64,000 bases of DNA, from positions 1 to 64,000 of the forward strand of contig CALXDH010000004.1 of assembly GCA_944387015.1 (NCBI GenBank). Reading direction: 5' to 3'. Below, piece after piece: positions 1 to 64,000 of this stretch. A program made the position numbers and the translations under genes. Origin of the DNA: an uncultured Oscillospiraceae bacterium. GTDB taxonomy: Bacteria > Bacillota > Clostridia > Oscillospirales > Oscillospiraceae. Within the stretch, counting starts at the first letter, position 1; every line of letters starts with the position of its first letter. Under the pieces are notes generated by a model. That model saw only the letters and a list, made by a program, of their open reading frames with translations. It did no database searches and was not told the origin of the DNA.

Positions 1-180
1 ATGGCCGGCGGCGCCGGCAGCTGGCGGGGCACCGGCGGCATGGCCACCAAGCTCTCCGCCGCCCGGATCGCCATGGACGCCGGATGCGACATGGTCATCA
101 CCAACGGCAGCCGGACCGAGGACCTCTACGGCATTGCGGAGGGCCAGGACATCGGCACCCGGTTCCTGGCAGCGCGGTAA
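1..180 (+). CDS. proB: Glutamate 5-kinase, C-terminal fragment (5' end outside window)
   Basis: The open frame runs from the window edge to a TAA at 178-180 and encodes the last 59 residues of a protein. It carries a glycine-rich GTGGMATKLSAA segment followed by A..A..AG, which is the conserved C-terminal part of the kinase domain of glutamate 5-kinase. ProB phosphorylates glutamate in the first step of proline synthesis. proA follows 80 bases downstream on the same strand and then proC, so this is the start of a proBAC cluster. The protein ends shortly after the kinase domain, so there is no PUA domain. The true start lies upstream of the window. The ATG at base 1 is internal and is not proposed as a start. 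Confidence 0.9.
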   Translation: MAGGAGSWRGTGGMATKLSAARIAMDAGCDMVITNGSRTEDLYGIAEGQDIGTRFLAAR

Positions 181-260
181 ACTCCGGTTCGTATTCTTTC
201 CATTTGAATCTGGTTTCATCATCCCGGATGCCTCCGGCATTCCGGAAAGGAGGCTTTTTC

Positions 261-1508
261 ATGACAGCATTGCAGCAGCAGGGCCAGGCGGCCAAGGATG
301 CCGCCTATGTGCTCTCCACCGCCGGTACAGCCAGAAAAAACGCAGCTTTGGCCGCCATTGCGGACACCCTGGCCCAACACCAGTCCCAGTGGCTGGAGGC
401 CAACGCCCAGGACGTGGCCGCCGCGAAAGAGGCTGGGATCCGTCCAGCCATGCTGGACCGGCTGACCCTGACGCCGGAGCGCATCGCCGGTATCGTGGAA
501 GGCGTGCGGCAGGTAGCGGCCCTGCCGGACCCCATCGGCCGGGTGGACAAGATGGAGACCCGGCCCAACGGTCTCATCATCGGACGGCGGCGGGTCCCCC
601 TGGGGGTCATCGCCATCATCTTTGAGGCCCGGCCCAACGTCACCGTAGACGCGGCGGCCCTGTGCCTCAAATCCGGCAACGCCTGCATCCTTCGGGGCGG
701 CAAGGAAGCCATCCGCTCCAACCGCTGTGCGGCGGAGCTGATGCGCCAGGCCCTGCGTACAGCAGGCCTGCCGGAGGACTGCATCTCCCTGGTGCAGGAC
801 ACCAGCCATGAGACCGCCCGGGAACTGATGCACCTCAATGATTTTGTGGATGTACTGATCCCCCGGGGCGGTGCGGGGCTGATCCGGGCCGTGGCCAAGG
901 AAGCCAGCGTCCCCGTGATCCGTACCGGAGAGGGCGTTTGCCATATCTATATCGACAACGAGGCGGACCTGGACATGGGTGCCAGGATCCTTTTCAACGC
1001 CAAGTGCTCCCGGCCCTCCGTGTGCAATGCGGCGGAATGCGTGCTGGTCCACCAGGACGTGGCGGCGGATTTCTGGAAGCTGGCCCTGCCCCTGCTGGAG
1101 GAAAAGCAGGTGGAGCTGCGGGCGGACGCAGCGGCAATGGAGATTCTGGGAGAGCGGGCAGTCCCTGCGGCAGAGAGCGACTGGGACGCAGAATACGGCG
1201 ACTATATCCTGGCCGTTCGGACCGTCCGGGACATGGATGAGGCCGTGGCCTTCATCAACCGCCACGGCACCGGCCACTCCGAGGCCATCATCACCCGCAA
1301 TTACTTCAAGGCCCAGCACTTCCTGGACTACGTGGACGCGGCGGCGGTGTATGTCAACGCCTCCACCCGCTTTACCGACGGCGGAGAGTTCGGCCTGGGT
1401 GCGGAGATCGGCATCTCCACGCAGAAAATGCATGCCCGGGGCCCCATGGGATTGGAGGAGCTGACCAGCTGCAAGTACGTCATCTACGGCGAGGGGCAGG
1501 TCCGCTGA
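261..1508 (+). CDS. proA: Gamma-glutamyl phosphate reductase
   Basis: A 415-residue protein of normal family length. It reduces gamma-glutamyl phosphate to glutamate semialdehyde with NADPH, the second step of proline synthesis. The active-site cysteine is visible as Cys255 in PSVCNAAEC, and the aldehyde-dehydrogenase-like motifs GVIAIIFEARPNVT and LIPRGGAGLI are intact. The start is placed at ATG 261 because AAAGGAGG lies at 246-253. An in-frame upstream extension would run back into proB and has no homologous look. The gene lies between proB and proC and is probably co-transcribed with them. Confidence 0.96.
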   Translation: MTALQQQGQAAKDAAYVLSTAGTARKNAALAAIADTLAQHQSQWLEANAQDVAAAKEAGIRPAMLDRLTLTPERIAGIVEGVRQVAALPDPIGRVDKMETRPNGLIIGRRRVPLGVIAIIFEARPNVTVDAAALCLKSGNACILRGGKEAIRSNRCAAELMRQALRTAGLPEDCISLVQDTSHETARELMHLNDFVDVLIPRGGAGLIRAVAKEASVPVIRTGEGVCHIYIDNEADLDMGARILFNAKCSRPSVCNAAECVLVHQDVAADFWKLALPLLEEKQVELRADAAAMEILGERAVPAAESDWDAEYGDYILAVRTVRDMDEAVAFINRHGTGHSEAIITRNYFKAQHFLDYVDAAAVYVNASTRFTDGGEFGLGAEIGISTQKMHARGPMGLEELTSCKYVIYGEGQVR

Positions 1509-1560
1509 CCGCCCCATCGCCCCAGTTTAGGACAATATATTGAGCAAAAGAGGTACGATC

Positions 1561-2361
1561 ATGCTGACATTTGGATTTATCGGAACCGGAAACATGGGCG
1601 GTGCCCTGGCCCGGGCGGCCCGGAAGCGCCTGGACGGCAGGCAGCTGCTGCTGGCAAACCGGACGGCGGCCAAGGCGGAAACCCTGGCTGCGGAGCTGGG
1701 TGCCCAGACCGTTGACAATCAGACCGCCGCGGCCCAGGCCACCTATCTTTTTCTGGGCGTGAAGCCCCAGATGATGGCGGAGATGCTCTCGGACATCGCC
1801 CCGGTGCTGGCCGCCCGGAAGGACCGCTTCTTCCTGGTGCCCATGGCAGCAGGGCTTACCATTGCGGACATCCAGCGCCAGGCGGGCGGCGCATACCCGG
1901 TGATCCGCATCATGCCCAACACCCCCTCCTCCATCGGAGAGGGCATGATCCTCTATACCTGCGGCGACGGCGTCACCAAGGAAGAGGAGCAGACCTTCCT
2001 GGACGCCATGTCCGGTGCCGGAAAACTTGCCCCCCTGCCGGAGCGCCTCATTGACGCGGGAAGCTCTGTGGCGGGCTGCGGTCCGGCCTTCGTGGACCTC
2101 TTTATCGAGGCGCTGGCAGACGGCGGCGTGGCCTGTGGCCTGCCCCGGTCCACGGCGATGGAACTGGCCGCCCAGATGGTGGCGGGTTCCGCCCGGCTGG
2201 TACTGGAGAGCGGCAGCCACCCCGGCGTATTGAAGGATGCCGTCTGCTCTCCCGGCGGCACCACCATCCAAGGCGTCCGGACGCTGGAAAAAGCCGGTTT
2301 CCGGGGCGCGGTGATGGACGCCGTCATCGCCGCTTATGAGAAAAACGCGAACCTGAAGTAA
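1561..2361 (+). CDS. proC: Pyrroline-5-carboxylate reductase
   Basis: A 266-residue protein that catalyses the last step of proline synthesis, NAD(P)H-dependent reduction of pyrroline-5-carboxylate. The Rossmann nucleotide-binding motif GFIGTGNMGGA sits at residues 4-14. The family signature region with VIRIMPNTP and the C-terminal stretch SPGGTTIQGVRTLE are present. ATG 1561 is preferred over an in-frame TTG at 1540 because AAAAGAGG at 1546-1553 is correctly spaced and the protein then begins directly at the first strand of the fold. It is the last gene of the proBAC cluster and is followed by a terminator at 2416-2452. Confidence 0.95.
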   Translation: MLTFGFIGTGNMGGALARAARKRLDGRQLLLANRTAAKAETLAAELGAQTVDNQTAAAQATYLFLGVKPQMMAEMLSDIAPVLAARKDRFFLVPMAAGLTIADIQRQAGGAYPVIRIMPNTPSSIGEGMILYTCGDGVTKEEEQTFLDAMSGAGKLAPLPERLIDAGSSVAGCGPAFVDLFIEALADGGVACGLPRSTAMELAAQMVAGSARLVLESGSHPGVLKDAVCSPGGTTIQGVRTLEKAGFRGAVMDAVIAAYEKNANLK

Positions 2362-2415
2362 GCCGCCGCGGCAGTCTTGATGCCGCCCCTGACAAAACGA
2401 ATACCCAGCAGATGA

Positions 2416-2452
2416 AAAGCAGCCGCGGGGGAGTTCCCCGCGGCTGCTTTTT
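2416..2452. terminator. Bidirectional intrinsic terminator after proC
   Basis: A perfect 14-base-pair stem (AAGCAGCCGCGGGG with its complement) closes a short GAGTT loop, is followed by TTTTTC on the plus strand and is preceded by an A-rich base. It lies between convergent proC and the nucleotidase gene and can serve both. Confidence 0.85.
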
Positions 2453-2478
2453 CACAGTCAAACCGGTATGTTGTTTTC

Positions 2479-4707
2479 TCAGGCGGCCTGCTGGACAGTC
2501 GTCTCCGCTGCGACCTTCTGGCAGAAGTTCGCCAGGAACTCGGCCACCTCATACCGCAGGGCGGCATCGGTGGGACGGAGCGCCTTATCGGCGATCAGCA
2601 CGCCGGAGCCTACCGCCCACTCCATGGCTTCCTGGGCATACTCGCTGACGGCCTCCCAGTCGGCATAGACGCCGATGATCGTCGCCGTCTTGGAGACATC
2701 ATACTCCATGAGCTGAGCATAGCGGTACAGGATCGTCAAAAACTGCTGGCGGGAGATGGCCTGGCCGGGCGCAAAGGTGGTGGCAGTGGTCCCGTTGGTC
2801 AGACCCTTCTCCGCCGCCCAGGTGATGGCCTGCCGGAAGGGAGAATCTGCCGCCACGTCGGTGAAGGGGCATGTCCCCGCAGGTGCGGGAGAGCCGTTCA
2901 TCCGCCACAGCACGGTGACCATCTGGCCCCGGGTCAAGGTGGAAAGGGGGGCGAAGGTGGTCTCGGTGACACCCTTGAAGATGTTGTTGTCGTAGCAGTA
3001 CTTCACTTCGTCATAGTAGGCGGCGTCAGCAGCCACATCGGTGAAGGGCAGACCCTTCTCAATGGTGATCCGGCCGTTGGGCGCACCATAGTCCTCGGCG
3101 GTGACAACGCCGTCCAGCTCGTCGGTGATGTAGTCCATGACCACCTCGTCCATGGGGAGTCCCAGGTCGTAGTTCACAGAAGCAGCGGCAAATGCATAGT
3201 AGGTATCGCCGCCGGCAGCCATGAAGTCGTTGGTGGCAATGGTATAGGTGGCGTTCTTGTCAAACGCCTTGCCGCCCACGGTCTGGATGCTCACGCGCTG
3301 GATGCTCTTGGGGCCATAATAGGTGGAGCCGGGATACAGATCGCCCTGGTCATAGGCCTTGGTGGTATCCACCGTGAAGGTGATGCCGCTGACCTGGGGG
3401 AAACCGCCGATGGCGGTGGGGGTGCAGTAGGTGGACGCCTCCAGAGCCTCCAACAGCTCCGCACCGGTGACCTTGACGATGCTCAGCGTGTTGCCGAAGG
3501 GCAGCACAGTGTTGATGTCCTTCTTAGTGATGTTGCCCTTGGCGATCGAGGCGCGGATACCGCCGCCGTTGGTCACCGCCGCATCCACATGGGTACCTTC
3601 CTTCTCAGCGCCCCAGACCAGTGCATCGGTGATCAGGTCGCCCAGATTGGTCTCCTCGGTGCGGTTGCCGGGCTCCTTCTCGCCGTTGAGATCCACTTCC
3701 GTCTTGGCAAAAGCTGCGCCGTATTCCTTGTCGATCTCCGCCTGAATGGCAGCGGCACGGTCGGCCACGGTCTTGTCAGCGTCGGTCAGGGAATCCAGAG
3801 GATAGGACTTGGCAGACACACGTCCGTCCTCGCCGATGGTCACAACGCCCACGTTCTCCAGCTTGGTGCCGGTGGAGGTCAGGACGGTGCCGTTGACCAT
3901 GTCAGTTCCGGAGGTGACGACAACGTCACCCGCCTGGGTCTGGGTACCGCCCAGCGCCACGAGGATGTCCTCCTGGGTGGAGTGAGAATGGCCGTCGATG
4001 AACACGTCGATGCCATCTACCTCCTCCAGAAGATCGATGGAGCGGTTGCCGGTGGATTCCGCGTCAATCCCCAGGTGCCCCAGGCAGACGATGTACTCGC
4101 AGTGCGCATCCTCCAGCAGCTGCACCTCCGCCCGGGCCAGGTCGAACATCTCCTCCCCAGCCAGGAACGTCACACCCTTGATCTTGGCAGGATTGGCCTT
4201 GGTGGCCGTCTCGGGCGTATCCAGTCCGAACACGCCGATCTTGGTGCCATCAGGCGTGGTGAAGATCATGTGATCCTCAAAAGCCGGTCTGCCGTTGTAT
4301 TCAATGTTGGCAGCCACGATGGCGAAGTCGGCGTCCTTTTCCAGGGCCTTGATGTTGTCGTAGCCATAGTCGAACTCATGGTTGCCCAGGCTCACCACAT
4401 CATAGCCCGCCAGGTTCATCAGTTCCACAGCGGTGGCGCCCTGAGACGTGCTGACAGTGGGATCACCCTGGATGAAGTCGCCCGCATCCATCAGCAGCAC
4501 ATAGGCACCCCGGGCCTCGTATGCATCTTTGAGCGCCGCCACCTTAGCATAGCCGCCGATGGCGCCGTGCACGTCATTGGTATGCAGGATCACGATGTCT
4601 CCGGCCATGTCTCCCGTGGCGGCCGTGTCCGCGGCGCCGGCGGTGACGGTCAGGGAGAACAGCATCGCCAGTACCAGGAACAGGGATAAGAATCTGTGTT
4701 TCTTCAT
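2479..4707 (-). CDS. Secreted 5'-nucleotidase/cyclic phosphodiesterase with three SLH domains
   Basis: A 742-residue secreted enzyme. A signal peptide covers about residues 1-25 (hydrophobic core, then AGAAD). The calcineurin-type metallophosphatase domain follows, with HTNDVHG at about 41-47, GNHEFDYG and GHSHS as metal ligands. The 5'-nucleotidase C-terminal substrate domain spans about 335-510. Three S-layer homology repeats fill about 575-740 and begin with FTDVAADAAYY, so the enzyme is probably held on the cell wall through a secondary polymer. The family removes phosphate from extracellular nucleotides and supplies nucleosides and phosphate. The gene is monocistronic and divergent from the dihydropyrimidinase-type gene. 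The start has AAAGGAGG just upstream. The exact substrate is not readable from sequence. Confidence 0.92.
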   Translation of the reverse strand: MKKHRFLSLFLVLAMLFSLTVTAGAADTAATGDMAGDIVILHTNDVHGAIGGYAKVAALKDAYEARGAYVLLMDAGDFIQGDPTVSTSQGATAVELMNLAGYDVVSLGNHEFDYGYDNIKALEKDADFAIVAANIEYNGRPAFEDHMIFTTPDGTKIGVFGLDTPETATKANPAKIKGVTFLAGEEMFDLARAEVQLLEDAHCEYIVCLGHLGIDAESTGNRSIDLLEEVDGIDVFIDGHSHSTQEDILVALGGTQTQAGDVVVTSGTDMVNGTVLTSTGTKLENVGVVTIGEDGRVSAKSYPLDSLTDADKTVADRAAAIQAEIDKEYGAAFAKTEVDLNGEKEPGNRTEETNLGDLITDALVWGAEKEGTHVDAAVTNGGGIRASIAKGNITKKDINTVLPFGNTLSIVKVTGAELLEALEASTYCTPTAIGGFPQVSGITFTVDTTKAYDQGDLYPGSTYYGPKSIQRVSIQTVGGKAFDKNATYTIATNDFMAAGGDTYYAFAAASVNYDLGLPMDEVVMDYITDELDGVVTAEDYGAPNGRITIEKGLPFTDVAADAAYYDEVKYCYDNNIFKGVTETTFAPLSTLTRGQMVTVLWRMNGSPAPAGTCPFTDVAADSPFRQAITWAAEKGLTNGTTATTFAPGQAISRQQFLTILYRYAQLMEYDVSKTATIIGVYADWEAVSEYAQEAMEWAVGSGVLIADKALRPTDAALRYEVAEFLANFCQKVAAETTVQQAA

Positions 4708-4759
4708 TCTCTATGCCTCCTTTACGATTTTGGAACTTCCTCGCCCGGATGATAGCTTC

Positions 4760-4788
4760 AGTATAGCACATCTCACAAAAAAGGACAG
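4760..4788 (-). promoter_or_regulatory. Candidate promoter of the 5'-nucleotidase gene
   Basis: Reading the minus strand there is an extended -10 box, TGCTATACT (TATACT at 4760-4765). The -35 region at 4783-4788, CTGTCC, is weak. It lies about 55 bases before the start codon. Confidence 0.5.
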
Positions 4789-4873
4789 GGTCATTCTCAC
4801 CGCTTTGTGTTAAAATTTTACAAAGATTTTTCATTTGTTTTGTCAAATCAAATGGTGCTTCCCACTCCCACAC

Positions 4874-4902
4874 TGGAAAATCAAAACCGTACATGCTATA
4901 CT
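4874..4902 (+). promoter_or_regulatory. Candidate promoter of the dihydropyrimidinase-type gene
   Basis: TATACT at 4897-4902 is preceded by TG at the extended -10 position. TGGAAA at 4874-4879 lies 17 bases upstream as a moderate -35. The start codon at 4966 is about 57 bases beyond the predicted transcription start. Confidence 0.5.
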
Positions 4903-4965
4903 GTCCACAGAATATGACCTGTGCAGACTTTGCCGGAAAGAGCCGGCAGAATGGAGGTTACCTAT

Positions 4966-6342
4966 ATGCAAACACTGCTCAAAGGCGGCACCGTGGTCTC
5001 CGGCACCGGTATGCACCGGGCCGACGTGCGTATTGACGGCGAAAAAATCGTTCAAGTGGGGCGAAAGCTGGACGGCGGCGAGGCCCAGGTGATCGATGTC
5101 ACCGGCTGCCTGCTCTTCCCCGGCTTTATCGACGCTCACACCCATTTCGATCTGGATGTGGCCGGTACCACTACCGCCGACGACTTTTACACCGGCAGCC
5201 GGGCGGCCCTGCGGGGCGGCACCACCACCGTCATCGACTTTGCCTGTCCCAACAAGGGGGAATCCCTCCACTACGGACTGGACCTCTGGCATCGGAAGGC
5301 CGACGGGCGGACCTTCTGCGATTACGGCTTCCACATGACCATCGACGACTGGAATGAATCCATCCGCGCGGAACTTCCGGACATGTTCGCCGCCGGTATC
5401 TCCTCTTTTAAAATGTATCTCACCTACCCGGCCATGATGATCGGCGACCGGGACATCTACTGGGCACTGAAGGAGCTGCGGGGCCTGGGCGGCATCGCCG
5501 GGTTCCACTGTGAGAACGCCGGCGTCATCGACGGCATGATCGCCGAGCGGAAGGCTGCCGGTCAGCTCTCCCCCGCCTCCCATCCCCTGACCCGTCCCGC
5601 GGGCCTGGAAGCCGAGGCCGTCAGCCGGCTGCTGCGCATCGCCCAGGCGGCGGACTGCCCGGTGGTGATCGTCCACCTCACCAACCAGGAGGCCCTCAAG
5701 GAGGTGGAGCACGCCCGCCGCCGGGGTCAGAAGGTCTACGTGGAGACCTGCCCCCAGTACCTGCTGCTGGATGAGCATGTGTACTTTGACCCGGACTACT
5801 CCTCCGCCGCCCGGTACGTCTGCGCCCCGCCCCTGCGGGCCAAGGAGGAGCAGGACCGTTTGTGGAAGGCACTGCGCCGGGGCGAGATCCAGACCATCTC
5901 CACCGACCACTGCTCCTTCACCCTGGCCCAGAAGGACATGGGCCGGGAGGACTTCACCAAGATCCCCGGCGGACTGCCCGGCGTGGAGACCCGGGGCGAG
6001 CTGATCTATTCCTACGGCGTGGCCAAGCGGCGGATCTCCGCCGCCCGGATGTGCCGCTGCCTGAGCGAGAACCCCGCCCGGCTCTACGGGCTCTTCCCCC
6101 GCAAGGGCATCCTCCGCCCCGGCAGCGACGCGGACATCGTCGTCTATGACCCCACGCTCAGCCATGTGATCCGGGCGGAGGACTGCGTGGCCAATGTGGA
6201 CTACAATCCCTACGAGGGCTTTTCCACCGTGGGCGGAATCCGCCAGGTTTGGCTGCGGGGACAGCTCTCCGTCAGTGAGGGCAAGGTGCTGGCGGAAACA
6301 CCGGCGGGCCGCTATATGGCCCGGGGCAAAAATTCCCTGTAA
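4966..6342 (+). CDS. Dihydropyrimidinase / D-hydantoinase family amidohydrolase
   Basis: A 458-residue cyclic amidohydrolase of the dihydropyrimidinase/hydantoinase/allantoinase family, which opens cyclic diamides such as dihydrouracil or 5-substituted hydantoins. The binuclear metal site is complete: His58 and His60 (DAHTHFD), Lys149 in SSFKMYL (the lysine carboxylated in this family), His181 (GFHCENAG), a later VIVHLT histidine and Asp314 in STDHCSF. GGGAGG-like AATGGAGG at 4950-4957 favours ATG 4966 over upstream in-frame starts. It stands alone between a divergent nucleotidase and a convergent acetyltransferase, with no other pyrimidine-degradation gene next to it. Substrate choice among dihydrouracil, hydantoin and related rings cannot be decided here. 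Confidence 0.88.
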   Translation: MQTLLKGGTVVSGTGMHRADVRIDGEKIVQVGRKLDGGEAQVIDVTGCLLFPGFIDAHTHFDLDVAGTTTADDFYTGSRAALRGGTTTVIDFACPNKGESLHYGLDLWHRKADGRTFCDYGFHMTIDDWNESIRAELPDMFAAGISSFKMYLTYPAMMIGDRDIYWALKELRGLGGIAGFHCENAGVIDGMIAERKAAGQLSPASHPLTRPAGLEAEAVSRLLRIAQAADCPVVIVHLTNQEALKEVEHARRRGQKVYVETCPQYLLLDEHVYFDPDYSSAARYVCAPPLRAKEEQDRLWKALRRGEIQTISTDHCSFTLAQKDMGREDFTKIPGGLPGVETRGELIYSYGVAKRRISAARMCRCLSENPARLYGLFPRKGILRPGSDADIVVYDPTLSHVIRAEDCVANVDYNPYEGFSTVGGIRQVWLRGQLSVSEGKVLAETPAGRYMARGKNSL

Positions 6343-6366
6343 GCCCACCTCTTTTCTGAAGACACC

Positions 6367-6408
6367 AAAAAACGGGAGACCCGATTCTTGACCGGGTCTC
6401 CCGTTTTG
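6367..6408. terminator. Bidirectional intrinsic terminator
   Basis: A 15-16 bp stem AAAACGGGAGACCCG with its exact complement closes an ATTCTTGAC-type loop and has A-run and T-run flanks on both sides. It separates two convergent genes. Confidence 0.85.
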
Positions 6409-6425
6409 CTGTCTTTGCCCGCTTT

Positions 6426-7073
6426 TCACGCCGGCGGCTCACACCCTCCGGCGATGTCCGCAAGTTCCCGTTCCAGCGCCTGGTAAAACCGGGCGATGTG
6501 GATCCCGTCCACCAGGGCGTGGTTTGCCAGCAGCGACACCGGAAGCAGCGTCCGCTCTCCCTGCCGGTCATACTTTCCCCAGGTGATCCTGGGATTGCTG
6601 TCCGCCGGCACCGGTGTGGGCTGTACCAGCGCCGTGTAACTGAGCCAGGGGACACAGGAGACGAAGAGCAGCCGCTCCTGCTCCTGGTCCTCCAGGGACG
6701 GATGCTCCATGGCCCGGGCCTGCTCCGCCGCTGCGTAGGGCAAAAATTCCGCCAGGGGCAAAACCGCATCCAGCCGGCAGTAGCAATAGCTCCCGTCCGG
6801 CAGCGCCACCGTGTGGGAAGTGGGACAGCGGTCGTATTCCACCACCGCCTCCCCCCGCACCCGCCGCCGCAGTTCCGGCACGGCGTTGGCCGCTCGGGCG
6901 GCGGCGTAGAGCACCGTCAGGAAAAAGCTGCTGCCCGTCCGCTTTGTCCACGCCAGCACCTGCGTCACATCCACCGGCACCGTTACCCCCACATAGGGAT
7001 TGGCCAGAGATCGAAAGTAGTCAAACTGTGCCCGGCGGGGATCCCGGGACAGATCCACCACATGAAAGGACAT
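6426..7073 (-). CDS. Chloramphenicol acetyltransferase-like protein
   Basis: A 215-residue protein with the length and layout of the CAT (CatA-type) acyltransferase family, which acetylates small hydroxylated substrates with acetyl-CoA. The C-terminal catalytic motif appears as NHALVDGIH, so the HxxxD pair is intact although the histidine before it in classical CAT (HHxxxDG) is asparagine. The start MSFHVVDLS is chosen because AGGAGG lies at a normal distance upstream. Whether it gives chloramphenicol resistance is unknown; many such proteins in Firmicutes are uncharacterised xenobiotic acetyltransferases. It is a single gene on the minus strand, divergent from the AbrB-type gene. Confidence 0.8.
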   Translation of the reverse strand: MSFHVVDLSRDPRRAQFDYFRSLANPYVGVTVPVDVTQVLAWTKRTGSSFFLTVLYAAARAANAVPELRRRVRGEAVVEYDRCPTSHTVALPDGSYCYCRLDAVLPLAEFLPYAAAEQARAMEHPSLEDQEQERLLFVSCVPWLSYTALVQPTPVPADSNPRITWGKYDRQGERTLLPVSLLANHALVDGIHIARFYQALERELADIAGGCEPPA

Positions 7074-7251
7074 CTTCTTCTGCCTCCTGCTCTGTTTTTT
7101 TCCACAGTGTAGCAGAAATCCCGTCACTTTGCACGATTTTTTTCTTTCAGGACAGATTTGCTTGCCATTTCGTTCCAGCCGTGCTATGATTCACATTTGT
7201 GTGAAAAATATGATTTTTGAAAGGGACGGTTTTATGCCTGGAGGCAAACAT

Positions 7252-7476
7252 ATGCTGGGACGATCTAAAAACCGGGTTTTCGGAACCGCCAAGGTGGGAG
7301 ACCGGGGACAGATCGTCATTCCCCAGGAAGCCCGCCGTTTTTTCGGCATCTCCCCGGGAGATACGCTGCTGATTCTGGGCAACGAGGCCAGCGGCCTTGT
7401 TGTGACCAAGCCGGAGATCCTGAACGATCTGGCGGATGAAATTTTAGGAAAAGAGGAAGGACACGATGGACATTGA
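7252..7476 (+). CDS. AbrB/SpoVT-type DNA-binding regulator
   Basis: A 74-residue protein made of a single swapped-hairpin AbrB domain: VFGTAKVGDRGQIVIPQEARRFFGISPGDTLL is the typical beta-strand arrangement. Such proteins bind DNA as dimers and act as transition-state regulators or antitoxins. GGAGG at 7240-7244 gives ATG 7252 the best ribosome site. An ATG at 7234 with weaker GAAAGGGA is the alternative and would add six residues. Its 3' end overlaps the next gene by 11 bases, so translation of the two is probably coupled and this protein probably regulates its own operon. No toxin gene follows, so an antitoxin role is unlikely. Confidence 0.85.
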   Translation: MLGRSKNRVFGTAKVGDRGQIVIPQEARRFFGISPGDTLLILGNEASGLVVTKPEILNDLADEILGKEEGHDGH

Positions 7477-8752
7477 GACCATGTATGAACAGCTGGGTGT
7501 CAGCCGGGCTGTCTATGAATACGGAGAAAGCGTACTGCGGGATCTGCGTCCCCGGTTCGACGCCATTGACCAGACGGCGGAGATCAACCAGGGCAAGGTG
7601 CTCCACGCCATGCAGAAAAACAAGGTGAACGCCACTCACTTCGCTGCTACCACCGGTTACGGCTACGACGATGAGGGCCGGGACAATCTGGAGCGGGTAT
7701 ACGCCGACGTGTTCCACACGGAAGCGGCGCTGGTCCGGCCCCAGATCACCTGCGGCACCCACGCCCTGACGGTGGCCCTCAGCGCCAATCTGCTGCCGGG
7801 AGATGAGCTGCTCTCCGCCGCCGGCGCGCCCTATGACACGCTGGAGGAAGTCATCGGCATCCGGGAGAGCAAGTGCTCTTTGAAGGAATACGGCGTCACC
7901 TATGCCCAGGCGGATCTGGAAGAGGATGGCACCTTTGATTTCGACGCCATTCGGGAGAAGATCAACCCCCGCACCAAACTCGTCACCATCCAGCGCTCCA
8001 AGGGTTATGCCACCCGTCCCTCCTTCTCCGTGGCACAGATCGGGGAAGTGATCGCCTTCTGCAAATCCGTCAAGCCGGACGTGAAGGTGATGGTGGACAA
8101 CTGCTACGGCGAATTTGTGGAGACTCTGGAGCCCTCCGACCTGGGCGCCGACATGGTAGTGGGCAGCCTCATCAAGAACCCCGGCGGCGGTCTGGCCCCC
8201 ATCGGCGGTTATATCTGCGGCACCAAGGAGTGCGTGGAACGGTGCGCCTACCGGCTCTCCGCCCCCGGCCTGGGCCAGGAAGTGGGCGCAAACCTGGGCC
8301 TGATGCCCGCCTTCTACCAGGGCCTGTTCCTCTCCCCCACGGTGGTCTCCGGCGCACTGAAGGGCGCCATCTTCGCCGCCAATATCTATGAGAAGCTGGG
8401 CTTTGCCTGCGTTCCCTCCGCCGAGGAGGACCGCCACGACATCATCCAGGCGGTGACCCTTGGCAGCCGGGAGGCCATGGTGGCCTTCTGCAAGGGCATC
8501 CAGGCCGCCGCGCCGGTGGACAGCTACGTGACCCCGGAGCCCTGGGCCATGCCCGGCTACGACAGCGACGTCATCATGGCTGCCGGCGCTTTCGTTCAGG
8601 GCAGCTCTATCGAACTCTCTGCCGACGGCCCCATCCGTCCGCCCTATGCGGTCTACTTCCAGGGCGGCCTGACCTGGTACCACGCAAAGCTGGGCATTCT
8701 CATGAGTCTGCAGAAGCTGGTGGAGGCCGGGATCGTCCGTCTGCCCGCTTAA
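7466..8752 (+). CDS. YnbB/Alr-family PLP enzyme (methionine gamma-lyase-like, 'aluminium resistance protein')
   Basis: A 428-residue fold-type I PLP enzyme closely matching the family annotated as cystathionine beta-lyase-like proteins involved in aluminium resistance (B. subtilis YnbB). Lys237 in GSLIKNPGGGLAP is the probable PLP-binding lysine, and VMVDNCYGEF carries the cofactor aspartate. The long segment QNKVNATHFAATTGYGYDD-like near residue 45 is typical of this family. The biochemical reaction of the family is not established; a C-S lyase activity is inferred from homology. It overlaps the AbrB-type gene and is followed 39 bases later by a transporter gene, so the three probably form one operon. 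Confidence 0.85.
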   Translation: MDIETMYEQLGVSRAVYEYGESVLRDLRPRFDAIDQTAEINQGKVLHAMQKNKVNATHFAATTGYGYDDEGRDNLERVYADVFHTEAALVRPQITCGTHALTVALSANLLPGDELLSAAGAPYDTLEEVIGIRESKCSLKEYGVTYAQADLEEDGTFDFDAIREKINPRTKLVTIQRSKGYATRPSFSVAQIGEVIAFCKSVKPDVKVMVDNCYGEFVETLEPSDLGADMVVGSLIKNPGGGLAPIGGYICGTKECVERCAYRLSAPGLGQEVGANLGLMPAFYQGLFLSPTVVSGALKGAIFAANIYEKLGFACVPSAEEDRHDIIQAVTLGSREAMVAFCKGIQAAAPVDSYVTPEPWAMPGYDSDVIMAAGAFVQGSSIELSADGPIRPPYAVYFQGGLTWYHAKLGILMSLQKLVEAGIVRLPA

Positions 8753-8791
8753 ATCATTTCATTTTAGTTTGTGTTAGGAGAAATACGTATT

Positions 8792-9700
8792 ATGTGGTTT
8801 TGGCTCTCTCTCATCGCGCTGCTCTGCTGGAGCGGCTCCGACCTCTTTTCCAAGATCGGCTGCCGGGATCCCCGGGACAAGTTCAGCCCCCTGAAGATGG
8901 TCATCGCCGTCGGTGTGGTCATGGGACTCCACGCCGCCTATGAGATCTTCGTGGGCGGAACGGAGATCAATCTCTCCATCCTTCTGACCTACCTGCCGGT
9001 TTCCCTGCTGTATATCGGCTCCATGACGCTGGGCTATGTGGGCCTGCGGTACATTGAGCTGTCCATTTCCTCCCCCATCTGCAACTCCTCCGGCGCACTG
9101 GTAGCAGTGATGACGCTGATCTTTTCCGGCATCAGCGGCTACTCTCCCCTGGCGCTGGTGGCGGTGGCGCTGGTGTGCGCCGGTGCCATCGGCCTGGGCG
9201 TGGTGGACGCCTGCGAGGATGAGGACCTCCGGGCCGCCCGGCAGGAGGCCAGCAACTACAAGTACGCCAAAAGCGCCATGGCCCTGGCCATGCCGGTGGC
9301 TTACTGCCTGCTGGATGCCGCCGGCACCTTTGCCGACAACCGGGTGCTGGAGACCCTCAACGAGGACAGTGCCAACGTGGCCTATGAGCTGACCTTCCTG
9401 CTGGCCGCCGTGGTGTGCTTTGTCTATGTGGTCCTCATCAAGCGCACCCCGCTGATCCCCAAGCTGGAAGCTCCCAAGTACATCGGCGCCGTGTGCGAGA
9501 CCGCCGGTCAGTTTGCTTACATCTACGCCATCGCCGATACCGAGCATCTGGCTATGTCCGCCCCCATCATCTCCTCCTACTGCGCCGCATCCGTGCTGTG
9601 GAGCCGCATTTTCCTGAAGGAAAAGCTCTCCTGGAAGCACTACCTGATGATCCTGCTGATCATCATCGGCATCGCCATCATGGGCTTTTTCGACATGTAA
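8792..9700 (+). CDS. EamA/DMT-family membrane transporter
   Basis: A 302-residue protein with about ten hydrophobic segments in two similar halves, as in EamA drug/metabolite transporters. The first helix starts directly at the initiator (MWFWLSLIALLCWSGSDLFSK), and ATG 8792 has TTAGGAG at 8774-8780. Members export amino acids, nucleosides or metabolites. Its substrate is unknown. Its place 39 bases after the YnbB-type enzyme suggests it may export a substrate or product of that PLP enzyme, which is inference only. A terminator follows at 9709-9748. Confidence 0.85.
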   Translation: MWFWLSLIALLCWSGSDLFSKIGCRDPRDKFSPLKMVIAVGVVMGLHAAYEIFVGGTEINLSILLTYLPVSLLYIGSMTLGYVGLRYIELSISSPICNSSGALVAVMTLIFSGISGYSPLALVAVALVCAGAIGLGVVDACEDEDLRAARQEASNYKYAKSAMALAMPVAYCLLDAAGTFADNRVLETLNEDSANVAYELTFLLAAVVCFVYVVLIKRTPLIPKLEAPKYIGAVCETAGQFAYIYAIADTEHLAMSAPIISSYCAASVLWSRIFLKEKLSWKHYLMILLIIIGIAIMGFFDM

Positions 9701-9708
9701 GAAAGTCC

Positions 9709-9748
9709 AAAAACCGCCCCTGCGCCATGCGGCACAGGGGCGGTTTTT
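9709..9748. terminator. Bidirectional intrinsic terminator
   Basis: The stem AAAACCGCCCCTG and its complement close a loop around TGCGCCATGCGG, followed by TTTTTCC. It sits between the convergent EamA and DUF368 genes. Confidence 0.85.
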
Positions 9749-9765
9749 CCTTAACATGATGCAGT

Positions 9766-10629
9766 TTATCCCCCGTCCTTTTGGATCTTTTGATCCAGAC
9801 GGGCTATAAAAAAGGCCAGGGCAAAGCCGCCCAGGCAGCATATGACGGACCACAGGACCTCTGCCGGTCTGCTGTACGTCGTAGGAATGATCACCAGCGT
9901 AGAAGCCAGCACGATGCCCAGGATGCCATGGAAGGCAATGGCGTAATGCCGCCGGAAAAACCAGCTCACCAGCCGGGCCAGCAGCAAAATCGTCAGGATC
10001 ATTCCCGGCAGACAGGCCGAGAGCACCAGCAGATCCAGCCGGGCCAGTCCCTCCAGCATCGGCTGGTACAGTCCCAGCGCCATCATCACGGAAGAAGAGG
10101 TCATCCCGGGGATCACCACACTCATGCCCCACAGTGCGCCGCAAAAATTATACCACCAGAAATTAGGCTCCACTGTTACGCAGATGACTTTTCCCACATA
10201 GAACAGGCTGAAAAATACTGCCAGCGCACATACCGCCATGCTCACCCAGGATCCGGCGGACCGTCCCTCCTTACCAGCCTCCCGGAAGAGAGAGGGGACC
10301 GTTCCCACGATCAGTCCAATAAAAAGCCAGGTGGTCACGGTACTGGAGACGTGGATGGCCGCTGCAATTCCCTTGGCAAAGCCCAGAAAGCCCAGGCACC
10401 AGCCAAGGCCCAACGGGATAAACCATTTCCAGTACCGTGGGATCGCCGCCCGTGGATGGGTCAGCGTCTCCATCAGCGGCCGGTAAATGTCAAATACCAC
10501 CGCCAGCACGCCGCCGGAGACACCGGGCAAAATGGCCCCCGCTCCGATCAGCACACCGCACAGCAGATCCCGCAGCCAGCGTTCCACAAAGCTCCTATTC
10601 CGTTTCCGCCTCAACGCCGCTTCCTCCAT
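9766..10629 (-). CDS. popT: DUF368 membrane protein (PopT-type undecaprenyl phosphate translocase)
   Basis: A 287-residue polytopic membrane protein with the DUF368 hallmarks GAILPGVSGGVLAVVFDIY near the N terminus and the mirrored GMSVVIPGMTSSSVMMALGLY in the second half, reflecting an internal repeat. Recent work on this family (PopT) assigns it to recycling of undecaprenyl phosphate across the membrane for wall synthesis. That function is taken from the family and is not visible here. It is monocistronic on the minus strand. Confidence 0.85.
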   Translation of the reverse strand: MEEAALRRKRNRSFVERWLRDLLCGVLIGAGAILPGVSGGVLAVVFDIYRPLMETLTHPRAAIPRYWKWFIPLGLGWCLGFLGFAKGIAAAIHVSSTVTTWLFIGLIVGTVPSLFREAGKEGRSAGSWVSMAVCALAVFFSLFYVGKVICVTVEPNFWWYNFCGALWGMSVVIPGMTSSSVMMALGLYQPMLEGLARLDLLVLSACLPGMILTILLLARLVSWFFRRHYAIAFHGILGIVLASTLVIIPTTYSRPAEVLWSVICCLGGFALAFFIARLDQKIQKDGG

Positions 10630-10795
10630 CTTTTTACATATTGAACAGTATAATAGCAGTTTTGCCGCCCGGTTTCAATCCGATACCGGCAGCGGTGCTG
10701 AAAAAATTGCCGTTTTTGTATGCCTCTCCCCAGTTTTTATGCATATATCACAAATCAAGAAAGTGTCAGAAGCGTTCTTATATGCATTTTATCTG

Positions 10796-10824
10796 TTGAC
10801 AGTTTCGTTGTTATCATGTAAACT
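10796..10824 (+). promoter_or_regulatory. Promoter of the metNIQ operon
   Basis: A consensus -35 TTGACA at 10796-10801 and TAAACT at 10819-10824 are separated by 17 bases, with TG at the extended -10 position. Transcription would begin near 10831, at the front of the T-box leader. Confidence 0.8.
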
Positions 10825-10830
10825 GTGCAT

Positions 10831-11127
10831 CAGTTATTAAAAAACCCGATAAGCAAAAGACGATGAAGGGAAGAGTACGCAAACAGGTACGTCAAAGAGA
10901 GCCCCGGTTGGTGAAAAGGGGTACGGAGGGGTTTGCTGAACATGGTCCCGGAGTTGCGTGGCCGACTGCGGATGCATAGGTCATGACGTGAGCGCACGTG
11001 ACAGCGCAGGAGTGTGATGGCACTTCGAAAGGCCGGTTCCGTGAGGAGCTGTGCGAACCAAGGTGGTACCGCGGCGTAGGTTTACGTTCGCCCTTGATGC
11101 AGATCACTGCACCAAGGGCGTTTTTTA
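10831..11127 (+). ncRNA. T-box leader, methionine specific
   Basis: The leader carries the usual T-box order: a stem I region with AGAGAG and GGTTGGTGAAAAGGGG, a probable specifier ATG at 10942-10944 (context GAACATGGTCCCGGAG), and the T-box sequence AACCAAGGTGGTACCGCGG at 11056-11073. The bulge TGGT can pair with the ACCA end of tRNA-Met. A terminator stem CGCCCTTG...CAAGGGCG with a T-run lies at 11089-11126. Uncharged tRNA-Met would stabilise the antiterminator and switch on methionine uptake. This leader fills most of the 538-base gap between the DUF368 gene and metN. Confidence 0.93.
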
Positions 11128-11167
11128 TTGCCCGCACGAAATTGATTCGTAAAGGAGCATCGCAATC

Positions 11168-12205
11168 GTGAGTGAATCCATCATTCAGATCCAGCATTTG
11201 AACAAGACCTTCGGCACCGGCGAAACCGCCGTCCACGCGCTGGAGGACATCAACCTGGACATCCGCCAGGGCGAGATCTTCGGCATCATCGGCCTCTCCG
11301 GCGCCGGCAAAAGCACGCTGGTCCGGTGCATGAATCTTCTGGAGCGTCCCACTTCCGGCTCCATCACCGTCAATGGCCAGCGTCTGGCCTGGATGGAGGG
11401 GGAAAAGCTGACCACCATCAGTGAGCGGGAACTGCGGCTGGCCCGTCGGAACGTGACCATGATCTTCCAGAGCTTCAACCTGCTCATGCAGCGCACCTGC
11501 CTGCAGAACGTGTGCTTCCCCATGGAGCTCAGCGGCCTGCCCCGTCAGCAGCAGCGCAAGCGCGCTATGGAGCTTCTCGACCTGGTGGGCCTGCGGGACA
11601 AGGCGGATGCCTATCCCGCCCAGCTCTCCGGCGGCCAGAAGCAGCGGGTGGCCATCGCCCGCTCCCTGGCAACCGATCCCAAGGTGCTGCTGTGCGACGA
11701 AGCCACTTCCGCCCTGGACCCCAACACCACCGCCTCCATCCTGACGCTTTTGAAGGACCTCAACCAAAAGCTGGGTGTCACCGTGGTGGTCATCACCCAC
11801 CAGATGAGCGTGATCGAGGAGATCTGCTCCCGGGTCGCCATTCTGGACGGCGGCGTCATCGCTGAGCAGGGACGGGTGGAGGACATTTTCTCCAATCCAA
11901 AAACCGAGATCGGCCGCCAGCTGGTGTATCCCGGCGGTGTCCAGATCGACCGGCTCCACGCCGCACGTGTCATCCGCATCGCCTTCAACGGCGGCTCTTC
12001 CGATGAACCGCTCATTGCCTCGCTCGCCATCGACTGCGGCGTGAAGGTCAATATCCTGGGCGCCGACACCCGTAGCATCGAGGGCAAGGCCTTCGGCACC
12101 ATGCTCCTGGGGCTGCCGGAGGACCCGGGCGACGCCGCCAAGGCGCTCCAGTACATCCGCTCGCAGCCCAATATCACCGTGGAGGAGGTTGAAAACCATG
12201 CTTGA
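11168..12205 (+). CDS. metN: Methionine ABC transporter ATP-binding protein
   Basis: A 345-residue ABC ATPase. Walker A (GLSGAGKST) is at about 42-50, the signature LSGGQKQRVAIARS at about 158-171, and Walker B VLLCDEATSALD follows. A C-terminal NIL domain of about 90 residues is present, which in MetN senses cytoplasmic methionine and inhibits transport. The start is GTG 11168 with AAAGGAGC upstream at 11150-11157. It is the first gene of metNIQ behind a Met T-box, and its end overlaps metI by 8 bases. Confidence 0.95.
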   Translation: MSESIIQIQHLNKTFGTGETAVHALEDINLDIRQGEIFGIIGLSGAGKSTLVRCMNLLERPTSGSITVNGQRLAWMEGEKLTTISERELRLARRNVTMIFQSFNLLMQRTCLQNVCFPMELSGLPRQQQRKRAMELLDLVGLRDKADAYPAQLSGGQKQRVAIARSLATDPKVLLCDEATSALDPNTTASILTLLKDLNQKLGVTVVVITHQMSVIEEICSRVAILDGGVIAEQGRVEDIFSNPKTEIGRQLVYPGGVQIDRLHAARVIRIAFNGGSSDEPLIASLAIDCGVKVNILGADTRSIEGKAFGTMLLGLPEDPGDAAKALQYIRSQPNITVEEVENHA

Positions 12206-12881
12206 GATTTTTACCGCAGCCTTCTGGGAGAAATACGGAAGCCTTCTGCTGGACGGCACCATCGATACGCTGATCATGGTGGTGATCTCCACGATCTTCG
12301 CCTACCTCATCGGCCTGCCGCTGGGTGTCTTGCTGGTCCTTACCGGGGACCACGGCATCTGGCCCCACAAAAACCTCAACCGCGTTCTGACATGGATCAT
12401 CAACATCGGCCGGTCACTGCCCTTCATCATCTTGATGATCGCCATTATGGATTTTACCAAGCTGCTGGTAGGCACCAAGATCGGTGTCCGGGGCGCCATC
12501 GTCCCCCTGGTGGTCTCCGCCGCCCCCTTCATTGCCCGGATGGTGGAAACCTCTCTTGCCGAGGTGGATGCCGGTGTGGTAGAAGCCGCTCAGTCCATGG
12601 GCGCATCCATTCCCCAGATCGTCTGGAAGGTCTACCTGCCGGAGGCAAAGCCCTCCCTGGTGCTGGGCGGTGCCATTTCCGTCATCACCATCCTGGCCTA
12701 CACCGCGATTGCCGGCGCTGTGGGTGCCGGCGGCCTGGGCGACCTGGCCATCCGGTACGGCTACAACCGCAAGGTCCCGTCCATGATGCTGGTGACCGTC
12801 ATTTTCCTGATCGTCCTGGTGCAGATCATTCAATTCGTTTTCAGCCGGGTGTCGAACCGCATCGACAAACGCTTGAAATAA
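12198..12881 (+). CDS. metI: Methionine ABC transporter permease
   Basis: A 227-residue permease with about five to six membrane helices. The ABC permease coupling loop EAAQSMGASIPQIVWKVYLPEA is in the expected place near residues 133-155. ATG 12198 is chosen because GGAGGAGG at 12181-12188 is well spaced, and it overlaps the metN stop by 8 bases, suggesting coupled translation. It forms the membrane channel for methionine import with MetN and MetQ. Confidence 0.95.
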   Translation: MLEIFTAAFWEKYGSLLLDGTIDTLIMVVISTIFAYLIGLPLGVLLVLTGDHGIWPHKNLNRVLTWIINIGRSLPFIILMIAIMDFTKLLVGTKIGVRGAIVPLVVSAAPFIARMVETSLAEVDAGVVEAAQSMGASIPQIVWKVYLPEAKPSLVLGGAISVITILAYTAIAGAVGAGGLGDLAIRYGYNRKVPSMMLVTVIFLIVLVQIIQFVFSRVSNRIDKRLK

Positions 12882-12915
12882 TTCACAATCTTATTATTCA
12901 ATGGAGGAAATGAAG

Positions 12916-13767
12916 ATGAACAAGAAGTTTTTGAGCCTGATTCTGGCCCTGGCCCTGTCCGCATCCCTGACCGCCTGCGGCAGCTCCGACACCACCGAGA
13001 CCACCGATGACACCGACAGCGGTGATACCGCCGAGACCGTCACGCTGAAGGTGGCTGCTTCCCCCACGCCCCACGCCGAGATCCTGGAGCAGGTCAAGCC
13101 CATTCTCGCTGAGCAGGGCATCGATCTGGTGATCACCGAGTACGGCGACTACATCGTTCCCAACACCGCTGTGGACGAGGGAGACGAGGACGCCAACTAC
13201 TTCCAGCATACCCCCTATCTGGAGCAGTTCAACGCGGAAAACGGCACCGATCTCGTGAGCGCGGGCAAGATCCATTACGAGCCCATGGGCATCTACGCCG
13301 GCAAGACCGCCTCTCTGGAGGAGCTGCCTGACGGTGCCACCATCGCCGTCCCCAACGACGCTACCAACGAGGCCCGCGCCCTGCAGCTGCTGGCCGCCCA
13401 GGGCCTGATTGAGATCGATCCCGAGGCCGGCCTCAACGCCACCCCCAACGACATCACCAGCAACCCCAAGAACCTGGAGTTCACGGAGCTGGATGCGGCC
13501 ATGATCCCCAACACCATCGAGGAATTTGACCTGAACGTCATCAACTCCAACTACGCCCTCCAGGCCGGTCTGAACCCCGCTGAGGATGCTCTGGCTTCCG
13601 AGGATGCCTCCTCCGACGCCGCCCAGACCTACGCCAACATCGTTGCCGTCAAGGCCGGTCACGAGAACGATCCCGCCATCGTGGCCCTGGTGGACGCGCT
13701 GCACTCTGAGGAGATCCAGGAGTTCATCAACACCACCTACGCCGGTTCCGTTCTGCCCATCGACTGA
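12916..13767 (+). CDS. metQ: Methionine-binding lipoprotein
   Basis: A 283-residue NlpA/MetQ-type lipoprotein. The signal sequence ends in a lipobox LTAC with lipid-modified Cys at about residue 22, followed by a D/T-rich linker. The body has the family motifs PHAEILEQVKP and YFQHTPYLEQFN. The ATG at 12916 is preferred over 12901 because GGAGG at 12903-12907 fits only the later start. It captures methionine outside the membrane for MetNI and is the last gene of the operon, followed by a terminator. Confidence 0.94.
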   Translation: MNKKFLSLILALALSASLTACGSSDTTETTDDTDSGDTAETVTLKVAASPTPHAEILEQVKPILAEQGIDLVITEYGDYIVPNTAVDEGDEDANYFQHTPYLEQFNAENGTDLVSAGKIHYEPMGIYAGKTASLEELPDGATIAVPNDATNEARALQLLAAQGLIEIDPEAGLNATPNDITSNPKNLEFTELDAAMIPNTIEEFDLNVINSNYALQAGLNPAEDALASEDASSDAAQTYANIVAVKAGHENDPAIVALVDALHSEEIQEFINTTYAGSVLPID

Positions 13768-13788
13768 TTCCCTACCTTCCATACCGTG

Positions 13789-13829
13789 AACCCCGCCCCG
13801 GCACAACTGTGCCGGGGCGGGGTTTTTTC
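13789..13829 (+). terminator. Intrinsic terminator of metNIQ
   Basis: A 16 bp stem AACCCCGCCCCGGCAC with its complement and a four-base loop is followed by a run of T. Confidence 0.9.
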
Positions 13830-13941
13830 AAAAAGCGCAGGCTTCCTATGCCGAAAGCCGCGTTTCCGTCACATACATTTCGCCTTTTCCCAGAAAAAAG
13901 GAGACACCGTTCCGGTGTCTCCTTCACGTACCGTTTTTCGC

Positions 13942-14313
13942 TCAATCGCCCATGGGGGCACCGCAGTGGGGGCAGAACTTGCTGTCAGATACCGCACCGC
14001 AGATGGGGCAGGCTTTCTCTCCGGAAACGGGCTCCGCCGCATCATCCTTGGCAGACTTGCAGGCTTCCAGCTCCGCGATCTTGGCCTTGGAGGCAGTGAC
14101 CGCGTCCACCAGTTCCCGCACCGCGTCGGGGATCTCGCCCTCATACTCATTGACGAACCATTCACCGATGGTCCGGTAATTCTTGTCGATCTCCTTCTGC
14201 TCGCCGGCGATGGCCACGCTGAGCTTCACCTGCTCGGCAGCGTCCTTGGTCTTGTCCGCAGCAACCGTGGCAACGTCTTTTGCCATCTTGGTCAGATCAT
14301 CAAAAAAAGCCAT
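13942..14313 (-). CDS. Small zinc-ribbon protein with a helical N-terminal region
   Basis: A 123-residue soluble protein. The first 90 residues are charged and helical with heptad-like spacing (AADKTKDAAEQVKLSVAIAGEQ and ELVDAVTASKAKIAELEACK). The C terminus is a zinc ribbon with two Cys pairs, CPICGAVSDSKFCPHCGAP. Many Firmicutes carry such proteins of unknown function. It is transcribed alone, from a clear promoter at 14393-14421. I do not recognise a specific role. Confidence 0.85.
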   Translation of the reverse strand: MAFFDDLTKMAKDVATVAADKTKDAAEQVKLSVAIAGEQKEIDKNYRTIGEWFVNEYEGEIPDAVRELVDAVTASKAKIAELEACKSAKDDAAEPVSGEKACPICGAVSDSKFCPHCGAPMGD

Positions 14314-14392
14314 ATCTGGATACTCCTTTCACGACCGGGCTTTTCCCGGCACTCTTTACAGTCTCTCCCGCGCAATGCTGGGCCATGCTATC

Positions 14393-14421
14393 AGTATAGC
14401 CCACTTTCCTGCGGAACGCAA
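14393..14421 (-). promoter_or_regulatory. Promoter of the zinc-ribbon gene
   Basis: On the minus strand TTGCGT (14416-14421) and TATACT (14393-14398) are separated by 17 bases. The start codon is about 75 bases downstream, after an apparent untranslated leader. Confidence 0.65.
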
Positions 14422-14437
14422 CCGAATTTCCGTTTGT

Positions 14438-15949
14438 TTACACATCGTTTTCAATCCATCCGGAGGCCCGTTCCACCGCCCGGCGCCACTGGCGGTATGC
14501 CGCCTCGCAGCTCTTTGCGTCCTGCCGGGGCGTAAAGACATGCTGGCTGCGGCGCAGGCGCTCCAGCACCGGCAATCCGCTCCAGACGCCCACCGCCAGT
14601 CCCGCCAGTGCGGCGGCGCCGAAGGCAGTGGTCTCCACCTGAGCGGGCCGGTCCACCGGCAGCCGCAGCAGATCCGCCTGTGTCTGCATCATGATGTCGC
14701 TGACAGATGCGCCGCCATCCACCCGCAGGGTGGTGATGGGGCAGGGGGCATCCTGATTCATGGCCCGTACCAGATCTGTGACCTGGAAGGCAATGGAATC
14801 CAGCACCGCCCGGGCAATATGCGCCCGGGTGCTGCCCCGGGTAAGTCCCACGATGGTCCCCCGGGCGTACATATCCCAGTAGGGCGCGCCCAGCCCCGTG
14901 AAGGCAGGCACCACCACCACGCCGCCGGCGTCCGGCACGCTCTCCGCCAGCCGGTCGCACATGGGAGCGGAATCGATGAGCTTGAGCTCATCCCGCAGCC
15001 ACTGGATGGCGCTGCCCGCATTGAATACGCTGCCCTCCAAGGCATAGGAGGTCTGCCCCTTCACCGACCAGCCGACGGAGGTCACCAGGCCCGCCCGGGA
15101 CCGCACCGGCGTGTGGCCCACATTCATCAGGGTAAAGCAGCCGGTGCCGTAGGTATTTTTCGCCTGGCCGGGGGTAAAGCACCCCTGGCCGAACAGCGCC
15201 GCCGGCTGGTCTCCCGCGCTGCCGCAGATGGGGATCCCGGCCAGCGTCTCCAGTCCCGGCAGCTCCGGTGCGATGACGCCGTAGGTCTCGCTGTTGGACC
15301 GGGGAGACGGCAGCAGCGACATGGGAACCCGCAGCGCCGCACACAGATCCTCGTCCCACTGGAGGGTGTGGATATTGAAGAGCATGGTGCGGGAGGCATT
15401 GGAGTAATCCGTCACATGGGCCCTGCCTCCGGTCAGGTTCCAGATGAGCCAGCTGTCCACCGTGCCTGCCAGCAGCTCCCCCCGCTCTGCCCGCTGCCGG
15501 GCGCCGGGAATATGGTCCAGCAGCCACTGCAGCTTCGTGCCGGAAAAATAGGCATCGATCAGAAGGCCCGTTTTCTCCGCCACCGTCTCCTCCAGGCCGT
15601 CCGCCTTGAGTTGGTCGCAGATGGGCGCCGTCCGGCGGCACTGCCACACGATGGCGTTGCTGACCGGTTCTCCTGTGCGGCGGTCCCACAAAATGGTGGT
15701 CTCCCGCTGGTTGGTGATGCCCACGGCAGCAATCTGCTTGGGGTCGATATGGGCGCTGTCCACCGCCTCCGCCAGTGCCCGGGCAGTGGTGGCCCAGATT
15801 TCCATGGGATCGTGCTCCACCCAGCCGGGCTGGGGATAGATCTGGCGGAAGGGATGCTGAGACCTGGCCACGATCTCCCCTGCCTGGTTGAACAAAATCG
15901 CCCGGGAACTGGTGGTTCCCTGATCCAGTGCCGCAACGTAAGTCTCCAT
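14438..15949 (-). CDS. glpK: Glycerol kinase
   Basis: A 503-residue FGGY-family kinase of normal length that phosphorylates glycerol to glycerol 3-phosphate. The N-terminal phosphate-binding motif DQGTTSSRAILF is at residues 9-20. NQRETTILWDRRTG and the FGGY-type signature around GGASVSDIMMQTQADLL are intact. A good GGAGAGGAG site precedes the ATG. No glpF or glpD is adjacent. The divergent neighbour is a lipase-like hydrolase, which could release glycerol, but that link is only suggestive. Confidence 0.96.
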   Translation of the reverse strand: METYVAALDQGTTSSRAILFNQAGEIVARSQHPFRQIYPQPGWVEHDPMEIWATTARALAEAVDSAHIDPKQIAAVGITNQRETTILWDRRTGEPVSNAIVWQCRRTAPICDQLKADGLEETVAEKTGLLIDAYFSGTKLQWLLDHIPGARQRAERGELLAGTVDSWLIWNLTGGRAHVTDYSNASRTMLFNIHTLQWDEDLCAALRVPMSLLPSPRSNSETYGVIAPELPGLETLAGIPICGSAGDQPAALFGQGCFTPGQAKNTYGTGCFTLMNVGHTPVRSRAGLVTSVGWSVKGQTSYALEGSVFNAGSAIQWLRDELKLIDSAPMCDRLAESVPDAGGVVVVPAFTGLGAPYWDMYARGTIVGLTRGSTRAHIARAVLDSIAFQVTDLVRAMNQDAPCPITTLRVDGGASVSDIMMQTQADLLRLPVDRPAQVETTAFGAAALAGLAVGVWSGLPVLERLRRSQHVFTPRQDAKSCEAAYRQWRRAVERASGWIENDV

Positions 15950-16045
15950 ATGTCAAAGCTCCTCTCCGCGCTCCCGCAAAGCCGCCGGGCTCTGCCTGCA
16001 CAGCACCTCAAAAAGCGCTTTCCAGCCACTCTCGCCGCCACCCGG

Positions 16046-16075
16046 CTGGCATTTTTTGCAGCGCTGTGCTATCAT
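16046..16075 (+). promoter_or_regulatory. Candidate promoter of the hydrolase-membrane protein pair
   Basis: CTGGCA at 16046-16051 and TATCAT at 16070-16075 are 18 bases apart, with TG in the extended -10 position. Confidence 0.4.
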
Positions 16076-16102
16076 AAGAGCAGATTTTCGATGATTTACG
16101 AC

Positions 16103-16131
16103 AGTATATCACAAAGAGGTGCTTTTTTCCA
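16103..16131 (-). promoter_or_regulatory. Candidate promoter of glpK
   Basis: Minus-strand TGGAAA (16126-16131) and extended TGATATACT (TATACT at 16103-16108) have a 17-base spacer. It would give a leader of about 145 bases. The -35 overlaps the start codon of the divergent hydrolase gene. Confidence 0.45.
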
Positions 16132-17087
16132 TGCTCCAACATGAATTCGCCTTTCCCTCCTCCGACGGGAAAACCGACCTGCACGCCGTGGACTGGGTCC
16201 CAGACAGTCCTGTCCGGGCCGTTTTGCAGATCTCCCACGGCGTGTCGGAGTACATCCTGCGTTACCAGGCACTGGCGTCTTTTCTGACGGAGCGGGGCAT
16301 TGCCGTGGCAGGACACGATCACCTGGGGCATGGTACGTCCGTGTCCCCCGGCGCTCCCCGGCTCTACTTCGGTCCCCGGGGCAGCTGGGATCTTGTAGAG
16401 GCAGATCTCTTCGCCCGCCACCAGTTGGTGCGGCAAAATTTCCCCGATGTGCCGGTATTCTTGATGGGCCACTCCATGGGCTCCTTCCTGGCCCGAACTT
16501 TCCTGATCCGCCATCCCGGCGCTGTGGAGGGCGCCATCATCATGGGCACCGGACAGCCTTCTTCCGCCGTTTTAGCTGCCGGAAAAATTCTTATGGACCG
16601 GGAGGCCCGGCGAAAGGGGACGGATACCCTGCCCAGCACACTGGCAGGCCGGCTGTCCTTTGCCGCCTATAACCGGCACTTTGCCCCCAACCGTACGGAT
16701 TTTGACTGGCTCTCCCGCAACCCGGAAAACGTGGACCGCTATCTGACGGATCCTCTGTGCGGCGGTATGCCTACCACAGGGCTGTTCCGGGAGATGCTGC
16801 ATGGCCTCTCGTTCCTTTCTCACCCTCAGAATCTGCGGCAGATGGACCCCGGCACGCCGGTGCTGTTTCTCTCCGGTGCCATGGACCCAGTGGGGAACAT
16901 GGGCAAAGAGGTACGGCACGTCTGCGCCCAGTTCCGGCAGGCCGGTGTCCGGGATGTGACCTGCAAGCTCTATCCCCAGCTACGGCACGAGATCCTCTTT
17001 GAGACGTGCCGGGAAACCATATACAGTGATCTGGCCCAATGGCTGGAAGCCCGCCTTCCCGCCGTGCGAAAGGAGGCGGCCCGGTGA
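16131..17087 (+). CDS. Alpha/beta hydrolase, monoacylglycerol lipase-like (serine aminopeptidase S33 type)
   Basis: A 318-residue hydrolase. The oxyanion segment ISHGVSEYILRYQALASFL, the substrate-side GHDHLGHGTS and the nucleophile elbow GHSMGS give the monoacylglycerol lipase/lysophospholipase pattern. The acid lies near FLSGAMDPVGN and the catalytic histidine in QLRHEILFE. There is no signal peptide, so it acts in the cytoplasm or at the inner membrane face. ATG 16131 has AAAGAGGT upstream. Its stop overlaps the next GTG start by four bases, so the two are translated together. Confidence 0.85.
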   Translation: MLQHEFAFPSSDGKTDLHAVDWVPDSPVRAVLQISHGVSEYILRYQALASFLTERGIAVAGHDHLGHGTSVSPGAPRLYFGPRGSWDLVEADLFARHQLVRQNFPDVPVFLMGHSMGSFLARTFLIRHPGAVEGAIIMGTGQPSSAVLAAGKILMDREARRKGTDTLPSTLAGRLSFAAYNRHFAPNRTDFDWLSRNPENVDRYLTDPLCGGMPTTGLFREMLHGLSFLSHPQNLRQMDPGTPVLFLSGAMDPVGNMGKEVRHVCAQFRQAGVRDVTCKLYPQLRHEILFETCRETIYSDLAQWLEARLPAVRKEAAR

Positions 17088-17899
17088 CCCATTCCGCCAA
17101 AACCCGTCACTATACCCTCTGGTGCCTTGCCGCCAGAACCACCGCCTTCTGCGCACTGCTTTTTTACGCTCTGGCCGCACCGGATCAATTTCTCACGGAC
17201 CTGCACCGGCCCCTCCGCTGCTCCCCCCTGACGGTGGTGTGGGGCTTGCTGATGGTCTCCATGGTCATACGGCTCTTTCCCTCCCGCGTGGAGAGTCTGG
17301 GCTGCCAAAAGGTCTTTGCCCGGCGGCATTGCCCCACCGGCAAGGCCCCGGAAGTCTCCTCCATCCATCATGCAAACCGGGGCGCCGCCCTGGTGGCTCT
17401 GGTATGGGTCTGCGGCAATGCCCTGGTCTTTTTCTGCTATGCCCAGGGCTGGCTGGGGCTGCGGTTTCTGGTGTGTCTTGCGGGGTTCTACGGCGTGTGC
17501 GACATTGTCTGCATCCTCTTTTTCTGTCCCTTCCAGACTTTCTGGATGCATAACCGCTGCTGCACCACCTGCCGCATCTATGACTGGGACTATTTGATGC
17601 TCTGCACGCCCCTTCTGGCCGTGGGCGGACCGCTGGCGATCTCCGCCTGTGCGCTGGCTGCCGTACTTTTTGTCCGCTGGGAGGTGGTCCATGCACGCCA
17701 TCCGGAGCGGTTTTACGAAGAGAGCAACCAGGCACTGCGCTGCAGTGCCTGTCAGGAGCAGCTGTGCCGGTACAAGCGCCGTCTGGCGGCCGCAGCCGGC
17801 GGAAAACACTCCCAGACTACGCCGCAGGCAGCAGCCGCAGCTGGTCAATGTCCCCCGTCACATACAGAATCCGGGCAGAACACACCGCATCGGCAGTAA
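17084..17899 (+). CDS. Polytopic membrane protein of unknown function
   Basis: A 271-residue protein with about five hydrophobic segments. A cytosolic-looking Cys-rich loop, HNRCCTTCRIYDWDY, occurs in the middle and a second CSACQEQLC motif lies in the C-terminal part, so a metal site is possible. The start is GTG 17084, overlapping the hydrolase stop as GTGA, with AAGGAGG at 17070-17076. I do not recognise the family. Its last 83 bases run through the 3' end of the convergent gene on the other strand, and the final 40 residues are low in complexity (A/Q/S/T/P), so the natural end of the conserved part may be earlier. Confidence 0.7.
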   Translation: MTHSAKTRHYTLWCLAARTTAFCALLFYALAAPDQFLTDLHRPLRCSPLTVVWGLLMVSMVIRLFPSRVESLGCQKVFARRHCPTGKAPEVSSIHHANRGAALVALVWVCGNALVFFCYAQGWLGLRFLVCLAGFYGVCDIVCILFFCPFQTFWMHNRCCTTCRIYDWDYLMLCTPLLAVGGPLAISACALAAVLFVRWEVVHARHPERFYEESNQALRCSACQEQLCRYKRRLAAAAGGKHSQTTPQAAAAAGQCPPSHTESGQNTPHRQ

Positions 17900-18344
17900 A
17901 AAGCAGGAGCATCAAATAGGTGGCCCAGGCAGGGATCCCGGAAAGAATCGGTAAAATCAGCTGCTGTAATCCGGGCAGCACCAGTGCCAGCAGCAATCCC
18001 CAGGCGATGGAAAACGGGAGGCACACTCTCCCCCGCAGATTGCCCCGGATGGTCCGGTAATCCCAGAACCAGACCCCGAACAGATGCTCATAGGCCCAAT
18101 GGACGCCATATTCCACCGCAGTGGCTGTCAGGCCGCCCCATAGGGCCAGGTTCCAAAAGCCCTGACGCAGTTCCGGCGGCAGCGCCAGTACCGCCAGGAC
18201 CCCCAGTCCGTACACCGGACACAGGGGAAGCAGAAAAAAGCACTTGCGAACCTGCTGACGGGAACGGGTCATCCATGCGAACCCCTTTTCCAGCAGGTAC
18301 CCCAAAAAGCTATACGTCCAAAACAGCCACAGCGCCAGTGCCAT
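17817..18344 (-). CDS. Putative ABC-transporter type IV (CmpB-like) membrane protein
   Basis: A 175-residue membrane protein matching the family often annotated as putative ABC transporter permease (ABC_trans_CmpB): it starts with a hydrophobic FWTYSFLGYLLEK helix and contains LCPVYGLGVLAVL, TAVEYGVHWAYEHLFGVWFWDYR and GRVCLPFSIAWGLL. These WDY and SIAWG motifs are diagnostic. The start is ATG 18344 with AAAGGTGGGAG upstream. A longer reading to 19139 would cross the promoter and coding region of the uracil-DNA glycosylase on the other strand and is not used. The true function of the family is unclear, as no ATPase is linked. Confidence 0.82.
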   Translation of the reverse strand: MALALWLFWTYSFLGYLLEKGFAWMTRSRQQVRKCFFLLPLCPVYGLGVLAVLALPPELRQGFWNLALWGGLTATAVEYGVHWAYEHLFGVWFWDYRTIRGNLRGRVCLPFSIAWGLLLALVLPGLQQLILPILSGIPAWATYLMLLLFTADAVCSARILYVTGDIDQLRLLPAA

Positions 18345-18399
18345 TGTCTCCCACCTTTCCCGCTCATTGTGTCCGGCAGCGGGACTGCTTATCCGTTCA

Positions 18400-18428
18400 T
18401 TGCGCTGGCAGAAATTTCGTGCTATACT
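18400..18428 (+). promoter_or_regulatory. Promoter of the uracil-DNA glycosylase gene
   Basis: TTGCGC at 18400-18405 and TATACT at 18423-18428 have a 17-base spacer and an extended TG. The start codon is 31 bases downstream of the -10. Confidence 0.65.
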
Positions 18429-18458
18429 GACGGCAGCCCGTTTGAAGGAGGAACTGAT

Positions 18459-19031
18459 ATGCGCGATACCTGGGAGACACTGCGTGAGCAATGCCTGCAA
18501 TGCACTGCATGCGGCTTGGCGGAGACTCGGACCCATGTGGTGTTCGGAGACGGCGCGCAGGACGCGGAAATCCTGCTGGTGGGCGAGGGACCCGGCCAGC
18601 ATGAGGATGAGCAGGGCGTCCCCTTCGTAGGACGGGCCGGACAGCTGCTGGATGACATGCTGGAGATCATCGGCCTGGACCGGACCAAGGTATACGTTGC
18701 CAACATCGTCAAGTGCCGCCCGCCCCAGAACCGGGACCCGCTCAATGTGGAGCAGGACGCCTGCATCGGCTGGCTGCGGCGGCAGACGGCGCTGCTGCGG
18801 CCCAAGATCATCATCTGCCTTGGCCGCATCGCCGCCAAGGTCATCATCAAAGAGGACTTCAAAATCACCGCGGAGCACGGTCAATGGTTCCAGCGCAGCG
18901 GCGTCCAGATGACCGCCATCTACCACCCCTCCGCCCTCCTGCGGGACGAGCGGAAACGTCCCGAGACCTTTGAGGACCTGAAATCCATTCAGGCCAAAAT
19001 CCGGGAAGTCTGCACGCACACCACGATCTGA
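18459..19031 (+). CDS. Uracil-DNA glycosylase, family 4 (iron-sulfur type)
   Basis: A 190-residue base-excision repair enzyme that removes uracil from DNA. The four cluster ligands are visible as Cys15, Cys18, Cys86 and Cys102. Motif A is GEGPGQHEDEQGVPFVGRAG (residues 43-62), and the second motif HPSALLR is at 156-162. ATG 18459 has AAGGAGGAACT upstream. It is a single gene with its own promoter and a terminator at 19090-19128. Confidence 0.93.
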   Translation: MRDTWETLREQCLQCTACGLAETRTHVVFGDGAQDAEILLVGEGPGQHEDEQGVPFVGRAGQLLDDMLEIIGLDRTKVYVANIVKCRPPQNRDPLNVEQDACIGWLRRQTALLRPKIIICLGRIAAKVIIKEDFKITAEHGQWFQRSGVQMTAIYHPSALLRDERKRPETFEDLKSIQAKIREVCTHTTI

Positions 19032-19089
19032 CCAGCGCGGAGCACCACTTTTGCCGTCCGCTCTATCCTGCAGCCTCATCAGCCTCTTT

Positions 19090-19128
19090 GCCCCGGCGGG
19101 ATCCCGCCGGGGCTGGTTTTTTTTCTTT
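19090..19128 (+). terminator. Intrinsic terminator
   Basis: GCCCCGGCGGGA and TCCCGCCGGGGC form a perfect 12 bp stem followed by CTGG and a long T-run. It ends the glycosylase transcript just before the bioY control region. Confidence 0.9.
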
Positions 19129-19182
19129 CTGTCAACCATAAAGTGAAATAAGGTTGACAGGCAGTTTTTCCTGTGCTATACT
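19129..19182 (+). promoter_or_regulatory. bioY promoter with overlapping BirA-type operator
   Basis: Two exact inverted half-sites, CTGTCAACC (19129-19137) and GGTTGACAG (19152-19160), are separated by 14 bases. This is the architecture of BirA operators in Firmicutes. The right half contains the consensus -35 TTGACA (19154-19159), which is 17 bases from an extended TGCTATACT (-10 TATACT at 19177-19182). BirA bound here would block RNA polymerase. A BirA with an N-terminal DNA-binding domain is encoded at 37486-38490. Confidence 0.85.
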
Positions 19183-19214
19183 CCCTCACAGAACTTCTTT
19201 GGAGGGACTTTCCA

Positions 19215-19769
19215 ATGCCGACTGAATCTGTTTCTTACCGTCTGCGCACCAGGGACCTGACCTATGTTGCCCTGTGTGCTGTCCTGATCGCCGTGTGCGC
19301 CTGGATCTCCATCCCGGCTCCGGTTCCCTTTACGCTGCAGACCTTTGGTATTTTTGCGGCGCTGACCCTGCTGGGCGGACGCCGGGGGTGCTATGCCGTG
19401 GCGGTATATCTGCTGCTGGGCCTGGTCGGTCTGCCGGTGTTTGCCGGATTCCAGGGGGGAGCCGGAACGCTTCTGGGTGTCACCGGCGGTTATATTCTGG
19501 GCTTCGGCGCCACCGCGCTGATCTACTGGCTGGTAACCGCCCGCCTAGGTGCCTCTCTTCCAGTGTCGATTCTGGCCTGCGTTCTGGGGCTTCTGGTGTG
19601 CTACGCCTTCGGCACAGCATGGTTTCTGGTTGCCTACGCCCGGTCCGTCGGCCCTATCAGCCTCACCGCGGCCCTCGGCATGTGCGTGTTCCCCTTTGTG
19701 CTTCCGGATCTCATCAAGCTGGCCCTGGCGGTGCTGCTCAGCCGCCGGGTAGGAAAATTCCTGCGGTAA
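19215..19769 (+). CDS. bioY: Biotin transporter BioY
   Basis: A 184-residue S component of an energy-coupling-factor biotin transporter, with about six membrane helices. The family features PVPFTLQTFGIFAALTLLGGRRG and GYILGF are clear. ATG 19215 has GGAGGG upstream. No EcfA/EcfT module is adjacent, so it probably uses a shared one encoded elsewhere. It stands alone behind an apparent BirA-controlled promoter. Confidence 0.95.
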   Translation: MPTESVSYRLRTRDLTYVALCAVLIAVCAWISIPAPVPFTLQTFGIFAALTLLGGRRGCYAVAVYLLLGLVGLPVFAGFQGGAGTLLGVTGGYILGFGATALIYWLVTARLGASLPVSILACVLGLLVCYAFGTAWFLVAYARSVGPISLTAALGMCVFPFVLPDLIKLALAVLLSRRVGKFLR

Positions 19770-19837
19770 CCGACTTCCGGAGCCATTTCCCCCACAGTCC
19801 CCAGTTCCGTAGAAGCGGAGGACACCTATGCTTTAAA

Positions 19838-19880
19838 AGAAACCGCCTGCCGGGGCAATGCCCCGGCAGGCGGTTTTTCG
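19838..19880. terminator. Bidirectional intrinsic terminator
   Basis: AACCGCCTGCCGGGGC pairs with GCCCCGGCAGGCGGTT around an AAT loop, flanked by an A-rich side and a T-run. It lies between convergent bioY and the GNAT gene. Confidence 0.9.
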
Positions 19881-19886
19881 TTTTGC

Positions 19887-20372
19887 TCAGAAGGTCAGCC
19901 GCATGTCATACCAGACCACGCCGCCGTGCACAGATTTAGAGACCCCTTCGTTCTCAAATCCAAAGGTCTCATAGTAGTGGATGAGCTTGTCCTTGCAGGT
20001 GAGAACACAGCCCTTCCGTCCCTGGGCGCAGGCATCGGCAATAACCCGTTCCATCACCCGGGCGGCACAGCCCTGGCGCCGGTAAGCCGGCAGTGTGTTG
20101 ACGCCGAAGATCATCTGCCAGGCGCCGTACTCATTGTGCAGCGCCGCGTTTTCATACATCTCATCCCGCAGGGTGGGTTCATCACTCACCATACCGTCGA
20201 TAAAACTGATCAGCGTGCCGTCATCGTCTTCCAGCAGCCAGAAGTGATCGGCGTAGGCCGCCAGCCGAGCGGCGAAATCCGCCTCTGTGGCCGCCTCTGC
20301 GGCGGGAAAACAGGCAGCCTCCACCGCTGTGACAGCAGGCAGGTCCGCCAGAGTAGCGGTGCGAATACGCAT
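19887..20372 (-). CDS. GNAT-family N-acetyltransferase
   Basis: A 161-residue GNAT fold protein: MRIRTATLADLPAVTAVE is the opening strand and helix, and GVNTLPAYRRQGCAARVMERVIADA holds the acetyl-CoA pyrophosphate-binding R/QxxGxG/A-type loop. The N-terminal helix region (CFPAAEAATEADFAARL) resembles acetyltransferases that act on small molecules such as polyamines or amino acids. It begins three bases after the stop of the XRE-cupin gene, so the two form an operon and the regulator may control this enzyme. Confidence 0.87.
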   Translation of the reverse strand: MRIRTATLADLPAVTAVEAACFPAAEAATEADFAARLAAYADHFWLLEDDDGTLISFIDGMVSDEPTLRDEMYENAALHNEYGAWQMIFGVNTLPAYRRQGCAARVMERVIADACAQGRKGCVLTCKDKLIHYYETFGFENEGVSKSVHGGVVWYDMRLTF

Positions 20373-20375
20373 GTT

Positions 20376-20939
20376 TCAGGACTCCTTTTTTCGATATTGC
20401 CACAGCAGCAGCGCCCGGACTGTGCTGTTCCCCTGATTTTCCAGTGTCCAGGGCTGGTCTGCCGCAAACCGCAGGGCATCCCGCTCCTGCAGGGGGACCG
20501 TCTCCCCCTCCACGGTCAAAAGGCCGGTTCCGGAGAGCACGGTGGCCGTACAGACGCAGCCGCTTACGGAAGGCTCCGGCCGGTAGCAGCCGCTGATGTA
20601 CACGTCCAGAAACGCCGTCTCCAGACGGGTGGCCTCCTCATAGGGAATGGAGGGCCGCAGCAGCACCTTGCCGCCGTCCAGGCGTTCCGCCCGGTTGTCC
20701 ACTTCCCGGGAAAGGCGCAGGGCCTCAAACCCGTCATTGCGCAAAAACTCTTCTGCCGGCACCTTCAGCGCCGACGCCAGCTTTCCCAGGATCGCCACGG
20801 ATGGATTGGCCTCTCCCCGCTCGATCTGTCCCAGCATGCTGCGGGAGACGCCGGACAGCGCCGCCGTCCGCTCCAGGCTTAGTTTCTGCTGCTTGCGGAT
20901 GCGCTTGATATTTTCTGCGACAGCGCGGTTCAACTCCAT
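20376..20939 (-). CDS. XRE-family regulator with C-terminal cupin domain
   Basis: A 187-residue transcription factor. The helix-turn-helix lies at about residues 10-62 (IRKQQKLSLERTAALSGVSRSMLGQIERGEANPS), followed by a cupin sensor domain at about 110-180 with GTGLLTVEGETVPLQERDALRF. Such proteins bind a small ligand in the cupin and regulate nearby metabolic genes. The gene opens the XRE-GNAT operon. The ligand is unknown. Confidence 0.9.
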   Translation of the reverse strand: MELNRAVAENIKRIRKQQKLSLERTAALSGVSRSMLGQIERGEANPSVAILGKLASALKVPAEEFLRNDGFEALRLSREVDNRAERLDGGKVLLRPSIPYEEATRLETAFLDVYISGCYRPEPSVSGCVCTATVLSGTGLLTVEGETVPLQERDALRFAADQPWTLENQGNSTVRALLLWQYRKKES

Positions 20940-21063
20940 AACACAGCCCCCGATTGTCCAATATACTGCTCAATAGCGTTCTTATAGTAATGGAAGCGTC
21001 GAATTTTGTCAAGTGTTTCCAGTCCATCTGCTTTCGGCGTGGATTCTTTCCCCGGGGCAAAAC

Positions 21064-21096
21064 AAAAAGGAAGCACCCGCAGGTGCTTCCTTTTGG
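21064..21096 (-). terminator. Intrinsic terminator of the cysE-cysS operon
   Basis: AAAAGGAAGCACC and GGTGCTTCCTTTT form the stem around a CGCA loop; on the minus strand it ends in a T-rich tract. Confidence 0.8.
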
Positions 21097-21108
21097 GATC
21101 CGTTGGAA

Positions 21109-22554
21109 TCAGACCCGCCGCCAGACGGCGCCGTTTTTCTGATCGGTGATCTCGATGCCCTGGGCCTTCAGCTCATCCCGGATGCGGTCGGCCTCAGCAA
21201 AATTCTTCGCCTTCTTGGCTTCATACCGGGCCAGCACCAATGCATCGATGTCGCTGTCGCCTTCACCGGTGACAGTGTAGCCGCCGGCGGTGGCAGCGGT
21301 CTGGGCCACCTCCTTCTCCCGGAGCTCCGCCGCCTTTTCCAGCAGGGACAGGGACAGCACCTGGTCGAAACTTGCCAGGATGGCCCGCTTGGTGGCGTCG
21401 TTGGTCTTGGCTTTGAGCACATCGTAAAGCAGCGTGACGCCCTGAGCCGTGTTCAGATCATTGCCCAGCTGCTGCAGGAACTTCTCCCGGTACTCCGTGG
21501 CCACAGCCTCGTCCACCGGACCGTCGTTCTCCTGAAGGGCAGCGATCCGCTTGATGAGCTTCTGATAGGCGGTGGCGGCGTTGTCCAGATTCTCCCAGGA
21601 GAACACCAGTGCCTTGCGGTAATGGCTCTGGAGGCAGAAGAACCGATAGGCCAGGGGATCATACCCCTTTTCCTCCAGCAGGGAAACCGTCAAAAACTCG
21701 CCCTTGGACTTGCTCATCTTGCCCTGAGCGGTGTTCAGATGGTGGACATGGAACCACTGCTTGCACCAGGGATGGCCCAGGTAGCTCTCAGACTGGGCGA
21801 TCTCATTGGTGTGGTGGGGGAAGGCGTTGTCGATGCCGCCGCAGTGGAGGTCCAGGTACTCGCCGTTGTACTTCATGGAGATGCCGGAGCACTCGATGTG
21901 CCAGCCGGGATAGCCCACGCCCCAAGGGGAGTCCCACTTCAATGCCTGGTCCTCAAATTTGGACTTGGTGAACCAGAGCACGAAGTCGTTTTTGCTGCGC
22001 TTGTTCAGGTCCTCTTCCACGCCCTCCCGGACGCCCACGGCCAGGTCCTCCTCGTCGTGGTCGTTGAAGACGTAGTAATGGTCCAGCTTGCTGGTATCAA
22101 AATACACGTTGCCGCCGGCAAAGTAGGCGTAGCCGGTGTCCATCAGCCGGGAGACGATCTTGATATACTCGTCGATGCAGCCGGTGGCGGGCTGAACGGT
22201 GTCGGGGGTCTTGATGTTGAGCTTGGCGCAGTCCTGGAAAAAGGCGTCGGTGTAGAACTGGGCGATCTCCATAACGGTCTTGTGCTCCCGTTTGGCACCC
22301 TTGAGCATCTTATCCTCGCCGGTGTCCGCGTCGGAGCTGAGGTGTCCCACGTCGGTGATGTTCATGACCCGGTTGACGCTGTATCCGGCATAGCGCAGGA
22401 ATTTCTCCAGCACATCCTCCATGATATAGCTGCGCAGGTTGCCGATATGGGCGAAGTGGTACACCGTGGGGCCGCAGGTATACATTTCCACGTGGCCGGG
22501 GGTATGGGTCTGGAATTCCTCTTTCCGATGGGTCGCCGAATTGTACAAATACAT
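21109..22554 (-). CDS. cysS: Cysteine-tRNA ligase
   Basis: A 481-residue class I aminoacyl-tRNA synthetase. Zinc ligand Cys28 lies in YTCGPTVY, the HIGH motif reads HIGN, the second zinc motif WHIECSGIS is present, and KMSKSKGEF is the catalytic loop. It charges tRNA-Cys. Only one base separates its ATG from the cysE stop, so both are controlled by the cysteine T-box upstream of cysE. The C-terminal domain (RYEAKKAKNFAEADRIRDELKAQGIEI) is typical. Confidence 0.97.
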   Translation of the reverse strand: MYLYNSATHRKEEFQTHTPGHVEMYTCGPTVYHFAHIGNLRSYIMEDVLEKFLRYAGYSVNRVMNITDVGHLSSDADTGEDKMLKGAKREHKTVMEIAQFYTDAFFQDCAKLNIKTPDTVQPATGCIDEYIKIVSRLMDTGYAYFAGGNVYFDTSKLDHYYVFNDHDEEDLAVGVREGVEEDLNKRSKNDFVLWFTKSKFEDQALKWDSPWGVGYPGWHIECSGISMKYNGEYLDLHCGGIDNAFPHHTNEIAQSESYLGHPWCKQWFHVHHLNTAQGKMSKSKGEFLTVSLLEEKGYDPLAYRFFCLQSHYRKALVFSWENLDNAATAYQKLIKRIAALQENDGPVDEAVATEYREKFLQQLGNDLNTAQGVTLLYDVLKAKTNDATKRAILASFDQVLSLSLLEKAAELREKEVAQTAATAGGYTVTGEGDSDIDALVLARYEAKKAKNFAEADRIRDELKAQGIEITDQKNGAVWRRV

Positions 22555-22555
22555 C

Positions 22556-23224
22556 TCAGGCAGTCCTCTCTTTCGTTTCTTTCACTTGTTTGAGTTCCGT
22601 TTCCAGCTGTTGGATCCGCTGGGTCAGAGCGTTGAGTTCCTCCTGCACGGGGTTATCCATGTGGATCTGGTCCACGTCGTCGGCGTAGTACACTGGCTTT
22701 CCGGCCACCCGAACCACCTGGGCCGGGACGCCCACGGCGGTGCTGTTGGGCGGAACCTCCCGCAGCACCACGGCGCCGGCAGCGATCCGGCAGTTGTCGC
22801 CTACCTTGAAGGGCCCCAGGACCTTGGCGCCGGAGCCTACCAGCACATTATTCCCCAAAGTCGGATGACGCTTTCCCTTATCCTTGCCGGTGCCGCCCAG
22901 GGTCACGCCCTGATAGAGCAGGCAGTCGTCTCCCACCTCGGCGGTCTCGCCGATGACAATGCCCATGCCGTGGTCGATCACCAGCCGGTGGCCGATGGTG
23001 GCGCCGGGGTGGATCTCGATACCGGTCCAGAAGCGGCTCCATTGGGAGACGCACCGGGCCAGGAAAAAGCGGTGGTGGAGATACAGCCAGTGGGCGATGC
23101 GGTGGTTGATGATGGCGTGTACGCCGGGATAGAGCAGGAAGATCTCCAGCTTGCTGCGGGCAGCCGGGTCCCGGCGCTGGTAGGCGGCCAGCAGACCGCC
23201 CAGACGGGTTACGCGTTTTTTCAT
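22556..23224 (-). CDS. cysE: Serine O-acetyltransferase
   Basis: A 222-residue trimeric left-handed beta-helix acetyltransferase that makes O-acetylserine for cysteine synthesis. Hexapeptide repeats run through GIEIHPGATIGHRLVIDHGMGIVIGETAEVG and LGNNVLVGSGAKVLGPFKVG. The start MKKRVTRLGG at 23224 follows AAGGAGAAATGC; upstream in-frame codons lie inside the T-box leader and are not used. It pairs with cysS, so cysteine supply and charging respond to the same signal. Confidence 0.95.
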   Translation of the reverse strand: MKKRVTRLGGLLAAYQRRDPAARSKLEIFLLYPGVHAIINHRIAHWLYLHHRFFLARCVSQWSRFWTGIEIHPGATIGHRLVIDHGMGIVIGETAEVGDDCLLYQGVTLGGTGKDKGKRHPTLGNNVLVGSGAKVLGPFKVGDNCRIAAGAVVLREVPPNSTAVGVPAQVVRVAGKPVYYADDVDQIHMDNPVQEELNALTQRIQQLETELKQVKETKERTA

Positions 23225-23257
23225 GATGCATTTCTCCTTGTGTCGGTCGGGAGGAAA

Positions 23258-23485
23258 ACAAAAGCGCCTCCCGTACCAAAGTACGAGAGGCGACGAATCG
23301 CGGTTCCACTCTCTTTTATCACTCAAGGATGGCCACTGACGCGGACCACACGGAGGGCTTCCACATCCCCCGCGCTCCCGGGCGCACTTCCCGATCTCCG
23401 CCGTAGGCACGCTTGCAGCCGGTGACGCGCCCTCTCTGTCCTTTGGGTGGATCGATACTCTTCCCGATCAACACGCTATTCACTT
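23258..23485 (-). ncRNA. T-box leader, cysteine specific
   Basis: On the minus strand the leader contains the T-box AGAGTGGAACCGCG (plus positions 23299-23312) and a terminator stem from about 23262 to 23293 (GCGCCTCCCGTAC paired with GTACGAGAGGCG). The specifier TGC (complement of 23384-23386) lies in the context GGGAAGTGCGCCCGGGAG. The acceptor bulge reads TGGA, which pairs with UCCA and so fits the U discriminator of tRNA-Cys. It controls cysE-cysS. This leader and two divergent promoters fill the 445-base gap between cysE and the next gene. Confidence 0.93.
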
Positions 23486-23493
23486 ACCCCAGT

Positions 23494-23522
23494 ATACTAG
23501 CAGGATTTGTCCGGTGTGTCAA
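23494..23522 (-). promoter_or_regulatory. Promoter of the cysE-cysS T-box operon
   Basis: Minus-strand TTGACA (23517-23522) and TAGTAT (23494-23499) are separated by 17 bases. An overlapping TATACT at 23491-23496 would need a 20-base spacer. Confidence 0.6.
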
Positions 23523-23614
23523 GCGGCGGCCGGAAAATTTCCCTCCACTCCGCCGGAAGCCCTGCAAATCCAGCCGTGTCAACTCTCCGTTGACAAATTT
23601 CCATGGATCGTCCC

Positions 23615-23644
23615 TTGTCAGATGAGGGATCCGTCCGGTATGAT
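23615..23644 (+). promoter_or_regulatory. Candidate promoter of the XRE/zinc-ribbon regulator gene
   Basis: TTGTCA at 23615-23620 and TATGAT at 23639-23644 are 18 bases apart. A further TTGACA at 23590-23595 has no matching -10. Confidence 0.5.
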
Positions 23645-23669
23645 GGGAACAGAAAAGGAGGACATGCCT

Positions 23670-24365
23670 ATGGAATGGAACGATCGACTCGCCGCCGCCC
23701 GAAAGGCCGCCGGCCTCAGCCAGGAGCAGCTGGGCGAGCGGCTGGACGTCACCCGGCAGGCCGTGAGCAAATGGGAATCCGGCCAGGCCACCCCCGACGT
23801 GCTGACGGCAGCCCGGCTGTGCGAAGTGCTGCACATCTCCGCCGACTATCTGCTGCTGGGCAAAAATGAGGCCCCCAGCGGCCCCGAAGCCTATACGCCG
23901 CCGGACACCTGCCCTTGCTGCGGGCGGGAGGTCCCCGGCTCCATCTGCCCCGCCTGCGGCTACCCTAAGCCGGAGCAGCCGCCCCGCGGACCGCAGTACG
24001 CCATTCTGGTCTCGAACCTCTCCTGGTCCGGCAGCCAGCTGGCCGAGGAGGATCTGGTCCGCTACTGCGGCTTTTCCAAGGCGGACGCCGCCGCCTTCGT
24101 CCAGCAGATGAAAGAGGACAACTACGGTACCCGGCTGCTGCTGCGCCGTGGGCTCACCGATACCGCCGCCCAGTGGATCGCCTCCCACATCCGCCGCCAG
24201 CTCTTCAGCATCCGTATCGTGGAGGACTGCGGTGAGTCAGAGGACACGCTGCGCACCAAGGCCAGCGCTATGGAACTGCCCGCCTCCCCTCCGAAAAGCG
24301 GCATTGGCTTCTGGGGCGTGGTGGGAGCCGTCATCGTGGCGCTGCTGATCCTCTCCCTCTTCTGA
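23670..24365 (+). CDS. XRE-family regulator with zinc ribbon and C-terminal membrane helix
   Basis: A 231-residue protein. An XRE helix-turn-helix spans about residues 5-58 (RKAAGLSQEQLGERLDVTRQAVSKWESG). A two-Cys-pair zinc ribbon CPCCGREVPGSICPACG follows, then a mixed central region of about 100 residues, then a single C-terminal membrane segment (GIGFWGVVGAVIVALLILSLF). It therefore looks like a membrane-tethered DNA-binding protein. ATG 23670 is preferred because AAGGAGG at 23655-23661 is eight bases away. Its stop overlaps the next ATG by one base. Confidence 0.85.
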   Translation: MEWNDRLAAARKAAGLSQEQLGERLDVTRQAVSKWESGQATPDVLTAARLCEVLHISADYLLLGKNEAPSGPEAYTPPDTCPCCGREVPGSICPACGYPKPEQPPRGPQYAILVSNLSWSGSQLAEEDLVRYCGFSKADAAAFVQQMKEDNYGTRLLLRRGLTDTAAQWIASHIRRQLFSIRIVEDCGESEDTLRTKASAMELPASPPKSGIGFWGVVGAVIVALLILSLF

Positions 24366-24730
24366 TGCGCAGACGCTGTCTTATCTCCATGGGCATCCTC
24401 CTGGCCTTGTACGGACTCAACCGCTTCTGCCTTGTCCCCCTCACCGGCAGCCGTCTCCTGGCCTGGCACGGAGCGGACGCCCTGGCCGGGGCGTGGATGC
24501 TGTGTCTGCTGGTGCTTTTGCTGGAGCTCTCCGGCCGCCCGCCCCTCCGGCTGGGCCCGGCATGGGGGTATCTTCTGGGCTGCGGCCTCTTCTGGGAGTA
24601 TGTGACGCCCCTCTATCTGCCCCGGTCGGTGTCGGACCCCCGGGACATCCTGGCGGTGTGGCTGGGCGGCACCGTAATGCTGGTCCTTCTGCGCCGCCTC
24701 CGACGAACACGCCCGCCCGTAAACAAATAG
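24365..24730 (+). CDS. Small membrane protein of unknown function
   Basis: A 121-residue protein with about three hydrophobic segments and a positively charged C terminus. The start ATG overlaps the preceding stop (TGATG), so it depends on translation of the membrane-tethered regulator, with which it may work. Similar short proteins annotated as VanZ-like or unknown exist, but I cannot assign it to a family. A terminator follows. Confidence 0.75.
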   Translation: MRRRCLISMGILLALYGLNRFCLVPLTGSRLLAWHGADALAGAWMLCLLVLLLELSGRPPLRLGPAWGYLLGCGLFWEYVTPLYLPRSVSDPRDILAVWLGGTVMLVLLRRLRRTRPPVNK

Positions 24731-24782
24731 CCTCCGCCCACTGTACGCTTTGGCTGCCGTACAGCAGGCGGAGGTTTTTTTC
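24731..24782. terminator. Intrinsic terminator between convergent genes
   Basis: CCTCCGCC...CTGTACG pairs with CGTACAG...GGCGGAGG, followed by a run of seven or more T on the plus strand. Confidence 0.85.
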
Positions 24783-24800
24783 ACATCCTGTCCTCAGGAC

Positions 24801-25754
24801 TTACAGATTTTCCCGCAGCCGCTCCAGATTTCCCTGCATCAGCGACACATACGTGGCGCCGGCATCCAGATCGTCCTGGGAGATATTGTGGCAGGAGTGG
24901 AAGAGCGCCGTTTTCGCCCCGGCGGCCTCTGCGATGCTGTCCGCCACCAGATGGTTGGAAAACTCGATATACCACACCGTAGGGATCTGCTCCGCCTCCA
25001 CCTTCTCCGTCAAAAAGGCGATGGTAGCCGCGGAGGGCTCCGTCTGGGTACTGCACCCTGGGAAAGCCGCATAATAGTCCAGATCGTATTCCTCCGCAAA
25101 ATACCGGATGGGGAACCGGTCTCCGAAGACGATGGTTTTACGGGGAGCCGTTGCAAAAAAGTCCCGGAAGTCCTGATCCAACTGATCGATCTCCCCGGCA
25201 TACGCCTCGGCACGCTCCTGATACGCCTCTCCGCGGGCCGGGTCCAGCTCCGCCAGCGTGTCTCCGATGGTCCGGGTGATAACCGCAGCGTTGACCGGGG
25301 AGGTCCAGACATGCTCGTCGATCTCCTTCACCTCGCCCAGATCATGGTCCTCATGGTCATGGCCGGGTTCTTCCTGCATCCCCTCCACGGTCTCCTCCTC
25401 CAAAAGCTCCACACAGTCCACCATCCGCAGCGTGGTCCCTGTCCGCTCCACGGAGTCCAGAATGGTATCCACCCAGGCGTCGGACTCCCCGCCCAGGTAA
25501 ATGAAGAGGTCACACTCCTGCACGGCCAGAATGTCCGCCGGCGTGGGCTCATAGGAATGGCTCTCCGCCCCCGGCGGCAGCAGCAGCGTTACATCCGCAT
25601 CGTCTCCCCCTGCCGCCCGGGCAAAATCATAAGCCGGAAAAATCGTGGCCACAACATGCAGCTTTCCGTCATCCTCCTGCTCCGCGCTCTGTCCGCAGGC
25701 CGTCAGTCCCAATACCAGCAATCCGCACAGCAGCGCGGCGATCCATCGCTTCAA
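24801..25754 (-). CDS. Zinc/manganese ABC transporter substrate-binding lipoprotein (ZnuA/AdcA type)
   Basis: A 317-residue cluster A-I metal-binding lipoprotein. The lipobox LTAC follows a short signal sequence. The body holds HVVATIFPAYDFARA, a His/Asp-rich loop EEPGHDHEDHDLGEV typical of zinc binders, EHVWTSPVNA, and the C-terminal EIQ-like TVWYIEFSNH. The start is TTG 25754, supported by GGAGGAGG at 25761-25769; an in-frame upstream start would include the operator. No permease or ATPase gene is adjacent. A Fur-family box overlaps the transcription start. Confidence 0.9.
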   Translation of the reverse strand: MKRWIAALLCGLLVLGLTACGQSAEQEDDGKLHVVATIFPAYDFARAAGGDDADVTLLLPPGAESHSYEPTPADILAVQECDLFIYLGGESDAWVDTILDSVERTGTTLRMVDCVELLEEETVEGMQEEPGHDHEDHDLGEVKEIDEHVWTSPVNAAVITRTIGDTLAELDPARGEAYQERAEAYAGEIDQLDQDFRDFFATAPRKTIVFGDRFPIRYFAEEYDLDYYAAFPGCSTQTEPSAATIAFLTEKVEAEQIPTVWYIEFSNHLVADSIAEAAGAKTALFHSCHNISQDDLDAGATYVSLMQGNLERLRENL

Positions 25755-25773
25755 AATAAGTCCTCCTCCAAAT

Positions 25774-25825
25774 TTGAGAATGATTTTCAATTTCGGATGA
25801 TACCATAGCCGGAACAAAAATGCAA
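25774..25825 (-). promoter_or_regulatory. Promoter and Fur/Zur-family box of the metal-binding lipoprotein
   Basis: On the minus strand TTGCAT (25820-25825) and TATCAT (25797-25802) are 17 bases apart, with TG extension. Immediately downstream, at 25774-25790, lies TTGAGAATGATTTTCAA, a near-perfect 7-1-7 inverted repeat of the Fur/Zur class covering the expected transcription start. Repression by a Zur-like protein when zinc is plentiful is the natural reading. Confidence 0.75.
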
Positions 25826-25885
25826 GCTTTTTGAATAGACAAATCGGCACATACTAAGGGCATCCTGACACAGGAGGTCTATCTC

Positions 25886-26443
25886 ATGCGCGCACTGCTG
25901 AAAAAAATCCGCCTCAACACCCTGCTCTCCAACGGACTCTGGGGTCTGCTGGGAGCCGCGCTGCTGCTTTGGCCGGCCCCCTCTGCCCGGGCGGTCTGCC
26001 TCGCCCTGGGGGCAGTGCTGCTGCTCTGCGGCGCAGGAAATCTGGCTGCGGCCCTTCCCAACCGGGACGGCACACTCTACACAGCACTTCGGCTGGGTTC
26101 CGGTGTCATCCTGGCAGTCGTCGGGCTGTGGCTTTTATTCCGCCCCCTTCTGGCCGCCGCACTGATTCCGAAGCTGATCGGTATTCTTCTTTGCATTCAT
26201 GGCATCAGCAATTTGGGAGATGCGCTGGTCCTCCGCCGCGTCAATGACCGCCGCTGGTCCGCAGCAGCCCTTGCAGGCGGTGCTTCTGCGGCATTGGGCC
26301 TGCTGCTGTTGTTCCTTACCATTCCTGCATTTTTGACCGCTGTGCGCATCGTAGGCATCTGTTTGCTTTGTGACGGCATCAGCGGGCTTTGGATCGGCTT
26401 TCGGCTGGGAAAAATGTCTCCGCCAAATGATGCGCCCGCCTGA
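25886..26443 (+). CDS. DUF308 (HdeD-like) membrane protein
   Basis: A 185-residue protein with six hydrophobic segments in three related pairs, as in DUF308/HdeD proteins. It opens with NTLLSNGLWGLLGAALLLWPAPSA and has the repeated LIGILLCIHGISNLGDAL and IVGICLLCDGISGLWIG. HdeD is linked to acid resistance in enterics, but the function in Firmicutes is unknown. ATG 25886 has AGGAGGT upstream. It is divergent from the zinc lipoprotein. Confidence 0.82.
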   Translation: MRALLKKIRLNTLLSNGLWGLLGAALLLWPAPSARAVCLALGAVLLLCGAGNLAAALPNRDGTLYTALRLGSGVILAVVGLWLLFRPLLAAALIPKLIGILLCIHGISNLGDALVLRRVNDRRWSAAALAGGASAALGLLLLFLTIPAFLTAVRIVGICLLCDGISGLWIGFRLGKMSPPNDAPA

Positions 26444-26479
26444 GACTGGCAATGCCCCAGTTGAAAATCGGCGGAAACG

Positions 26480-26524
26480 AAGCAGGCGGGAAACGGTCTT
26501 ACCGTTTCCCGCCTGCTTTTTAAT
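26480..26524. terminator. Bidirectional intrinsic terminator
   Basis: AAGCAGGCGGGAAACGGT pairs perfectly with its complement around a CTT loop and ends in a T-run. It lies between convergent DUF308 and pepD. Confidence 0.9.
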
Positions 26525-26529
26525 TTCCA

Positions 26530-27969
26530 TTACGCGGACCGGCGAACCAGTTCCGTCACGAACCGCCACACCCGCTGCACGGACGCAATGTGCATCCGCT
26601 CCCGGGGCGTGTGGATCTCCGTCAGATCCGGACCGATGGACACGCAGTCCAGCCCCGGCAGCTTGCCTGCCAGGATGCCGCACTCCAGACCGGCGTGGAT
26701 GGCCTCCACCTGAGGCTCCTTGCCGTACTGCTCCCGGAACAGCTCCACCATTCTCTCCCGCAGGGGAGAATCCGCCCGGTATTCCCAGGCCGGATAGTCA
26801 CCGGTGACCCGCAGCTCTCCACCCAGCTGCTCCGCAAGACGCTTCAATCTGCTGTGGAGCATCTCCTTCTGGCTGGAAACCGAGCTGCGGACACAGAAGG
26901 TAGCCGTCGTGGAAGCGGTCTCCGTCTCCAAAATTCCCAGGTTCAGCGAGGTCTGCACCAGCCCCGGCAGATCCATGCTCATGGCCTGGATACCGTTGGG
27001 CGCGCAGCTGAGCAGGCACAGCGCCCGGTCCGTGGACACCTGGTCCATGGGCACTTCCTCCGCTGCTGCATCTGCGACAACAACGGTGAGGCCCGGCTCC
27101 GTGACGTGGTATTCCCGCTTCAGCGCCTCGCCCAGCTGCTCCATGGCAGTACGGGTGGCACCGGCATCCGCCACCGCTATTACCGCTTCGGCGGCCACGG
27201 GGATGGCATTGTCTTTCAATCCGCCCCGGGCATGCACCAGACGCAGTTCCCCGGCTGCGGCAGCCGCCTCCAGCAAACGGCCCAGCAGCATGTCCGCGTT
27301 GGCCCGGCCCTTGTTGATTTCAGAGCCGGAATGGCCGCCGGTCAGACCGCTGACCGCCACCCGCAGGCAGGCGCCGTCATAGGGTGCTCTTGTCACAGGC
27401 AGCACACAGGCCGCCCGGCTGCCGCCGGCGCAGCTGACGGTGAACACGCCCTCTGCCTCGGAGTCCAGGTTCAGCAGCGTTCTGCCCTTCAGCGGGGAGA
27501 CATCCAGCCCCCGCACGCCGTCCATGCCCACCTCTTCTTCCGTGGTGAACACCGCCTCCAGACGGGGATGGACCAGGCTGTCATCGTCCAGCAGCGCCAG
27601 GGCGATGGCCACAGCAATGCCGTCGTCGCCGCCCAAGGTGGTTCCCTTGGCGTAGACGGTGTCGCCGTCCACTACCAGATCCAGACCCTCGCGGCTCATA
27701 TCCTTGGCACAGTCCGCCGTCTTTTCGCACACCATGTCCAGATGCCCCTGGAGAATCAGGGGCTCCGCTGCCTCGTGCCCCGGCGTGGCCTCCTTGATGA
27801 TGATGACGTTGTGCAGTTCGTCCTGATGGACCTCCAGTCCCCGTTCCCGGGCAAACGCAACACACCAGTCGCTGATGGCTCCGGTGTTGCCGGAACCGTG
27901 GGGGATCGCAGAGAGCTCCTCAAAAAAACGGAACACGCTCTGCGGTTCCAGTTGATCCAATACTGCCAT
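26530..27969 (-). CDS. pepD: Aminoacyl-histidine dipeptidase (peptidase M20 family)
   Basis: A 479-residue cytosolic metallopeptidase of the PepD type, which cleaves X-His and other dipeptides. Metal ligands are visible in LQGHLDMV, in TTLGGDDGIAVA and in TEEEVGMDGV; the dimerisation lid begins at SGLTGGHSGSEINKGRANA. ATG 27969 has AAAGGAGC upstream. A longer open reading to 28596 only continues in the wrong frame of the chromate transporter gene and is not used. Confidence 0.95.
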   Translation of the reverse strand: MAVLDQLEPQSVFRFFEELSAIPHGSGNTGAISDWCVAFARERGLEVHQDELHNVIIIKEATPGHEAAEPLILQGHLDMVCEKTADCAKDMSREGLDLVVDGDTVYAKGTTLGGDDGIAVAIALALLDDDSLVHPRLEAVFTTEEEVGMDGVRGLDVSPLKGRTLLNLDSEAEGVFTVSCAGGSRAACVLPVTRAPYDGACLRVAVSGLTGGHSGSEINKGRANADMLLGRLLEAAAAAGELRLVHARGGLKDNAIPVAAEAVIAVADAGATRTAMEQLGEALKREYHVTEPGLTVVVADAAAEEVPMDQVSTDRALCLLSCAPNGIQAMSMDLPGLVQTSLNLGILETETASTTATFCVRSSVSSQKEMLHSRLKRLAEQLGGELRVTGDYPAWEYRADSPLRERMVELFREQYGKEPQVEAIHAGLECGILAGKLPGLDCVSIGPDLTEIHTPRERMHIASVQRVWRFVTELVRRSA

Positions 27970-27997
27970 ATCGGCCGCTCCTTTCCAAATCAAAGAA

Positions 27998-28026
27998 AGG
28001 GAGCCGGCGCGGCGCGCCGGCTCCCC
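27998..28026 (-). terminator. Intrinsic terminator of the first chromate transporter operon
   Basis: GGGAGCCGGCGC pairs with GCGCCGGCTCCC around a tiny CG centre; on the minus strand it is followed by TTTCTTTG. Confidence 0.7.
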
Positions 28027-28065
28027 GCTATGAATGAGTATACTGCATTCGGGTCCCTGCATGCA

Positions 28066-29235
28066 ACCCCTTACACCCCGGCAAACCGGAATACCACGCC
28101 CACCACGGCGGAGAGGACGATGAATACGATGGGATGCAGGTTTTTCGTGGGCTTGACCCAGTTGGTCAGCACCAGCAGCACTGCCGCCAGAGCGAGGCCT
28201 CGCCAGTCGAAGAGGCTCCCGTCCAAAGCGTACCGGTTCACGATGCCCCCCTCGCTGGTCCCCAGGGACACCACATGGGTCAGCACCTCCAGCACCACTG
28301 CCACACAGGCCGCGCCGATCAGTCCCGTGGACGCCGGACGCAGCCCGTAGAAGGCGTTGTTCACATACCGGCTGTCCCGGAACTTCTTGAGCATCGCCGC
28401 CACGATCAAAATCACCACGATGGCCGGCGTCACCTCGCCGATGGTCGCCACCAACGCGCCCAGGACAGCGCCTGCCGTCCCGCCATGGCTGCTGCCCACT
28501 GTGAACCCCACGTAGGTCGCCATGTTGATGCCGATAGGTCCCGGCGTGGACTCCGACACCGCCAGCATGTTCATCAGATCCGCCTGGGTGTACCATCCCG
28601 TGCTCTCTCCGATGTCATGGAGAAACGGCAGCGTGGCCATACCGCCGCCTACCGCAAACAATCCCGTTTTGAAAAACTCCCAGAACAGACGCAGATAGAC
28701 GCTCATGCTTTCCGCACCTCCCAGTTCTTCAGGACGATCCCCGCCAGCGCTGCGCCGATCACGAACCACACCGGCGAGAGGTCCAGAAATACACCGCCCA
28801 GCAGAACCAGCACGAAGATCACCGCTGTCCGCTTATCCACCACCGACTTTTTCAGCAGCTTCGATACGGCGTTGAAAATCAGTACGCACACGCACACCTG
28901 GATGCCCGCGAAAGCGTTCTGCACCCACGCAAGGTCCGAAAAGTTGGTGATCAGTCCCGCCAGGATGGAGATGATGACCAGGGACGGGAACACCACCCCC
29001 AGCGTCGCCACGATGCCTCCTGCGATCCCCGCGTACTTCTGCCCGATGAACGTCGCCGTATTCACCGCGATGATGCCCGGCGTACACTGCCCGATGGCAA
29101 AATAGTCCACCAGCTCCTCTTCTGTTGCCCAGTGCTTGTTGTCCACCACTTCCCGCTGCAAGATCGGCAGCATCGCCATTCCGCCGCCGAACGTCATCAC
29201 GCCCATTTTCGCAAAGGTCCAGAACAGCGTCCACA
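28066..29235. repeat. Direct repeat copy 1 (chromate transporter pair)
   Basis: This segment recurs at 36227-37396 in the same orientation, offset by 8161 bases. By line-by-line reading I found no mismatch from about 28145 to 29235, two mismatches near 28140-28144 and many in the last 75 bases toward 28066. It covers nearly all of both transporter genes but neither upstream region. Confidence 0.9.
28071..28706 (-). CDS. Chromate transporter, half-size subunit (second gene, copy 1)
   Basis: A 211-residue CHR-family membrane protein with GLFAVGGGMATLPFLHDIG, ESTPGPIGINMATYVGF and about six helices. Short ChrA proteins work in pairs with opposite topology; this is the second of a pair. Its ATG overlaps the stop of the first gene by four bases (ATGA). 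The family pumps chromate or transports related oxyanions; the natural substrate in gut anaerobes is unknown. It is almost identical to the protein at 36232-36867, differing in only three of the last 25 residues. Confidence 0.88.
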   Translation of the reverse strand: MSVYLRLFWEFFKTGLFAVGGGMATLPFLHDIGESTGWYTQADLMNMLAVSESTPGPIGINMATYVGFTVGSSHGGTAGAVLGALVATIGEVTPAIVVILIVAAMLKKFRDSRYVNNAFYGLRPASTGLIGAACVAVVLEVLTHVVSLGTSEGGIVNRYALDGSLFDWRGLALAAVLLVLTNWVKPTKNLHPIVFIVLSAVVGVVFRFAGV

Positions 29236-29257
29236 GCATGGAGAATTTCTGTTTCAC
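28703..29257 (-). CDS. Chromate transporter, half-size subunit (first gene, copy 1)
   Basis: A 184-residue CHR-family protein: GVMTFGGGMAMLPILQREVVDNKHW and QCTPGIIAVNTATFIGQKYAG are the diagnostic motifs. The start is GTG 29257 with a purine-rich GGAGAGGAG site. It is translationally coupled to the second half-transporter. A LysR-type gene is divergent 120 bases away and probably controls it. From residue 8 onward it is identical to the copy at 36864-37406. Confidence 0.88.
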   Translation of the reverse strand: MKQKFSMLWTLFWTFAKMGVMTFGGGMAMLPILQREVVDNKHWATEEELVDYFAIGQCTPGIIAVNTATFIGQKYAGIAGGIVATLGVVFPSLVIISILAGLITNFSDLAWVQNAFAGIQVCVCVLIFNAVSKLLKKSVVDKRTAVIFVLVLLGGVFLDLSPVWFVIGAALAGIVLKNWEVRKA

Positions 29258-29377
29258 TGCTTGCTCGCTCCTCTCCCGTTTCTCTTGTGCCCCAGCATAT
29301 CGGTTTTTCTTGCATATTTCAATTCATATGTTAATATAAAATTCATAAGTAATTACTAATGTAACGGAGGGAATGCT

Positions 29378-30259
29378 ATGACGCTGCGCCATTTGGAGAT
29401 CTTCCGCGCGGTCTGTGCCCGGGAGAGCATCACCCTGGCTGCGGAACACTTGAACATGACTCAGCCCGCGGTGAGCCTTGCGGTCAAGGAGCTGGAGGCC
29501 TTCTATGGCGTGCAGCTCCTGGAACGGATGAACCGCCGCATCTACATCACCGACGCCGGCCGCAGCCTGCTGCAATACGCCGACGCGGTGCTCAGTCAAT
29601 TTGAAGAGTCCGTTCGGGTCCTGCGGGACAGCGGCACCCACAGTCACTGCAGCTTCGGTATGACCGTCACCATCGGCGAATCCCGCCTGCCGTCGATTCT
29701 CAGCCGTCTGGCCCGGGAATTGCCCCAGATCAGCGTCCAGGCCTTTGTCCAGAACTCCCGCCGGACGGAGCAGATGATCCAGCGCAATGAAATTGATTTT
29801 GCGCTGGTAAACAACATCACAGCGGTCTCTCCAAGCCATGTGGTGGATTTTCTGGGACAGGAGGAGATGGCAGCAGTCTGCGCCCCGGCGTATCTCGCGG
29901 GACAAGCCTCCCTGTCTCTGGAGGCGCTGGCGCAGCACCCCCTGCTGCTGCGGGAGCCCGGCAGCGGCACCCGCAACAGCGTGGACGCTATCCTGCAGAC
30001 CGTGGGACGCAAAGCCGCTCCTCTTGTGGAGAGCATCAGCACTGCCAGCCTTGTCAGCTGCGCGGCGTCCGGGCAGGGGATCGCCATTCTGCCCCGCTCC
30101 CAAGTGCGGCAGGCTTTGGCCGAGGGCAGACTGCGGGAACTGGAAATCGACGGCCCCACCTTTTCCCAGCAGTATTTTCTGGTCTACCATCGGAACAAGT
30201 ACCTCACCGACGGCATGAAGCGGGTCATTAAGGTCATCCGGGAGGAAATGACGTTTTAA
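29378..30259 (+). CDS. LysR-family transcriptional regulator
   Basis: A 293-residue LysR protein. The winged helix-turn-helix lies at residues 1-60 (MTLRHLEIFRAVCARESITLAAEHLNMTQPAVS). A periplasmic-binding-like effector domain of about 200 residues follows, resembling the CysB/CysL-like group (GMTVTIGESRLPSIL). It is divergent from the chromate transporter pair, the usual layout for a regulator and its target. The 120-base AT-rich gap holds ATTCATA direct repeats that could be its binding sites. The AT-rich gap also contains weak promoter-like boxes that I cannot assign with confidence. Confidence 0.92.
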   Translation: MTLRHLEIFRAVCARESITLAAEHLNMTQPAVSLAVKELEAFYGVQLLERMNRRIYITDAGRSLLQYADAVLSQFEESVRVLRDSGTHSHCSFGMTVTIGESRLPSILSRLARELPQISVQAFVQNSRRTEQMIQRNEIDFALVNNITAVSPSHVVDFLGQEEMAAVCAPAYLAGQASLSLEALAQHPLLLREPGSGTRNSVDAILQTVGRKAAPLVESISTASLVSCAASGQGIAILPRSQVRQALAEGRLRELEIDGPTFSQQYFLVYHRNKYLTDGMKRVIKVIREEMTF

Positions 30260-30261
30260 GC

Positions 30262-30300
30262 AAAAAAGAGCGGCGCGTTTTTCACGCGCCGCTCTTTTCG
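30262..30300. terminator. Bidirectional intrinsic terminator
   Basis: AAAAGAGCGGCGCGT pairs with ACGCGCCGCTCTTTT around a TTTTC loop. It lies between convergent lysR and the XpaC-like gene. Confidence 0.9.
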
Positions 30301-30302
30301 GA

Positions 30303-31463
30303 TCACTCGGATCTCTGCTGTACCGCTTCGCCGCTTTCGCCCTCCAGCCCGAAGTCCCGGGCCGCGGAGGCGGTATCCCGCTTCAAAATGGTCTCCATCA
30401 CCCGAATGTCGCTGTCTACGTCCAGCGCATCCGCTTTGTACAGCTCGTCCAGCTGATGCTCAAACCCTGCCACGATGGAATCCATGGTGGATGCAATGCG
30501 GTTTTTCGCCTGCCGCAGGTTCTCCCCCTCCACACCGGCAGCCTCAAACTCCGCATAGGAATCCAGCAGCTTTTGGGTGGTGGGGAGATAGTAGTTCAGG
30601 AAGGTCCCGATCCGGTCCTTTTTTCTGGGGTCCTCTTCCACCGCCCGGAAAATCTTGGCGGTGATCTCCTCAAGCCGGTCGATCTTGGCAGAGAGGGCCG
30701 GATCCGCAATGGCATCATTGGCCCGCCGGATCCCCCGCAGGATGCCGGAATATCCCTCTTCCGTCTCCTTGGGAGGCTGCTGGGCAGCCGCCTGTTCCTT
30801 CTGCCGCTGCTTTTTCAGCGCCTCATCCGCCCTGCCGCTGCGGAAGAGATACCCCAGCTCCACGTTCAAATACGCCGTGCCGCCGAAATATCCCTTGTCG
30901 ATCATCTTGCCCAGGTCCCGCTCCACCCGCTTTTCCGGGTAGCCCAGCGTCCGGGCCAGCTCCTCCACCGGCATGGCCTCCCGTTCTCCCAGCACTGCCA
31001 GATACTTTTCAAACCGCTTGAGCTGGCGGTCCATGGAAATGCCGCCGCAAAATAGCGCCACGCCTGCCGCGGCAATGGCCAGATACTGCAGAAGGTCCAG
31101 AAAATAGAACTCCATCCAGTAATCCGACCAGAAAAAGGCGTCGATGGGATCATTCAACCCCAAAATGCCGATCACCGCCGCCACGATGCCCACGATCTTG
31201 AGCTTTTTGGCATTGGATTTTTTCACCGCCGGGGATTGGGTGACTTTTCGGGCCGCCTGCTGTGCCCGCCCGGGCTGAGCGGCGGCGGACTGCCGCGGAA
31301 GATCCGTCTGCAGCGGCGGAGCCTGGGTACGCTTCTTGCCGTCCCGACCAAAGAGCTTGACCAGCAGCACCACCAGCGCGATGGGGGAAAGGCCCACCAG
31401 GAAAAGCACTGCGATCACCACCCAGGAGACCCAGTCACTGTCCGATTTCCGCTTGGCAGCCAT
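30303..31463 (-). CDS. XpaC-like membrane protein (5-bromo-4-chloroindolyl phosphate hydrolysis family)
   Basis: A 386-residue protein. Residues 1-37 hold one membrane helix, followed by a Q/A/P-rich linker, two more helices at about 88-140, then a helical cytosolic domain of about 240 residues with YFGGTAYLNVELGYLFRSGRADEALKKQRQ. The C-terminal half matches the XpaC family, which is often paired with TelA-type toxic-anion proteins. TelA is not present here. The name comes from an old phenotype and says little about function. It is followed upstream by DUF896 and YlmH genes in one minus-strand cluster. Confidence 0.75.
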   Translation of the reverse strand: MAAKRKSDSDWVSWVVIAVLFLVGLSPIALVVLLVKLFGRDGKKRTQAPPLQTDLPRQSAAAQPGRAQQAARKVTQSPAVKKSNAKKLKIVGIVAAVIGILGLNDPIDAFFWSDYWMEFYFLDLLQYLAIAAAGVALFCGGISMDRQLKRFEKYLAVLGEREAMPVEELARTLGYPEKRVERDLGKMIDKGYFGGTAYLNVELGYLFRSGRADEALKKQRQKEQAAAQQPPKETEEGYSGILRGIRRANDAIADPALSAKIDRLEEITAKIFRAVEEDPRKKDRIGTFLNYYLPTTQKLLDSYAEFEAAGVEGENLRQAKNRIASTMDSIVAGFEHQLDELYKADALDVDSDIRVMETILKRDTASAARDFGLEGESGEAVQQRSE

Positions 31464-31466
31464 GGT

Positions 31467-31676
31467 TCATTCCCCTTTCTTTTTCAGCTTGCGCTTGTTG
31501 CCCTGCTCGTCCACGATATAGGTGTGGTCCAGCTGGCCCTGGAGGCTGCCCAGCACAGCGTCGATATATTCCCGGCGCAAAGCGGCACGTTCCTCCGCCT
31601 CCCACTGGGTCAGTCCCTCCGGAGATTTTGCTTTCTTCGCCAGCTCATTGAGCCGGTCGATCTGTTTTTGATCCAT
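31467..31676 (-). CDS. DUF896 (YnzC-like) small protein
   Basis: A 69-residue protein beginning with the helix-hairpin MDQKQIDRLNELAKKAKSPEGLT and containing ERAALRREYIDAVLGSLQGQLDHTYIVDE, which is the complete DUF896 pattern. The B. subtilis homologue YnzC is SOS-linked, but its molecular role is unknown. It sits 12 bases after ylmH and three before the XpaC-like gene, so the three are co-transcribed. Confidence 0.92.
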   Translation of the reverse strand: MDQKQIDRLNELAKKAKSPEGLTQWEAEERAALRREYIDAVLGSLQGQLDHTYIVDEQGNKRKLKKKGE

Positions 31677-31688
31677 GATGTCCTCCTG

Positions 31689-32486
31689 TCAGATAAAACG
31701 CTTTACCACAATGGAGATGCGGCCCTTTTTCGTCGTGCCGCCCACCTCTGTCAGTTCAAATTTACCAAAGCCCCGGGCGGAGACGGTATCTCCCTCCGCC
31801 AGCAGGTGATCCGGCTTCGTACACTCCCGCCAGTTCACCTGGACCTTACCGCTTTCGATCAGCGCTGCCGCCTTGCCCCGGGCCAGCCGGAAGCCGGTGG
31901 ACGCCACCGCGTCCAGCCGCAGGGAGCTGACGGTGTCCCGCACCTCCTCGCACCGGACCTGCGGGATGTGCAGGTACTCCCCCGGAATCTCGGAGACCGT
32001 CAATTTTGCCCGGCCGGCGGAGATCCAGCTCTCCAACAGGAACGAGGCAACACTGTCCAAAACGATGAGGTCCGCCTCGTCCTCTCCCACCAGGATGTCG
32101 CCCACCTTTTCCCGGACGATCCCCATGCCCATGAGGCTGCCCAGGAAGTCCCGGTGGGTCAGATGGTACTCCTTTCGGAAGGAGGCCCGCAGAAACCGCA
32201 GCGGGCTCTGGCTTTGGGCATCCTCCGCCTCCAGCCAGTCCGGCAAAAACAGCAGGATCGTCCGCTCTGCGCCCTCATAGCCGCCCAATGCCGCATAGGC
32301 AGTTTCCGGGATCCCCGCCAGGTGCAGCAGCTCCTGGGCCATCACCCGCTGCTGCGGGCTGAGAAAATCCGTGGAGGCAGGGATATTGCGGCTGTGGGAT
32401 TGCTCCGCCCGGTCCAGCACCTTGGCCAGCAGCAGCCGGTCTTCCTTGTCCGCCCCCAGCTTATCCAGCAGCTTCGTCTTATCCAT
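31689..32486 (-). CDS. ylmH: RNA-binding protein YlmH (S4 domain)
   Basis: A 265-residue protein with the YlmH layout: an N-terminal alpha/beta region, a central RNP-like region with REYHLTHRDFLGSLMGMGIVREKVGDI, and a C-terminal S4 RNA-binding domain (LDAVASTGFRLARGKAAALIESGKVQVNWRE). YlmH is usually near the division and ylm genes and has recently been linked to ribosome rescue or quality control. Here it is instead next to an ABC exporter, whose stop region it overlaps by 8 bases. Confidence 0.9.
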   Translation of the reverse strand: MDKTKLLDKLGADKEDRLLLAKVLDRAEQSHSRNIPASTDFLSPQQRVMAQELLHLAGIPETAYAALGGYEGAERTILLFLPDWLEAEDAQSQSPLRFLRASFRKEYHLTHRDFLGSLMGMGIVREKVGDILVGEDEADLIVLDSVASFLLESWISAGRAKLTVSEIPGEYLHIPQVRCEEVRDTVSSLRLDAVASTGFRLARGKAAALIESGKVQVNWRECTKPDHLLAEGDTVSARGFGKFELTEVGGTTKKGRISIVVKRFI

Positions 32487-34230
32487 GACGCAGCTCCTGC
32501 GTCCGGACCAACGCCGCGTAAGCGCCGTTCTTGGCCATCAGTTCCTCATGGGAGCCCAGCTCCGCGATGCGGCCGTCCTCCACGACAGCGATCCGGTCGG
32601 CATTGCGGACGGTGGAGAGCCGGTGTGCAATGATGATGGTGGTGCGGCCCTTGGAGAGTTTTTCAAACGTCTCCTGGAGCTTGGCCTCTGTCACGCTGTC
32701 CAGAGCGGAGGTTGCCTCGTCCAGAATCAGCACCGGCGGGTCCTTCAGGAAAATCCGGGCAATGGAGATCCGCTGCTTCTGTCCGCCGGAGAGCAGGGTC
32801 CCCCGCTCGCCCACATAGGTGTTGAAGCCCTCAGGCATCGCCACGATGTCATCGTAGATCTCCGCCAGCCTTGCCGCCTGGGCCACCTCTTCCTCCGTGG
32901 CGCCGGGCTTGCCATAGCGGATATTCTCCAGGATGCTGGCGGCAAAGAGGAACACCTCCTGCTGCACCACACCCACGTTTTGCCGGAGGGACTCCTGGGT
33001 CACGGTGCGCACGTCCTGCCCATCGATGCAGATGGCGCCCTCGGTCACGTCATAGAACCGGGGGATCAGCTGGCAGAGGGTGGACTTGCCGCCGCCGGAG
33101 GGGCCCACCACCGCCACGGTCTCGCCGGGACGAATGTGGAGATCCACATCGTGGAGCACCGGCAGGTCGTCTTCATAGGCAAAGCTCACATGGTCCACGT
33201 CGATCCGGCCCTCCACCCGCGTAAGCGCTTTGGCGTCGGGGGCGTCCTTCATGTTGGGTTCCTCCCGCATCAGCTGGATGAACCGGGAAAGGCCCGCTGT
33301 TCCGTTGGCAAAGAGCTCGGCAAAGGTGGAGAGCTTGCGCACAGGATTGACAAAGGCAGTGATATACAGGCTGAAGGTAATGAGGTCCACCGTGTCCATA
33401 CGGCCCTGCATGATGAGGTAGCCGCCCACAGAGATCACCGCCACAGAGAGGATGCACAAAAAGAACTCCATCACCGCATTGAAGCGGCCCATGGCGCGGT
33501 GAAAAGCCCGTTTGGAGGTCTTGTAGCTGTTATTGGAGGTGTCGAATTTCCGCAGCTCCGCCTCCTCATTGGCAAATGCCTTGGCAGTCCGGATGCCGGA
33601 GAGGCCGGATTCGATGTCCGCATTGATGGTGGCGGTGCGCTGCTTGACCTTGAGAGAGGCATCCTGCATGGACTTCCGGCAGCGCCAGACCACCAGGAAG
33701 AACACGGGGATGATGAGGGTGATCACCAAGGCCAGCTGCCACTGAATGGTGAACATAATGGCTAAAGCGCCCACTATCGTGACACCGGAGATGAAAATAT
33801 CCTCCGGACCGTGATGCGCCAGCTCCGTAATATCGAAAAGGTCCGCCGTCAGACGGCTCATCAGCTGGCCTGTACGGTTGCGGTCGTAATAGTCGAAACT
33901 CAGCTCCTGCATATGCCGGAACAGATCCCGGCGGATGTCCGCCTCCACCAGGATGCCGAAGGTATGGCCGTAGTAGCAAATGATGTACGTGAACAACGAC
34001 CGCAGAAGGTAGGCGGCAAACACCACCGCCATCACCGCAAAAAAGGTTCCGTACGCACTGGTGGGCAGCAGCTCATACATGCACCAGCGGGAGACTGCCG
34101 GGAACGCCAGATCAATGAGCGAAATGGCCAGTGCACAGCAAAGGTCCAGAATGAACAGCTTCCGGTGAGGTTTGAAATAAGACAAAAAGATCTGCAGAGA
34201 GGATTTCTGCTGAAACTCTCGTGTCGTCAT
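32479..34230 (-). CDS. ABC exporter, fused permease-ATPase
   Basis: A 583-residue half-transporter. Residues 1-315 are the six-helix type-1 exporter domain. The ATPase follows with Walker A GPSGGGKST near 375, the signature LLSGGQKQR, Walker B PVLILDEATSALD and the H-loop IIIAHRLST. It works as a homodimer or with another half not present here. Substrates of this MsbA/LmrA-like group include lipids and drugs and cannot be assigned. It starts the cluster ABC-ylmH-DUF896-xpaC-like. Confidence 0.93.
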   Translation of the reverse strand: MTTREFQQKSSLQIFLSYFKPHRKLFILDLCCALAISLIDLAFPAVSRWCMYELLPTSAYGTFFAVMAVVFAAYLLRSLFTYIICYYGHTFGILVEADIRRDLFRHMQELSFDYYDRNRTGQLMSRLTADLFDITELAHHGPEDIFISGVTIVGALAIMFTIQWQLALVITLIIPVFFLVVWRCRKSMQDASLKVKQRTATINADIESGLSGIRTAKAFANEEAELRKFDTSNNSYKTSKRAFHRAMGRFNAVMEFFLCILSVAVISVGGYLIMQGRMDTVDLITFSLYITAFVNPVRKLSTFAELFANGTAGLSRFIQLMREEPNMKDAPDAKALTRVEGRIDVDHVSFAYEDDLPVLHDVDLHIRPGETVAVVGPSGGGKSTLCQLIPRFYDVTEGAICIDGQDVRTVTQESLRQNVGVVQQEVFLFAASILENIRYGKPGATEEEVAQAARLAEIYDDIVAMPEGFNTYVGERGTLLSGGQKQRISIARIFLKDPPVLILDEATSALDSVTEAKLQETFEKLSKGRTTIIIAHRLSTVRNADRIAVVEDGRIAELGSHEELMAKNGAYAALVRTQELRHG

Positions 34231-34299
34231 AGTACGCTCCTTTTTTCTATGAGAATACGGGATATATCATATCATGATTCCCTGGCCGATGCAATGCAA

Positions 34300-34330
34300 A
34301 TCCCCGGATGCCGCGGCATCCGGGGATCTG
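34300..34330 (-). terminator. Probable terminator of the Ig-like domain gene
   Basis: ATCCCCGGATGCC pairs with GGCATCCGGGGAT around a GC centre. The following minus-strand tract (TTTGC) is short, so termination strength is uncertain. Confidence 0.55.
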
Positions 34331-34343
34331 AAAACGCCAATGA

Positions 34344-35282
34344 TCATTTTGTCACGCGGACGATACACTCCAGCACCTTGCCGTCCACCGTAGCCGTAAT
34401 GGTGGTGGTTCCTGCAGAGACTGCCTTCACCACTCCACTGCCGGAGACCGTGGCGATACCGGTATTCTTGGAGGCCCAGGTAACGGACGACGTCGTCCCG
34501 CTCACCTTCAGCTGTACGTCCGGATCTCCCACATGGGTGGTAAAGTCCGTGCTGCTGAGCTTGGGCGCGGAGCTGGAGGGGGTGGTGGTCGTCTGTCCGC
34601 TGCTGGTTCCGCCTTTCACCCGCACCATGCAGGTGCCCTTGCCGCTGCCGTCCGTCACCGTAATGGTAGCCTGGCCGGCGGAGACTGCGGATACCTTGCC
34701 GTCCGCGTCCACCGTGGCGATGCTCTCATCACTGCTGCTCCAGGTATAGCTGCCGGAACCGCCGGAAGCGGTCAGCGGAATGGGGTCATCCCCCACCGAC
34801 ATGGTAAATTCCGTTTTGGGGGAACCCAGGTAGGACATGGTCAGCGTTTCCGGCAGGGCGGTGAGATCCGTCTCTTCGGCGGTGTCTCCGGTACCTTCCC
34901 CATCGTCCTGATCGTCGGTGTCCGCACCGACCTCCGGTGCAGTCGTATCCTCATCCTCATTTTCATCCAGTGTCGGCGGCGCAGGCGTCACTTCCTCCGT
35001 ACCCGGGTCCTCTGTCTGGTCCCCCGCCAGCTGGTTGGCAATTTTATCGCCAAAGAGCAGGTAAACCAAAAGGGCGGCCATGATCAGGATCAGGATCACC
35101 AGAATGGGGCTGAGCAGATTGGGCTGTCCCCGCTTGTTGCCCGAGGAAGCCCGTTTGCCTCCTCTTCCACCGCGGCGGAGCTGATTTCCCCGCTGCAAAG
35201 CGGCCTCTTCCTCACAGAAGGGGCAGCTCTTATAGGTATCTGAATAATTCTCCCCGCAGATGGGGCAGCGCTTCATGGCCAT
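34344..35282 (-). CDS. Zinc-ribbon membrane protein with two bacterial Ig-like domains
   Basis: A 312-residue protein. The N terminus is a zinc ribbon with Cys6, Cys9, Cys20 and Cys23. A single membrane helix lies at about 58-77. An acidic, T/E/D-rich stalk of about 65 residues follows. Two Big_2 immunoglobulin-like domains end the protein, shown by SSSDESIATVDADGKVSAVSAG and SKNTGIATVSGSGVVKAVSAG. The topology implies a cytosolic ribbon and extracellular Ig domains. Function is unknown; a surface sensor or stalk protein is possible. ATG 35282 has GGGGAGGA upstream. Confidence 0.83.
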   Translation of the reverse strand: MAMKRCPICGENYSDTYKSCPFCEEEAALQRGNQLRRGGRGGKRASSGNKRGQPNLLSPILVILILIMAALLVYLLFGDKIANQLAGDQTEDPGTEEVTPAPPTLDENEDEDTTAPEVGADTDDQDDGEGTGDTAEETDLTALPETLTMSYLGSPKTEFTMSVGDDPIPLTASGGSGSYTWSSSDESIATVDADGKVSAVSAGQATITVTDGSGKGTCMVRVKGGTSSGQTTTTPSSSAPKLSSTDFTTHVGDPDVQLKVSGTTSSVTWASKNTGIATVSGSGVVKAVSAGTTTITATVDGKVLECIVRVTK

Positions 35283-35397
35283 AATCTTCCTCCCCGCCGG
35301 ATCAGCATTTTACAATTTACATAATATCGGCTTTCCTCTACGCCGTCAAGCCTGCCGCCGAAATTTCGGGAAATTTCCCGCAGAAGGTCGGCAGCTC

Positions 35398-35427
35398 TTG
35401 CTTTTGGGCGAGCAGCTTTATTATAAT
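35398..35427 (+). promoter_or_regulatory. Promoter of the uridine kinase gene
   Basis: TTGCTT at 35398-35403 and a consensus TATAAT at 35422-35427 are 18 bases apart. The roughly 55-base leader contains a GGCGG/CCGCC hairpin near 35442-35458 without a T-run. Confidence 0.65.
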
Positions 35428-35488
35428 AAACGAAAGAGCAGGCGGTTTTGTTCCGCCCTTGAGGACAAATAAAGGAGGATTTGGGGAG

Positions 35489-36106
35489 ATGAGCACGATT
35501 CTCATCGGCATTGCCGGCGGCACCGGCTCCGGTAAAACCACCCTTACCCGGCATCTGAAGGAGCATTTCGGCGAGGATGTGACCGTCATTGGCCACGACA
35601 GCTATTACAAGCGGCAGTTCGGGAAAAGTTATGAGGAACGGGCCAAGGTCAACTATGACCACCCCAGCGCCTTCGACACGGAGCTGCTGATCGAACACCT
35701 GCGGCAGCTGAAGGCTGGTCATCCCGTAGAGTGCCCGGTCTACTCCTACAAGGACCACAACCGCACGGACGAGACCGTGACCATTTATCCCACCAAGGTC
35801 ATCATCGTGGAGGGGATCCTGATTTTCCAAAATCCCACTTTGCGGGAGATGCTTGACATCAAGATCTTCGTGGAGACCGATGCCGACGTCCGCATCCTCC
35901 GCCGCTGCCTGCGGGACGTGGAGGAACGGGGCCGCACCCTTCAGTCCGTGGTGGACCAGTATCTGACCACGGTCAAGCCCATGCACGAGCAATACGTGGA
36001 ACCCTCCCGGAAGTACGCGGACATCGTGGTTTTGGAGGGCGGCCACAATCTGGTGGCCCTGGACATGATCATGCAGCGGATCCAGCACCATATCGACGAG
36101 GACTGA
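35489..36106 (+). CDS. udk: Uridine kinase
   Basis: A 205-residue P-loop kinase that phosphorylates uridine and cytidine to the monophosphates in pyrimidine salvage. The P-loop GIAGGTGSGKTT is at 6-17; HDSYYK, the NYDHPSAFDTELL substrate region, the VEGILIF strand and RRCLRDVEERGR are intact. ATG 35489 is preferred over an in-frame ATG at 35459 because AAAGGAGG lies between them. It is a single gene. Confidence 0.95.
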   Translation: MSTILIGIAGGTGSGKTTLTRHLKEHFGEDVTVIGHDSYYKRQFGKSYEERAKVNYDHPSAFDTELLIEHLRQLKAGHPVECPVYSYKDHNRTDETVTIYPTKVIIVEGILIFQNPTLREMLDIKIFVETDADVRILRRCLRDVEERGRTLQSVVDQYLTTVKPMHEQYVEPSRKYADIVVLEGGHNLVALDMIMQRIQHHIDED

Positions 36107-36124
36107 ACCGATTCTTAAAACAGC

Positions 36125-36155
36125 AAAAAGGAGCCGCAATGCGGCTCCTTTTTTT
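36125..36155. terminator. Bidirectional intrinsic terminator after udk
   Basis: AAAAGGAGCCGC pairs with GCGGCTCCTTTT around AAT, followed by a T-run on the plus strand. It also faces the second chromate transporter operon. Confidence 0.85.
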
Positions 36156-36226
36156 ACTGCGTATCCGGCAGAAAAGTTTCCTGTATCAACATCTGCCGAC
36201 TCGAAAAATACGTGTGCTGTCCGCCG

Positions 36227-37396
36227 GGCTCTTACACGCCGGCGAAATGAAATGCCACGCCCACCACGGCGGAGAGGACGATGAATACGATGGGATGCAG
36301 CTTCTTCGTGGGCTTGACCCAGTTGGTCAGCACCAGCAGCACTGCCGCCAGAGCGAGGCCTCGCCAGTCGAAGAGGCTCCCGTCCAAAGCGTACCGGTTC
36401 ACGATGCCCCCCTCGCTGGTCCCCAGGGACACCACATGGGTCAGCACCTCCAGCACCACTGCCACACAGGCCGCGCCGATCAGTCCCGTGGACGCCGGAC
36501 GCAGCCCGTAGAAGGCGTTGTTCACATACCGGCTGTCCCGGAACTTCTTGAGCATCGCCGCCACGATCAAAATCACCACGATGGCCGGCGTCACCTCGCC
36601 GATGGTCGCCACCAACGCGCCCAGGACAGCGCCTGCCGTCCCGCCATGGCTGCTGCCCACTGTGAACCCCACGTAGGTCGCCATGTTGATGCCGATAGGT
36701 CCCGGCGTGGACTCCGACACCGCCAGCATGTTCATCAGATCCGCCTGGGTGTACCATCCCGTGCTCTCTCCGATGTCATGGAGAAACGGCAGCGTGGCCA
36801 TACCGCCGCCTACCGCAAACAATCCCGTTTTGAAAAACTCCCAGAACAGACGCAGATAGACGCTCATGCTTTCCGCACCTCCCAGTTCTTCAGGACGATC
36901 CCCGCCAGCGCTGCGCCGATCACGAACCACACCGGCGAGAGGTCCAGAAATACACCGCCCAGCAGAACCAGCACGAAGATCACCGCTGTCCGCTTATCCA
37001 CCACCGACTTTTTCAGCAGCTTCGATACGGCGTTGAAAATCAGTACGCACACGCACACCTGGATGCCCGCGAAAGCGTTCTGCACCCACGCAAGGTCCGA
37101 AAAGTTGGTGATCAGTCCCGCCAGGATGGAGATGATGACCAGGGACGGGAACACCACCCCCAGCGTCGCCACGATGCCTCCTGCGATCCCCGCGTACTTC
37201 TGCCCGATGAACGTCGCCGTATTCACCGCGATGATGCCCGGCGTACACTGCCCGATGGCAAAATAGTCCACCAGCTCCTCTTCTGTTGCCCAGTGCTTGT
37301 TGTCCACCACTTCCCGCTGCAAGATCGGCAGCATCGCCATTCCGCCGCCGAACGTCATCACGCCCATTTTCGCAAAGGTCCAGAACAGCGTCCACA
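36227..37396. repeat. Direct repeat copy 2 (chromate transporter pair)
   Basis: This is the second copy of the segment at 28066-29235, in the same orientation. The match stops abruptly at 37396 on the 5' side of the genes. On the 3' side it decays over the last 75 bases. The upstream region with the LysR gene is not repeated. Confidence 0.9.
36232..36867 (-). CDS. Chromate transporter, half-size subunit (second gene, copy 2)
   Basis: A 211-residue CHR-family protein, the near-identical duplicate of the gene at 28071-28706. Differences are confined to the last 25 residues (K for N, A for V, H for R). It overlaps the first gene by four bases as in copy 1. No regulator lies next to this copy. 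Confidence 0.87.
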   Translation of the reverse strand: MSVYLRLFWEFFKTGLFAVGGGMATLPFLHDIGESTGWYTQADLMNMLAVSESTPGPIGINMATYVGFTVGSSHGGTAGAVLGALVATIGEVTPAIVVILIVAAMLKKFRDSRYVNNAFYGLRPASTGLIGAACVAVVLEVLTHVVSLGTSEGGIVNRYALDGSLFDWRGLALAAVLLVLTNWVKPTKKLHPIVFIVLSAVVGVAFHFAGV

Positions 37397-37406
37397 ACTC
37401 TTTCAA
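36864..37406 (-). CDS. Chromate transporter, half-size subunit (first gene, copy 2)
   Basis: A 180-residue CHR-family protein identical to the copy at 28703-29257 except for its first few residues (MKELWTL instead of MKQKFSMLWTL). The start is read as TTG 37406, nine bases after GGGAGG. The GTG at 37430 is an alternative. It lies 79 bases after birA, from which it is separated by a hairpin terminator, and I see no good promoter for it. Confidence 0.82.
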   Translation of the reverse strand: MKELWTLFWTFAKMGVMTFGGGMAMLPILQREVVDNKHWATEEELVDYFAIGQCTPGIIAVNTATFIGQKYAGIAGGIVATLGVVFPSLVIISILAGLITNFSDLAWVQNAFAGIQVCVCVLIFNAVSKLLKKSVVDKRTAVIFVLVLLGGVFLDLSPVWFVIGAALAGIVLKNWEVRKA

Positions 37407-37445
37407 CTTCCAATTCCTCCCTGTCTCCACATATTCTCATTCCGC

Positions 37446-37484
37446 AAAGCGGCAGGCACGCGGCGAAAGCCGCATGCCTGCCGG
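37446..37484 (-). terminator. Probable terminator of birA
   Basis: GGCAGGCACGCGGC pairs with GCCGCATGCCTGCC around a GAAA loop. The tract after it on the minus strand is weakly T-rich (GCTTTGCG). Confidence 0.6.
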
Positions 37485-37485
37485 C

Positions 37486-38490
37486 TTATTCCACATACCC
37501 GTACAGCCCCCGTACCGAGACCTCACCGGAATGCACGGTTCGGCGGCTTCCGTCCGCCATCCGAACCACCAGTCCAAAGTCCTCGTCCAGATCCTCCGCC
37601 ACCGCCGGCTGACGGGTCCCGTCCGGAAGCAGCAGCTGTACCTGGCGTCCCAGGTTCACACAGTCCCGGCGACAGGCCGCAAGATACGGTTCCGTATCCC
37701 CCGACAGCAGTGCCGCATACAGCCGGTCCAGGGCCTCGATCTCGGCAGCCGCCAACGCAGGACGGGACACCGGATGGCCCAGCTCCTGCAAAAGCGATGT
37801 GGCCACCGGCCGCACCTCCGGTGCAAAGTCCTCCGCCCGCTGCCCCACGTTCACGCCAATGCCCACCGCCAGATACTGCAGCCGGCCGGACTCTCCTTCC
37901 AGCGAAAGCTCCGTCAAAATGCCGCAGAGCTTCTTCCCGTTCAGCACCGGATCATTGGGCCACTTCAGTCCGGGCCGCACACCGCAGATCTGCTCCACCG
38001 CCTCGCACACGGCCACGCCGGCCATGGCGGTCACCATCATCAGCCGATCAGGGGGGAGCTGGGGCCGCAGCAAGGCGGTGAGGTAAATTCCCTGGTCCCG
38101 GGGGGACTGGAATACCCGGTTCATCCGCCCCCGGCCCGCCGTCTGGCAGTTGGCCACCACCACGGTGCCGTCCTGGGCGCCTTCCAGCGCCAGCTGCTTG
38201 ACCCGGGTGTTGGTGGAATCCACCTGATCGTAGCAAAAAAGCATTCGCCCTACCCGTTCCACCGGGTGGAGGAAGCTGCGGATCTCCGGCTCCGTCAGCG
38301 CATCCGGGACCCCTGTGAGCCGGTATCCCTGACCAGCACGGGCCTCAATGGAATAACCTTCCTGCCGCAGGGTATTGATGGCTTTCCACACGGCAGTGCG
38401 GCTGATGCCCAGCCGCTGACTGAGTTCCTCACCTGAAATGGGCTCTCCCATCTGCTTTCGCAAAAGGGCCAATACGCTCTGACGGCTCAC
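37486..38490 (-). CDS. birA: Bifunctional biotin-protein ligase and biotin operon repressor
   Basis: A 334-residue protein. Residues 1-60 form a winged helix-turn-helix (LLRKQMGEPISGEELSQRLGISRTAVWKAI), so it can bind DNA. The ligase domain carries STNTRVKQLA, the biotinyl-AMP loop GRGRMNRVF and KWPND, with a C-terminal SH3-like domain. It attaches biotin to carboxylases and, with biotinyl-AMP, represses biotin genes. The bioY operator at 19129-19160 is a likely target. The start is GTG 38490 with AGGAGGGAG upstream. Confidence 0.95.
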   Translation of the reverse strand: MSRQSVLALLRKQMGEPISGEELSQRLGISRTAVWKAINTLRQEGYSIEARAGQGYRLTGVPDALTEPEIRSFLHPVERVGRMLFCYDQVDSTNTRVKQLALEGAQDGTVVVANCQTAGRGRMNRVFQSPRDQGIYLTALLRPQLPPDRLMMVTAMAGVAVCEAVEQICGVRPGLKWPNDPVLNGKKLCGILTELSLEGESGRLQYLAVGIGVNVGQRAEDFAPEVRPVATSLLQELGHPVSRPALAAAEIEALDRLYAALLSGDTEPYLAACRRDCVNLGRQVQLLLPDGTRQPAVAEDLDEDFGLVVRMADGSRRTVHSGEVSVRGLYGYVE

Positions 38491-38525
38491 GGTACTCCCT
38501 CCTGTTGCATAAACACGTTCTTTGC

Positions 38526-38554
38526 AGTTTATCACGTTTCCGCCATCTTGTAAA
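38526..38554 (-). promoter_or_regulatory. Promoter of birA
   Basis: Minus-strand TTTACA (38549-38554) and extended TGATAAACT (TAAACT at 38526-38531) have a 17-base spacer. The -35 lies in GGTTTACAA, which looks like a BirA half-site, but no second half is present at the right distance. Confidence 0.6.
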
Positions 38555-38575
38555 CCGTCCCCCCGTTTTGCTGTA

Positions 38576-38608
38576 AAAAACGCCGCGGAGCAGTTGCTCC
38601 GCGGCAGT
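38576..38608 (-). terminator. Intrinsic terminator of the sortase gene
   Basis: On the minus strand GCCGCGGAGCAA pairs with TTGCTCCGCGGC (short CTG-type loop) and is followed by GTTTTTTAC. Confidence 0.85.
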
Positions 38609-38611
38609 GAT

Positions 38612-39763
38612 TCAAGCTGTTTCTTCTGCTGAAGGTAAAATCGGTCCCTCTTGTTCGTCCCCTTCAGGTGCCGGCGGAGCATCCTCTGCGGATCCAGCCT
38701 CTTCCGTCTGCTCTGTCTCCTGCGGCGTCTGTGCAGTTCCTGCCGACTGGGAGGAGTCCTGGGTCTGCGCACCGTTTACCGGCTCCTGCGGATCCACTGC
38801 TGTCGATGGAGCCTCACCGGCACCCTGATCCTGGGGCTGGCTCGGTGTCTGCGGCGGCTCTGCGGAAGGCACCGTTTCCTCCGGCGTGGTCTCCACAGGC
38901 GCCGACTCCTCCGGAGGCGTGGTTTCCTCCTGGGATCCTGCAGCTTCCGCTGCCGAATCCGAGGGTGCAACGCCTTTGAGTCTGGCCTGGACGACCCACC
39001 GGGTGGCATGTCCGTTTCCAGTGCAGGTAGACAGCGTCAGGATCTTGTCGTGGACCGTGGGGGTGATCCCGGTGTCGATCACCGACTGTCCCAAACAGTA
39101 GTCCAAAAATGCCTGCTTGGACGCATCCCCGGAAAAGCCGATCTGATACGTGGTTCCGGCGGTAGACACCTCATAGGCGGCAAAGATCTCATACTTATGG
39201 CTGCCGTTATCATCCGTGATGTACACATAGGGATGTGCCGCCCAGTAGCTTTGCTTCTTGTAGTTTTTCAGCGAGGCAAACATGGAGCCGTTATTCATCC
39301 GGTGCCCATAAATGATAGTGTTGAAATCACTGAAATCCGGACTGTTCTGATACTCCAGGAAAATCGCTCCCACGGCGCTGGTCCACTTTTTCCAGGTATG
39401 CTTGAGATAATACTGGTTGTCATCGCCCTGCACAAGCGGATAGGAGATGACGGTATTGGGGATGAGAATCCACCCCAGCACATCGCTGTTCACTTCCCGC
39501 AGAGCGGCGAAATCCATGTTGCGCAGCGCATCGGCATAGGGGTCCACATAAACGGGTGCATCCGTCTCTTCCGTCTCCTCGGTCTCTTCCAGCACAGGGT
39601 CCGGCAAATCACTCAGATCCGGCAGCTGCACCAGCTCTGCCGCCTCCGCATAAATCTCCTCGCCCTCTTTATATTCCATGGTACGGTAGATCACCATTCC
39701 CAGACTCCCGACAAAAATCAATGCCAGGAGCACCATCAGTCCGCGCCGGATCTTCCGCTTCAT
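38612..39763 (-). CDS. srtB: Class B sortase with long acidic C-terminal tail
   Basis: A 383-residue membrane-anchored transpeptidase. One N-terminal helix spans about residues 9-27. The sortase domain is about 85-262, with catalytic His154 (IIYGHRMNNGSMF), Cys247 (LTLSTCTG) and Arg255 (ATRWVVQAR). GWILIPNTVISYPLVQGDDNQYYL is typical of the class B group. The last 120 residues are P/E/T/Q/S-rich and disordered, which is unusual because class B enzymes normally stop soon after the arginine. It lies just downstream of the giant sortase substrate and has its own promoter, so it is the likely anchoring enzyme. Confidence 0.92.
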   Translation of the reverse strand: MKRKIRRGLMVLLALIFVGSLGMVIYRTMEYKEGEEIYAEAAELVQLPDLSDLPDPVLEETEETEETDAPVYVDPYADALRNMDFAALREVNSDVLGWILIPNTVISYPLVQGDDNQYYLKHTWKKWTSAVGAIFLEYQNSPDFSDFNTIIYGHRMNNGSMFASLKNYKKQSYWAAHPYVYITDDNGSHKYEIFAAYEVSTAGTTYQIGFSGDASKQAFLDYCLGQSVIDTGITPTVHDKILTLSTCTGNGHATRWVVQARLKGVAPSDSAAEAAGSQEETTPPEESAPVETTPEETVPSAEPPQTPSQPQDQGAGEAPSTAVDPQEPVNGAQTQDSSQSAGTAQTPQETEQTEEAGSAEDAPPAPEGDEQEGPILPSAEETA

Positions 39764-39803
39764 CGTGTCATCCCCCTTCCGGGCTTACAGGTTTGCTGCT
39801 CGT

Positions 39804-39832
39804 ATTATACCGTTTTTTCCGGGAATGCGCAA
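39804..39832 (-). promoter_or_regulatory. Promoter of the sortase gene
   Basis: Minus-strand TTGCGC (39827-39832) and a consensus TATAAT (39804-39809) are separated by 17 bases. It sits right after the hairpin that follows the adhesin gene. Confidence 0.75.
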
Positions 39833-39860
39833 GGACCCGGGCCGTCTGGCCCGGGTCCTT
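39833..39860 (-). terminator. Hairpin after the adhesin gene
   Basis: GGACCCGGGCC pairs with GGCCCGGGTCC around a four-base loop. It lacks a strong T-run (TTGCGC follows), so some readthrough into the sortase gene is likely. Confidence 0.55.
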
Positions 39861-39876
39861 TGCAGATGCGCATACA

Positions 39877-42800
39877 TTATGCGTCGTGGTCCTTGCGCTT
39901 CTTTCCAACGATTGCCAGCCACACCAGGCCAACACCGGAAACGGCCGCGGCCAGGACCCAAGCCAGCACGTTGTCGCCGGTCTTGGTGGGATCCGCAAAC
40001 TCATCCGTCGGGGTCTGCTCATCGGGGATGTCAGTGGTGGGAGTGTTCTCGTCGGGGATGTCGGTAGTAGGCGTATTCTCATCGGGAATGTCCGTGGTCG
40101 GCGTGTTCTCATCGGGGATGTCGGTGCCAGGATCCGTGGGATCGCGATCATCGTCATCGTCATCATCGTCGTCATACCCATTGACCACGATGAAGCTGTC
40201 CACACCGTCCTTGTAATTCTCGGTGACCGTATACACCCAGTTGCTGCCCAGGGAATCCTCCGTGATGGTGTAGTCAATAGGCTTGCCGTCGGCATTCACC
40301 GGCTGTGTACCGAAGCTGGCCTTCCAGGCCGTGGTCTCGGTCTCATCCACCGTACCGTCCAGCGTCACGGAGGCGATCTCTTTGCCGTTTGCCAGCAGAT
40401 GCAGCGTTACCGCTCTCTGCCATCCCTCTACGCTGCTCGCCCACTGCTTCTCCACAGTGATTTCCATGGCTGCGGGCTCATGGGTGTTGGTGATGGTATC
40501 GCTGCCGGTATACACCGGTGCCGCATAGCCCTCCACCGCAGTCAGATCCTGACTGAAGGGATGATCGCCTTCGGCGTCGGTATACCCGACTTCCTTTACA
40601 TGAAGTTCCTCGGCGTCATAGCGGTAGTCGTCAAAGGCAACGGTAAACGCATCCCGCTCGTTCCGCTCGCTGACAGGCACCTTCACCACGTCGCCAACCG
40701 CCTCGTTGTTCTCGTCAAACAGCTGGACCCAGATGCTTTCGGGCCGGATACCGTCCTGATTGTTGGCATCGTCCCAGATCTTGGTTCCCTGGAAGGAACC
40801 ATCCAGCTCCTCAGGAGGAGGCGTGATATACGCGTAAGTATTGGTGACTGTCATGGTGCTGGTCTTGCCGTCTGCCACCGTCAGCTTCTCCGTGTGCTTT
40901 CCGTCTGCCGTGTAGGCGTAAACGGTCTCGGGGCCGCTGTGCTTATCGATGGAGGCGGAGACCTCGCTCACCGTGTAGGTACCGGTCTTGACCTTGATGC
41001 TGGTATCCTCTGCGGGATCACCGTCGCCGATGGTCACCGTGCCGTTGCCGGTCACTGTCACGGGGATGGAATAGGTTTCATCCGCGTACTTGTCGTTGGT
41101 CAGCTGGAAGGTGAAGCTGTGCTCCTTGCTCATCTCATCACCCACCAGGCCTTCAACGATCTTGGTGATCTGGAGATCACCGGTCTTGCGGGTATAGGCG
41201 TTGGTGCAGTTCACAAGGACATTTTCCACACCACTGCCCACTGTTACGGGGATATAGCCGTGATCGTTGGGTTCGATCGTGTTGCCGCCCGCATCCGTGT
41301 AGGAAACGGTGAGATCATAGTCCTCTTCGGCAACATCCGCTGCTCTGTTGACCTCCATCAGATAATAGGTCTTGTTGGTGTTCAGAGGCTTGGAAGCCAC
41401 TGCCTCACCCGTAGCAGCATTCACCTCGACAGAGCCTACCACCGTGTAGGTATCGCCCGCCTTTACGGTAATGTCAAAGGTGTAGGTACCGCGGTTATCG
41501 GCGCTTCCCTCCACTGTGACGTTCTTGCCGATGGAGATGACAGCCTTTTCATGGGTGTTCTTCACCTGGAGGATGTGATGGGTCTCGTCATAGCTGCCCC
41601 AGTCAGCGCCCAGGAAGAAGGTCTTGATGCCCGCCAGGATCTGATCCAGGCCGGCGGCATCGGTCTTTTCGGTGATGGTCACGTCATCCTGGGTGATGAC
41701 CACCGTCCACGTCGTGTCGGTCTTCTCGTAATCCGCGGGGGCCGTGGTCTCTGTCAGGGTGTAGGTGCCCTCGGGGATGTTGCTGAAGAGGAGCTCTCCC
41801 TTTTCGCTGCCGGTTTCGGAAGTGTAGGTGCCCTTCTCGCCGGTCAGCGTGAACACCGCGCCGTTCAGACGGGACATGGCGTTCTCCGCATCCACCTTGT
41901 CGATGGTGAAGCTGTTGGTATTGTAGTGATTGGTGAACACAGCCGCAGCCGTGGCCTTCTCACCCGCTCCCTCACCGATGGTGACGGAGATCCCGTTCTC
42001 AGCATCGGTGCCGTCCAGCTTTGCGCTCGTCAGGGTGTAGCCGTCCTTGTCGCTTTCGGTGATGACGAAGGCCGTGCCGTACTTGACGCCGCTGATGGTG
42101 GCAGTTTCGTTGTGCTTGAGCGTAATGCTGCCATTGGCCCCAGCGGCCTTCGTCTCGCCGCCCACCGTGTAGGTGCCGGTATAGGCCGCGCCGTTTGCCG
42201 TCACCAGGAAGGTGAAGGTATCGTCCGGAACATCCACGCCGTCATTGGTGGTGACCTGCTTGGAGATGGTCAGTCCGGCAGTTTCAGGCGTGGTCAGACG
42301 CTGGTCATAGACGGTGATGCTGGCCGGCTCCTCAGAAATGACATAGTCCTTCTGCGTGTCGTGATCCTTGCTGCCGGTCATATCGGCGATGGAGTAGTCC
42401 TGATAGACATGGATCTCATTGTTCTCGTCGGGACCTTCGCTCACCTGTGCGTCCTTCTGCACCGTAATGGTCCAGGTGCTGGTGCTTGCAGCAAAGTTGG
42501 TAGGCGCATCCGTCTCGCTCAGCGTGTACACGCCGTCCTTCAGATCGCCAAAGGTGATCGTTCCGTTCTCGCCGGTCTCCTTGACCACCGCAAAGGTGGG
42601 ATCTCCTTGCTTGATCAGCGTGAATTCCGCGTCCGCCAGCGGCGTCTCGGTACCGTCTTCGTACTTGGTCACCGTGAAGGAAGCCAGATTTCGGTCGGCA
42701 GCCGGGAGGACCGTAGCCTCGTACCGGTTGTAAATCGTGGCGTAGGCAGTTCTGCCATCGCTGGGCGTGGTATACACATCGACGGGGTTGAAGGTTCCGT

Positions 42801-45800
42801 CGCTGTCATAGGGACCGTAGCCCAGAACACGGATGCCGTCCTGGAGTTCCACTCCGTTGATGGCCGTCTCCACGACCCGGTAGGTATAGGGCAGCTTTGT
42901 CTTCGCGTCATACAGCGGACGGCTCGACCAGGTGATGCCCTTTGCCGCCGGTCCGGAGGTATAGCTCATATTCGCTGTGCTCTCCGCCGTCCACACCGCA
43001 TCCGCATCATTGGGATTGTCCGTTGTCCGCTGCAGTTCCACCGTGATGCTCTTGATCTTCTGCTGGTTTTCAGCGGGAGAAGCCGGATCTCCATAATCCC
43101 AGGATTTGTCGAATCGGAAGCTGCCCTTCGGCATCTCCATGTCGTAATAGATGTTGATGGTCCGGTTGTCCTCGTCGTAATAGGCATCCGTATAGAGGAT
43201 GGACACAGGCTGGGCCGGATTCTCCGTACTGACACTGTACTTGCTGCGGGTCACATAATGATCTCTGGCATAAACGCGTTCATTATACGGAACCGTCACC
43301 GTATCCGGAGCGTAGAGTCCAGTCCCCAATGTATAATCAGCAGTCTTATCATACTTTCCGTATTCATTCTGGAACCAGTGGTTGATGGTGATCTCCAGCT
43401 CAGGGTACTCCTGCTTCTGAACAGTCACCGTAGCGGAAGCCGTTTTCCCTGCAACGCTGGCCGTGTTGCGGTACGTTGTAGCCGTCGTGGTAGGCGTCAG
43501 CGTTGCCTGATAGAACAGATCCACTTCTCCGCTTGCCGGAATCTGATCAGGCACAGACTTGGGATCAACCAAGGTCAAATTCAGGGAAGCATTTGTCGCG
43601 GTATTGACTGCCTGATCGGTGTAGTCTGCAAGCGAAGCACCGGGGGCGCCTTTGATCACTACCTTGAACATCGCATCCACAGATGCCGTGTCAGGCGCCA
43701 GATTCTGATACTCCGCCGCCGTTACATATGTCAGCTGTTTATAGTCAGAAGTAGATGCTGCCACATACGGAGACTCCGTGACATACTTTTCGATCTGCGT
43801 CACCTGAGGGATATTGACCATCTTCAGCACGGCGGTGGACAGTTCATGATTGTCAGAGCTCAGCGATACCGGCGCGCTCTCCGATGTGTACGTCTCACCG
43901 GAGAAGAAGTTCAGCACGGACTTCCAGAGCTTTGCAATGATGTTCGTGCCGTCTTCCACGGTAACGCGGACCTCACTGGGGTCGATCGCACCGCCGCTGG
44001 TGGTGACCGTCACCGTCCAGACGGTGTCATCCTTGGCATAACCGGTGGGCGCCGCGGTCTCCTGCAGGTAATAGATACCCGCAGCCAGGCCATTGAAAGA
44101 CGCCACGCCGCCGGTGGTGGTCTGCTCCTGCACAAGATCCGTTTCGGCATTAAATCCGTCGCTTCCGGGCTTCTTGCTGTACAGTGCAAAGGTGGCCGGT
44201 CCGGAGGTGATCAGGTTGCCGGTGTTATCCACCTTGTTCACCACAAAACCGCTGGTGACATAGGTGTTGGTGATGGTCTCGGTGCAGTTACCCTGGAAGG
44301 ACTTCTGCTCCTTGACCTCGCCGGAGACCACATAGCTGAAGGGCTCCTCGTGCTGCTCCTCCACGGTATATTCCGTGGTGTAGGGCAGGCCGCTGATGGA
44401 AGCGGTTTCATTGTCTGCCAGCGTGAAGGTATAGACACCGTTCTCGCGATATTCTGCGGTTCCGCCGGCAACCACATTCTGCTTGCCGCCTTCGCCGGTG
44501 CCCAGCGTCACGACAATGGTGAACTTCTCGTTGGTGTCCTTGCCGTCCACAGCCTTTTCAACCGTCAGTGTGCCGGTCTTGAGGGTGTAGGCATTGGTGC
44601 AGACCACTTGGGTGGTTTCGCCGCTGGTCACCGTGATCTGAACGAAGCCGTTCTGATCCGCAGTCCCCACGTCGTAGGTGGTGCCCGCCGGATCATAGTT
44701 CGCCTGGGTCGCAGAAGCGGTCTCCTTGATGTAATAGGTGCCGGTATTGAGGGTCAGCGCTGTGCTGGCCGCACCATTGGCACTGACCGTAATGGGCTCC
44801 ACATCCGACAGGGCAGTCTTGTCCTCGTCATAGACAGTGAATGTATAACTGCCGCTGAGGGTATCGGGGGTTGTGACCTTTTGAATGGTCAGCTGTCCCT
44901 TTTCATGGGTGTTGTAAATGACCAGGTCATTACCAGTCAGGCTGTAAGAATCGTCGGTCCCGCTGAGCAGATTGCCGAAGAACCGGGCCACTGCGTTGGG
45001 CTTCTGGAAGGTCACGCCGGACTTGGCGACCACCACATCGATGGTGGTGTCCTTTCCGCTGCCAACGCTCTCATAGTTTGCAGGGGCCCGGGTCTCCCAC
45101 AGGTCATAGGTGCCCACGGGAACACTCTGGAAGGTCACCGTGCCGTCGCTGCTGACATCTTCAATCACCGTGCTGCCGCTGCGCAGCTCAAACTTGGCGC
45201 CGCTCAGGCCCGCATGGGTCTCCGCATCCTGCTTTGCAAAGGAGACGGATTTCGTCACGTACTCGTTGGTATACGCCACAGTCACCAGGGTGCCGTCGGA
45301 GATGGTCCTGGTGGCACTTCCTGTATGATTCGTGGTGTAGTTGGCCGCCAGCGCATCCGCATCCGATTCACCGTCAACCAGCACACCGGTCTCGGAAACC
45401 TCATAGGCCGTCTTGCGGGGGATGCCGGTGATCTTGGCATGGTCGCCGTCACCCAGGTTGAAGGTGTACACGCCTTCGCCCTGATAAGTGGTATCGGTCG
45501 TAAAGGTGCCGCGATTGGTGGTTCCATCGCCCAGCCGGATCTCAAACTGGAATTTGGCATCCGCAGGCGCGCCGGTACCGGTGACGTCCTTGGTGATTTC
45601 CAGCTGACCGTCACGCTTGATCTCATACGTATTCGTGGCGGTGACCGTCACGCTCTGGTGGCTCCGGTCAATGGTAACGGTCCCGTTGGTGCTGCCGCCG
45701 GAATAGGACACGCTCTTCCACCGGTAGTCGCCGGAGGAAGCAGGTGTTTCTTCCGTGATGGTGTACCGACCAGGCGCCAGGCCGGAAAGGGTCTCATCCC

Positions 45801-48800
45801 GATCAGACTTGCTGAGCGTCACTTCCTGGCGATAGCTGTTGGGGCCAGTCACCACAAAGGTATAGCGCTCCCAAGCCGCGTCGATGTTTACGTTCTTTTC
45901 AATGGTGAGGGCGCCGCTGACCTGGGTATTGGTGATGTGGTAGCCAGCCGCCGGGACAACACTGCCGCCCGCCTTTACCTGAACGGTATCGATGTAGGAA
46001 AGGGTCACGCTGCCGTCATCATTGGGCTTGCTTTCCGGCACAGTATCCAGGACCTTTTCCACCGCAACGCTCCAGCTGTCGGTGGGCAGGATGTAGGAAT
46101 CGGGGGCATCTGTCTCCGTCAGGGTATAGCTGCCGGGAGTCAGATTGGTCCACTCCGCGATACCGCTGGTATCGGTGGTCTTTTTCACGCCGCTCAGATC
46201 AAAGGTAACACCGCTCAGAGGCGTATTGCCCTCTCCGGTCTTATAGACCTTAAAGGTCCCCTTGGGATCATTGCGGGTCACGTTATAGTATGTGTTGGTG
46301 ATGGCGTCGCCGGAGATGGAAACCTGCCACCAGCTATTGCCGTCGGCAGTACCATTGTAACCAGAGGTCGCATAGACGCCGTCGTGATTCGTAACCGCCT
46401 TGCCATCCACTGAGGTCTCCGCAGAGACATGATAGTCACTGCTGCTGGGCAGGCCCTTCACCGTGACCGTCCAGCCATTTTCAGACACTTCCGCAGCATA
46501 ATCGCCGCCCGTGACCGTGGCCGTCTTGGTATCCGCATCCACGTTCACCGTCAGCTTATCGCTGCCGTCCGCCAGTTCCACGGTGAAGTCCACAGGCGTA
46601 CCGTTCCAGGTCTTGGTGAAGGAGAAGTCCTTCTCCGCGGCGAGAATGTCGATCTTCGCCTCCGCCTGCTTGCTGGTGCCCTGGATCTGGGCGGTATTGG
46701 TGACGTTCTCTCCCACCGTGTTGGCCGTCACCTGTACGGTCAGCGTTGCGCTCGCTCCGGCCCCCAGCTTTCCTGCGTTCCAGGTCAGCTTATGAGTGGC
46801 GGAATCATAGCTGGCGCCGCCGTCATTGGAAACATAGGTGACCTCCGCCGGGAGGGTATCCACCACGATCACGTCGTTCTTTTCCGCGCCGCCGCCTTCA
46901 TTGGTGACGGTGACGGTATAGGTGGCCGTCTCGCCCACCTTGAACTCCGGTCTGTCGTCCGCATCCTGGTCCGTGCCGTTCACCGTCTTGGTGATCTTGG
47001 TGTTGGGCTGGTCCGCAGGGATGATGACGCCGCCCTTGGGGACCAGGTTGGGGAGCTTGATGGTCATGTTGCAGTTGGATGCATTGGCACCCCGCTCCAT
47101 GTAGAGGACCGTGATGGTATGCTCCTCGCCGTCGGTCACATCAGGAATTTCGTACGTGGTCCGTTTCGTATTGTCTCCGGTGACTTGTCCGTCGCTATTT
47201 TTGTTCTTGGCATAGACCACGGCCTTACCGGTACGCAGATCCACCTCGCCCGTGATGGCGCCGTGGATACCGCCGATGTCCAGCACCAGCACGCCGTCGA
47301 TGAACACCCACAGGTCGTCATCGCCGGAGAAGCTGTAAGTCAGATCGCCGGGATAGCCCTCCGGCACGCTGAAGGTGGCGTCCATCCGCATGCCGAAGTA
47401 CATGTTGTGCTGCTCGCCGTCTTCGCCCGTCTCTTTCTGCACGCCGGGAATGTTGTCCAGCGGGAAGAAGGCATCGCTCTTGTATTCATAGGTATCCAGA
47501 TCCGTCCAGGTGAAGTCCAGACTCCGGTCCGTGTAGATGGTCTTTCCTTCCTTGGTATCTGCGCTGAACAGGCCAGGCTCATCCACAGTGAACTCGACAG
47601 TTTCATAATTCGAGCCGCTCAGGCCGGAGATCAGCCCCTGCACCGCCTGCAGGTCATACTTCTTTTCCCACTGGTTGATGTTGACGGTTGCGTTGGCAGT
47701 GTTCGTCCGGCGGGTATCATAATCGTGGGATTTGCCGCTCATATTGCTGACGCCGATCCGGTTATTGGGGTCAGAACCCGAATAGTTGCCGGAGGCGTTG
47801 ATACCGATTGTCTTCCAATATCCTTCCCACCACTCCCATGGCCGTCCTGTCGATACCCACTCCATCCCATAGACATTATAGTCAAAATACGTAACGTCCT
47901 GGGTGTAGTTCTCGTTTTTCTGATAGTACAGCGTGACTTCGATGGGATTTTCCTCAACACCCACCGGATTGCCGTCTTCATCCTCCAGCTGCTGACCGTC
48001 GGACAGCAGCAGGCTGATGGGAGCGCCGTACAGGGAGTTGCCGTAATAGCCGCCGTCCTCCGCGGCAAAGCTGTACAGCCGGTAACCGTCTACCGTCTTC
48101 GCCTTGCCATTGAGCCAGGCGGAATCCAGCTGCGCAAGCCGCTCCGTGCCGCTGGCGGCATTGACCACGATGGTCTCATCCGGGGCAGCTTCCGTGTTCT
48201 CCTCTCCGATCTCGCGATGACGAATGGTAACATAAACATCCGTGGCCGGCGTACCGGCTGCTCTTGCGGAAGCCACCAGCGCGTAGACAGAGAATTCGTT
48301 CGCCTTCACGGCCACGTCTGCGCTCTCGCCTTCCGACACGGGCACAGGGTCGCCCACCGGCTCCGCGCCGTCCTCATCCAGGTGATAAACCTGCAGCTGG
48401 GCGGCCTCACCGTTCAGCAGCGCGGAATCGCTCTCCACATAGAAGCGCACGTCCACACTGTCTCCCTCGGGCTGCACCTTTTCACCGGCCGCGTTATAGA
48501 AGCTGATGTCAAATGCCGCCAGAGGTGCGTCGTTCTCCACATCCTCCGCCGTATCCGCCAGCACCTGGCGCACCGCGTCCAGAGGCTCCAGATCCGTGTC
48601 CGCAGCCTCCTCGGCGTTGCTGAAAAGATGCGTAAAGAAACTGTGGACCTTATCCTCAAAGGACATCTCTTCCTTGATCGGGATAATGTCGACGGTAACT
48701 TCATCCTCCAAGAAGGCACTCCGAGGCGCGGAAACATCCACCGTAACACCGTCATAGGACATGCTGCCGGTGATCATGGACTCGTCTTCCTGCACCGCAA

Positions 48801-49707
48801 CCGTCCAGGACTGGGTCCGGGCTTCATAGGTGATCTCCACCTGCGGCTCCTCAGACGCTTCCTGAGTGTCCTCCGCCGCGCTCTCAGGCGCGTCGTCATT
48901 GAGCGTCAGTGTCTCGCTGCCAAGATCGATGCTTTCCTCCGCACCATCGGCCACGTCACTGCCGGCAGACTCATCCGCAGGCTCCTCAGCCTCCTCAGTC
49001 TCCTCAGGCTGTTCCGGATCAACAGGCTGCTCCGGGTCAACGGGCTGTTCCGGATCCACGGGCTGCTCCGGATCCACAGGCTGCTCCGGATCAACAGGCT
49101 GCTCCGGGTCAACAGGCTGCTCCGGGTCAACGGGCTGCTCCGGATCAACAGGCTGCTCCGGATCAACAGGCTGCTCCGGATCCACAGGCTGCTCCGGATC
49201 CACGGGCTGCTCCGGATCCACAGGCTGCTCCGGATCCACAGGCTGCTCCGGGTCAACGGGCTGTTCCGGGTCAACGGGCTGCTCCGGGTCAACGGGCTGC
49301 TCCGGGTCCACAGGCTGCTCCGGGTCAACAGGCTGCTCCGGATCAACAGGCTGCTCCGGGTCAACAGGCTGCTCCGGATCAACAGGAACTTCCGGTGTGA
49401 CCGGAAGTTCCGGCTCCACCAGTGTTTCCACAGCTATGTAATAGGTATGCGTAACGACGGTCTCTCCTGCGCGCAGGCCGGTCACATACCCGTCCTCCAC
49501 AGAGACGATATCTTCGTCCTTCACAGACCACTCATGCTGTCCATTGTCACTCTCCCGAACACCGGGAAGCGCTTTTTCCTCGCCGACAATCAGCTCCACC
49601 ACGGGGTCACTGTCCGCCAATGCGCTGACAGGCAGCAGGCTGAATGCCATGACAAACGCCATGAACAGAGCCAGCAGTCTCCTTTTCACATCGTTTTTTG
49701 TTGCCAT
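39877..49707 (-). CDS. Giant sortase-anchored repeat adhesin (3276 residues)
   Basis: Order of parts: signal peptide 1-31 (LLPVSALA); an Ig-like region to about 95; 21 perfect PVDPEQ hexapeptides at 108-233; an acidic segment; an N-terminal adhesin-type domain at about 300-490; a fibro-slime/PA14-like domain near 750-850 (GDDDLWVFIDGVLVLDIGGIHG); a DUF11 repeat near 910-1010; then about 2100 residues of Cna-B/SpaA-type beta domains, at least five of which show the isopeptide E-box ETxAP (for example YTLTETDAP, YDLWETRAP, YYLQETAAP). The C terminus has an aspartate run, four TDIPDENTPT-type decapeptides and a sorting signal with PTKTGD, a hydrophobic helix and KKRKDHDA. It is a surface stalk or fimbria-like adhesin, preceded by a c-di-GMP riboswitch. 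Confidence 0.93.
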   Translation of the reverse strand: MATKNDVKRRLLALFMAFVMAFSLLPVSALADSDPVVELIVGEEKALPGVRESDNGQHEWSVKDEDIVSVEDGYVTGLRAGETVVTHTYYIAVETLVEPELPVTPEVPVDPEQPVDPEQPVDPEQPVDPEQPVDPEQPVDPEQPVDPEQPVDPEQPVDPEQPVDPEQPVDPEQPVDPEQPVDPEQPVDPEQPVDPEQPVDPEQPVDPEQPVDPEQPVDPEQPVDPEQPVDPEQPEETEEAEEPADESAGSDVADGAEESIDLGSETLTLNDDAPESAAEDTQEASEEPQVEITYEARTQSWTVAVQEDESMITGSMSYDGVTVDVSAPRSAFLEDEVTVDIIPIKEEMSFEDKVHSFFTHLFSNAEEAADTDLEPLDAVRQVLADTAEDVENDAPLAAFDISFYNAAGEKVQPEGDSVDVRFYVESDSALLNGEAAQLQVYHLDEDGAEPVGDPVPVSEGESADVAVKANEFSVYALVASARAAGTPATDVYVTIRHREIGEENTEAAPDETIVVNAASGTERLAQLDSAWLNGKAKTVDGYRLYSFAAEDGGYYGNSLYGAPISLLLSDGQQLEDEDGNPVGVEENPIEVTLYYQKNENYTQDVTYFDYNVYGMEWVSTGRPWEWWEGYWKTIGINASGNYSGSDPNNRIGVSNMSGKSHDYDTRRTNTANATVNINQWEKKYDLQAVQGLISGLSGSNYETVEFTVDEPGLFSADTKEGKTIYTDRSLDFTWTDLDTYEYKSDAFFPLDNIPGVQKETGEDGEQHNMYFGMRMDATFSVPEGYPGDLTYSFSGDDDLWVFIDGVLVLDIGGIHGAITGEVDLRTGKAVVYAKNKNSDGQVTGDNTKRTTYEIPDVTDGEEHTITVLYMERGANASNCNMTIKLPNLVPKGGVIIPADQPNTKITKTVNGTDQDADDRPEFKVGETATYTVTVTNEGGGAEKNDVIVVDTLPAEVTYVSNDGGASYDSATHKLTWNAGKLGAGASATLTVQVTANTVGENVTNTAQIQGTSKQAEAKIDILAAEKDFSFTKTWNGTPVDFTVELADGSDKLTVNVDADTKTATVTGGDYAAEVSENGWTVTVKGLPSSSDYHVSAETSVDGKAVTNHDGVYATSGYNGTADGNSWWQVSISGDAITNTYYNVTRNDPKGTFKVYKTGEGNTPLSGVTFDLSGVKKTTDTSGIAEWTNLTPGSYTLTETDAPDSYILPTDSWSVAVEKVLDTVPESKPNDDGSVTLSYIDTVQVKAGGSVVPAAGYHITNTQVSGALTIEKNVNIDAAWERYTFVVTGPNSYRQEVTLSKSDRDETLSGLAPGRYTITEETPASSGDYRWKSVSYSGGSTNGTVTIDRSHQSVTVTATNTYEIKRDGQLEITKDVTGTGAPADAKFQFEIRLGDGTTNRGTFTTDTTYQGEGVYTFNLGDGDHAKITGIPRKTAYEVSETGVLVDGESDADALAANYTTNHTGSATRTISDGTLVTVAYTNEYVTKSVSFAKQDAETHAGLSGAKFELRSGSTVIEDVSSDGTVTFQSVPVGTYDLWETRAPANYESVGSGKDTTIDVVVAKSGVTFQKPNAVARFFGNLLSGTDDSYSLTGNDLVIYNTHEKGQLTIQKVTTPDTLSGSYTFTVYDEDKTALSDVEPITVSANGAASTALTLNTGTYYIKETASATQANYDPAGTTYDVGTADQNGFVQITVTSGETTQVVCTNAYTLKTGTLTVEKAVDGKDTNEKFTIVVTLGTGEGGKQNVVAGGTAEYRENGVYTFTLADNETASISGLPYTTEYTVEEQHEEPFSYVVSGEVKEQKSFQGNCTETITNTYVTSGFVVNKVDNTGNLITSGPATFALYSKKPGSDGFNAETDLVQEQTTTGGVASFNGLAAGIYYLQETAAPTGYAKDDTVWTVTVTTSGGAIDPSEVRVTVEDGTNIIAKLWKSVLNFFSGETYTSESAPVSLSSDNHELSTAVLKMVNIPQVTQIEKYVTESPYVAASTSDYKQLTYVTAAEYQNLAPDTASVDAMFKVVIKGAPGASLADYTDQAVNTATNASLNLTLVDPKSVPDQIPASGEVDLFYQATLTPTTTATTYRNTASVAGKTASATVTVQKQEYPELEITINHWFQNEYGKYDKTADYTLGTGLYAPDTVTVPYNERVYARDHYVTRSKYSVSTENPAQPVSILYTDAYYDEDNRTINIYYDMEMPKGSFRFDKSWDYGDPASPAENQQKIKSITVELQRTTDNPNDADAVWTAESTANMSYTSGPAAKGITWSSRPLYDAKTKLPYTYRVVETAINGVELQDGIRVLGYGPYDSDGTFNPVDVYTTPSDGRTAYATIYNRYEATVLPAADRNLASFTVTKYEDGTETPLADAEFTLIKQGDPTFAVVKETGENGTITFGDLKDGVYTLSETDAPTNFAASTSTWTITVQKDAQVSEGPDENNEIHVYQDYSIADMTGSKDHDTQKDYVISEEPASITVYDQRLTTPETAGLTISKQVTTNDGVDVPDDTFTFLVTANGAAYTGTYTVGGETKAAGANGSITLKHNETATISGVKYGTAFVITESDKDGYTLTSAKLDGTDAENGISVTIGEGAGEKATAAAVFTNHYNTNSFTIDKVDAENAMSRLNGAVFTLTGEKGTYTSETGSEKGELLFSNIPEGTYTLTETTAPADYEKTDTTWTVVITQDDVTITEKTDAAGLDQILAGIKTFFLGADWGSYDETHHILQVKNTHEKAVISIGKNVTVEGSADNRGTYTFDITVKAGDTYTVVGSVEVNAATGEAVASKPLNTNKTYYLMEVNRAADVAEEDYDLTVSYTDAGGNTIEPNDHGYIPVTVGSGVENVLVNCTNAYTRKTGDLQITKIVEGLVGDEMSKEHSFTFQLTNDKYADETYSIPVTVTGNGTVTIGDGDPAEDTSIKVKTGTYTVSEVSASIDKHSGPETVYAYTADGKHTEKLTVADGKTSTMTVTNTYAYITPPPEELDGSFQGTKIWDDANNQDGIRPESIWVQLFDENNEAVGDVVKVPVSERNERDAFTVAFDDYRYDAEELHVKEVGYTDAEGDHPFSQDLTAVEGYAAPVYTGSDTITNTHEPAAMEITVEKQWASSVEGWQRAVTLHLLANGKEIASVTLDGTVDETETTAWKASFGTQPVNADGKPIDYTITEDSLGSNWVYTVTENYKDGVDSFIVVNGYDDDDDDDDDRDPTDPGTDIPDENTPTTDIPDENTPTTDIPDENTPTTDIPDEQTPTDEFADPTKTGDNVLAWVLAAAVSGVGLVWLAIVGKKRKDHDA
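49009..49386. repeat. 21 tandem 18-base units encoding PVDPEQ
   Basis: Twenty-one uninterrupted 18-base units encode 21 identical hexapeptides in the adhesin. Units differ only at synonymous positions (Val GTT or GTG, Asp GAT or GAC, third bases of Pro), in patterns that look like repeated block duplication. The proline-rich array probably spans the wall. It opens extra frames on both strands, which are not genes. Confidence 0.95.
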
Positions 49708-49740
49708 GCTTTCGTTCTCCTTTCCTCTTCCGAAGATCGA

Positions 49741-49828
49741 AATACTGGCAGCCGGGCCGGCGTAGCGTCACCGCTTTAGCCCCCTTGCTTTGCGTCCCGG
49801 GGTTTCCCCCGGTTTGCCATTTCAGTCA
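49741..49828 (-). ncRNA. c-di-GMP-I (GEMM) riboswitch upstream of the adhesin
   Basis: On the minus strand the element reads ATGGCAAACC, a CCGGGG-GAAA-CCCCGG hairpin with a GAAA tetraloop, then GGGACGCAAAGC, then a GGGGGCTAAAGCGG receptor arm and a closing GGCTGCCAG. These are the conserved blocks of the GEMM-I aptamer (GGCAAACC, GAAA loop, GACGCAAAGC, receptor, P1 return strand). Only about 20 bases separate it from the Shine-Dalgarno, and I see no terminator between, so control is probably at translation. Two hairpins (GTGTGCC...GGCACAC and CCGTCATGC...GCATGACGG) lie just upstream. Confidence 0.88.
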
Positions 49829-49869
49829 TTTCCGATTGTGTGCCCGCACAGGCACACAGAGATCTTCCG

Positions 49870-50331
49870 TCATGCACCGCATGACGGAGAAACGGGTACC
49901 CGTTTCTGACTTTTGGACGTTTCTTCGAGCAGAGCACTGTCCATCAGCAGGACCAGTTCCAGTGCACTGCGGAAGCTCTCCTCCCTTTTGCCCTCCAACC
50001 AGGTAACTGATCCCTGCCAACTCGCATTTTGGCGGAACAATACCCGAACGGAAAAAGTGGCACATTTTCCTTCCTGCACTTCCTGCACCGGCGGACTTGC
50101 AGCTTTCCTCTGCGGTGGGTCCCCAAAAGCCCGGACCGCTGTAAAGGATTGCGGGAATTGCATTTCATCCAGCAGTTCTTCCATCCTGCGGAGAAATTCC
50201 ATCAGACTTTGAAAGCTGCTCCCTGTGGAAAAATAGGGATTGTACAGCCGTCCGCGCAGGATACTGTCCTGATAGTCATCCACGCAGACCAATGTCATCC
50301 GATATTCATTCCCCCATGCCCTGTTCTGCAT
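49870..50331 (-). CDS. Conserved small protein of unknown function next to the adhesin
   Basis: A 153-residue soluble protein. The N-terminal part (NEYRMTLVCVDDYQDSILRGRLYNPYF) is followed by a helical stretch (FQSLMEFLRRMEELLDEMQFPQSF), a P/Q-rich linker and a C-terminal core FSVRVLFRQNASWQGSVTWLEG ending in ESFRSALELVLLMDSAL. I recall similar hypothetical proteins in many Clostridia, without a function. The core contains RxxxR and NxSxxG side by side, resembling PilZ motifs though with wrong spacing. ATG 50331 has AAGGAGGT upstream. It is directly upstream of the c-di-GMP riboswitch and adhesin on the same strand. Confidence 0.8.
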   Translation of the reverse strand: MQNRAWGNEYRMTLVCVDDYQDSILRGRLYNPYFSTGSSFQSLMEFLRRMEELLDEMQFPQSFTAVRAFGDPPQRKAASPPVQEVQEGKCATFSVRVLFRQNASWQGSVTWLEGKREESFRSALELVLLMDSALLEETSKSQKRVPVSPSCGA

Positions 50332-50378
50332 CCCGGAAATACCTCCTTTCTGGTTGATAGAGATTTGCTAACAAAAGT

Positions 50379-50384
50379 AGTATA
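50379..50384 (-). promoter_or_regulatory. Extended -10 before the small conserved gene
   Basis: Minus-strand TGATATACT supplies an extended -10 (TATACT at 50379-50384). No convincing -35 lies 16-18 bases upstream. The rest of the roughly 260-base AT-rich gap to pilT shows nothing else I can name. Confidence 0.45.
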
Positions 50385-50536
50385 TCATTCCCCCGTTACA
50401 AAACCGGTTATATTTCGCAGGCGCACGTTCAGAAAAGTAAAAATTTTTGCACAAATCTATCTCCGCATTTTATTGTATATTGCATAAATATTTTGAGTAT
50501 CCGCTTGTATTTATGTGCTTATTTTACATGTCAGAT

Positions 50537-50574
50537 AAAAAAACAGCCGCCCGGGACAAGCCCGAGCGGCTATT
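50537..50574 (-). terminator. Intrinsic terminator of the pilus operon
   Basis: On the minus strand AGCCGCTCGGG pairs with CCCGGGCGGCT around a TTGT-type loop and is followed by GTTTTTTTATC. Confidence 0.85.
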
Positions 50575-50593
50575 GGGTCTGCGGTCATCCGAT

Positions 50594-51652
50594 TTACGCC
50601 CCCAGCCGGCGGCGCATCTGCTCTGCATTGTCGGCATAGTCCAGAGCGGTTTCCCGACTGATCTTTCCGGCCTGATACAGTGCCAGAATGGATTGATCCA
50701 TGGTCACCATACCATCGCCGCTTCCGGCGGCAATGGCGTTATCGATCTGATGGCTCTTGCTGTCCCGGATCATGCTGCGGATCGCCGGTGTCATGTGCAT
50801 GATCTCAAAGGCAGGCACCAGTCCGCCGTTCTGGTCCGGCAGCAGCTGCTGAGACACCACTGTCCGCAGCACCATGCTCAGCTGCACCCGGATCTGGGCC
50901 TGCTGTGCCGGCGGAAAGGCATCCACGATGCGGTCAATGGTGTTGACCGCTCCTTTGGTATGGAGCGTGGCGATCAGCAGATGACCGGTCTCCGCCGCCG
51001 TCATGGCGGTGCGGATCGTCTCGTGGTCCCGCATCTCTCCCAGCAAAATCACATCCGGTGCCTGCCGCAGACAGGCCCGCAGCGCCGAGAGATAGTCCGC
51101 CGTATCGATGGCGATCTCCCGCTGGCTGACGATGCTGCGCTGGTCCCGGTGGAGGAACTCAATGGGATCCTCCAGGGTAATGATATGGGCCTCCCGGGTA
51201 CGGTTGATCCGGTCAATGATGCAGGCCTGGGTAGTGGACTTTCCGCTGCCGGCGGTGCCGGTGACCAGCACCATGCCGTGGCCTGTATCCGCAAGATCCA
51301 TTACCGTCTCCGGAATCCCCATGGATTTCCAGTCTGGGATTTCAAAAGAGACCACCCGGACCACTGCCGCCATAGAACCCCGCTGCCGATACGCATTTAC
51401 CCGGAACCGGGCCAATCCCGGCACGGCAAAGGAAAAATCATCGTCCCCCGCAGCCTGGTACCGGTCCATGGGCCGGTTTGCCAGCTTGTAAATCTCGGAG
51501 ATCAGGTGCTCCGTCTCTGGCGGAAATACCTTTTCCGTTCCAATGGGACGCAGACGACCCTCGGCCTTCTCGCTGACCACGCCGCCGGCCACAATAAAGA
51601 GGTCCGATGCCCTGTCCGCCACCGCCTGCTTCAAATATTCCACCAATTCCAC
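50594..51652 (-). CDS. pilT: Type IV pilus retraction ATPase
   Basis: A 352-residue secretion ATPase. Walker A GTAGSGKST is at 132-140, the Asp box TLEDPIEFLH at 159-168, Walker B VILLGEMRD at 201-209 and the His box GHLLIATLHT at 223-232. AIRSMIRDSKSHQI at 290-303 is the AIRNLIRE-type motif of PilT/PilU retraction ATPases. The start is read as GTG 51652 with GAGGAGGAA upstream; the longer open frame extends out of frame over the preceding gene. It is the last gene of the pil operon and would power pilus retraction and twitching. No extension ATPase PilB is in the window. Confidence 0.93.
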   Translation of the reverse strand: MELVEYLKQAVADRASDLFIVAGGVVSEKAEGRLRPIGTEKVFPPETEHLISEIYKLANRPMDRYQAAGDDDFSFAVPGLARFRVNAYRQRGSMAAVVRVVSFEIPDWKSMGIPETVMDLADTGHGMVLVTGTAGSGKSTTQACIIDRINRTREAHIITLEDPIEFLHRDQRSIVSQREIAIDTADYLSALRACLRQAPDVILLGEMRDHETIRTAMTAAETGHLLIATLHTKGAVNTIDRIVDAFPPAQQAQIRVQLSMVLRTVVSQQLLPDQNGGLVPAFEIMHMTPAIRSMIRDSKSHQIDNAIAAGSGDGMVTMDQSILALYQAGKISRETALDYADNAEQMRRRLGA

Positions 51653-51674
51653 TGTTGCTTCCTCCTCATCCGTT

Positions 51675-52076
51675 TCAGGATGCGCCGTCCCAAACTTCCA
51701 AATCCTCTTCCGCCTGCCAGTCCGCAGTGGACACCGCCTGCCAGCGCAAAACGGTATAGGCGCTTTCGTCCACCCGGACCTCCACCTGGAGCGTCTGCGT
51801 ATCCGAGATGGGGCAGGTATAGGAATACACATCTCCCCGAACGCTGACACCCTCCGGCACGGTTCCGCTGCGCAGTTGGGCCAGGATCGTTTCCGCCTGG
51901 CAATCCGCCGCATAATATCCGGATACGGTCTGGGCAGACGCGTCCGAAAGGCGGCTGTTGGCCTGAACTGTGGCAAGGCCCAGCAGCGCAAACACTGTCA
52001 GGCACAGCACTGCAAAAATCACCAGCAAAGAGCTGCCGCCCACCGCCGGCGGAAAAGAATCCCGCCGCTCATCCAT
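51675..52076 (-). CDS. PilX-like minor pilin / pilus assembly protein
   Basis: A 133-residue protein with one N-terminal membrane helix (SSLLVIFAVLCLTVFALLGLATVQ) after a short charged leader, then a soluble domain. Helix followed by small domain, the short leader and the location fit a PilX/GspK-like minor pseudopilin, though I see no clear prepilin cleavage site. ATG 52076 overlaps the previous stop by 8 bases and has GGGGAGG upstream. Confidence 0.7.
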   Translation of the reverse strand: MDERRDSFPPAVGGSSLLVIFAVLCLTVFALLGLATVQANSRLSDASAQTVSGYYAADCQAETILAQLRSGTVPEGVSVRGDVYSYTCPISDTQTLQVEVRVDESAYTVLRWQAVSTADWQAEEDLEVWDGAS

Positions 52077-52518
52077 GGTCTGCCACCTCCCCACTGTCTC
52101 CGGCCTGCTCCTGCCAGGCCACCGGGAGCGTCACCAACAGCTCCCCGTCCGCCGCATAAACGGCAATGCTGGCACCGCCCAGCAGGGCAGTTTCGCTGTC
52201 AACAGGTGTCACCAGCAGATGATAGGCCGCCTGGGATACATTCTCTGCCGGTTCCCACTGTTCATCATAGGAAATGCCCCACATAGTGCCGTTCCACTGT
52301 CCGCCGCAGGCAGCACAGGCCGCCTCATAATCTCCGCTCAGACCTTTGAGGATCTCCGCTGCATTCTGTGCCTCGACAATCGCCCGATCCCGGCTCTCAT
52401 TCCAGCGGGACGTCTGTCCGGAGAGGACAAAGACCTGTACACACAGCGCCGCCGCCAGTGCAAAGACCAGCACCATTACCAGCTGTTCCATCAGCGCAAG
52501 GGGGGCTTTGCTTCTCAT
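52069..52518 (-). CDS. Minor pilin-like protein
   Basis: A 149-residue protein with a leader ending before a helix that keeps a glutamate near its start (KAPLALMEQLVMVLVFALAAALCVQVFVL), as in prepilins with Glu at position 5, and a soluble domain after it. CAACGG and a single W-rich segment follow. Its ATG overlaps the preceding stop by four bases (ATGA). It is likely a minor pilin, but the leader peptidase site is not canonical. Confidence 0.68.
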   Translation of the reverse strand: MRSKAPLALMEQLVMVLVFALAAALCVQVFVLSGQTSRWNESRDRAIVEAQNAAEILKGLSGDYEAACAACGGQWNGTMWGISYDEQWEPAENVSQAAYHLLVTPVDSETALLGGASIAVYAADGELLVTLPVAWQEQAGDSGEVADHG

Positions 52519-53021
52519 GACGAGGCCCCCTTTCCGCTGCGGACCGACAACACCACCCGTTGCGTGGTGCCGTCGGCATTGGTGAGTTCCATCTCCAAAA
52601 GCTGGTCTCCACCGTCGCCGTTCATCCACGCCACCGTCATCGCCTGTGCCTCCAGCACTTTTTCACCGTCCGCAGGAGTCATCTGCGCTTCTGCCGCGCT
52701 GAAAAGCTCCCGCAGGTAGCCGTCATAACAATAGACGCGGGTGATATAGGGGGTCCCGTCGATGGTCTCTGTCAGCTCCAGGGCATCGCAGCCCTGGAAA
52801 TCCGCCACTGCGACGCCGTCGGCCCGATCTGCCTGGCGGACCCGGGTGGCAAGATACTGGGCAGCAGTCCGGCGGTCGTAGCTGTCCTGATCCCGCCGGG
52901 TCAGGGTCTGGTATGTATCGGCACCCGTCAGCAGCACCGACAGCACACATACTGCAAATACCAGCAGCAAAAGCAGTGCCAGGAGTCCGCCCATATTCGA
53001 TTTTCCTGTCCGTTCCCTCAT
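52515..53021 (-). CDS. DUF4860-like pilus operon protein
   Basis: A 168-residue protein with a charged leader (MRERTGKSNMG), one membrane helix (GLLALLLLLVFAVCVLSVLL) and a soluble domain beginning TYQTLTRRDQDSYDRRTAAQYLATRVRQAD. This form recalls DUF4860 proteins and GspJ-like minor pseudopilins. It overlaps both neighbours by four bases, so the set is strictly co-translated. Confidence 0.7.
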   Translation of the reverse strand: MRERTGKSNMGGLLALLLLLVFAVCVLSVLLTGADTYQTLTRRDQDSYDRRTAAQYLATRVRQADRADGVAVADFQGCDALELTETIDGTPYITRVYCYDGYLRELFSAAEAQMTPADGEKVLEAQAMTVAWMNGDGGDQLLEMELTNADGTTQRVVLSVRSGKGASS

Positions 53022-53338
53022 GTCTCGTTTTCCAGAACCGTGATGTCCGGCATCAGGTTCGATCCAAAAATATCATAATATACCGTATAGCGGCTCTCAT
53101 CGATCTGGATGCCGTAGTGCTCCTCCAGATAGGCAAGGTCCGGCGGGTAGATCCCCTCCGCCGCATAACAGGCCACAGCGGAGCGCCGGATGGCATCTTC
53201 CAGCTGGCGCTTTCCCTCATCATCCCGTCCCTGTTCCAGATTGGACAGTGCCGTCAGAAAGCAAAGCAGCACCGCTGCCGCCGCCACCGGCACCAGCAGC
53301 CCCCGCACAGCCGCCAATCCCCGTTTTTCATGCATCAT
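53018..53338 (-). CDS. Small pilus-operon membrane protein
   Basis: A 106-residue protein with one N-terminal helix (GLLVPVAAAAVLLCFLTAL) and a short soluble domain AIRRSAVACYAAEGIYPPDLAYLEEHYGI. The motif YPPDLAYLEEHYG resembles the segment after the helix in small type II/IV pseudopilins. A second ATG at 53335 is an equal start. It lies six bases after pilC and overlaps the next gene by four. Confidence 0.7.
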   Translation of the reverse strand: MMHEKRGLAAVRGLLVPVAAAAVLLCFLTALSNLEQGRDDEGKRQLEDAIRRSAVACYAAEGIYPPDLAYLEEHYGIQIDESRYTVYYDIFGSNLMPDITVLENET

Positions 53339-53344
53339 GGCGTC

Positions 53345-54391
53345 TCACCCGATGGCCGCCATGATATTCATCAGCGGCAGCATCACAGAGAGCAAAATTG
53401 CCCCCACCAGCAGCGAGGTCACCAGCACCAGCGCCGGCTCCACCTGGGCCACCTTCCGGGACAGGGCATCGTTTCCCTCCCGGGCCAGCCGACGGGCGAT
53501 CTCCTCCATGACCGTGTCCGCCGTTCCGCCCCGCACACCCAGCGCCAAAAGGCGGCAGGCCGCCGGCGGCAGCACGCCGCTCTCCCTCATGGCACCGGAC
53601 AGTTCCTCGCCCTGTTGGAGCTGCGCCTTGCAGCTGCGGCAGCGCTCCGCCGCGGCAGGCGTCTGAGAGAGAAGCCCTGCTGCCAGCTCCAGTGCCTCCT
53701 CCATGGGCAGGCCGCTTTGCAGTCCCATGGCCATGGCCTGGGCAAAGCGGGCGTCATTGAGGCGCCGGGAAACGCCCCGGTCACCGAACCGTCTCTGCCA
53801 GAAAGTCAGCAGCCGCTCCCGGAACCCTCCGGAGAGAGAAAATACTGCAAGAAAGATCACCACCACGCCCAGCACCGCGCAAAGCACCGGCATGGCCGCA
53901 TCCAGCGCCCGGCCCAGCGTCAGAAGTCCCCCGGCCACGCCGGTGAGCTCACCGCCCAAAGACGCGTAGACCTGATCAAATACCGGCAGGACTTTTGCCA
54001 GCAGCACCACGATCACCACCAGCATCAAAACCAACAGCACGGAAGGATACAGCAGCGCACTGCGGACCTGTCGGTCCAGCTGGTCCCGCTGCTCATAGTA
54101 AACCGAGAGCGCATTGAGCGCCTCCTCTGTGCGGCCGGAGCGCTCTCCCACCGTCACAAGTCCGGTGACATAAGCAGGAAACAGCCCCTGGCCTGCCAAG
54201 GCCTCTCCCAAGGAGGCCCCGTCGTCTACCTGGCGGGCCATTTCCTCCAGCTGTTTGCGGCGTTGGGCCTCCGGCTCCTCCTCCGCCAGCAGCGCCAGAC
54301 CATCTCCGGCCCGGACTCCCGCATGGAGCAGCAGGGCAAGTTCCCGGCACAAGGAGGCAATTTCCAAATAGGTTGCTTGTTTTCCTTTCAT
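53345..54391 (-). CDS. pilC: Type IV pilus inner-membrane platform protein (PilC/GspF)
   Basis: A 348-residue protein with two T2SSF domains (about 15-135 and 215-335) and three membrane helices near 145-190 and 320-345. Characteristic stretches are ELALLLHAGVRAGDGLALLAEEE, GLFPAYVTGLVTVGERSGRTEEAL and FAQAMAMGLQSGLPMEEALELAA. It forms the platform on which pilin subunits are assembled. The ATG at 54391 has only a weak GGGGTG ribosome site right after a hairpin. It opens the pilus operon. Confidence 0.92.
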   Translation of the reverse strand: MKGKQATYLEIASLCRELALLLHAGVRAGDGLALLAEEEPEAQRRKQLEEMARQVDDGASLGEALAGQGLFPAYVTGLVTVGERSGRTEEALNALSVYYEQRDQLDRQVRSALLYPSVLLVLMLVVIVVLLAKVLPVFDQVYASLGGELTGVAGGLLTLGRALDAAMPVLCAVLGVVVIFLAVFSLSGGFRERLLTFWQRRFGDRGVSRRLNDARFAQAMAMGLQSGLPMEEALELAAGLLSQTPAAAERCRSCKAQLQQGEELSGAMRESGVLPPAACRLLALGVRGGTADTVMEEIARRLAREGNDALSRKVAQVEPALVLVTSLLVGAILLSVMLPLMNIMAAIG

Positions 54392-54402
54392 ATCGCACCC
54401 CG

Positions 54403-54441
54403 CAAAAATGGGCTTGCAGAAAATCTGCAAGCCCATTTTAA
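54403..54441 (-). terminator. Strong hairpin between the transglutaminase gene and pilC
   Basis: AATGGGCTTGCAGA pairs with TCTGCAAGCCCATT around an AAA/TTT loop and is followed on the minus strand by TTTTTG. It looks like the terminator of the transglutaminase gene, but it also lies at the predicted start of the pil transcript. Confidence 0.75.
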
Positions 54442-54463
54442 AGCAACTTTGCCCATTCGTAAA
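54435..54463 (-). promoter_or_regulatory. Candidate promoter of the pil operon
   Basis: Minus-strand TTTACG (54458-54463) and TAAAAT (54435-54440) are 17 bases apart. The transcript would start within the 5' arm of the hairpin at 54403-54441. Confidence 0.45.
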
Positions 54464-54470
54464 GTGGCAA

Positions 54471-55475
54471 TCAATATAGATATTTGGCTGTGTAGTTCTT
54501 TCCGTCCCCGATATACTGCATAATGGACGCGCTCTGCTTGCCGCTGGAGGCAAACGTAGGATCCATCCGCTGCCAGGAGACGCCGTCAAAGTACACTACG
54601 CCCTCGACCCAGCCGGTCTTCTCCGAATAGACACTGATCCAGGCATGGTATGCGGTCCCGGCATAGCCCACCACGAGCTTGCAGGGCACGCCCTGGCTGC
54701 GGAGCATTCCGGTCATCAGCGCCGCATAGTCAAAGCAGATGCCGGTTTTCTTGGCCAGCACACTGTCCAGCACCGGCAGATACCCGCTCTGGACCGTGGC
54801 GGCCAGCTGCTTGTCGTAGGTCAGGTTCTTCACCACAAAATCATAGATGGCCGCCACCTTGTCCAGCGGATCCGTCTTGCCGGCAGTCAGTTCTGCAGCC
54901 TTGGCCACCGTGTTGGGCGCGGCACTGTAATCCACATACTGATTGGGCCGCAGGAACGGCGCGAACTCATCCGTAAGCGTCACGGAGATCGACTGGGAAA
55001 GCACCGTTGCGTACTTGGTGCCGGAGATATTCTCATACACCACCACCTGATACGTCCCGTTGCCGTCGGACAGCGGGAAGGTATCCCACGCGGCGTCTGC
55101 CGCCAGATTGTATGTATACGTGGTGCTGGGGCCCTTTACCTGCACCTTCAGGCGCTTGGTGGTAGCCGCCGTATACTTGACCATCACATAGCCGTCCGCC
55201 GTATTGGAATAGTCAATAACAGCCTTGCCGTTGCTCTGCACCAGTGTACCGGAGGCCTCCGGCAGCAGCAGTGTGGATACCGCCGGTTCCCCGGCCAGGG
55301 CCACCGCTTCATCCTCCAGATCCACCTCTTCCAGCGGAGTCACTTCCGTATAGATCTCATCTTGGGTCTCCTGCTCCTCCTCCGCAGGCGCCGTTTCCGC
55401 CGCGGTCTGCCCGCAGCCGCTCAGCAGCAGTGCCGCCGCCAGCAGCGGCAGGAACAATCGTTTCATTCGCTTCAA
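54471..55475 (-). CDS. Transglutaminase-like domain lipoprotein
   Basis: A 334-residue lipoprotein with lipobox LLSGC (Cys21), an acidic linker, a beta-rich N-terminal domain and a transglutaminase-like domain at about 185-310. The catalytic triad is visible as Cys247 (KKTGICFDYAALM), His277 (AYHAWISVY) and Asp305 (QRMDPTFAS). Such domains act as peptidases or cross-linkers at the cell surface. The start is TTG 55475, which has AAGGAGGA nine bases upstream; ATG 55466 lies too far from it. Its place before the pilus operon suggests a surface role. Confidence 0.88.
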   Translation of the reverse strand: MKRMKRLFLPLLAAALLLSGCGQTAAETAPAEEEQETQDEIYTEVTPLEEVDLEDEAVALAGEPAVSTLLLPEASGTLVQSNGKAVIDYSNTADGYVMVKYTAATTKRLKVQVKGPSTTYTYNLAADAAWDTFPLSDGNGTYQVVVYENISGTKYATVLSQSISVTLTDEFAPFLRPNQYVDYSAAPNTVAKAAELTAGKTDPLDKVAAIYDFVVKNLTYDKQLAATVQSGYLPVLDSVLAKKTGICFDYAALMTGMLRSQGVPCKLVVGYAGTAYHAWISVYSEKTGWVEGVVYFDGVSWQRMDPTFASSGKQSASIMQYIGDGKNYTAKYLY

Positions 55476-55515
55476 GGCTTTGTTCCTCCTTCGTCCTTCC
55501 TTCCTATGCAGAGTC

Positions 55516-55521
55516 AGTATA
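55516..55521 (-). promoter_or_regulatory. Extended -10 of the transglutaminase-like gene
   Basis: Minus-strand TGATATACT (TATACT at 55516-55521) is an extended -10. The -35 (TTCCAT at 55539-55544) is weak. Confidence 0.45.
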
Positions 55522-55605
55522 TCACAATGTCTCGGAAAATGGAAGTACTTTTTTCCTTCTTCCCTTCACTTTCTCTCATTTTTCGTAATTTTAGCTGATT
55601 GCACA

Positions 55606-55634
55606 TTGCAAACCCCCCCTCTGTATGGTACAGT
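55606..55634 (+). promoter_or_regulatory. Candidate promoter of the BTAD regulator
   Basis: TTGCAA (55606-55611) and extended TGGTACAGT (TACAGT at 55629-55634) have a 17-base spacer. The leader of about 100 bases can form an AAAGGCG/CGCCTTT stem. Confidence 0.5.
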
Positions 55635-55738
55635 AATGATATTTAATAAAGTGTGAACTGCTCTTCAAAGGCGATGAGCGCTCCATTGGGAGGGGGCCGC
55701 CTTTGGACGTTTAAAATAAGAGGGGGAGGTAACAGCAT

Positions 55739-56938
55739 ATGGTTGCTGATACGCTGCGAGTACAGATGCTGGGCGAATTCACGCTTCAATATGGCTGTCA
55801 GGAAATCTCGGACAATGACAATCGCTCCCGAAAGGTTTGGCTGCTGCTGGCATACATGATATACTGCCGCAATCGGTCCGTCTCTCAGGAGGATCTTGTG
55901 AATCTGCTGTGGGGAGAGGAAGAGCGAAGTTCCAATCCTCTCAATGCGCTCAAGACCATGTTCCACCGCGTCCGCACCATGCTCAATCAGTTGGATGCCT
56001 CTGCCGGACACACGCTCATCATCCGGCGGGACGGCAGTTACGCCTGGAACCCGGATGTGGAGTTTTTCTTTGATGTGGAGGAATTTGAGGCTCTGTGCCG
56101 GGCGGGAGCCGCCGCCGCAGAGAAAGATGTCCGTTTGGAAAACTATCTGCAGGCGCTGGATCTCTACCAGGGCGATTTTCTCACAAAACTCTCCGCTGAG
56201 CCTTGGGTGGTCCCCATCTCCGCGTATTTCCACAATCTCTACACGCAGACCGTTCTGGAGACGCTCCCCCTGCTGGAGGCCCAGGACCGGCTGACGACTG
56301 CGGTTTCCCTGTGCCGCAAGGCGGTGGCTCTGGAGCCGTATAACGAAACCCTCTACCGCCATTTGATGCAGGAGCTGCTCTCCATGGGGGACAACCAGGG
56401 TGCCATCACCGTCTACGAGGAGATGAGCGAGCTGCTGTTTTCCAACTTCGGCATCATGCCGTCGGAGGAGCTGCGGGAACTGCACCGCCAGGCGGCCCGC
56501 ACCGTAAACGACCGGGCCGTGTCCATGAGCGCGGTGCAGGAACAGCTGCGGGAGCCGGACGGTCCCCGGGGCGCACTGGTCTGCGAGTACGACTTCTTCA
56601 AAATCTTGTATCACGCCGAGGCCCGCTCCATTCTGCGCAGCGGCAACGCCGTCCACATCGGCCTTCTCTCCGTTACCAGCGAGTCCGGCGGAGAGCTGCC
56701 CAAGCGCAGCCTGGACCGGGTGATGGAAAACCTGCTGGATCTGATCCGCAGCTGTTTGCGCAAGGGAGACATCGCCTCCCGGTGCAGTGTTTCCCAGTTC
56801 ATTCTCATGCTGCCCCAGGCCAACTATGAAAATAGCTGCATGGTCTGCGAGCGGATCATCAAGTCCTTCTGCCGGCAGTATCCCCACTCTCCGGCCCAGC
56901 TGCATTATACCGTGCAGCCTCTGGAGCCCAACGTATAA
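55739..56938 (+). CDS. BTAD-type transcriptional regulator with degenerate GGDEF-like C terminus
   Basis: A 399-residue protein. Residues 1-100 form an OmpR/SARP-type winged helix (LRVQMLGEFTLQYG, then LVNLLWGEEERSSNPLNALKTMFHRVR). A bacterial transcriptional activation domain of TPR type follows at about 108-260. The last 120 residues (IGLLSVTSESGG, then LLDLIRSCLRKGDIASRCSVSQFILMLPQANYENSCMVCERI) match the layout of a GGDEF domain in which the GGDEF motif is replaced by CSVSQF, so it cannot be an active cyclase and may only sense. It is divergent from the transglutaminase-pilus genes. Targets are unknown. Confidence 0.82.
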   Translation: MVADTLRVQMLGEFTLQYGCQEISDNDNRSRKVWLLLAYMIYCRNRSVSQEDLVNLLWGEEERSSNPLNALKTMFHRVRTMLNQLDASAGHTLIIRRDGSYAWNPDVEFFFDVEEFEALCRAGAAAAEKDVRLENYLQALDLYQGDFLTKLSAEPWVVPISAYFHNLYTQTVLETLPLLEAQDRLTTAVSLCRKAVALEPYNETLYRHLMQELLSMGDNQGAITVYEEMSELLFSNFGIMPSEELRELHRQAARTVNDRAVSMSAVQEQLREPDGPRGALVCEYDFFKILYHAEARSILRSGNAVHIGLLSVTSESGGELPKRSLDRVMENLLDLIRSCLRKGDIASRCSVSQFILMLPQANYENSCMVCERIIKSFCRQYPHSPAQLHYTVQPLEPNV

Positions 56939-56943
56939 AATCA

Positions 56944-56981
56944 AAAAGAACGCCTTCCAGCAGGAAGGCGTTCTTTTTTTC
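56944..56981. terminator. Bidirectional intrinsic terminator
   Basis: AAAGAACGCCTTCC pairs with GGAAGGCGTTCTTT around AGCA, flanked by A- and T-runs. It lies between convergent BTAD and uraA genes. Confidence 0.9.
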
Positions 56982-56990
56982 TAAGCTTCC

Positions 56991-58397
56991 TCAATACCGG
57001 CCCAGAGAGGCAGCGGTATCGGACGTTGCGGTCTTTCCGAAGTGGAAGTCGTTGCCCGGGAGAATCGCGTTGAGGGCGATCCCCGCGATGGCAGCGATGG
57101 CCAGGGAGGTGAGTGTGATGGACACCTCACCGATGTGGAACGTCAACCCGTCGGTAAAGCCCAGGCCGCACACCAGAATGACGGCAGCAATGATGAGGTT
57201 GCGGGAGTTGGTAAAGTCCACCTGGTTTTCCACCACGTTCCGCACGCCGATGGCGGAGATCATGCCGTAGAGGATGAAGCTGACACCGCCGATGATGGCA
57301 GAGGGGATGGAGCTGACGAAGGCGGCGAACAGGGGGCTGAAGGAAAGCACGATGGCATAGAGGGCTGCCAGCCGGATCACCCGGGGATCGTGGACCCGGG
57401 AGAGCACCAGCACGCCGGTGTTCTCGCCGTAGGTGGTGTTGGCAGGACCGCCGAACAGTCCCGCAAGAGAGGTGGCGATACCGTCACCGATGAGGGTCCG
57501 ATGCAGGCCGGGATCCTCGATGAAGTTCTCACCCACCGTGGCAGAGATGGCGGACATGTCACCGATATGCTCCATCATGGAGGCGATTGCGATGGGCGCC
57601 ATCACCAAAATGGCGGAGATGTCAAACTTGGCAACGCTGCCGGTGAAGTTGGTGACAAACGGCTGGAACCCCAGGATCGGGGCATCCGCCATGCCGGAAA
57701 AGTCCAGCATGGGGCCGGTGGCACCGGTAGCGGCGTCGGTGATCACCGTGGCGCCGCAGGCGTTGGCGATCACCGCCACCAGATAGGCGCCCACAACGCC
57801 CAGCAGGATGGGAATGATCTTGATCATGCCCCGGCCCCAAATGTTAGCCACCACGATGATGGCCATGGACACCAGTGCCAGCCACCAGCAGGTAGACGCG
57901 TTGGACACGGCGGAGGGGGCCAGGTTCAGTCCGATCAGGATGATGATGGGGCCAGTGACCACCGGGGGCAGGAAATGCATCACCCGGTGCACGCCCACCA
58001 CTTTGATGATGCCGGCCAGCACCACATACAAAAGGCCGGCTACCACGATGCCGCCGCAGGCATACTGGAGCTTCTCCGCGCCGTCCATACCGGCGTAGAT
58101 CCCGCTGTCCATCGCCCCCATGGCAGCAAATCCGCCCAGGAATGCAAAGGACGAGCCCAGGAATGCCGGGACCCGCAGCTTCGTGCAGAGGTGGAAAAAG
58201 AGCGTGCCGATACCTGCGAAAAACAAGGTGGTCTGGATCGACAGCGGCAATCCGTAGGTGTTGACCAGGATGGGCACCAGCACCGTGGCGCCGAACATGG
58301 CGAACATGTGCTGCAGGCCCAGGATCAGCATCTTGGGCATGCCCAGGGTCCTGGCGTCCCGGATGGGCTGCTGCCGGGAGGTCTTTGTCTCGTTCAT
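56991..58397 (-). CDS. uraA: Uracil/xanthine permease (NCS2 family)
   Basis: A 468-residue NCS2 transporter with about 14 helices. QHMFAMFGATVLVPILV at the start, PPVVTGPIIILIGLNLAP, the substrate-site stretch MEHIGDMSAISATVGENF and the following GDGIATSLAGLFGGPANTTYGENTGVL are typical of UraA-type uracil transporters. The start is ATG 58397 after GAGAGGAGAAC. The leader carries a short peptide gene and a terminator, which suggests control by pyrimidine level. Confidence 0.93.
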   Translation of the reverse strand: MNETKTSRQQPIRDARTLGMPKMLILGLQHMFAMFGATVLVPILVNTYGLPLSIQTTLFFAGIGTLFFHLCTKLRVPAFLGSSFAFLGGFAAMGAMDSGIYAGMDGAEKLQYACGGIVVAGLLYVVLAGIIKVVGVHRVMHFLPPVVTGPIIILIGLNLAPSAVSNASTCWWLALVSMAIIVVANIWGRGMIKIIPILLGVVGAYLVAVIANACGATVITDAATGATGPMLDFSGMADAPILGFQPFVTNFTGSVAKFDISAILVMAPIAIASMMEHIGDMSAISATVGENFIEDPGLHRTLIGDGIATSLAGLFGGPANTTYGENTGVLVLSRVHDPRVIRLAALYAIVLSFSPLFAAFVSSIPSAIIGGVSFILYGMISAIGVRNVVENQVDFTNSRNLIIAAVILVCGLGFTDGLTFHIGEVSITLTSLAIAAIAGIALNAILPGNDFHFGKTATSDTAASLGRY

Positions 58398-58440
58398 GTG
58401 TGTTCTCCTCTCTTTCATACGTGCAATTCCTGTCCAGGGC

Positions 58441-58467
58441 AAAAAAAATACCGGCAATAAAGCCGGT
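58441..58467 (-). terminator. Attenuator terminator in the uraA leader
   Basis: Minus-strand ACCGGC, loop TTTATT, GCCGGT, then A and eight T. The first base of the stem is the last base of the leader-peptide stop codon, and it lies between the leader peptide and uraA. The arms 58471-58478 and 58426-58433 (ATTCCTGT and ACAGGAAT) can form an outer helix around it. Confidence 0.85.
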
Positions 58468-58541
58468 CAAACAGGAATCCGAAAAAAACGAAAAAAGGGG
58501 ACCATCGCCGCTGCATCGCAAAAGCCGTTCCAACGCTGCAT
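58467..58541 (-). CDS. Leader peptide of the uraA attenuator (24 residues)
   Basis: A 24-codon frame begins with ATG 58541, seven bases after a strong GGGAGGGAGG. It ends with TGA on the edge of the terminator stem. The 3' half encodes VPFFRFFRIPV, with codons TTT TTT CGT TTT TTT that make two long U-runs in the RNA. E. coli PyrL has a comparable LPFFFPLI stretch for UTP-dependent pausing. It is too short for normal gene finding; support comes from the ribosome site, the T-tracts and the position of the stop. Confidence 0.72.
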   Translation of the reverse strand: MQRWNGFCDAAAMVPFFRFFRIPV

Positions 58542-58571
58542 ACCGAATCCTCCCTCCCGTCATTTTGATTC

Positions 58572-58600
58572 ATTATACAAAAAGCCGCTGCCTATTGCAA
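58572..58600 (-). promoter_or_regulatory. Promoter of the uraA leader and operon
   Basis: Minus-strand TTGCAA (58595-58600) and consensus TATAAT (58572-58577) have a 17-base spacer. Transcription would begin near 58565, about 24 bases before the leader-peptide ATG. The gap 58398-58671 is filled by this leader and the next terminator. Confidence 0.8.
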
Positions 58601-58646
58601 GAACAGATTGCCCTTTCTCCCAGGTAAATTTTATATGATCCTCATG

Positions 58647-58678
58647 AAAAATGACGAAGCGGATCGCTTCGTCATTTC
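58647..58678 (-). terminator. Intrinsic terminator of the DUF523 gene
   Basis: AATGACGAAGCG pairs with CGCTTCGTCATT around AT, then TTTTTC on the minus strand. It overlaps the stop codon of the gene it ends. Confidence 0.8.
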
Positions 58679-59103
58679 AGCAATTCTGGAACGCGGGACT
58701 CACCATACACGGGGATCCCCTGGGCCGCAAGCATTTGAGCCGCGACACCGTTTCCTGTCGTCAATCCGCCGGAAAACGTACCGTCATGGATGATCCCATA
58801 ACCGCAGGAGGGGCTGCGCTCCTTGAGCACCGCCGCCTCACAGCCCAGCAGGCGGCAAAGGCGCACCGCCTCTTCCCCGCCCCGGCGATAGGCCGCCGTC
58901 ACATCCCGGCCGTCTTTGGTCATCACTCGCTCGCCCTGCCGCTCCGCAGGGGGACGGGGCGTGGAAAGACCACCCAGCTGTTCCGGACAGACCGGCACCA
59001 GGTCATGTCGCTGTGCCAGCGCCTCTGCCAGAGGATGGGTCTTGGAGGCCCCGTCATACCGGCAGCAGCATCCCAGAAGGCACGCGGAAATCAAAAGCCG
59101 CAT
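58672..59103 (-). CDS. DUF523 family protein
   Basis: A 143-residue protein with the DUF523 pattern: SACLLGCCCRYDGASK near the start, VPVCPEQLGGLSTPR, and LKERSPSCGYGIIHDGTFSG. The many conserved cysteines suggest a metal or Fe-S site. A domain of this type occurs fused to DUF1722 in YbgA-like proteins. Function is unknown. ATG 59103 has GGAGGAGG upstream. It lies four bases after the DUF3783 gene in a small operon. Confidence 0.88.
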   Translation of the reverse strand: MRLLISACLLGCCCRYDGASKTHPLAEALAQRHDLVPVCPEQLGGLSTPRPPAERQGERVMTKDGRDVTAAYRRGGEEAVRLCRLLGCEAAVLKERSPSCGYGIIHDGTFSGGLTTGNGVAAQMLAAQGIPVYGESRVPELLK

Positions 59104-59107
59104 TCCC

Positions 59108-59470
59108 TTACCTCCTCCGTTCCAGAGCAGCACGTTCCCGGTGAAGCTCCGCCAATAGAGCAGGCGGCGTCCAGCTGCGGTTGGTTTCCGTCAGCACCGC
59201 CTTGGGACACAGAATCCCTGCCTTTTGAAGGGCCGGGATCAAGGTGTCCACATGGCGGTCCAGGCCGCACAGCACCGCCATCTGCCCGCCAAGCACTACC
59301 GGCGCCGCGTCCGGGGGCGCACTGACTCCTGCCGCCAGCTGCCCCAGCGTCAGCCCGCAGGACCGGGGGCCCACCACCTGCAGCGTTGCGCCGAAGGGTT
59401 TGACGGCGGCCTCCGCCGCCAGGATCACCGGCAGCTGGTCATATCCAAACAGCAACAGCGTTCCTCCCAT
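59108..59470 (-). CDS. DUF3783 family protein
   Basis: A 120-residue protein matching DUF3783: short alpha/beta start (TLLLFGYDQLPVILAAEAAVKPFG) and the family end KAVLTETNRSWTPPALLAELHRERA. Function is unknown. The first part after the initial strand (APPVVLGGQMAVLCGLDRHVDTLIPAL) resembles a small nucleotide-like fold, but no catalytic motif is visible. It is co-transcribed with the DUF523 gene. Confidence 0.83.
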   Translation of the reverse strand: MGGTLLLFGYDQLPVILAAEAAVKPFGATLQVVGPRSCGLTLGQLAAGVSAPPDAAPVVLGGQMAVLCGLDRHVDTLIPALQKAGILCPKAVLTETNRSWTPPALLAELHRERAALERRR

Positions 59471-59557
59471 TGCTTGCTCTCCTCTCCCAAAAGTTTCATC
59501 TTATCTGCTCCGCCCCATCTATTGGGCGGCAGGAGCCGTTCTTCCGGCCTCCGGCGC

Positions 59558-60025
59558 TCAGACGATCTGCTTTCCGTTCAGCACCGCCTCTGCCAGATGG
59601 TCCCCCTGGTAGCGCAGCTTCAGGGAGAAAAACGGCACATTTTCCTCCAGCAGCTTCAAAAAGATCCTGTCCCCTTCCCACATGGGCAGGGTCAGCAGCT
59701 GTGCCTTTTGGATCCAGGCCAGCTCCCCCTCATCGCAGGGATGGGGCGTTCCGGTCCAGCCGGTGGCAGTGAACAAGTGCATATATTCCGTGGGCGCCTC
59801 GTCGGAGACAAAGGTCACCAGTCCCCGGTAGCGGTAGTCCGTCAGCGTCAGCCCCGTCTCCTCCCAGGTCTCCCGCAGGATGCAGTCCTCGGGGCTCTCC
59901 CCCTCCTGGAATTTGCCGCCCACGCCGATCCACTTGTCATGATTGACGTCGTTTTTCTTCTTCACCCGGTGGAGCATCAGGTATTCCTCGCCCCGCTCCA
60001 GATAGCAAAGCGTTGAGTTGATCAT
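59558..60025 (-). CDS. NUDIX hydrolase, MutT/8-oxo-dGTP type
   Basis: A 155-residue NUDIX enzyme. The box GGKFQEGESPEDCILRETWE followed by ETGL matches Gx5Ex7REUxEExGU with threonine in the U position. NSTLCYLERGEEYLMLHRVKKKNDVNHDKWIGVGGK resembles 8-oxo-dGTP diphosphatases (YtkD/MutT-like) that cleanse the nucleotide pool. ATG 60025 is preferred over 60031 because AAGGAGAG then has proper spacing. Substrate is inferred only from similarity. Confidence 0.88.
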   Translation of the reverse strand: MINSTLCYLERGEEYLMLHRVKKKNDVNHDKWIGVGGKFQEGESPEDCILRETWEETGLTLTDYRYRGLVTFVSDEAPTEYMHLFTATGWTGTPHPCDEGELAWIQKAQLLTLPMWEGDRIFLKLLEENVPFFSLKLRYQGDHLAEAVLNGKQIV

Positions 60026-60112
60026 GCGCATCTCTCCTTGTGGGGCTATTATAGCCGTTTTTCTTCCAAAAAGAAAGTCCTGCCTGGTAAAGCAGTTCCC
60101 TGCAAAACGACG

Positions 60113-60147
60113 CGCCGCCGGTGAAGCGTCTCACCGGCGGCGTATTG
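60113..60147 (-). terminator. Intrinsic terminator of the P-type ATPase gene
   Basis: CGCCGCCGGTGA pairs with TCACCGGCGGCG around a GACGCT loop and is followed on the minus strand by CGTCGTTTTG. Confidence 0.7.
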
Positions 60148-60160
60148 TTTTGCAATGAGG

Positions 60161-62749
60161 TTACTTTTCCCCACGGGTCCGGATGGCCTTGAGCAGCTGG
60201 ATCACCACCATGCTGCCGGCCGCAAGGCCCACGATGGTCCCCACCAGGCTGGCGGAGAGAGGCGCCACCTGGAAGAGCGGCTCCAGGGGCGGGATCAGCA
60301 GCACCGCGCCCAGCAGCACCGCGCCGATGACAAAGGCGCCCAGCAGGAAGCTGTTGTTCCAGAAGGTCCGGGTGAAGAGCACCGGCCGGTCTGCTTTGCA
60401 GTTGAAGCCGTGGAACAGGCGGCTCAGGCACAGCGTGGAAAACGCCATGGTGCTTCCAAGGGCCGCGCCGCCATTGGCAAGACCGATGTGGAAGGCCACG
60501 ATGGTCGCCACAGCGATCACAAATCCCTCGATGGCCACGCTGGTGAGGAAGGGACGGGTGAGGATGCCCTCGTTCCGGGGGCGGGGCTTCTCGTGCATCA
60601 CCCGGTCGGTGTGAGGCTCCAGGCCCAGGGCGATGGCGGGCAGGGAGTCCGTCAGCAGGTTGATAAAGAGCAGATGCACGGCGGCAAAGGGCACCGGCAG
60701 ACCCAGCAGCGACGCATAGAGCACCGTCAGAATGCCGGCGGCGTTGCCGGAGAGCAGGAACTGAATGGCCCGCTTGATGTTGGCATAGACATTGCGGCCG
60801 TTTTTCACCGCCTTGACGATGGTGGCAAAGTTGTCGTCGGTCAGCACCATGCCAGCGGCGTCCTTGGCCACCTCGGTGCCGGTGACGCCCATGGCCACGC
60901 CGATGTCCGCCTGCTTAAGGGCGGGGGCGTCGTTGACGCCGTCTCCGGTCATGGCCACCAGGTTGCCCCGGTCCTGCCAGGCCTTGACGATGCGGATCTT
61001 ATGCTCCGGGGACACCCGGGCATAGACGGAGACCTTGGGTACGAACTCCCGCAGCTCCTCGTCGCTCATGGCGTCGATGGCACTGCCCTCCACCGCCTCG
61101 GTGCCGGGCGTCAGGATGCCGATTTCCTTGGCGATGGCTGCAGCGGTGACTTTGTGGTCGCCGGTGATCATAATGGGCCGGATACCGGCGGCAATACACT
61201 CCGCCACAGCGGCCTTGGACTCCTCCCGGGGCGGGTCCATCATGGCGATGAGGCCCAGGAAGTCCAGGCCGTTCTCATCCTCCAGAGAGACGGCGGTATC
61301 CTCCACCGTCCGGCAGGCAAAGGCCAGCACCCGCAGACCCTGGCTGGAAAATTCCTCGTTGACCTGCTCGATCTCCTTGCGCTCGGCGTCGGAGATCACG
61401 CACCGGTCCAGCATCACGTCCACGGCGCCCTTGGTGACCATCACCAGACCGCCGGAGAGACGGTGGACCGTACTCATGAGCTTGCGGTCGGAGTCAAAGG
61501 GGATCTCCGTCAGCCGGGGATACTTGCCCCGGGTGACTTCCTCATCAAAGCCGTTGGCCTCGCCCAGCCGCACCAGTGCCGTCTCCGTGGGATCGCCCAC
61601 TTCGCCGTTTTCATTGATGGTGGCGTCGCTGCACAAAAGAGCCGTCCGCAGCAGCGGCTCCTGGATGGGATCACTGAAGTCCGCCTGGTCGGCGTCCACG
61701 ATCTTGCCGCCGGTATAGAGCTTTTTGACGGTCATCTTGTTCTGGGTCAGCGTGCCGGTCTTATCGGAGCAGATCACGGAAACGCTGCCCAGGCCCTCCA
61801 CCGCCTGGAGCTTGCGGATGATGGCGTTTTCCCGGGCCATCTTCCGGGTGCCGAAGGAGAGGACGATGGTGACGATGGAGCTCAGCGCCTCAGGCACCGC
61901 CGCCACCGCCAGGGCCACGGCGAAGAGGAAGGCGTTCATGATATTCTCGCCCCGCAGGAAAACGCTCACGGCAAAGAGCGCCGCGCAGATCACCAGAATG
62001 CCCACAGAGAGCTTTTTGCCGAACTGGTCCAGGCTGATCTGGAGGGGCGTCTTTTTCTCCTCCGTGTTTTTCAGCAGCGTGGCGATCTTGCCCATCTCGG
62101 TGTTCATGCCGGTGGACGTGACCAGGAACCGGGCCCGGCCGTAGGTAACGAAGCTGCCGGAGAACACCATGTTCTTCCGGTCGCCCAGCGCCACTTCACC
62201 GCCGATCTCTCCCAGTTCCTTTTCCACCGGCAGGCTCTCACCGGTAAGGGCGCTTTCCGCGCATTTCAAGCTGGCACACTCCAGCAGCCGACCATCGGCA
62301 CACACGGCATCGCCGGCCTCCAGAACCACCACGTCACCGGGCACCACGTCCCGGCCCGGTACCTGGAGCACCGTGCCGTCCCGCACCACCTTGGCCGTGG
62401 GAGCGGACATCTGCTTGAGACTGTCCAGCGAAGCAGCGGCCTTCACCGTCTGCACGGTGCCGAGAATGGCGTTCATGGTGATGACCGCCAGAATGACCAC
62501 CGTGCTCTCCACGTCTCCCATGGCGGCGGAGATCAGCGCCGCCAGGATCAGGATGATGACGATAAAGTCCGCAAACTGCTCCAGGAAGATCCGCAGCACG
62601 CTTTTTTTCTCACCGCTGTGGAGTTCATTGGGGCCATAGGTCTCCAGCCGCGCCTTTGCCTCCTGGGCGGAAAGGCCGTCCTCTCCGCACTTCAGGTCCC
62701 GGAACAGCTCCACCCGGTTCTTCTGCCATATCTGTTTTTGTTCGCTCAT
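60161..62749 (-). CDS. P-type cation ATPase (Ca2+/Mn2+ type IIA)
   Basis: An 862-residue P2-type ATPase of normal length. TGES (SALTGESLPVEK), the phosphorylation site CSDKTGTLT, KGAVDVML, MITGDHKVTA and MTGDGVNDAPALKQAD are intact. The ion-site helix has AAVPEALSSIVT, and helix 6 has FINLLTDSLPAIAL, as in Ca2+/Mn2+ pumps. Family knowledge alone gives calcium export. The leader, however, contains a yybP-ykoY manganese riboswitch, and such riboswitches control Mn2+-exporting ATPases in lactic acid bacteria, so Mn2+ efflux is the better guess. ATG 62749 follows GGAAAGGAATG. Confidence 0.92.
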   Translation of the reverse strand: MSEQKQIWQKNRVELFRDLKCGEDGLSAQEAKARLETYGPNELHSGEKKSVLRIFLEQFADFIVIILILAALISAAMGDVESTVVILAVITMNAILGTVQTVKAAASLDSLKQMSAPTAKVVRDGTVLQVPGRDVVPGDVVVLEAGDAVCADGRLLECASLKCAESALTGESLPVEKELGEIGGEVALGDRKNMVFSGSFVTYGRARFLVTSTGMNTEMGKIATLLKNTEEKKTPLQISLDQFGKKLSVGILVICAALFAVSVFLRGENIMNAFLFAVALAVAAVPEALSSIVTIVLSFGTRKMARENAIIRKLQAVEGLGSVSVICSDKTGTLTQNKMTVKKLYTGGKIVDADQADFSDPIQEPLLRTALLCSDATINENGEVGDPTETALVRLGEANGFDEEVTRGKYPRLTEIPFDSDRKLMSTVHRLSGGLVMVTKGAVDVMLDRCVISDAERKEIEQVNEEFSSQGLRVLAFACRTVEDTAVSLEDENGLDFLGLIAMMDPPREESKAAVAECIAAGIRPIMITGDHKVTAAAIAKEIGILTPGTEAVEGSAIDAMSDEELREFVPKVSVYARVSPEHKIRIVKAWQDRGNLVAMTGDGVNDAPALKQADIGVAMGVTGTEVAKDAAGMVLTDDNFATIVKAVKNGRNVYANIKRAIQFLLSGNAAGILTVLYASLLGLPVPFAAVHLLFINLLTDSLPAIALGLEPHTDRVMHEKPRPRNEGILTRPFLTSVAIEGFVIAVATIVAFHIGLANGGAALGSTMAFSTLCLSRLFHGFNCKADRPVLFTRTFWNNSFLLGAFVIGAVLLGAVLLIPPLEPLFQVAPLSASLVGTIVGLAAGSMVVIQLLKAIRTRGEK

Positions 62750-62783
62750 TGCATCCACATTCCTTTCCGGCAATACGCAAAAG

Positions 62784-62914
62784 CGGCGAGGCTTTTGCGC
62801 CAATGCCCCCTGCATTGATGCAAAAGTCTCGCCGTTTCAACCCGTGGCGGGGCAGAGCCCGTACTGACGCCTGCGGGTACACATCGGATGTGCCAGCTAC
62901 TCCCTTTTGATTCT
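62784..62914 (-). ncRNA. yybP-ykoY manganese riboswitch with terminator
   Basis: On the minus strand the leader opens with AAAGGGAGTAGCTGG and continues to ACGGCGAGACTTTTGC, the two conserved ends of the yybP-ykoY element. It ends in a long hairpin in which GGCGAG-CTTTTGC pairs with GCAAAAG-CTCGCC, followed by GCTTTTGC, a likely expression-platform terminator (62784-62833). The family binds Mn2+ and turns on exporters. It accounts for most of the 427-base gap before the ATPase gene; the rest holds two divergent promoters. Confidence 0.85.
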
Positions 62915-62920
62915 TGAGGT

Positions 62921-62949
62921 ATTGTATGCGCTTTTTTATAAAAAGTCAA
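62921..62949 (-). promoter_or_regulatory. Promoter of the riboswitch-ATPase transcript
   Basis: Minus-strand TTGACT (62944-62949) and TACAAT (62921-62926) have a 17-base spacer. The transcript would start right at the 5' end of the riboswitch. Confidence 0.75.
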
Positions 62950-63058
62950 TCCCAGCCATGAATTTTTTCTGCCAGAGCCTCAAAAAACAGCCCTGCGGCC
63001 GCTTTGTGTCCCTAGTCTGCGCAGATTTCGGAAAAGTTTTCAGCAGCGGACAGCAGCG

Positions 63059-63087
63059 TTGTGCCCTTCCGGCGCCCGTGCTATAAT
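63059..63087 (+). promoter_or_regulatory. Promoter of the Nit2-like gene
   Basis: TTGTGC (63059-63064) and consensus TATAAT (63082-63087) are 17 bases apart, with TG in the extended position. Confidence 0.65.
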
Positions 63088-63176
63088 GAAGGTCGATAAA
63101 CGCCCCGGTTTCCGTCTTGTTTTGCCCGGCTGCTGTCCGGGCGCCTGCTGTTCCGGGGATCAGGAGGGATTTTTTG

Positions 63177-63992
63177 ATGCGCGTTGCACTGATCCAAATG
63201 TTGGTCACAGCGGACAAAGCCACCAATCTCCGCTCCGCCTGTGAAAAGATCCGGGCAGCCAAGCAGGCAGGGGCAGACATCGCCGTACTGCCGGAGATGT
63301 TCTGCTGTCCCTATGAAAACCGCTGCTTCCGAGCCTACGGTGAAGAAGCGGGCGGTGAGGTCCAGCAAACCCTCTCCCGCCTGGCGGCAGATCTGAATCT
63401 CTATATCGTGGGCGGCTCCATTCCGGAACTGGCGGGAGAAAATGTCTACAACACCAGCTTTGTCTATGGACGGGACGGCCAGCTCCTGGCCCGCCATCGG
63501 AAAGCCCATCTTTTTGACATTGATGTGGAAGGCGGGCAGTCCTTCCGGGAGTCGGACACCCTCTCCCCCGGAAACGCCGTCACCACCTTTGAAACGGAAT
63601 TCGGCACCCGCGGTCTTTGCATCTGCTTTGACCTGCGGTTTGAGGAGCTGGCCCGGTGCATGTGCCTGCGGGGAGCGAAGGTGCTCTTTGTCCCGGCGGC
63701 ATTCAACATGACTACGGGTCCGGCCCACTGGGAGCTGCTTTTCCGCCAGCGGGCCGTGGACAACCAGTGCTTCACCGTAGGCGTCTCTCCTGCCCGGGAC
63801 GAGCAGGCCTCCTATGTGGCCTACGGCAATTCCCTGGCCGTGGACCCCTGGGGCACAGTGCTCTGCCGGGCCGGAGCGGAGGAGACGACCCTTCTGGCTG
63901 ATCTGGATCTCCACCGTCTGGAGGCTGTGCGCAAGCAGCTGCCCATTCTCTCCGCCCGGCGGACGGACCTCTACGAGGTGCGGGAGCATTGA
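63177..63992 (+). CDS. Carbon-nitrogen hydrolase, Nit2/omega-amidase type
   Basis: A 271-residue nitrilase-superfamily amidase. The catalytic triad is visible as Glu40 (VLPEMFCCPY), Lys109 (ARHRKAHLFDID) and Cys150 (GLCICFDLRF). The segments HLFDIDVEGG and FREL-like QSFRESDTLSPG match omega-amidase (Nit2), which hydrolyses alpha-ketoglutaramate and similar omega-amides. ATG 63177 has AGGAGG at 63162-63167. The gene is complete and stops eight bases before the window end. The exact substrate is inferred. Confidence 0.92.
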   Translation: MRVALIQMLVTADKATNLRSACEKIRAAKQAGADIAVLPEMFCCPYENRCFRAYGEEAGGEVQQTLSRLAADLNLYIVGGSIPELAGENVYNTSFVYGRDGQLLARHRKAHLFDIDVEGGQSFRESDTLSPGNAVTTFETEFGTRGLCICFDLRFEELARCMCLRGAKVLFVPAAFNMTTGPAHWELLFRQRAVDNQCFTVGVSPARDEQASYVAYGNSLAVDPWGTVLCRAGAEETTLLADLDLHRLEAVRKQLPILSARRTDLYEVREH

Positions 63993-64000
63993 AAGACCGC

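Follow-up and report, generated by a model that had tools for sequence, protein, structure and literature searches.

A uracil permease leader of Oscillospiraceae as a putative UTP-sensing, translation-coupled transcription attenuator

Terminator-based control of pyrimidine genes is carried out by the protein PyrR in other Bacillota, and members of this phylum are known as PyrR users. The pyrBI operon of Escherichia coli is, besides attenuation, also under UTP control at the level of initiation. UTP-dependent pausing and attenuation are described for pyrBI and pyrE in PMC7818426, and the sensing of UTP by a leader is known from enteric bacteria (PMC7818426) and not expected in Bacillota. In E. 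coli, a terminator loses almost all of its activity when it follows a stop codon at a distance of a few bp (PMC4824070), and the Bacillota are classed at the phylum level as runaway-transcription species (PMC13323073, section 29). Leader-peptide attenuation as such is already known in this phylum: bmrBCD of Bacillus subtilis (PMC4191407) and ilv-leu of Staphylococcus aureus (PMC5794164) both employ a leader peptide to control termination, and his leader peptides have been predicted in bacilli (PMC2965389). For the two former systems, the signals described are drugs that target the ribosome and leucine, respectively, and the models contain antiterminator hairpins.

The window analyzed here is a stretch of 64,000 nt from an uncultured Oscillospiraceae bacterium, on the minus strand of which a uraA-type permease gene is preceded by a short leader frame and an intrinsic terminator (Table 1). 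An earlier note on this DNA had reported, ahead of uraA, a promoter and a strong ribosome site, followed by a frame of 24 codons with a U-rich 3' half and a stop codon that overlaps the terminator stem, and all of these parts were recovered in their places. The promoter agrees with the consensus at 10 of 12 positions, with two promoter-like sites found in 3 kb compared to 0.6 in shuffled sequences, and the overlap consists of one base, the A of the leader TGA being the first base of the terminator stem. The genome encodes three PF00860 proteins including this permease, which scores over the cut-off of TIGR00801 and whose best PDB matches by sequence are solved uracil permeases. The target gene belongs to pyrimidine supply as a uraA-type permease of predicted uracil type, its best equivalog being the uracil permease model NF007995, at a score below the cut-off of that model. 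Taken by itself, the leader has an ordinary fold (z -1.63; 15 of 200 shuffles fold equally well), and the evidence for a regulatory device is comparative.

Table 1. Predicted elements of the leader-uraA locus, in positions of the window
Feature	Coordinates	Strand	Remarks
Leader-uraA promoter, TTGCAA-17-TATAAT	58572..58600	(-)	Consensus match; predicted
-35 element, TTGCAA	58600-58595	(-)	Followed by 17-nt spacer
-10 element, TATAAT	58577-58572	(-)	
Leader ribosome-binding site, GGGAGGGAGG	58549..58558	(-)	Purine-rich, kept in 17-row genus alignment
24-codon leader frame, MQRWNGFCDAAAMVPFFRFFRIPV, then stop	58467..58541 (ATG 58541, TGA 58469-58467)	(-)	Frame and stop position kept in relatives
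U/C-rich tract 5' of the stem, proposed UTP-reading polymerase pause region	58468..58502	(-)	T enrichment, silent-site T bias, T runs
Intrinsic terminator (attenuator), ACCGGC-TTTATT-GCCGGT-A-T8	58441..58467	(-)	Helix conserved in 17-row genus alignment
uraA-type NCS2 nucleobase:cation symporter, regulated gene	56991..58397 (ATG 58397)	(-)	PF00860, E 4.4e-85

The reading favored here, with a probability of roughly three in four, is that the leader acts as a translation-coupled transcription attenuator that reads the pyrimidine nucleotide supply and works like those of E. coli pyrBI and pyrE. Transcription would start near 58.57 kb, and a ribosome would load onto the strong leader site. With plentiful UTP, the polymerase would pass quickly through the U-rich tract with the ribosome behind it, so that the hairpin could fold and transcription would end before uraA. 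With scarce UTP, the polymerase would slow down in the tract and the ribosome would catch up. Since the stop codon extends onto the first stem base here, and is placed inside or beyond the hairpin in relatives, a ribosome at the stop would cover the 5' arm as the polymerase passes; the terminator would then fail and the uracil importer would be made. We infer leader translation, polymerase pausing, UTP as the signal and the direction of the response. The sequence elements expected of attenuators of the pyrBI/pyrE kind are present, namely a frame with a ribosome site, a stop at, in or past the stem, a U-rich tract and a pyrimidine target, and in kind the leader would be a pyrBI/pyrE-like attenuator.

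With pyrL, the leader of E. coli pyrBI, the uraA leader shares a short frame with a ribosome site, a U-rich tract ahead of an intrinsic terminator and a pyrimidine-supply gene downstream. The E. coli leaders were measured in the same way as the uraA regions. The two differ in that PyrL of strain K-12 comprises 44 codons, with a stop that begins 44 nt past the stem start and 12 T in 30 nt, whereas the uraA leader has 24 codons and a stop on the stem; furthermore, the target of pyrBI control is ATCase, compared to a permease in a different phylum here. The likeness to rph-pyrE lies in a stop just before the stem, with 5 nt between them in E. coli strain 22-250, so that a terminating ribosome would cover the hairpin. 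There, however, a complete enzyme gene (rph, encoding RNase PH) with 7 T in 30 nt serves as the leader, whereas uraA has a dedicated short frame with 19 T. The rph stop of E. coli K-12 begins 37 nt ahead of the pyrE stem, and a reference cited by PMC10087573 links, in its title, the rph frameshift of this strain to pyrimidine starvation. Given the position of the PyrL stop, the uraA layout is closer to rph-pyrE than to pyrBI. The claim of the earlier note that the layout is the same as in pyrBI thus stands for the short leader, but not for the stop, which sits on the stem in the manner of pyrE, whereas PyrL runs through the terminator. The resemblance to the pyrL and rph leaders is assumed to be convergent, and the peptides vary strongly even within the genus.

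The geometry of the leader was compared with chance expectation in a total of 181 uraA upstream regions. These derive from a family sample (71 of 150 genomes matched uraA, from which 30 loci and 20 more were taken), a genus sample (a uraA match in 35 of 61 genomes, with 30 regions read, 28 of them new), a named-species sample (the best 80 of at least 591 confirmed matches) and an order sample (39 of 245 genomes matched, 23 new loci). Ten regions that have an exact 80-mer in common with another region were dropped, leaving 171, and a uraA-proximal terminator-like hairpin is found in 76 of these. The stem is reached by a frame with a ribosome site in 70 of the 76 (300 shuffles: mean 9.9, maximum 20), and in 44 of them the first base of the stop lies at -5..0 relative to the stem start (shuffles: mean 1.7, maximum 7). 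Before the removal of duplicates, the corresponding counts were 74 and 44 of 80. A first set of 138 regions contained a leader in 66, with 62 distinct peptides, all chosen with a stop near the hairpin. Within this set, 42 of the 62 distinct leaders have their stop at -4..0 relative to the stem start, compared to a mean of 1.9 and a maximum of 8 in 1000 frame-interior shuffles, while the other two reading frames place a stop there in 1/62 and 3/62. Because the 62 leaders were preselected for a stop near the hairpin, the test on 76 regions is the fairer and less conditioned one. The stop-window criterion of the first set also misses frames that run through the hairpin, and such frames were recovered by a wider scan. 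As the sequences are related, the counts are not independent, and several of the earlier ones (66/138, the 62-leader set, the 181-region table and the 80-region test) still include near-duplicates, or some of them. In a 233-kb sample of the own genome, three stop-on-stem frames were found among 150 terminator-like sites, and only the one at the uraA leader is U-rich (19 T per 30 nt, compared to 8 and 10 at the others). The leader layout is neither a product of chance nor unique to one genome.

All 30 genus regions that were read carry the frame, with the stop near or inside the hairpin in 27 and with a frame running well through the terminator in three (L039, L041 and L056), as in E. coli pyrL. 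The terminator stems vary in sequence across genera (ACCGGC, GACAATCAC, GACGGCCGC, AATCAACC and others), and the stop still tracks the stem start; in 21 of 66 leaders it lies inside or past the hairpin (e.g., L020, L021, L052 and L053). That relatives of such differing geometry would still bring the ribosome to the hairpin supports a coupled device. In the closest relative, which has a 98% identical UraA, the leader has changed at 10 of its 24 codons, six of them with an altered residue, without an indel or a new stop, and the peptides vary freely in general. The alignment of related uraA leaders that the earlier note had proposed as a check therefore came out as it expected, the peptide being variable while frame, U-rich tract and distance from stop to stem are kept. 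Leaders were also scored in other families of the order (e.g., L206-L208, L214, L220, L221 and L225). Among the best 80 of at least 591 confirmed matches, those titled Oscillibacter, Pseudoflavonifractor and Lawsonibacter possess the leader, and most of those titled Lachnospiraceae or Butyrivibrio were scored without one. The loss of the frame with retention of the terminator, which the earlier note had regarded, in close relatives, as evidence against its proposal, does not occur among the 30 genus regions, but is seen in six terminator-bearing regions outside the genus (L082, L101, L118, L202, L209 and L224); the first three of these are titled Lachnospiraceae or Butyrivibrio, and the hairpins of all six look unrelated by eye. 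Taken together, the kept frame, U tract and stop distance favor a UTP-sensing coupled attenuator, with UTP as the presumed signal, and the best reading of the comparison is that this device would be present in Oscillospiraceae and some neighboring families. Two loci stand out in other ways. In L015, a 9-codon TTG frame was seen by eye inside the terminator loop with its ribosome site at the 5' arm, which amounts to a different solution with the same parts, and in L069, a leader-bearing uraA is situated on a contig titled Spirochaetales that is probably a mislabeled assembly.

The tract ahead of the stem is generally U-rich in the leader family. In the 62 leaders, the 24 nt that lead up to the stem have a T fraction of 0.51-0.57, compared to 0.12-0.28 beyond position -30, and a run of at least 4 T occurs in 52 of the 62 tracts compared to 4.8% of 2661 uraA windows. 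Individual leaders range from 4 to 22 T over the last 30 nt ahead of the stem (median 16), so some are T-poor. The bias extends to silent sites: the phenylalanine codon is TTT in 104 of 134 cases in the leaders but in 393 of 1567 in uraA, and fourfold sites carry T in 168 of 335 cases compared to 1630 of 16979. Phe (134/620) and Ser (103/620) are the most common residues in the last ten codons, but Phe is missing there from 6 of the 62 leaders and Ser from 12, and no residue that was counted is universal. The silent-site bias suggests that U in the RNA, and not phenylalanine, is under selection, and the U content of the RNA, rather than the peptide, appears to be what selection has kept. The F-rich likeness to PyrL that the earlier note had pointed out is thus real for the peptide of this leader, but is better read as a reflection of U-rich RNA, since six leaders are without Phe in their last ten codons.

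A leader that couples ribosome position to termination could also respond to the general speed of translation or of the polymerase, as set, for example, by ppGpp, by the growth rate or by drugs acting on the ribosome; the U tract would then be only a fixed pause, as for bmrB. Geometry alone does not name the signal, and bmrBCD provides a precedent within the Bacillota (PMC4191407). We nevertheless regard a general signal as rather unlikely, as the target is a uracil-type permease and it is U, not some other sequence, that is kept at silent sites. Unlike in the bmrB model, moreover, no alternative antiterminator hairpin is apparent: RNAalifold on the 17-row genus alignment returned the terminator and only one further helix, of a composition type, that can form in most genus leaders between the ribosome site and the U/C tract (alignment columns 4-11 with 67-74). 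This helix was considered as an alternative hairpin and rejected, because pairings slid by 1-3 columns are nearly as good (79-89% of cells paired, compared to 90%), and it therefore looks compositional. The lack of coincidence between the leader and an adjacent pyrR likewise speaks against a general signal. By automatic criteria, the 181 regions comprise 84 with a leader (including L078 and L111, which are probably not of the leader type), 11 with an adjacent pyrR, none with both and 86 with neither (including L006, L007, L014 and L015, in which a frame is visible, by eye in the case of L015). Adjacency was called from a C-terminal end motif directly upstream of uraA, which we take to mark the end of PyrR, and the non-coincidence is suggestive only.

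Stalling of ribosomes at Phe, or at Ser or Leu, codons under amino acid shortage is very unlikely to be the signal. The prevalence of Phe and Ser in the last ten codons would suit such an attenuator, but neither residue is universal, the codon test speaks against amino acid sensing with the most common residue, Phe, in only 56 of the 62 leaders, and the silent sites are shifted to U. In amino acid attenuators, over 20 bp separate the leader gene from the terminator (PMC4824070), whereas stop and stem overlap by one base here. The 17 genus leaders offer no competing hairpin either, and a uracil permease would be an odd target. The uraA leader also differs from bmrBCD and ilv-leu in having a U-rich tract, with no antiterminator hairpin found.

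Even less plausible is a terminator governed by a protein- or ligand-controlled RNA, through PyrR, another RNA-binding protein or a riboswitch, with the frame being incidental. The uraA leader would share terminator-based pyrimidine control with the PyrR attenuators of Bacillota, and pyrR and uraA are neighbors in relatives, pyrR lying directly upstream of uraA in the 11 regions counted above. If the frame were incidental, however, its stop would not fall on the stem in 42 of 62 leaders, the only consensus helix besides the terminator looks compositional, and in the own genome (G000) a ribosome-site frame is found instead of a PyrR gene over the cut-off or a PyrR-type RNA match. Model NF003549 scores over its cut-off in 3 of 49 genomes (G003, G004 and G007), that is, in none of the 35 leader-bearing genomes searched compared to 3 of the 14 others, and weak matches below the cut-off occur in all 49; as PyrR is rare in the sampled family, its absence from leader genomes is weak evidence. 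Rfam searches of the sequence around the leader yielded no family at the gathering score, and none that is relevant, or of PyrR type, at a permissive threshold, although the same library reports no PyrR hairpin in the PyrR-bearing loci L142-L144 either, so its sensitivity for this hairpin is unproven. A PyrR-binding hairpin, which the earlier note had named, if its binding were proven, as a finding that would speak against its proposal, was not encountered, within that sensitivity, and neither was a PyrR gene over the cut-off. A pyrR gene lies directly upstream of uraA in, for example, L143 (of G004), L185, L190 and L198, and the leader seems to be excluded where this arrangement occurs. As a last possibility, the nascent peptide could arrest the ribosome at the stop codon, as in TnaC, and so hold it on the stem, for which the stop is suitably positioned, but no common peptide motif is seen by eye and the closest pair of leaders differs at 6 of 24 residues, and this is the least probable explanation of all.

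The UTP-sensing device proposed for uraA does not extend to the pyrimidine biosynthesis genes that were read, namely pyrB and pyrC. In 30 pyrB loci, two of which are cut short by contig ends, the 400 nt ahead of the gene hold no convincing leader, and a candidate flagged there in L165 proved to be the tail of the upstream gene. In front of pyrC, a promoter and a ribosome site were found but no attenuator, in four relatives and in the own genome. In a member of the genus (G082), the pyrimidine genes form an operon in the order pyrC-pyrK-pyrD-pyrF-(extra)-pyrE-pyrB, as named by eye from the translations. Two riboswitches were noted in passing, namely a c-di-GMP-I riboswitch aptamer in the window (49744-49828, minus strand, 77 bits) and, near uraA in a same-genus genome, a lysine riboswitch (L005, 1136-1311, minus strand).

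The distance between stop codons and terminators was also examined at other long frames, taking any frame of at least 120 codons rather than curated genes. In 233 kb of the own genome, 15 of 59 stop-to-terminator gaps measure at most 10 nt and one pair overlaps, compared to 1 of 12 gaps of at most 10 nt in 200 kb of E. coli. As close gaps are common in this genome, a nearby stop alone does not prevent termination there, and these gaps, like the runaway classification of the phylum, speak against a simple reading of the device. Such gaps would work only if ribosomes normally lag behind the polymerase, which is compatible with a device that terminates by default and relies on a pause tract. The single overlap among the 59 pairs belongs to the gene upstream of the leader (58672-59133, minus strand), whose stop codon overlaps its own terminator, and the part of this gene that was searched against NCBIfam gave no match.

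In a limited literature search, no description of such an attenuator on uraA or in Clostridia was found. On balance, it is probable that a nucleotide sensor based solely on a race between polymerase and ribosome arose in Oscillospiraceae and some neighboring Clostridia independently of E. coli, and that they use it on a uracil importer in place of PyrR. If true, a phylum classed as runaway would here rely on a ribosome catching up with the polymerase within about 25 codons, the off state, in which the polymerase outruns the ribosome, being the default. If gut Clostridia hold such a large and sequence-variable leader family, kinetic coupling at the start of a gene would seem to work in Bacillota, and the natural variants of this family, with the stop before, on, inside or past the stem, would provide a ready set for determining the ribosome distance needed to silence a terminator. 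The gut clostridium studied here thus seems to switch on its uracil importer when pyrimidine building blocks run short.
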